From positions 1-19,554 of the forward strand of contig LJUI01000033.1 in the NCBI GenBank assembly GCA_001303705.1: DNA of 19,554 nucleotides. Direction: 5' to 3'. Below, in pieces: positions 1 through 19,554 of the stretch. Made by a program: the position numbers and the translations under genes. Origin of the DNA: a candidate division TA06 bacterium SM23_40 (GTDB lineage Bacteria > LJUI01 > SM1-40). The notes below the pieces were generated by a model. The model saw only the letters and a list, made by a program, of their open reading frames with translations, was not told where the DNA came from and ran no database searches. Numbering within the stretch: position 1 is the stretch's first letter; the number at the start of each line of letters is the position of its first letter.

Positions 1-1047
<1,047 letters not shown>

Positions 1048-1069
1048 CTATCGATCCCTATCCCATCTG

Positions 1070-1120
1070 ATTATCTTAGATCGAGTACACATCTGTAGCA
1101 GATTGAATCACAGGTGTCAA
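1070..1120 (-). promoter_or_regulatory. possible eno promoter
   Basis: On the minus strand a perfect TTGACA lies at 1120-1115, upstream of eno. The element 17 bp downstream is only TACAGA (1097-1092), a poor -10; a better -10 (GATAAT, 1075-1070) is too far from this -35 to pair with it. One of these elements probably belongs to the eno promoter, but no single well-spaced pair is convincing. Confidence 0.25.
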
Positions 1121-1309
1121 CTCCAGATGGAACGAAGTGCGAACGCTCCTCCCGAACCGACGCGATCATACTTCACCCACTGTTCGCGTTCAACAGGAAT
1201 CTGCGCAAATCTTTGCCACTGGAGACTGGGGCGTGCGGCAGACTGAGCACGCTGTACGCCATCGTCGGCTCAGTCTACCGATAGCTATTGAGGTACCTCC
1301 AGAATGTGC

Positions 1310-1337
1310 TTGCAAACAGAGGACGCAATGGTATCAT
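1310..1337 (+). promoter_or_regulatory. candidate sigma-70 promoter upstream of the repeat array and hflX
   Basis: TTGCAA (1310-1315), a 16-bp spacer, then TATCAT (1332-1337) preceded by TGG, an extended -10. The predicted start near 1344 would transcribe the 24-bp repeat array and could continue about 520 bases into hflX. The same TGn extension occurs in the better promoters at 8356 and 17506, which supports it modestly. Confidence 0.4.
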
Positions 1338-1463
1338 ACATGTAGCAGCGGGACACGGATATGCCGCGGCTACCGCTTGCCGTTCCGTGGGGCTGACGTC
1401 TGCAACCCCCTTGCGGCTACCGTCTGTGCCGCCGTTGCGCCTAGGGTCTGTGGCCCATTTCCG

Positions 1464-1655
1464 ACCATTGATGGTCTCATCGTGACTACTGTTGATGGTC
1501 CCATTGTGGCTACTGTCGACGGTCCCATCGTGGCTACTGTTGACGGCCCCATCGCGGCGACCGTTGAGGGTCCCGCTACGGCAACCGTTGATGGTCCCCT
1601 TGCGGCAACCGTTGATGGTTCTACCACGGCCATCGTCTACGGCGCCATTGTGGCT
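1464..1655. repeat. 24-bp tandem repeat array, eight copies
   Basis: Eight consecutive 24-bp units start at 1464, 1488, 1512, 1536, 1560, 1584, 1608 and 1632, with a core of ACNGTTGATGGTCCC. Copies 2 and 3 differ at three bases, spaced in multiples of three and all at the third codon position of the plus frame that reads TVDGPIVA. Copies 3 and 4 differ at four bases, three of them third-position. The first and last copies are diverged, and degenerate traces extend to about 1419 upstream and 1703 downstream. In the minus frame reading GPSTVATM the third positions coincide with the plus third positions, so the pattern cannot decide the strand. All copies stay in phase. Confidence 0.9.
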
Positions 1656-1863
1656 CCTGCATACATGTTGGTCGCGGCCACCGCTTCATGGATGCGCGCC
1701 GGCTCACTGCCGACCAGCTCATCCCATGTGGCCGCTTATTCACCGTCGCCTCTCTCGATACCGTGAGGCGGGCTGTCCATCCTTCCTCACGGCGGTCCGA
1801 CGTTCCTCAGGATCGCCCGTCCGGTCTGCAGTTCCCCGAGACCGCCCATGAGGTGCTCTATCG

Positions 1864-3174
1864 ATGCATCCTATCGAGACGACGACCCGCGCCGAGCGTG
1901 CGCTCCTCGTAGGCCTCGCTCTCTCCGACCGGGAGCGATGGGAGAAGATCGAATCGCTCGACGAGCTGGCACAACTCGCCGCGACGGCGGGAGCAGAAGT
2001 CGCCGAGAAAATCCTGCAGACGAGACGGAAGCCTGATCCCGCGTATCTGATCGGAAAGGGAAAAGTAGACGAGCTGGCGAAAGCGGCACAGGAGATCCCG
2101 GTCGATCTCCTGATTTTCGATGAGGAACTCTCCCCTGCCCAGGTACGGAACATCGAGAGCGTGACCGAGACGAGGGTCGTCGACCGTTCAGAGCTCATCA
2201 TGGACATCTTCGCCATTCACGCACGCTCCCGGGCAGCGAAGATACAGGTCGAACTGGCGCAGCTCAACTACCGGCTTCCGAGACTCGTAGGGAGAGGAGT
2301 TGAACTATCCCGCCTGGGCGGAGGGATCGGAACGCGGGGGCCGGGCGAGACGAAGTTGGAGGTTGACCGTCGCCGGATCCGCGCCCGCATCGCCCAGCTC
2401 AAGAGAGATCTCACATCGCTCGAGACGAGCCGTATGGTCCAGCGGCAGGGGCGCGGCGATGCATTCCGCGTCGCTCTCGCCGGGTACACGAACGCAGGCA
2501 AGTCCACCCTGATGAATGCCCTTTCCTCGGCAGGCGTTACCGTGGCGGACCAGCTCTTCGCCACGCTCGATGCGACGACCAGGCAGATCGATCTCGGCAC
2601 CCGCCGGGACATCCTGCTCACCGATACTGTCGGATTCATCCGCCATCTCCCGCACCACCTCGTGGCATCCTTCCACGCCACACTCGAGGAGACGATCGAG
2701 GCTGATCTCATCCTCCACGTCGTCGACGTGTCGCACACGGCCTACCGGCAGCAGATGGCAACAGTCGACGAGGTGCTGAGCGAGCTCGGCTGCATTGACA
2801 CATCGACCCTTGTGGTCTTCAACAAGATCGACCGACTCGAGGACCAGAGTTGTCTCGATCTGATCCGTTCCCGTTATCCCATGAGCGTCGCTGCGTCTGC
2901 ATTGACGGGCGTCGGCATCGAAACGGTAAAGGCACGGATCGTTGCCCTGGCCGAAGACATGGATAGAGAAGAGGTTCTCTTTCTCCCGCTCGATGCAACG
3001 AAGTTACTGGCTCAGGTCCACCGGGACGGGCGGATAATCGAGGAGATATTCGAAGATAGCCGCATCCAGGTGAGAGTGCGTATGGACCGCGCCAAACTCT
3101 CCAGGCTACAGCGCGAGATCGCAGACGCCTGGGCGCGGGCCCAGGACAGACCTGGGGCCGGGGAACAGGATTAA
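1864..3174 (+). CDS. hflX: HflX ribosome-associated GTPase
   Basis: A 436-residue GTPase of the HflX family, which binds the 50S subunit and splits or rescues stalled ribosomes, particularly under heat stress. The N-terminal nucleotide-binding-like domain (about 1-130, with the typical AYLIGKGKVDEL stretch) leads to the linker containing GGGIGTRGPGETKLE (about 150-165) and a helical hairpin. The G domain follows: G1 GYTNAGKST at 207-215, a switch region FATLDATTR, G3 DTVGFI from 254, G4 NKID at 320-323 and G5 SALTG at 345-349. All GTPase motifs are intact and the length is normal. The ATG at 1864 is preceded by a GAGGTG-type site about eight bases upstream and gives a standard N-terminus. It is divergent from eno and separated from the next gene by 304 bp, so it is probably monocistronic; no clear terminator was seen after it. 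Confidence 0.97.
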   Translation: MHPIETTTRAERALLVGLALSDRERWEKIESLDELAQLAATAGAEVAEKILQTRRKPDPAYLIGKGKVDELAKAAQEIPVDLLIFDEELSPAQVRNIESVTETRVVDRSELIMDIFAIHARSRAAKIQVELAQLNYRLPRLVGRGVELSRLGGGIGTRGPGETKLEVDRRRIRARIAQLKRDLTSLETSRMVQRQGRGDAFRVALAGYTNAGKSTLMNALSSAGVTVADQLFATLDATTRQIDLGTRRDILLTDTVGFIRHLPHHLVASFHATLEETIEADLILHVVDVSHTAYRQQMATVDEVLSELGCIDTSTLVVFNKIDRLEDQSCLDLIRSRYPMSVAASALTGVGIETVKARIVALAEDMDREEVLFLPLDATKLLAQVHRDGRIIEEIFEDSRIQVRVRMDRAKLSRLQREIADAWARAQDRPGAGEQD

Positions 3175-3478
3175 CGCCGCTCGCGGGGTAGGGGCGCCGG
3201 CGAAGCTCATGCGAGGATCGTCGTCCCGGACACGCATCCGCTCCTGCCGGGTGAGAACGGGATCCGTGCGAACCGCGCTCTATCCTGACCCCGGACAACC
3301 GGTTGCGGGCCACTCCCCCGATCACCCTGAAAAACTGAAATCTTACGTACATCCTGTGGAACCCTCAGGCGCGGCTGTTGTCTAACGAGAATGAAACGCC
3401 ACAGGTGGCTGGCGCGAGAGCCGGCTCTGAGTCCCAGAGCTCTCGGGTGCAGCCCCAGATACTCGGAGGTCTGATTCC
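3175..3478. other. intergenic gap with overlapping palindromes before the macroglobulin gene
   Basis: No gene is seen and no U-tract terminator for hflX was found. Near the 3' end, AGAGCCGGCTCT (3417-3428) is a perfect palindrome. GCTCTG (3424-3429) can also pair with CAGAGC (3435-3440), and GAGAGC (3416-3421) with GCTCTC (3439-3444), so the RNA could adopt mutually exclusive hairpins. The ribosome site CGGAGG (3464-3469) follows about 20 bases later. No convincing promoter was identified. Confidence 0.5.
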
Positions 3479-6400
3479 ATGAGGATCACTGAAGTCCCCC
3501 TCACTGTGTTCTTGCTCGCCGTTCTCGTCTCTCTGTTCGCCGTCTCCGCCGGCCCGCTCGTCTCCGGCTCTCAGACTGAGCCCGGAGACGTAGAGGCATA
3601 CTGGCATAACGGCGACGTCACGGCGATAGTCCACCTCGCCTCACCTACAGGCAGCCGGCTCATTGGCCAGCTCACCTTGCAGGTGATCGATTTCGATGAT
3701 AACCCGATCGCGGAGGCGACTACGACCGCGGTCCTCCGCAGCCACACGCGGCGGTTCCGTCTCGTGTTACCGATCGACGAGGCGAGCGGTGATCCCTACT
3801 GGTATCGCCTGCGCTACGAGTTCAGGTCTGCCTCGTCGGTGATCACCAAGACCGTCTCTCTCTCCCAGTTCCTTCCGCAGCTCGAGACACACGTGCTCGG
3901 ACAGACTGATTTCGTTGCCGGGAGCCCCGCATCGATCCGCATCGTCACTCTCGACCACGGTACGCAGCAGGCGCTGAGCGACGCTGCGGTGACGATCGAT
4001 CTCGTGATCTCCGGGGACGAAGACCCGCGACGCCTGTTCAGCGGCCGCACCAACTCCGGGGGAACAGTAGACGCCTCGTTCTTCATACCGGACGTAGCAT
4101 CTGACGAGGCGAAGCTCGTCATCATCGCGGAGTCCGAGATCGGACGCGACGTCGTCGAGCGTCACGTCACGATCGGCCGTTCCAACCAGATACTCCTCGT
4201 CACCGACAAGCCTCTGTACCAGCCGGGCCAGTTGATTCATCTACGCGCCCTTGTCCTCCGTCGGCCCGACCGCGCGGCCGCCGCCGGCCTCCCGCTCACC
4301 CTCGAGATCGAGGACCCCAGGGGCAACAAGGTCTTCAAGGTCACCCAGACGACGAGCAAGTTCGGCATCGCGTCCGCTGACTTCCAGCTCGCAGACGAGA
4401 TCAACATGGGACCCTATCATGTCAGGGCCTTAATCGGCGATGATGTGAGCGAGAAGACGGTGACCGTCGAACGGTATGTTCTCCCGAAATTCGAGGTCGA
4501 GGTGACGACCGACAGGACTTACTATCTTCCCGGCCAGAAGCTTCAGGGCGACATTCAGGTAGACTACTTCTTCGGCAAGCCGGTCTCCGGTGGAAGGGTA
4601 GAGGTCGGCCTCGCGAAGTTCGACATCGGATTCGATGAGTTCGCCCGCATCACGGGGACAACAGACGACGAAGGCCACTTCCGTTTCGATACGGTCCTGC
4701 CCGACTACTTTGTCGGACAGCCGCTCGAAGAAGGCAAGGCGCTCATCAAGCTAGAGGTCCGCATCACCGACCAGGCCAACCATGAGGAGTCGAAGACCAT
4801 CACGCGGACCGTCGCTGCCCATCCGATCTCCGTCGTCATCATCCCGGAGAGTGGGGATCTCGTGCCCGGGGTGGAGAACATCGTCTACGTCCTCACGGCA
4901 TATCCCGATGGGACCCCGGCCGAGGCGCGGGTCACGCTCAGGATCGAGGGGACGGGGGCCGAGTTCTCTGCTGCTGCAGATGACCTGGGAATCGCTACGT
5001 TCACCGCCCCCCTCCGTCCCTCGGGCGGTGCGGCCGGTTCTGTGGACAACGTGAAGCTCGTCGCCACGGCCACTGACAGAAGCGGCAACAGAGGACAGGT
5101 CACACTCGAGTCCGAGTTCGACGAGGCACCGGACCATGTCCTCGTGCGCGCGGACCAGTCGCTGTACCGCGTCGGTGACCCCATAGAGGTGACTCTCCTC
5201 ACCACCACCGGGTCGGGCAGGGCGTACCTCGATCTTGTCAAAGAGGGCCAGACAGTCCTCACCCGATCCCTCGCCATCTCTGGTGGAAGGGGCCGTGTCT
5301 CGCTCGATCTCGACGAGACGATGAGCGGGACCCTGTGGCTCCACGCGTACATCATCTCGCGGACCGGCCACATGGTCCGCGACACACGGGTCGTGTACGT
5401 CAATCCGGCGAACGATCTCTCGATAGCGATTACGCCGGACCGCGACACATACCGGCCAGGGGAAGATGCACAGATCCTGTTCCAGGTGACCGATGGGAAT
5501 GGGCAGCCAGTGCTCTCCGCCCTCGGCATCTCGATCGTCGATGAGAGCGTCTTCGCCCTGCAGGAGCTCCAGCCGGGCCTGGAGAAGGTCTACTTCACGC
5601 TCGAAGAAGAGATCATGAAACCTCGCTATGAGATCCACGCGTTCACCCCACGGGATCTAGTCCGGTGGCCCGTCGACCAGCCCCCGCCGGGACACAAAGA
5701 CAAGGCGGCGGCGGTGCTCTTCGCCACGGCGGCGGAGCCTCCGACCACCTACTCCCTTGCAGTCAATACATTCACGGAGCGCCAGGAGCGCCTGCGCGAG
5801 CTGGCAGAGGAACGTCTGCGGCGCGATGCGGCGCGGCTCTCAGAGAGTCTCCAGGAGTTCGTGCGGCGGCGCCAGCGCGCCATTACCAGGAAAGAGGGAC
5901 TGGAGGCCGCAGTGCGCGCAGGACACCTGCGCCAGGACGAGATACTCGATCCCTGGGGGAACCCGTACCGCCTGCTGCGCGACTACAGCGGATGGAACCT
6001 CGAGCTCATGAGCGCAGGGCCGGATGGGGTCGAAGAGACCGCCGACGATCTTACCTGGTCCGAGCAGATGTTGCTCTTCGAGGGCGAGCGTATGGACATG
6101 GCCAACCTCCGGGCGGGGGTCGGCGGCTTCGGAATGCCGTTCGACAAGAAGGAACTCGATGTCCTCGCCAGCGTGTCGGAGGAGATCCCCGCGCCGGCCG
6201 GGGCGCCCGACGCGACAGGCGTGGCAGAGCCGCGGATCAGGCGGTACTTCCCGGAGACCCTGTGGTGGCAGCCCCAGCTCATCACCGACCGACATGGGCG
6301 GGCCACCCTGGATATCAAGATGGCCGACTCGATCACCCGCTGGAGGCTCACCTCGATGGCGTCCTCAGCCAGCGGGATGCTCGGGAGCCAGACGACCGGC

Positions 6401-8359
6401 ATCATCGCGTTCCAGGACTTCTTCGTCGACCTCGACCTGCCGGTGAGTCTCACAGAGAAGGATATCGTCTCGATTCCGGTGGCGATCTATAACTACCTGG
6501 AAACGACTCAGGATGTCGGGCTCGAGCTCCAGCCCGATGACTGGTATGAGCTCGACGGAGATCGGACGATCCGTCTCACCCTCGATCCGAACGAGGTGAC
6601 GGTCGCCTACTATAGGATCAAGGCAATGGAGATCGGACTCCACGAGATCACTGTCAAGGCCTACGGAAGCGAGATGAGCGATGCCATCGCGCGCAAGGTC
6701 GAGGTGGTGCCCGACGGGCAGGAGCAGTGGATCTCGGCGAGCGAGCGCCTGGACGCGAGGGCGGTTCAGACACTCCACATCCCGCAAGCAGCGATCGATG
6801 GCGCATCGCGCATCCTGGCGAGAATCTACCCCGGCATCTTCAGTCAGATCGTCGAGGGCCTCGATTCCATGCTCCAGGTTCCATTCGGCTGCTTCGAGCA
6901 GACCTCTTCGGTCACGTACCCCAACATACTCGTACTCCACTACATGCGCGAGACCGACCAGATCACGCCGGAGATCGAGATGAAGGCAGAGCAGTACATC
7001 AATCTGGGGTACCAGAGGCTGTTGAGTTTCGAGGTACCGGGCGGCGGATTCGAGTGGTTCGGAAACGCCCCCGCAAGCAAGATCCTCAGCGCCTATGGCC
7101 TGATGGAATTCCAGGACATGAGCGAGGTGTATGAGATCGACCAAGAAATCATCACCCGCACCAGACGCTGGCTCATCGCGCAGCAGAACGGTGATGGGTC
7201 GTGGTCGCCGGATGCGAGCTACCTCCACGCGGAGAGCTGGGGGCGTATCCAGAACTCCAACCTCCTCCCCACCGCCTATATCCTCTGGGCTCTCTTGGAG
7301 ACCGACTACCAGGGGGAGGAGACATCGCGCGCTCTCTCCTATCTCCGGGCCCACCTCGACGAGGCGGAGGGCCCGTACACGCTGGCCATCGCGGCCAATG
7401 CCCTTGTCGCCGCCGATCGCAACCATGCCTCGACGCGGAAGGCCTTCGATGACCTGCTCGCCCTCGCCATTGTGGAGGGTGACGCCATGCACTGGGAGTC
7501 GGAGATCCCCTCGTTCACGCATGCGCGCGACAAGAGCGCCGATATCGAGACGACCGCCCTCGCCGCCTATGCGCTCATCCGCTACGGCAAGCGGGCGGAC
7601 GCGACGTCTCAGGTCCTCAACTACCTCATCGAGAGCAAGGATCCATATGGACGCTGGTACACGACTCAGGGTACGATACTCGCCCTGAGGGCACTCCTCG
7701 CATCCCTCGGCACAACGGCAGAGAGCACCGATGCGACCGTAACGATCACTATCAATGGCGAGAAGGCGGAGACGATCGAGATCACGCCCGAGACGAGCGA
7801 CGTGATGCGTCTCGTCGACCTCGGCCGCTTCACACAGGAGGGAGCAAACACGATCGAGCTCACGTTCGATGGCGAGGGAAGCGCTCTGTACGAGCTCGCC
7901 GCCAAGTACTTCGTCCCGTGGCGCCTCGTGCCGCTCCCGAGAGAAGGGTTGCTCGCGATCGACGTCGAGTATGACAAGCGCGAACTGGAAATGAACGATA
8001 CCGTCGTCTCACACGTGCGCGTCGAGACCCGCCGTCCGGGGCGAGCCGAGATGGTCATCGTCGACCTCGGCATCCCGCCCGGATTCTCGGTCGAGACCGC
8101 CGACCTGACAGAACTCGTCGACAACGGGACGATCCAGAAGTACAGCCTGACCGGCCGTCAGATCATCATCTACCTGGACAAGATCGAGTCCGGCAAGCCC
8201 GTCGAGTTCGATTACCGGCTGAGGGCGACGATGCCGGTCGTCGCCAGTTCGGGCGTCTCCCGCGTCTATGAGTACTACAACACAGATGTGGAGGCGATCT
8301 CACAGCCAGTGGAGATGGTCGTAGGCGAGCATCAGGCCGAGGACAACAACGAGGGTTGA
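3479..8359 (+). CDS. secreted alpha-2-macroglobulin family protein with pseudopilin-like insert
   Basis: A 1626-residue bacterial alpha-2-macroglobulin, a family that traps proteases by bait cleavage and covalent thioester capture. A signal peptide (about 1-24, ending VSA) without a lipobox cysteine suggests export without lipid anchoring. Macroglobulin domains follow: MG2 with TDKPLYQPGQ from about 242, an MG3-like segment near 335-385, and a bait-region domain up to VDESVFAL (about 690). Next come a charged helix (about 766-820) and DPWGNPY (824-830) ... SAGPDG ... TADDL (845-858), which resembles the GspG pseudopilin C-terminus. The A2M domain begins at YFPETLWWQP (about 921). The thioester motif is C1138-F-E-Q1141, then the alpha-helical thioester domain, and a receptor-binding-like domain ends the protein (GKPVEFDYRL near 1580). 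The ATG has CGGAGG nine bases upstream. No pbpC partner is adjacent, unlike enterobacterial yfhM loci. Confidence 0.93.
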   Translation: MRITEVPLTVFLLAVLVSLFAVSAGPLVSGSQTEPGDVEAYWHNGDVTAIVHLASPTGSRLIGQLTLQVIDFDDNPIAEATTTAVLRSHTRRFRLVLPIDEASGDPYWYRLRYEFRSASSVITKTVSLSQFLPQLETHVLGQTDFVAGSPASIRIVTLDHGTQQALSDAAVTIDLVISGDEDPRRLFSGRTNSGGTVDASFFIPDVASDEAKLVIIAESEIGRDVVERHVTIGRSNQILLVTDKPLYQPGQLIHLRALVLRRPDRAAAAGLPLTLEIEDPRGNKVFKVTQTTSKFGIASADFQLADEINMGPYHVRALIGDDVSEKTVTVERYVLPKFEVEVTTDRTYYLPGQKLQGDIQVDYFFGKPVSGGRVEVGLAKFDIGFDEFARITGTTDDEGHFRFDTVLPDYFVGQPLEEGKALIKLEVRITDQANHEESKTITRTVAAHPISVVIIPESGDLVPGVENIVYVLTAYPDGTPAEARVTLRIEGTGAEFSAAADDLGIATFTAPLRPSGGAAGSVDNVKLVATATDRSGNRGQVTLESEFDEAPDHVLVRADQSLYRVGDPIEVTLLTTTGSGRAYLDLVKEGQTVLTRSLAISGGRGRVSLDLDETMSGTLWLHAYIISRTGHMVRDTRVVYVNPANDLSIAITPDRDTYRPGEDAQILFQVTDGNGQPVLSALGISIVDESVFALQELQPGLEKVYFTLEEEIMKPRYEIHAFTPRDLVRWPVDQPPPGHKDKAAAVLFATAAEPPTTYSLAVNTFTERQERLRELAEERLRRDAARLSESLQEFVRRRQRAITRKEGLEAAVRAGHLRQDEILDPWGNPYRLLRDYSGWNLELMSAGPDGVEETADDLTWSEQMLLFEGERMDMANLRAGVGGFGMPFDKKELDVLASVSEEIPAPAGAPDATGVAEPRIRRYFPETLWWQPQLITDRHGRATLDIKMADSITRWRLTSMASSASGMLGSQTTGIIAFQDFFVDLDLPVSLTEKDIVSIPVAIYNYLETTQDVGLELQPDDWYELDGDRTIRLTLDPNEVTVAYYRIKAMEIGLHEITVKAYGSEMSDAIARKVEVVPDGQEQWISASERLDARAVQTLHIPQAAIDGASRILARIYPGIFSQIVEGLDSMLQVPFGCFEQTSSVTYPNILVLHYMRETDQITPEIEMKAEQYINLGYQRLLSFEVPGGGFEWFGNAPASKILSAYGLMEFQDMSEVYEIDQEIITRTRRWLIAQQNGDGSWSPDASYLHAESWGRIQNSNLLPTAYILWALLETDYQGEETSRALSYLRAHLDEAEGPYTLAIAANALVAADRNHASTRKAFDDLLALAIVEGDAMHWESEIPSFTHARDKSADIETTALAAYALIRYGKRADATSQVLNYLIESKDPYGRWYTTQGTILALRALLASLGTTAESTDATVTITINGEKAETIEITPETSDVMRLVDLGRFTQEGANTIELTFDGEGSALYELAAKYFVPWRLVPLPREGLLAIDVEYDKRELEMNDTVVSHVRVETRRPGRAEMVIVDLGIPPGFSVETADLTELVDNGTIQKYSLTGRQIIIYLDKIESGKPVEFDYRLRATMPVVASSGVSRVYEYYNTDVEAISQPVEMVVGEHQAEDNNEG

Positions 8360-8384
8360 TAGAAAACGGTCACTGTGCTAGAAT
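8356..8384 (+). promoter_or_regulatory. extended -10 sigma-70 promoter overlapping the macroglobulin stop codon
   Basis: TTGATA (8356-8361) matches the -35 consensus at 5 of 6 bases. After a 17-bp spacer comes TAGAAT (8379-8384, 5 of 6), preceded by TGC to give an extended -10. The -35 overlaps the TGA stop of the upstream gene. The predicted start near 8391 lies inside the adjoining terminator stem. It would drive the DUF2520 and DUF89 genes with a leader of about 118 bases. Confidence 0.7.
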
Positions 8385-8423
8385 CTCCGCACCTGACCCG
8401 GTGGTCAGGTGCGGAGCCTTTTT
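8385..8423 (+). terminator. intrinsic terminator after the macroglobulin gene
   Basis: A perfect 14-bp stem, CTCCGCACCTGACC (8385-8398) and GGTCAGGTGCGGAG (8403-8416), closes a CGGT loop and is followed by CC and five T residues (8419-8423). This is a textbook Rho-independent terminator 25 bases past the stop codon. It abuts the -10 of the next promoter. Confidence 0.93.
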
Positions 8424-8508
8424 GCGAGACATACCTGTCGTCGCGGTCATATCCGGACAGGACCTGGATGGGCCGGACCGCCGCACACGCAGAGGACAGA
8501 CTGCTCAC

Positions 8509-9531
8509 ATGGGAACGAGCGTCGCCATCATCGGCGCGGGACGGGTAGGCACGGCACTCGGAGTCCTCCTGAGCCAGGAAGGATATCGCCTGACGGGCGT
8601 CGCCGACATCGATCTGGTGCACGCTGAGGCCTGCGCCCGGCTCATCCTGAGCGAGGCGAGTGAGCAAGACCTCGCCGGGTTTGTCAGCACCGGCCCGTGC
8701 CAGTTCGTGGGCGATGCCGACATCGTCTTCATCACTACTCCCGACCGCGAAATCCCCCATGTCGCCCGTCTACTGGCCGAGTGCGCGAGGGGCAAGGAAC
8801 AACCGCTCCGCGCGGGCGCGACTCTCTGTCATACGAGCGGCGCCCTTCCTTCTACTATCCTCAAAGTCGAAGGCCTTGAACACGTCTCAGTCCTCTCCCT
8901 CCACCCGCTTCAGACCTTCCCTGATCGGGAGACGGCCCCGAGGCTACTCGCGGGTGCCATCTTCGTGCTCGAGGGCGATCCTGATGCGGTCGCGGTGGGA
9001 GAGCGCCTGGTGCAGGATCTAGCAGGGAGGGCGGTGACGATCGAGGCGCGCCACAAGACGATCTATCACGCCGCCGCCTGCACAGCCTCCAATTATCTGG
9101 TGACGCTCCTCCACTTGGCGGGCCGGCTCCTCAGCAGGGCAGGTGTCGATTGGGACGACGCGCTCGACATGCTCCTCCCTCTGGCACGGACCACGCTCGA
9201 CAATGTCGCTTCCCTCGGCACACACAGTGCGCTCACCGGGCCCATCGAACGGGGAGACATCGCCACTCTCGAGTCCCACCTCGGCGCTCTCAGACGAGGG
9301 CCCGACCCGGACCTCCAGGCAGTCTATGCGATCCTCGGACTGTCAGCCGCAGCGCTGGCATCGGAAAAGGGAAGCATCTCTCCCGAACAACGGGGCCGCA
9401 TCGAAGAGCTCCTCAGCGCTGCCCTCTCCACGTCCCTGCGCGCCACCGGGAGAGGCACGTCCGGGAAGGGCGGGCCTCCTCCTTCCGACGCCGCGGAGCC
9501 CCGAGACCCTACGTCAGAGCGCGAGGAGTGA
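8509..9531 (+). CDS. Rossmann-like and DUF2520 domain protein (putative oxidoreductase)
   Basis: A 340-residue protein with an N-terminal dinucleotide-binding Rossmann fold, IIGAGRVGTALG (7-18), resembling the pyrroline-5-carboxylate reductase and 6-phosphogluconate dehydrogenase superfamily. The DUF2520 signature SLHPLQTFPD lies around H132, and a helical C-terminal domain with the typical ASNYLVTLL segment follows. The substrate is unknown for the family; an NAD(P)-dependent redox role is inferred from the fold only. The last 30 or so residues are Gly/Pro/Ser/Arg-rich and probably disordered. The open frame extends upstream to 8356, but that would run through the promoter and terminator, so the ATG at 8509, where the Rossmann strand begins, is the sensible start; its ribosome site (AGAGGA, about 12 bases upstream) is weak. 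It is followed after five bases by the DUF89 gene. Confidence 0.88.
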   Translation: MGTSVAIIGAGRVGTALGVLLSQEGYRLTGVADIDLVHAEACARLILSEASEQDLAGFVSTGPCQFVGDADIVFITTPDREIPHVARLLAECARGKEQPLRAGATLCHTSGALPSTILKVEGLEHVSVLSLHPLQTFPDRETAPRLLAGAIFVLEGDPDAVAVGERLVQDLAGRAVTIEARHKTIYHAAACTASNYLVTLLHLAGRLLSRAGVDWDDALDMLLPLARTTLDNVASLGTHSALTGPIERGDIATLESHLGALRRGPDPDLQAVYAILGLSAAALASEKGSISPEQRGRIEELLSAALSTSLRATGRGTSGKGGPPPSDAAEPRDPTSEREE

Positions 9532-9536
9532 AGCGA

Positions 9537-10430
9537 GTGCGTGCGCAGACGAGATGCCTCCAATGCTTCATTGACGATATCGGAGATGCCGCCCAACTCC
9601 TCATCGGCGACGAGGGCCGCAGAAGGGAGTTCATGCAGCGGGTCAGAGACTATCTGGCTGCCGAGTTCGATACCGCCCGCATACCGTCACATTTCATCAC
9701 CCATCTCCACCGGCTGCTCAAGCGCGAGACAGGCATCGAGGTCCCGTTCGCAGACCGCCGACGACGAGCGAATGAGGCCGGGATGAACCTCGCCCGCGAG
9801 ATCGCCCGCCGTTCGCAGGACCTCGAGCCCGAAGAACGCCTCGCCTTCCTCATCCGCTGGGCGACAGCGGCCAACGCCCTCGATTTCAGGACCGCGGGAG
9901 CAGGATATCGGTTCGACATAAGCGAGCTGGCCGCACGACTCGAGAGCACGTTTGCCGAGACGCCAGCGGCCGACGATACCGACCAAGTTCTCGACGCTCT
10001 CGACGCGGCATCCTCGGTGCTGTACATACTCGACAATGTGGGAGAGATCGCGCTCGATCTCCTCCTCATCGAGGAGCTCGGCCGGCGCGGCACACGCGTT
10101 ACAGCCGGAGTTCGAGGGGGGCCGATCACCAGCGACGTGACCATGGAAGATGCCCGCGCCGTCGGCCTTCAGAACCTGGCTGATGAGCTCATTCTCACCG
10201 GTCCCGACACACTCGGCATCTCACCCGAGGAGATGTCGGACGAATTGATCCAAGCTCTTGAAACTCATGATGTTACACTCTCGAAGGGGCAGGCCAACTA
10301 CTACGCGTTCTCCGAGAGCCGGCCCGACCTGCCCGCTGGCCGGACGGTGTGCCTGTTCACGACGAAATGCGAGGTGGTGGGCGAGCAGTTCGGGGTGAGG
10401 GATAAGTCTAGTATTATCAAGCTGTTATAG
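9537..10430 (+). CDS. DUF89 / ARMT1-like domain protein, putative metal-dependent phosphatase
   Basis: A 297-residue protein of the DUF89 family, whose characterised members are metal-dependent damage-control phosphatases acting on sugar phosphates and related metabolites. Visible signatures are the N-terminal C7-x2-C10 pair (RCLQCF) typical of the prokaryotic subfamily, DNVGE at 166-170 (metal-binding Asp and Asn) and KGQANYY from 250. The GTG at 9537 is preferred because GAGGAG (9523-9528) lies eight bases upstream and the protein then starts like known relatives. A GTG at 9528 overlapping the previous stop is possible but would put the ribosome site against the codon. Translation is probably coupled to the DUF2520 gene. 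The substrate cannot be read from sequence. An alternative of no catalytic activity is unlikely because the core motifs are intact. Confidence 0.88.
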   Translation: MRAQTRCLQCFIDDIGDAAQLLIGDEGRRREFMQRVRDYLAAEFDTARIPSHFITHLHRLLKRETGIEVPFADRRRRANEAGMNLAREIARRSQDLEPEERLAFLIRWATAANALDFRTAGAGYRFDISELAARLESTFAETPAADDTDQVLDALDAASSVLYILDNVGEIALDLLLIEELGRRGTRVTAGVRGGPITSDVTMEDARAVGLQNLADELILTGPDTLGISPEEMSDELIQALETHDVTLSKGQANYYAFSESRPDLPAGRTVCLFTTKCEVVGEQFGVRDKSSIIKLL

Positions 10431-10492
10431 AACAACGCAACATATCCCTCACAAATCCGTAATATGAACTGGACCGCCTATGAGGGTGATCA

Positions 10493-11071
10493 TTGGAACA
10501 GACTGACGCGGAATTGGTGAACGCCGCCCGGGGCGGCGACGAGCAGGCGATCCGAGACCTCCTGGGGAGGTACAGAACAGCGGTCTTCAATCTCGCCTTT
10601 CGCATTTTGAGGAACGAAGAAGATGCCACCGACGCTGCCCAAGAGACATTCATCAGAGTGTTCCGTGCGCTCGACCGGTTCGACGAGCGTCAGCGATTCA
10701 AGCCGTGGATATTACGCATCGCTTCCAACTACTGTATCGACCAGATTCGCAAACGTGATTGGAGAACAGTCTCGTTCGACACGCCGATCGAGACCGAAGA
10801 TGGCACGCTCGAGATGGAGTTAGCAGGCCCGGGACCTCAGCCGGACGAGGTGCTGGAGAGGAAGGAGCAACGGATGGTCATCGAACAAGCGATCGACTCT
10901 CTGCCGCCAGACTATCGCATGGCCATCGTGCTCCGGCACACAGAAGGTCTCTCCTACGAAGAGATCGCCGACGTCCTGGGTGTGCCGCTGGGAACGGTGA
11001 AAGCGAGAATACATCGAGCGCGCTCCGCGCTCCAGAAGAAGCTCGCTCCGTTTCTCGAGAGTCACCTGTAA
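10493..11071 (+). CDS. ECF-type RNA polymerase sigma factor
   Basis: A 192-residue group IV sigma factor that would direct RNA polymerase to a stress regulon. Region 2 spans about 26-92 (FRILRNEEDATDAAQETFIRVF, then FKPWILRIASNYCIDQIRKR in shorter runs), and region 4 about 130-187 with the helix-turn-helix LSYEEIADVLGVPLGTVKAR. No regions 1.1 or 3 are present, and the length is typical. The start is TTG at 10493, with GAGGGTG about five bases upstream; nearby ATG and GTG codons are out of frame. A rare start codon may keep expression low, but that is inference. The gene lies 45 bp upstream of a zinc-finger anti-sigma gene, the classic arrangement. The 62-bp gap upstream shows no clear autoregulatory ECF promoter. 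Confidence 0.95.
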   Translation: MEQTDAELVNAARGGDEQAIRDLLGRYRTAVFNLAFRILRNEEDATDAAQETFIRVFRALDRFDERQRFKPWILRIASNYCIDQIRKRDWRTVSFDTPIETEDGTLEMELAGPGPQPDEVLERKEQRMVIEQAIDSLPPDYRMAIVLRHTEGLSYEEIADVLGVPLGTVKARIHRARSALQKKLAPFLESHL

Positions 11072-11116
11072 GGTGCGTCTAACCGGCCGTACCTGGCAGG
11101 CCAGAGGAGCTTGACC

Positions 11117-11794
11117 ATGCTCGATCAGTCCTTCAGCTGCAACGACATCGATGATCTAATGCAGAGCTATGCGGACGATGAACTCACCTCTGACGTCCGG
11201 AGGCTCTTCGAGGAACACGTCGGATCCTGTTCCCGCTGTCGTGCCGCAGTCAGAGTCATGGAAGAGACTATCACCCTCATCGAGCAGCTCCAGCCGGTCT
11301 CTCCTCCCCCTCACTTCGACGACTCCATCCTCGCCTCTCTTGGATTCAAGCACCGTCGCATTCCGATACTCACCCTGCTCCCTTCCAGAGCAACGGGCTG
11401 GCGGCTGGCGTGGGCCGCTCTCGTCCTCGCCCTCATCTCCGCCCCATTCTGGATGGCCTCGTATGCCCTGGGAGGGCGGGTGCGCGGAAGCGCCTTAGTC
11501 CTGCGAGAGGTGCCCAAATGGCTCGGCGGGGCGGTAAGCGCACTTGGCGCCGTCCCGACCGGCATCGTCAGATGGTATCATCTGCTCGGCTTCGACAACC
11601 TGTCGCACTATCTGATCCAAGGTACACACACGGTGGCAAAGGCAATGTTCCTGGCTGTAACGAGCGTCAGTCCGCTCGTCCCGCTTGTAGCACTGATCGT
11701 CGCTCTGTTATCCACGCTGTTGCTACTTCGATCATTGGGAACTCTCACCGTCCACCCGAGGAGGATCGACAATGGAACGTCAATTATCGGCTAG
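11117..11794 (+). CDS. zinc-finger anti-sigma factor, membrane-anchored
   Basis: A 225-residue putative anti-sigma factor for the sigma factor just upstream. The N-terminus carries the zinc-finger signature C8 ... H34-x3-C38-x2-C41 (EEHVGSCSRC) of the ZAS/zf-HC2 family, which binds and holds ECF sigma factors in the cytoplasm. A first membrane segment lies at about 96-116 (LAWAALVLALISAPFW) and a second hydrophobic stretch at about 186-208 (LVPLVALIVALLSTLLLL). The region between could sense the envelope. The ATG at 11117 is chosen over an in-frame TTG at 11111 because AGAGGAG ends about eight bases upstream of the ATG. Its 3' end overlaps the next gene by 23 bases, so the two are translationally linked. 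The signal released by or inducing it is unknown. Confidence 0.9.
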   Translation: MLDQSFSCNDIDDLMQSYADDELTSDVRRLFEEHVGSCSRCRAAVRVMEETITLIEQLQPVSPPPHFDDSILASLGFKHRRIPILTLLPSRATGWRLAWAALVLALISAPFWMASYALGGRVRGSALVLREVPKWLGGAVSALGAVPTGIVRWYHLLGFDNLSHYLIQGTHTVAKAMFLAVTSVSPLVPLVALIVALLSTLLLLRSLGTLTVHPRRIDNGTSIIG

Positions 11795-13055
11795 CCCGGC
11801 ACGACTCAAAGCGAGAGGGCCGCTGGCTCCCAACCGTTCTGTCTCTCTCTGTATCACGTTGATCGCCGTCGCTGCGCTCTCCTTTCTGTTGCTGCCAGGC
11901 TCGTCCGCCGAGGCGGAGGGATGGCAGACAGCCCTGAAGACCGCTCTCGAGACCGTCCAGACCACTGTCGAGAGCACTGTCGAGAGCAGTGTCGAGAGAA
12001 GTGTCGAAGGGGCCTCAGTCGAGATGGTGATAGAAGGTGAGGAGGCCGGCACCCTGCGTATGACGGCGAAGGTAGAGCCGCATCGGCGGTACGAAAATGT
12101 CGTCAACACGGGCACACCCGTTACGGTTGAGGAAGACGAAGTCGTGGAAGGTGACGTCGTCAACATCGGGGGGCCGATCACCGTGCGGGGTCTGGTCGAA
12201 GGAGACGTCGTCGCCATAGGCGGGAACATAACCGTCTCCGGCGCCGTCGAAGGAGATGCTGTCAGTGTCGGCGGCAACATTTTCCTCGAGGGCGACGCCT
12301 GCATATGCGGAGACGGCGTCAGCGTGGGCGGCCGAGTCACCTTGTCTCCTGAGAGCGAAATCCGCGGAGAGCGGGTACAGATTTCCGTCGGCGGACTCGA
12401 CAAGCTCTTCCCCGGCGCCATCGGGATCGCGATGAATCCGTTCCTCCAGCGCACACTCATGGCCTTCGCCAAAGTCTTCCGGATCATCGTCCTCATCATC
12501 CTCGCCCTTCTCGTGGCCGCCATCTTCACCAAACAGACCGAAGTCGCCGCAGATGCTGTCAAGCAGCAGTTCTGGAAGATGCTCCTCGTCGGATTCCTTG
12601 GTGAGCTCATCATCGTTCCGCTACTTATCCTTCTCGCCGTGATCATCATCGGGATCCCGTTGATACCTGTCGCAATGATCCTGATCGCGGCCGCATTCGT
12701 CCTCGGATACGTTGCTGTCGCCTGCGTCGTCGGCAGAATCACCTGGGAGCGCCTCTCAACGGAGCTCACGTCTCCCATCGCGGCCGCAGTGGTCGGGATC
12801 GTCGTCATCGAGCTCGTCTCTCTGCTCGGAAGGCTCATCAGCATCGGGCCTGGCCCGCTCGTACTGCTCGGCACGCTCGTATCAATAGTCGGCTTCGTCA
12901 TCGCCTGGGCTGCCTGGACAACGGGGTTCGGAGCCGCCATCATGACGCGGTTCGGCACGAAGCCCCTTCAATTGGCTCCGGCGCCTGCACTGACAGCCGC
13001 CTCGTTCTCACCACCTACCTCACCACCTGATGAGACACAAACCGGGTCTGTATAA
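11772..13055 (+). CDS. membrane protein with bactofilin-like beta-helix repeats
   Basis: A 427-residue protein co-expressed with the sigma/anti-sigma pair. A hydrophobic segment at about 25-44 is a signal anchor or signal peptide. Residues 65-80 are four TVES-type units encoded by 12-bp repeats. Residues about 105-205 contain six- to ten-residue turns such as VEGDVVNIGG, VEGDVVAIGGN and VEGDAVSVGGN, the pattern of the bactofilin/polymer-forming beta-helix. The C-terminal half has about five hydrophobic membrane segments (roughly 228-252, 269-320 in two or three passes, 336-355, 360-385), then a Pro/Thr/Ser-rich tail. The ATG is preceded by GAGGAGGA at ideal spacing and overlaps the anti-sigma gene. 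It may be an envelope scaffold or stress effector. Exact function is unknown; assignment rests on repeat pattern and context. Confidence 0.8.
   Translation: MERQLSASPARLKARGPLAPNRSVSLCITLIAVAALSFLLLPGSSAEAEGWQTALKTALETVQTTVESTVESSVERSVEGASVEMVIEGEEAGTLRMTAKVEPHRRYENVVNTGTPVTVEEDEVVEGDVVNIGGPITVRGLVEGDVVAIGGNITVSGAVEGDAVSVGGNIFLEGDACICGDGVSVGGRVTLSPESEIRGERVQISVGGLDKLFPGAIGIAMNPFLQRTLMAFAKVFRIIVLIILALLVAAIFTKQTEVAADAVKQQFWKMLLVGFLGELIIVPLLILLAVIIIGIPLIPVAMILIAAAFVLGYVAVACVVGRITWERLSTELTSPIAAAVVGIVVIELVSLLGRLISIGPGPLVLLGTLVSIVGFVIAWAAWTTGFGAAIMTRFGTKPLQLAPAPALTAASFSPPTSPPDETQTGSV
11964..12011 (+). repeat. four 12-bp in-frame repeats
   Basis: ACTGTCGAGAGC occurs twice exactly (11964-11975, 11976-11987), followed by AGTGTCGAGAGA (11988-11999) and AGTGTCGAAGGG (12000-12011). 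They encode TVES, TVES, SVER, SVEG from residue 65 of the membrane protein. The stretch lies between the signal segment and the beta-helix and could form an amphipathic helix or linker prone to slippage. Confidence 0.85.
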
Positions 13056-13079
13056 TCTCGGTAGACTTCTGTAACCAGC

Positions 13080-13114
13080 GCGGCCGTCCGGGACCTTCCC
13101 TCCCGGGCGGCCGC
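13080..13114 (+). terminator. GC-rich hairpin after the sigma-factor operon, terminator-like
   Basis: A 14-bp stem, GCGGCCGTCCGGGA (13080-13093) and TCCCGGGCGGCCGC (13101-13114), has one G-T pair and a seven-base loop. It lies 25 bases past the stop of the membrane-protein gene. There is no T-run after it (CTTGAAC), so it may be a non-canonical terminator or an mRNA 3'-end stabiliser. Confidence 0.5.
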
Positions 13115-13212
13115 CTTGAACAGTCCATCGACACGTCCGGCTGGCTGAATTGTTTGAGTCCACGCGTCTTGCCCGCACCTGTTGTCTGCTATCACGGAGG
13201 GAGGATACTCAG

Positions 13213-14052
13213 ATGACGAAGAGAACCGCGACGGGGACTACCGTTCTGTTTGGTGCGGCGATCCTGGCCGCTCTTACGGCAGGGTGCTATGTCTCGATCA
13301 ATGTCGATGAGGCGAACCAGATACCCGCAGCCCGGGGAAAGCTCGAGGGATCGTGCGAGCGCGTTTACGAGACTGCGGTGCCGCTCGAGGAGCAGAGACT
13401 CGTCTCGCTTACGATCGTAGACGGCCAGATAGACGTTGAATCCTGGGATCGCCCCGAGCTCCGGGTGACCGCGACGAAGACCGTCAGGGCCGAGACCGAT
13501 CAACAGGCGGAGAAGATATGTCGTGCAATAGAGATCGATGTGGCGGAGACTGAGGACGGTGTGCAGATCGTGACCACCATGCCCCGAGAGTCGTCGAAGA
13601 ACTCCCGGATCTCGGTCTCGTTTCTCTTGCTCGTGCCGCCGGCAACAGATCTCGAACTCGCGACAACGAACGGCAGTATCGCCGTCCGAGAGGTTGTTGG
13701 GCGCCACGACATCGCCGCGGTGAACGGATCGGCCCAGCTTACGGACGTCGGCGGCGATGTCGAGGTCGCCACTGTGAACGGCAACATCTGCACTGTCTTC
13801 CAGTACATCGACCTCAGCCGGGACGACATCACTCTTGAATCGGTCAACGGTGAGATCATCGTGGAACTCACCGAAGATGCATCGGTGAAAATCGATGCGA
13901 CAGCGGCAAACGGTTCTATCTCCTCCGCATTTGATCTCATCGACGAGGAATTCGACAAAACCTACGGGCATACGCGACTTCGTGGTCATCTCGGGGAGGG
14001 AGAAGGCACGCTTGAGATCAGTGTCACGAATGGTTCCATCCATATCGAATAG
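13213..14052 (+). CDS. DUF4097-like beta-strand repeat lipoprotein
   Basis: A 279-residue predicted lipoprotein. Its N-terminus is positively charged, then hydrophobic, and ends in the lipobox LTAGC with the lipidation site at Cys25. The mature part is a repetitive beta structure like DUF4097 (adhesin-like) proteins: strands separated by recurring turns TTNGSIAV, AAVNGSAQL, ATVNGNICT, ESVNGEIIV, AANGSISS and VTNGSIHIE, roughly every 20 residues in the second half. The ATG at 13213 is preferred over an upstream in-frame start at 13150 because GGAGGGAGGA lies just upstream and the lipobox is then well placed. It follows the ECF sigma operon by 157 bp and a hairpin, so it may be a separate transcript and a target of that sigma factor. 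DUF4097-like genes commonly neighbour ECF sigma genes. Molecular function is unknown. Confidence 0.85.
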   Translation: MTKRTATGTTVLFGAAILAALTAGCYVSINVDEANQIPAARGKLEGSCERVYETAVPLEEQRLVSLTIVDGQIDVESWDRPELRVTATKTVRAETDQQAEKICRAIEIDVAETEDGVQIVTTMPRESSKNSRISVSFLLLVPPATDLELATTNGSIAVREVVGRHDIAAVNGSAQLTDVGGDVEVATVNGNICTVFQYIDLSRDDITLESVNGEIIVELTEDASVKIDATAANGSISSAFDLIDEEFDKTYGHTRLRGHLGEGEGTLEISVTNGSIHIE

Positions 14053-14064
14053 CGACGGCCGACC

Positions 14065-14458
14065 CAACTCCTCCGCATAGACCCAACGTGGATCTACGTT
14101 ATGGTGCGGGTAGGTGGTGCAGCGGGACCGACACTCGATCCCATGGCTGCCGTGAGGTCGCACCATAGCCAGATCCGATACATATTCAATGAGGAGTCGA
14201 GTGCCGATCCCGGTCGGGCGGGCGTGAGACCCGAGGCAGCCCCGGGCACGGGATGCAGCGGGGTCGATACGGTGCCCATGCCAGCCGCGCGTGCCAGCCA
14301 GACCTCGATCCGAGATAAATCCTAAAATCGATCGGGTGCCGACCGCGGGCAGATCGACATGAGATCCGATGACAGCTCCGGGTACGGGATGCAGCGGGGT
14401 CGATACGGTGCCCATGCCAGCCGCGCGTGCCAGCCAGACCTCGATCCGAGATAGATCC
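14065..14458. repeat. tandem repeat of 136-bp period, two good copies and one diverged copy
   Basis: A 70-base block is identical at 14248-14317 and 14384-14453, and similarity extends upstream of both to about 14199 and 14335 with substitutions and a one-base indel. The shared core GCAGCGGG occurs at 14119, 14255 and 14391, exactly 136 bases apart each time, so a third, strongly diverged copy precedes them. The period is not a multiple of three, so it is not a coding repeat. Within a unit GGGCAC can pair with GTGCCC, giving a possible RNA hairpin. Confidence 0.9.
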
Positions 14459-14525
14459 AAGAGCTGACCGGACGTTGCGGCTATCCTCCCCGACGGAATG
14501 TGCTAGTAGTGAAACATGTCTTACG

Positions 14526-14563
14526 TATGTTCACAGCCTGCAGATCAACGGAGCCATGGGTAT
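14526..14563 (+). repeat. 38-bp direct repeat, upstream copy
   Basis: The core TTCACAGCCTGCAG followed by two variable bases and CAACGGAGCCATGGG matches 14684-14721 at 34 of 38 positions. This copy is in non-coding sequence. Confidence 0.85.
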
Positions 14564-14683
14564 GCATCGTCAGCGAACGTGAGACAGTTGAGAATCGAAC
14601 AGTTTTGAGGGGGAAGAGAAGATTTCTCCTTTTCGGCTCGGCCCAGGGGTAGTAGAATCCCCGAGGGAAAGGAGCCGATTATG

Positions 14684-14721
14684 TATCTTCACAGCCTGCA
14701 GGCCAACGGAGCCATGGGAAT
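14684..14721 (+). repeat. 38-bp direct repeat, copy at the sppA start
   Basis: The second copy lies 158 bases after the first, between the two possible start codons of sppA (14681 and 14741). It could be an operator or a duplicated leader fragment; nothing in it is a recognised binding site. Confidence 0.85.
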
Positions 14722-14740
14722 ACCACCAAGGAGGCGAGCA

Positions 14741-17287
14741 ATGGGAACAACCATTGGGCGAGGTCCTGGCCGTCCCCCGGTAATCGCCCGGCGGCGCCGA
14801 TGCGATACCCGACGAGTGCAACAGATATGTCTGCTTGCACTCATACCTGCGATGATCTGTGCGAGCCAAGCCTGCGCGAACTCTCACGCCGAGGAACTCG
14901 CAGACATGCCCGGCTTCGACATTCTGGCGAGCGATCCATTCACCGGCTCGGTAGCTGTCTCCGATGATGCTCTCGCCACACTCATCAACCCCGCAGCGCT
15001 CGGCATGGCTCGTGCATTCAACGGCTACTTCTTCCACGCGAATTCAGACTCCAGCTTCGACGGGGACAATGGGCTCCTCCTTTCCGCCGACAAGCTCGGA
15101 TTCGGCGCCGAGTGGAGGCGCTTCTCCTCTGTCCCCAAGTACAACCGATACACATTCGCCTATGGAGGGGAGGTCTGGTCCGGCATCTACCTGGGCACTT
15201 CGTACTCGTGGATATCGTCGAGCGATGCCGAATTCGACCGCCTCTCCTTCTGGGACGCAGGAATCATGCTGCGCCCCTCCCGCTTCTTCTCGGCAGGGGC
15301 GGTCGCGCACAGTCTCAACGAACCCCATTTCCGCGACGAGCGCGTCGACCGAAGCTATCGCTACGGCGTGGCGGTCCGTCCCTGGACCAACCGCCTTACG
15401 CTGTACGCGGACGGGGTGTATGACGAAGACAGCAACCTCGACCGCGAGCGGGACTTCATCTTCGGGGCCGAGGCCGAACCGCTCGATGGTCTGGTTCTGC
15501 GCGCGGCCCTCGACGACGATGGGCGGGCAGGCGCCGGATTCGAGATCGGCCTGCCTCACATCGGTGCAGGCAACTTTAATCACTTCGATGAAAACCAGAA
15601 GTATCAGGGCGGCACGACATATCTCCGGTTCGGCGAAGAGCGTCGACGCACGGTTCTCCACGGAAGAAACCGCTTTCTGGAACTGACCTTGACGGGAGAG
15701 ATCCTCGAGGAGCGCCGCGGCTTCAGTCTGGCGGGGAGCGGCCGCCATACGACGGCCGAGTTCCTCGATCTCATTCATGAGGCGGCGGAGGATCCTGCGA
15801 TCGAGGGTATCCTGCTTCGTCCTGAAGGCATCGGAGCCGGCTGGGCAACGCTGGAAGAGCTCCGCCATGCGCTCGCGGACTTCAGGGCGCGGGGCAAGCT
15901 GGTCGTCTGCTACGTGGAAACTTCGTCCATGAAGCCGTACTACCTTGCATCCGGAGCCGACTACATCATCCTCAACCCTGACGGGTATGTTCTCCTGTTC
16001 GGCCTCCGCATCGAACGGGCCTATCTGAAGGGCACGCTCGCGAAGCTCGGCGTGGACGTAGACCTGGCGAGGGTTGGTCGGTACAAGAGCGCAGCAGAGA
16101 TGGTGACCCGGGACTCCATGTCCGACGAGGCCCGGGAGATGGCCAACTGGATTCTCGATGACCTGTATGACCATCTCGTGGCCGACATGGCAGACGGGCG
16201 GAACCTCTCCGCACAGGAGGTGAGGGCGCTCATCGACCAGGGGCTGTTCCTTGCTTCTGACGCCTACGAAGACGGACTCGCCGATACCCTCGCATACGAG
16301 GACGAGATAGAGGATATCGTCGAGATGCTCCACGGACGGGGTTACTCGAGGGCGAGGCCCGATGAACTGATGGCGGACAGATACCAGTATGATTGGACCA
16401 GGCCGCCGAAGATAGCCGTCATCTATGCCACCGGGTACATAACATCGGGGAAGAGCTCCACCGACTTCTTCACAGGCACGAAGACCATGGGTTCGGAGAC
16501 GATGGCCAGGGCGATCAGGAAGGCGAGGGAGGATAGTTCCATCAAGGCGATCGTCTTCCGCATCGACAGCGGAGGGGGCTCGGGTCTCGCCTCGGACGTG
16601 ATATGGCGGGAGGTCTCGCTCACCAGGGGCGAAAAGCCATTCATCGTCTCCATGTCCGATGTCGCTGGTTCAGGCGGGTACCATATCGCCTGTGCCGCGG
16701 ACAGGATCGTGGTCGACGGCAACACCATCACCGGCTCGATCGGCGTCATCTCCGGAAAGCCGACAATGAAAGGTCTGTACAACAAGCTCGGCATCACAAA
16801 GGACACCGAGCACCGAGGTAAACATGCCCTGGCGGCTTCTGACTACTATCGGTTCACCGAGGAAGAGATGGAACTCCTCGACGGGGTGACACGAAGGTCG
16901 TACTGGAGCTTCGTCGAAAAGGTGGCCGCGGGGAGGGGCATGACACCCGCACAGGTAGACTCGATCGGCGAAGGACGCGTCTTCACGGGGCGGCAGGCGG
17001 TGGACAACGGTCTTGCCGACGAGCTGGGCGGCCTGGACCGCGCGATCGCGATCGCCAAACAGCGGGTTGGCGTGCCTGCGGATGCAGAGATCCAGATCGT
17101 CACGTTCCCGAAGACGAGGTTCCCGTTCTTCCTCGGATGGACGGAGTCGTTTCTTTCGAACACCGCGGGCTCGCTGCCGATTTCGCTGTTAGGGGAGACA
17201 GCTGCCGCGGAGGCGATAGACCTTCTCGAACTGTTTGATGACGAGCCCTATCTCTATCTCATGCCCTACTCACTCGAACCAGAGTAG
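14741..17287 (+). CDS. sppA: SppA-type S49 protease with barrel-like N-terminal domain
   Basis: An 848-residue envelope protease. A basic N-terminus and hydrophobic stretch ICLLALIPAMICASQACA give a signal peptide ending near residue 48. Residues about 55-310 are rich in alternating aromatic/small strands and begin with SDDALATLINPAALG, resembling the NPA motif of PorV/FadL-like outer-membrane barrels. Two S49 domains follow: the first (about 320-510) contains the catalytic lysine K449 in VGRYKSAAE, the second (about 545-760) the nucleophile S644 in AGSGGYHIA, with the supporting GGG and TGSIGVI segments. This Lys/Ser pair matches the long E. coli-type SppA, which cleaves leftover signal peptides. 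The ATG at 14741 has AAGGAGG six bases upstream; an in-frame ATG at 14681, also with AAGGAG, would add 20 residues. It stands alone between two gaps. Confidence 0.9.
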   Translation: MGTTIGRGPGRPPVIARRRRCDTRRVQQICLLALIPAMICASQACANSHAEELADMPGFDILASDPFTGSVAVSDDALATLINPAALGMARAFNGYFFHANSDSSFDGDNGLLLSADKLGFGAEWRRFSSVPKYNRYTFAYGGEVWSGIYLGTSYSWISSSDAEFDRLSFWDAGIMLRPSRFFSAGAVAHSLNEPHFRDERVDRSYRYGVAVRPWTNRLTLYADGVYDEDSNLDRERDFIFGAEAEPLDGLVLRAALDDDGRAGAGFEIGLPHIGAGNFNHFDENQKYQGGTTYLRFGEERRRTVLHGRNRFLELTLTGEILEERRGFSLAGSGRHTTAEFLDLIHEAAEDPAIEGILLRPEGIGAGWATLEELRHALADFRARGKLVVCYVETSSMKPYYLASGADYIILNPDGYVLLFGLRIERAYLKGTLAKLGVDVDLARVGRYKSAAEMVTRDSMSDEAREMANWILDDLYDHLVADMADGRNLSAQEVRALIDQGLFLASDAYEDGLADTLAYEDEIEDIVEMLHGRGYSRARPDELMADRYQYDWTRPPKIAVIYATGYITSGKSSTDFFTGTKTMGSETMARAIRKAREDSSIKAIVFRIDSGGGSGLASDVIWREVSLTRGEKPFIVSMSDVAGSGGYHIACAADRIVVDGNTITGSIGVISGKPTMKGLYNKLGITKDTEHRGKHALAASDYYRFTEEEMELLDGVTRRSYWSFVEKVAAGRGMTPAQVDSIGEGRVFTGRQAVDNGLADELGGLDRAIAIAKQRVGVPADAEIQIVTFPKTRFPFFLGWTESFLSNTAGSLPISLLGETAAAEAIDLLELFDDEPYLYLMPYSLEPE

Positions 17288-17396
17288 GCTTGCCGTAGTT
17301 CTCCCGCAGACCTGCGCGGCTCGGGGGACGTTCTGACCTGCGAACGGCGCCCGGGACCCGTGCTGACTTGACTCACGGATCATATTCTCCATGAAC

Positions 17397-17425
17397 GACG
17401 CCCGCGATGATCGCACGCGGGCGTC
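17397..17425 (+). terminator. hairpin downstream of sppA, terminator-like
   Basis: A perfect 10-bp stem, GACGCCCGCG (17397-17406) and CGCGGGCGTC (17416-17425), closes a nine-base loop 109 bases after the sppA stop. No T-run follows, so it is either a weak or Rho-assisted terminator or a structural element. Confidence 0.4.
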
Positions 17426-17505
17426 GCACATGTACCGAGTCAGACCTGATCACTCTGCGAACCCACAAACGAGTCCCCCGAGAACCTCCCCATCCCCCAT
17501 TTCAA

Positions 17506-17534
17506 TTGACAGAGCACGATCTCTCTGGCAGAAT
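17506..17534 (+). promoter_or_regulatory. sigma-70 promoter for the MBL hydrolase
   Basis: A perfect TTGACA (17506-17511), a 17-bp spacer and CAGAAT (17529-17534) preceded by TGG (extended -10). The predicted start is near 17541, giving a leader of about 90 bases before the ATG at 17630. Its design matches the promoter at 8356-8384. Confidence 0.75.
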
Positions 17535-17629
17535 CGGATTCGTTAAATGGGTACTGCATGGCAACAACGGCACCAGTTCGATATAGTACCTGCCGTGCCG
17601 CTCCACTCACAGACGGAGGTGAGCAGCGT

Positions 17630-18496
17630 ATGGCCAGAAGCACGACATTCATCATCCTGATACTCCTGGCCGTCGGCGTAGTGCTGTGGGTTACGATCTC
17701 CCTTACAAGCGAACGGAGCAGGAAGGAACAGATCATGCATGCTGAGTCGGAACGCCCATCGGCGCATCTGATTGCCAGTCTCGATATGGTGATCGTCTAC
17801 GACAATAATCCCCATAGAGAAGACCTCGAGCCAGCCTGGGGGTTCGCCTGTCTCGTACGGGGTAGCGAGAAGACGATCCTCTTCGATACCGGCGGGGACG
17901 GTTCTATTTTGCTGGCGAACATGAAGGAGTTGGGTATCGATCCAGACGAGATAGAAGTGGTCGTCCTCTCCCACATTCACGAAGATCACACCGGAGGCCT
18001 GCGTGCGCTGCTGGACGAAAAGAGCGGGATGACCGTCTATTCGCTCGCCTCGTTTCCCCGACGCTTCAAGGCCGACGTAGAGACACGTGGTGCGTCGATA
18101 GTCGAGGTCGATCGCCACGCGAAGATCTGCGAGAACGTCTATTCAACTGGAGAGCTCGGAACGCGGGTCAAAGAACAAGCGCTCATCATCCATACAGCAC
18201 GAGGCCTGATAGTCATGACCGGCTGCGCACACCCTGGGATAGTGCACGTGGTGGAGCGTGCCAAGGATCTGATCGGGGAGGATGTCCTGCTAGTTATAGG
18301 AGGCTTCCATCTCGGGCCCGCGAGCAGCGCCGAGATAGAGGGGATCGTAGCGAGCATCAGGGAGCTCGGCGTCAGGTATATAGCGCCATGCCACTGTTCA
18401 GGCGATGCCGCACGAGAATTGTTCCACGACGAATATGAAGAGAACTACATTGAGGTGGGCGTGGGGAGTATCATTACTATGGAAGATCTGTCGTAG
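17630..18496 (+). CDS. membrane-anchored MBL-fold metallo-hydrolase, MJ0301-like
   Basis: A 288-residue metallo-beta-lactamase-fold protein. The metal site is visible as H115-I-H117-E-D119-H120, H201 in MTGCAHPGI, and H227/H255 in GGFHLG and APCHCSGD. The TGCAHPGI and GGFHLG motifs match the MJ0301-like branch often annotated as a dihydropterin-ribofuranosylaminobenzene phosphate synthase relative; that specific reaction is not proven for bacterial members. A hydrophobic segment at about 5-24 (FIILILLAVGVVLWVTI) anchors it in the membrane with the enzyme probably outside the cytoplasm. The ATG at 17630 is chosen because GGAGG lies ten bases upstream and it starts just before the anchor; an upstream ATG at 17558 lacks a site. 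It is monocistronic with its own promoter. Confidence 0.9.
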   Translation: MARSTTFIILILLAVGVVLWVTISLTSERSRKEQIMHAESERPSAHLIASLDMVIVYDNNPHREDLEPAWGFACLVRGSEKTILFDTGGDGSILLANMKELGIDPDEIEVVVLSHIHEDHTGGLRALLDEKSGMTVYSLASFPRRFKADVETRGASIVEVDRHAKICENVYSTGELGTRVKEQALIIHTARGLIVMTGCAHPGIVHVVERAKDLIGEDVLLVIGGFHLGPASSAEIEGIVASIRELGVRYIAPCHCSGDAARELFHDEYEENYIEVGVGSIITMEDLS

Positions 18497-18648
18497 TACT
18501 GCTCTCCTCGTCTCCGCGCTCCGCACTCAAGTCCGTCGCTCTCCGCTGACGACTGACTGAAGTCATCTCGTGGAGCCGAGTCACATATGCGGTACCGGGT
18601 CATCGGGAACTCACTCGCCGTCAATTCCCGTTACGGCAAAAGGATGCC

Positions 18649-19467
18649 ATGTCTTCCTCGCAGGCCTCGCCCATGAACGTCATCCATCTCGAGAGAAAAC
18701 AGATACTGGAACCGTGCACGCTCCAGATGTTCAACTACCAGATCGACCCCTACGTCGGGTGCGAACACCGGTGTCTGTACTGCTATACCCAGAATCAGTG
18801 TGAAGTAGACTGGGAATACGAGGTCGGAGTAGATCCCACCCTGCCCGAACGACTGGAGAAGGAACTCGCCCCGCTTGCCTCCCAGACCATCTATGTAGGG
18901 ATGAATACGGACCCCTACCAGCCACTCGAAGAGAGACACGGACAGACTAGAGCCATTCTCGAATCGCTGTGTGCTCGCGGCTTCTCGGCCTGCATCCTCA
19001 CCAAGTCATCTCTCGTAACACGAGACATCGATCTACTGAGAACGATGCCGGATGCCTCCGCCGGCATCTCCATTGCCCTCCAGGCTGATTCTACGAGGAG
19101 GCTCTTCGAGCCGCACGCGATCCCCAACAGGGATAGAATAGAGGCACTGGCAGAACTGCATGAGTCCGGTATTGAGACATATGTACTCATAACTCCGGTG
19201 ATGCCTTTCCTGACCGGAGTGACAGATTTGATTGATGAAGTCCGTGCCCACGCAGATACGATCTGGATCTACCGATTAGAGATCCGATCCGAAGAAGACC
19301 GCAATTGGCAAAAGATAAGGGGCATTCTCGAGCAACACTTCCCGAGGATCATGCTTGAGTTCAGGGAAATCGTCTTCCGCGTAGACCATAGGTACTGGCA
19401 GGACCTTCGTCGTGAACTGGAGATCCTCTCGCAGGGAGAAGATACCCGCCTGGAAATACACGTCTAG
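18649..19467 (+). CDS. radical SAM protein, SplB-like
   Basis: A 272-residue radical SAM enzyme of the SplB/Rv2578c-like type. The iron-sulfur cluster motif is C38-E-H-R-C42-L-Y-C45-Y, preceded by the typical NYQIDPYVGC segment. Other family features are VGMNTDPYQPLE (about 83-95), the LTKSSLVTRDIDLL strand, and SIALQADSTRRLFEP near 140-155, which corresponds to the 'sit...R.lEP.a' region of relatives. The length fits the compact members that lack the extra C-terminal domain. Substrate is unknown; DNA photoproduct repair is only the function of the distant SplB. The ATG at 18649 has AAAAGGA about four bases upstream; a later ATG at 18673 has none. It stands 152 bp after the MBL gene on the same strand and no terminator was seen between them. 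Confidence 0.9.
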   Translation: MSSSQASPMNVIHLERKQILEPCTLQMFNYQIDPYVGCEHRCLYCYTQNQCEVDWEYEVGVDPTLPERLEKELAPLASQTIYVGMNTDPYQPLEERHGQTRAILESLCARGFSACILTKSSLVTRDIDLLRTMPDASAGISIALQADSTRRLFEPHAIPNRDRIEALAELHESGIETYVLITPVMPFLTGVTDLIDEVRAHADTIWIYRLEIRSEEDRNWQKIRGILEQHFPRIMLEFREIVFRVDHRYWQDLRRELEILSQGEDTRLEIHV

Positions 19468-19554
19468 GTAGGCTCACCGACCCCGGTGTCCGACGCTCTC
19501 CGATCACGCCGAGTGAACGGAAAACGCGTGCGCCCGGACTTCCCGGTGGAGTTG

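What the first reader, a model, noticed from the sequence alone, without database searches (positions are those of the whole stretch)
5774..6058. Pseudopilin-like (GspG C-terminal) block in the bait region of a bacterial alpha-2-macroglobulin
Between VDESVFAL of the bait-region domain and YFPETLWW of the A2M domain the protein carries a charged helix, then LDPWGNPYRL and SAGPDGVEETADDL. The DPWGNPY ... SxGPDG ... TxDD order is the calcium-binding C-terminal signature of type II secretion major pseudopilins. Sitting where the protease bait normally lies, it could be a structured, calcium-gated bait or a docking element. The fusion may be a lineage-wide subfamily rather than unique; I cannot test that here.
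Basis: partly seen in the sequence, partly recalled or inferred. Interest (0 to 1): 0.72.

Follow-up and report, generated by a model that had tools for sequence, protein, structure and literature searches.

The report
Pseudopilin domain inside bacterial alpha-2-macroglobulin bait
Bacteria from many phyla make an animal-like protease-trapping protein (alpha-2-macroglobulin) that carries a folded, probably calcium-holding piece of a secretion-system pseudopilin exactly where complement proteins carry their anaphylatoxin domain, which suggests that this trigger slot is a socket for accessory modules.

Summary
ORF 3479-8359 (+) encodes a 1626-aa thioester alpha-2-macroglobulin (A2M). Residues ~760-863, in the bait/anaphylatoxin slot, form a soluble GspG-type pseudopilin domain. 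Support: Pfam T2SSG E=4e-6 for the block alone; hhalign against 12 genuine GspG, E=3e-16; an AlphaFold domain at pLDDT >90 whose best matches among solved structures are all major pseudopilins.

It is not unique: 79 of 83 closest A2Ms found, labelled from at least nine phyla, carry it, clustered on the A2M tree. Its only strongly conserved residues are the GspG hallmark and calcium loop. More distant relatives fill the slot with 2-8 predicted transmembrane helices, several T2SSG-like copies (calcium loop only in the last), or nothing.

The likely protease target is the disordered tail 866-916 behind the domain, just before the invariant plug residues R921 and F924. I propose a calcium-stabilised spacer/stopper, so that only tail cleavage trips the trap (inferred). 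Docking to a pseudopilus is disfavoured: in seven genomes this A2M is the only T2SSG match found. Calcium gating is possible but untested. New variant of a known kind.

The parts
3479..8359 (+). thioester alpha-2-macroglobulin gene, 1626 aa, with a hydrophobic N terminus that looks like a signal peptide
   Evidence: ORF; Pfam MG2, MG3, A2M_BRD, A2M, TED, A2M_recep; closest solved relatives CD109, A2M, C3
5561..5644 (+). conserved linker segment after VDESVFAL (residues 695-722, QELQPGLEKVYFTLEEEIMKPRYEIHAF), upstream edge of the slot
   Evidence: mean frequency of the commonest residue 0.64 over 79 sequences
5756..6067 (+). GspG-type soluble pseudopilin domain, residues ~760-863 (long charged helix followed by a small sheet)
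5948..5959 (+). DPWG hallmark, residues 824-827
   Evidence: D 100%, W 84%, G 77% of 79 inserts
6011..6049 (+). predicted calcium loop SAGPDGVEETADD, residues 845-857; ligands by analogy with 3G20: A846 O, D849, V851 O, T854, D857
6074..6226 (+). disordered tail, residues 866-916: the most likely protease bait (inferred)
   Evidence: pLDDT under 50 for window 866-913; mean conservation 0.24, Gly/Ala/Pro-rich
6227..6262 (+). alpha'NT plug EPRIRRYFPETL, residues 917-928; R921 and F924 correspond to human A2M R732 and F735
   Evidence: R921 and F924 invariant in 83 of 83; role of the human residues in PMC9352918
6887..6901 (+). thioester motif GCFEQ, residues 1137-1141

Best explanation
A complete thioester A2M of an animal-like bacterial class has a soluble GspG-type pseudopilin domain between its linker segment and its alpha'NT plug, the place filled by the unstructured bait in animal A2M and by the anaphylatoxin (ANA) domain in C3/C4/C5. 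Shown here: homology to GspG, predicted fold, slot, conserved calcium-site residues, multi-phylum clustered distribution, intact thioester and plug residues. Inferred: calcium bound outside the cytoplasm keeps the domain folded; the folded domain is a spacer and stopper that presents the flexible tail 866-916 as the real bait. A protease cutting the tail frees the alpha'NT plug, which retracts through the MG2-MG3 channel; the trap closes and the thioester couples to the protease. A cut on the N-terminal side of the domain would leave a folded bead of ~100 residues on the plug and should not trigger.
For: Domain identity; negative controls. Slot: alignments to CD109, A2M and C3 break exactly there; scaffold model aligns to CD109, A2ML1 and C5b over ~720 residues. 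Calcium loop is the most conserved part and matches the 3G20 ligands (PMC3396595). Tail disordered. Plug, channel and thioester residues invariant, fitting the plug-in-channel trigger of PMC9352918. In ten multi-copy inserts only the last copy, next to the tail, keeps the calcium loop.
Against: No experiment: calcium binding, cleavage sites and the stopper effect are all inferred. The human bait is triggered by cleavage anywhere, and a domain might unfold and pass the channel. Relatives with transmembrane inserts or short baits do without the domain, so it is not essential for A2M action in the wider family.
Confidence: 0.4

Rival explanations
1. Passive spacer: a mobile T2SSG module entered a permissive loop once and is kept with no role beyond length; its calcium site is conserved only because it holds the fold together.
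For: Only fold/calcium positions are conserved; the slot tolerates very different contents; T2SSG modules also occur in unrelated proteins of the same genomes.
Against: Retention in 79 of 83 sampled relatives from many labelled phyla with the loop nearly invariant, and a single loop kept in the last copy of multi-copy inserts, suggest selection on the folded state.
Confidence: 0.27
2. Calcium-gated bait: calcium loss unfolds the domain and makes it cleavable, so the trap responds to calcium.
For: Calcium-site residues conserved; calcium is reported essential for pseudopilin function (Korotkov 2009, cited in PMC3396595).
Against: A disordered tail is present and accessible in any case. Peptide affinities reported for the motif, 33-79 uM, suggest constitutive occupancy where calcium is in the high micromolar to millimolar range (inference).
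Confidence: 0.15
3. Anaphylatoxin-like release: two cuts free the domain as a diffusible signal.
For: Same slot as the ANA domain.
Against: The linker before the domain looks ordered and conserved; no receptor or processing site is known; transmembrane inserts in relatives could not be released.
Confidence: 0.06
4. Docking element that binds the A2M to the type II secretion pseudopilus.
For: Homology to the pilus subunit; 23 of 50 A2M-bearing genomes have a GspG over the equivalog cut-off.
Against: In G000, G059, G064, G065, G069, G070 and G071 this A2M is the only PF08334 match. The domain lacks the hydrophobic N-terminal helix by which pilins assemble. Some of these genomes are incomplete, and a secretin is present, so the argument is not absolute.
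Confidence: 0.05
5. Only a generic calcium loop (PERCAL-like), not a pseudopilin domain.
For: GxDGx(5)DD loops occur in unrelated bacterial proteins (PMC3396595).
Against: Homology covers 84 columns and the fold match about 100 residues including helix and sheet; the strict PERCAL pattern is not met (position 7 is E).
Confidence: 0.01

Closest known systems
GspG / PulG major pseudopilin of type II secretion (PF08334; PDB 3G20, 1T92)
   Same: Soluble domain: alpha1-C helix, DPWG, S-x-G-P-D ... D-D calcium loop, fold
   Different: No prepilin leader and no hydrophobic alpha1-N; embedded in a 1626-aa protein; below the GspG equivalog cut-off
Complement C3/C4/C5 with anaphylatoxin domain
   Same: A2M scaffold with a folded domain between linker and alpha'NT in place of an unstructured bait (PMC9352918)
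   Different: Pilin-type fold instead of the disulphide-bonded ANA helix bundle (from general knowledge); no cysteine in the window insert
Animal A2M, A2ML1 and CD109
   Same: Overall scaffold, thioester, plug and channel residues
   Different: Their bait is unstructured; this class has a ~230-residue insert with a domain
Type I bacterial A2M (E. coli YfhM / Salmonella A2M)
   Same: Bacterial thioester A2M with a bait-triggered trap
   Different: Much more distant in sequence than the animal members; classical genes lie beside the PBP1c gene (PMC5764988), whereas no shared neighbour was found here

Membership tests
alpha-2-macroglobulin superfamily, thioester type | MG domains, TED domain and CxEQ thioester motif | tested here: met
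   Pfam matches, GCFEQ at 1137, GCxEQ in 82 of 82 T2SSG-bearing rows with enough sequence
alpha-2-macroglobulin superfamily, thioester type | alpha'NT plug and MG2-MG3 channel residues | tested here: met
   R921, F924, Y333, L335, P336 invariant in 83
alpha-2-macroglobulin superfamily, thioester type | bait cleavage traps proteases | not testable with these tools
   needs biochemistry
GspG major pseudopilin | T2SSG profile match of the soluble domain | tested here: met
   27.2 bits alone, 20.7 in the whole protein, cut-off 21; hhalign E 3e-16 for the family
GspG major pseudopilin | pseudopilin fold | tested here: met
   predicted model; Z 10.7 to 3g20, top eight Foldseek matches all GspG
GspG major pseudopilin | calcium binding | not testable with these tools
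   ligand residues kept, binding not measured
GspG major pseudopilin | prepilin leader and hydrophobic N-terminal helix; GspG equivalog score | tested here: not met
   internal domain with a charged helix; TIGR01710 15.8-21.6 bits against 88.85. So: homologous domain, not a pseudopilin
Complement anaphylatoxin-bearing protein (C3/C4/C5) | folded domain between linker and alpha'NT | tested here: met
Complement anaphylatoxin-bearing protein (C3/C4/C5) | disulphide-rich ANA domain | tested here: not met
   no cysteine in the window insert; pilin-type fold
PERCAL calcium motif | GxDGxx[GN][TN]xDD | tested here: not met
   window GPDGVEETADD has E at position 7; it fits only the loose GxDGx(5)DD

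The most novel reading that the evidence does not exclude
The bait/ANA slot of a large bacterial A2M class is a general socket for trigger-shaping modules: a calcium-stabilised pseudopilin domain in one or more copies, or a membrane anchor of 2-8 helices, sets which cleavages fire the trap and where the protein sits. Complement's ANA domain would then be one solution among several to the same design.
Probability: 0.3. Interest if true: 0.8.

Novelty: new variant of a known kind. Interest (0 to 1): 0.62.

Why it matters
It gives a bacterial counterpart, with an unrelated fold, to the folded anaphylatoxin slot of complement, in proteins that resemble animal A2M/CD109/C3 more than they resemble E. 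coli A2M. Natural variants of the slot (T2SSG once or several times, membrane hairpins, short baits) make the plug-in-channel trigger model directly testable. No paper in the searched open library holds both 'macroglobulin' and 'pseudopilin'.

Tried and rejected
Docking to the cell's own pseudopilus: disfavoured by genomes whose only T2SSG match is this A2M, although a secretin is present in them. Conserved operon partner: none recurs across phyla. Plasmid carriage: nothing useful. PERCAL coincidence: rejected on extent of homology and fold. Controls: hhalign of the A2M flank against GspG gives prob 0.6%; GspG-only HMM on 2240 shuffled slots reaches at most 8.5 bits. Korotkov 2009, the 2017 PulG paper and Budd 2004 are not held.

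Full report
OBSERVATION. The block lies in one intact ORF, 3479-8359 (+), 1626 aa. nt 5774-6058 are residues 766-860; LDPWGNPYRL starts at 823, SAGPDGVEETADDL at 845, YFPETLWW at 923, and the thioester GCFEQ at 1137. Pfam gives MG2, MG3, A2M_BRD, A2M, TED and A2M_recep, and T2SSG over 789-856: 20.7 bits in the whole protein, 27.2 bits (E 4.1e-6) for the block alone, cut-off 21. phmmer against solved structures ranks the pseudopilins 3g20 (E 1.7e-5) and 1t92 first.

HOMOLOGUES. The held set has no genome nearer than 'same domain' to the window's genome. Two such genomes gave near homologues: one with a single insert, one with two tandem DxWG blocks. A genome-contig scan with the three-protein alignment gave 80 loci. 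In these plus the three starting proteins the slot between VDEavfAL and yFPETl is 196-357 residues long. A T2SSG-type domain is present in 79 of 83; the other four are three transmembrane inserts (L092, L104, L129) and one degenerate case (L126). The records are labelled Armatimonadota, Planctomycetota, Myxococcota and other 'Deltaproteobacteria', Acidobacteriota, Hydrogenedentota, Poribacteria, WOR-3/Stahlbacteria, Eremiobacterota, Bacillota and others. These are MAG labels and may contain misbinned contigs. The 80 are the best of 390 matches to a query that itself has the insert, so the fraction is biased towards close relatives.

IS IT GspG? Taken singly, 34 of 83 inserts match PF08334 at E<=0.01, and no other family recurs. 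Profile against profile with 12 genuine GspG/GspG-like pseudopilins from these genomes: prob 98.7, E 3.1e-16, 84 columns; the neighbouring A2M flank as control gives prob 0.6. AlphaFold of the insert has pLDDT 91-98 over the domain and about 45-58 over the tail. The first eight Foldseek PDB matches are all major pseudopilins, E 2e-3 for the best, which is modest because half the model is not part of the domain; VIA gives Z 10.7, 2.9 A over 102 residues to 3g20. An HMM built from the genuine GspG alone hits 56 of the 83 inserts at i-E<0.01; 2240 shuffled slots reach at most 8.5 bits.

CALCIUM SITE. In the ~100-residue domain only nine positions reach 75% conservation over 79 inserts: D824, W826, G827, S845, G847, P848, D849, D856, D857. 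The genuine GspG set keeps the same hallmark. In 3G20 calcium is held by the P114 and V119 carbonyls and by D117, T122 and D125 (PMC3396595). By alignment these map to A846, V851, D849, T854 and D857. Binding was not tested. Strict PERCAL is not met (position 7 is E).

SLOT AND SCAFFOLD. The A2M profile matches CD109, human A2M and C3 at E 1e-63 to 1e-55, and E. coli YfhM only at 3e-13. The aligned pieces break at this slot, where CD109 and A2M have their bait and C3 its ANA domain. The model of residues 131-1085 (pTM 0.80, pLDDT 90) aligns to CD109, A2ML1 and C5b over ~720 residues. Window residues 866-913 have pLDDT under 50.

OTHER CONTENTS OF THE SLOT. Further sampling in the phyla of L129 (Planctomycetota) and L092 (Chloroflexota) showed inserts with 2, 4, 6 and 8 predicted transmembrane helices by a simple hydropathy count (one count of 3, L177, looks like 4 by eye), short baits of ~105-150 residues, and multi-copy T2SSG. 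Even helix numbers would keep both halves on the same side of the membrane. In ten multi-copy inserts only the last copy has the calcium loop. One hairpin (L166) continues into a DUF1559 pilin-type N terminus (PF07596, E 4.3e-7). On a tree of the region downstream of the slot, 79 T2SSG rows lie on one branch (SH-aLRT 86) with two long rows apart; TM rows lie beside them and short rows on a separate starred branch. Five changes are needed against 24 for shuffled labels. This fits one old insertion, but a single origin is not proved and the root is not inferred.

CONTEXT. Of 50 A2M-bearing genomes, 23 have a GspG over the equivalog cut-off. In G000, G059, G064, G065, G069, G070 and G071 this A2M is the only PF08334 match; G071 holds L064 (CP070834, a chromosome record). 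No neighbour gene recurs across phyla.

MECHANISM (inferred). In human A2M the trigger is retraction of the alpha'NT plug from an MG2-MG3-LNK channel after the bait is cut, with R732 and F735 conserved (PMC9352918). The equivalents R921 and F924 and the channel residues Y333, L335 and P336 are invariant in all 83 proteins, and GCxEQ is in 82 of 82 T2SSG rows with enough sequence. The trap machinery is therefore complete. The disordered tail lies directly before the plug, and similar Gly/Ala/Pro-rich tails precede the plug in the transmembrane and short types. A folded bead upstream of the tail would make tail cleavage, and only tail cleavage, productive. The passive spacer and calcium gating are not excluded.

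VERDICT. Real, not unique, well supported as a GspG-type domain in the ANA/bait slot of an animal-like bacterial A2M class; mechanism open. No held paper mentions 'macroglobulin' together with 'pseudopilin' or 'T2SSG'. That covers an open-access library only and cannot exclude domain-architecture listings in databases.

Noticed in passing
L092, L104, L129, L166, L170, L171, L173, L175, L176, L177, L192 (bait slot): The bait slot holds 2, 4, 6 or 8 predicted transmembrane helices instead of the T2SSG domain (Chloroflexota and Planctomycetota), which would tether the A2M to a membrane through its bait.
   Followed up: partly
L166, slot residues 187-209: One transmembrane hairpin runs into a DUF1559 pilin-type N-terminal segment (PF07596, E 4.3e-7): a second pilin-related part in the same slot.
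   Followed up: partly
L049, L089, L162, L164, L165, L167, L169, L174, L181, L182: Tandem T2SSG-like copies in the slot; the calcium loop is present only in the last copy, next to the tail.
   Followed up: partly
L194-L207 (Chloroflexota), L184, L189: Animal-like A2Ms with short (~105-150 aa) baits and no module, on their own branch of the tree.
   Followed up: partly
L232:1592-3151(-) and L234:279-866(+): T2SSG-like soluble modules at the end of other proteins (one with a transmembrane helix, one lipoprotein-like) in an Acidobacteriota genome: the module is mobile.
   Followed up: partly
window 10493-11794: ECF sigma factor (Sigma70 r2/r4) followed by a zf-HC2 protein, probably its anti-sigma factor.
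   Followed up: no
window 14681-17287: 868-aa ORF with an S49 (SppA-type) peptidase domain on the same contig as the A2M.
   Followed up: no
window 8356-9531: DUF2520/Rossmann-like ORF that overlaps the end of the A2M gene by 4 bases (TTG start), so possibly translationally coupled.
   Followed up: no
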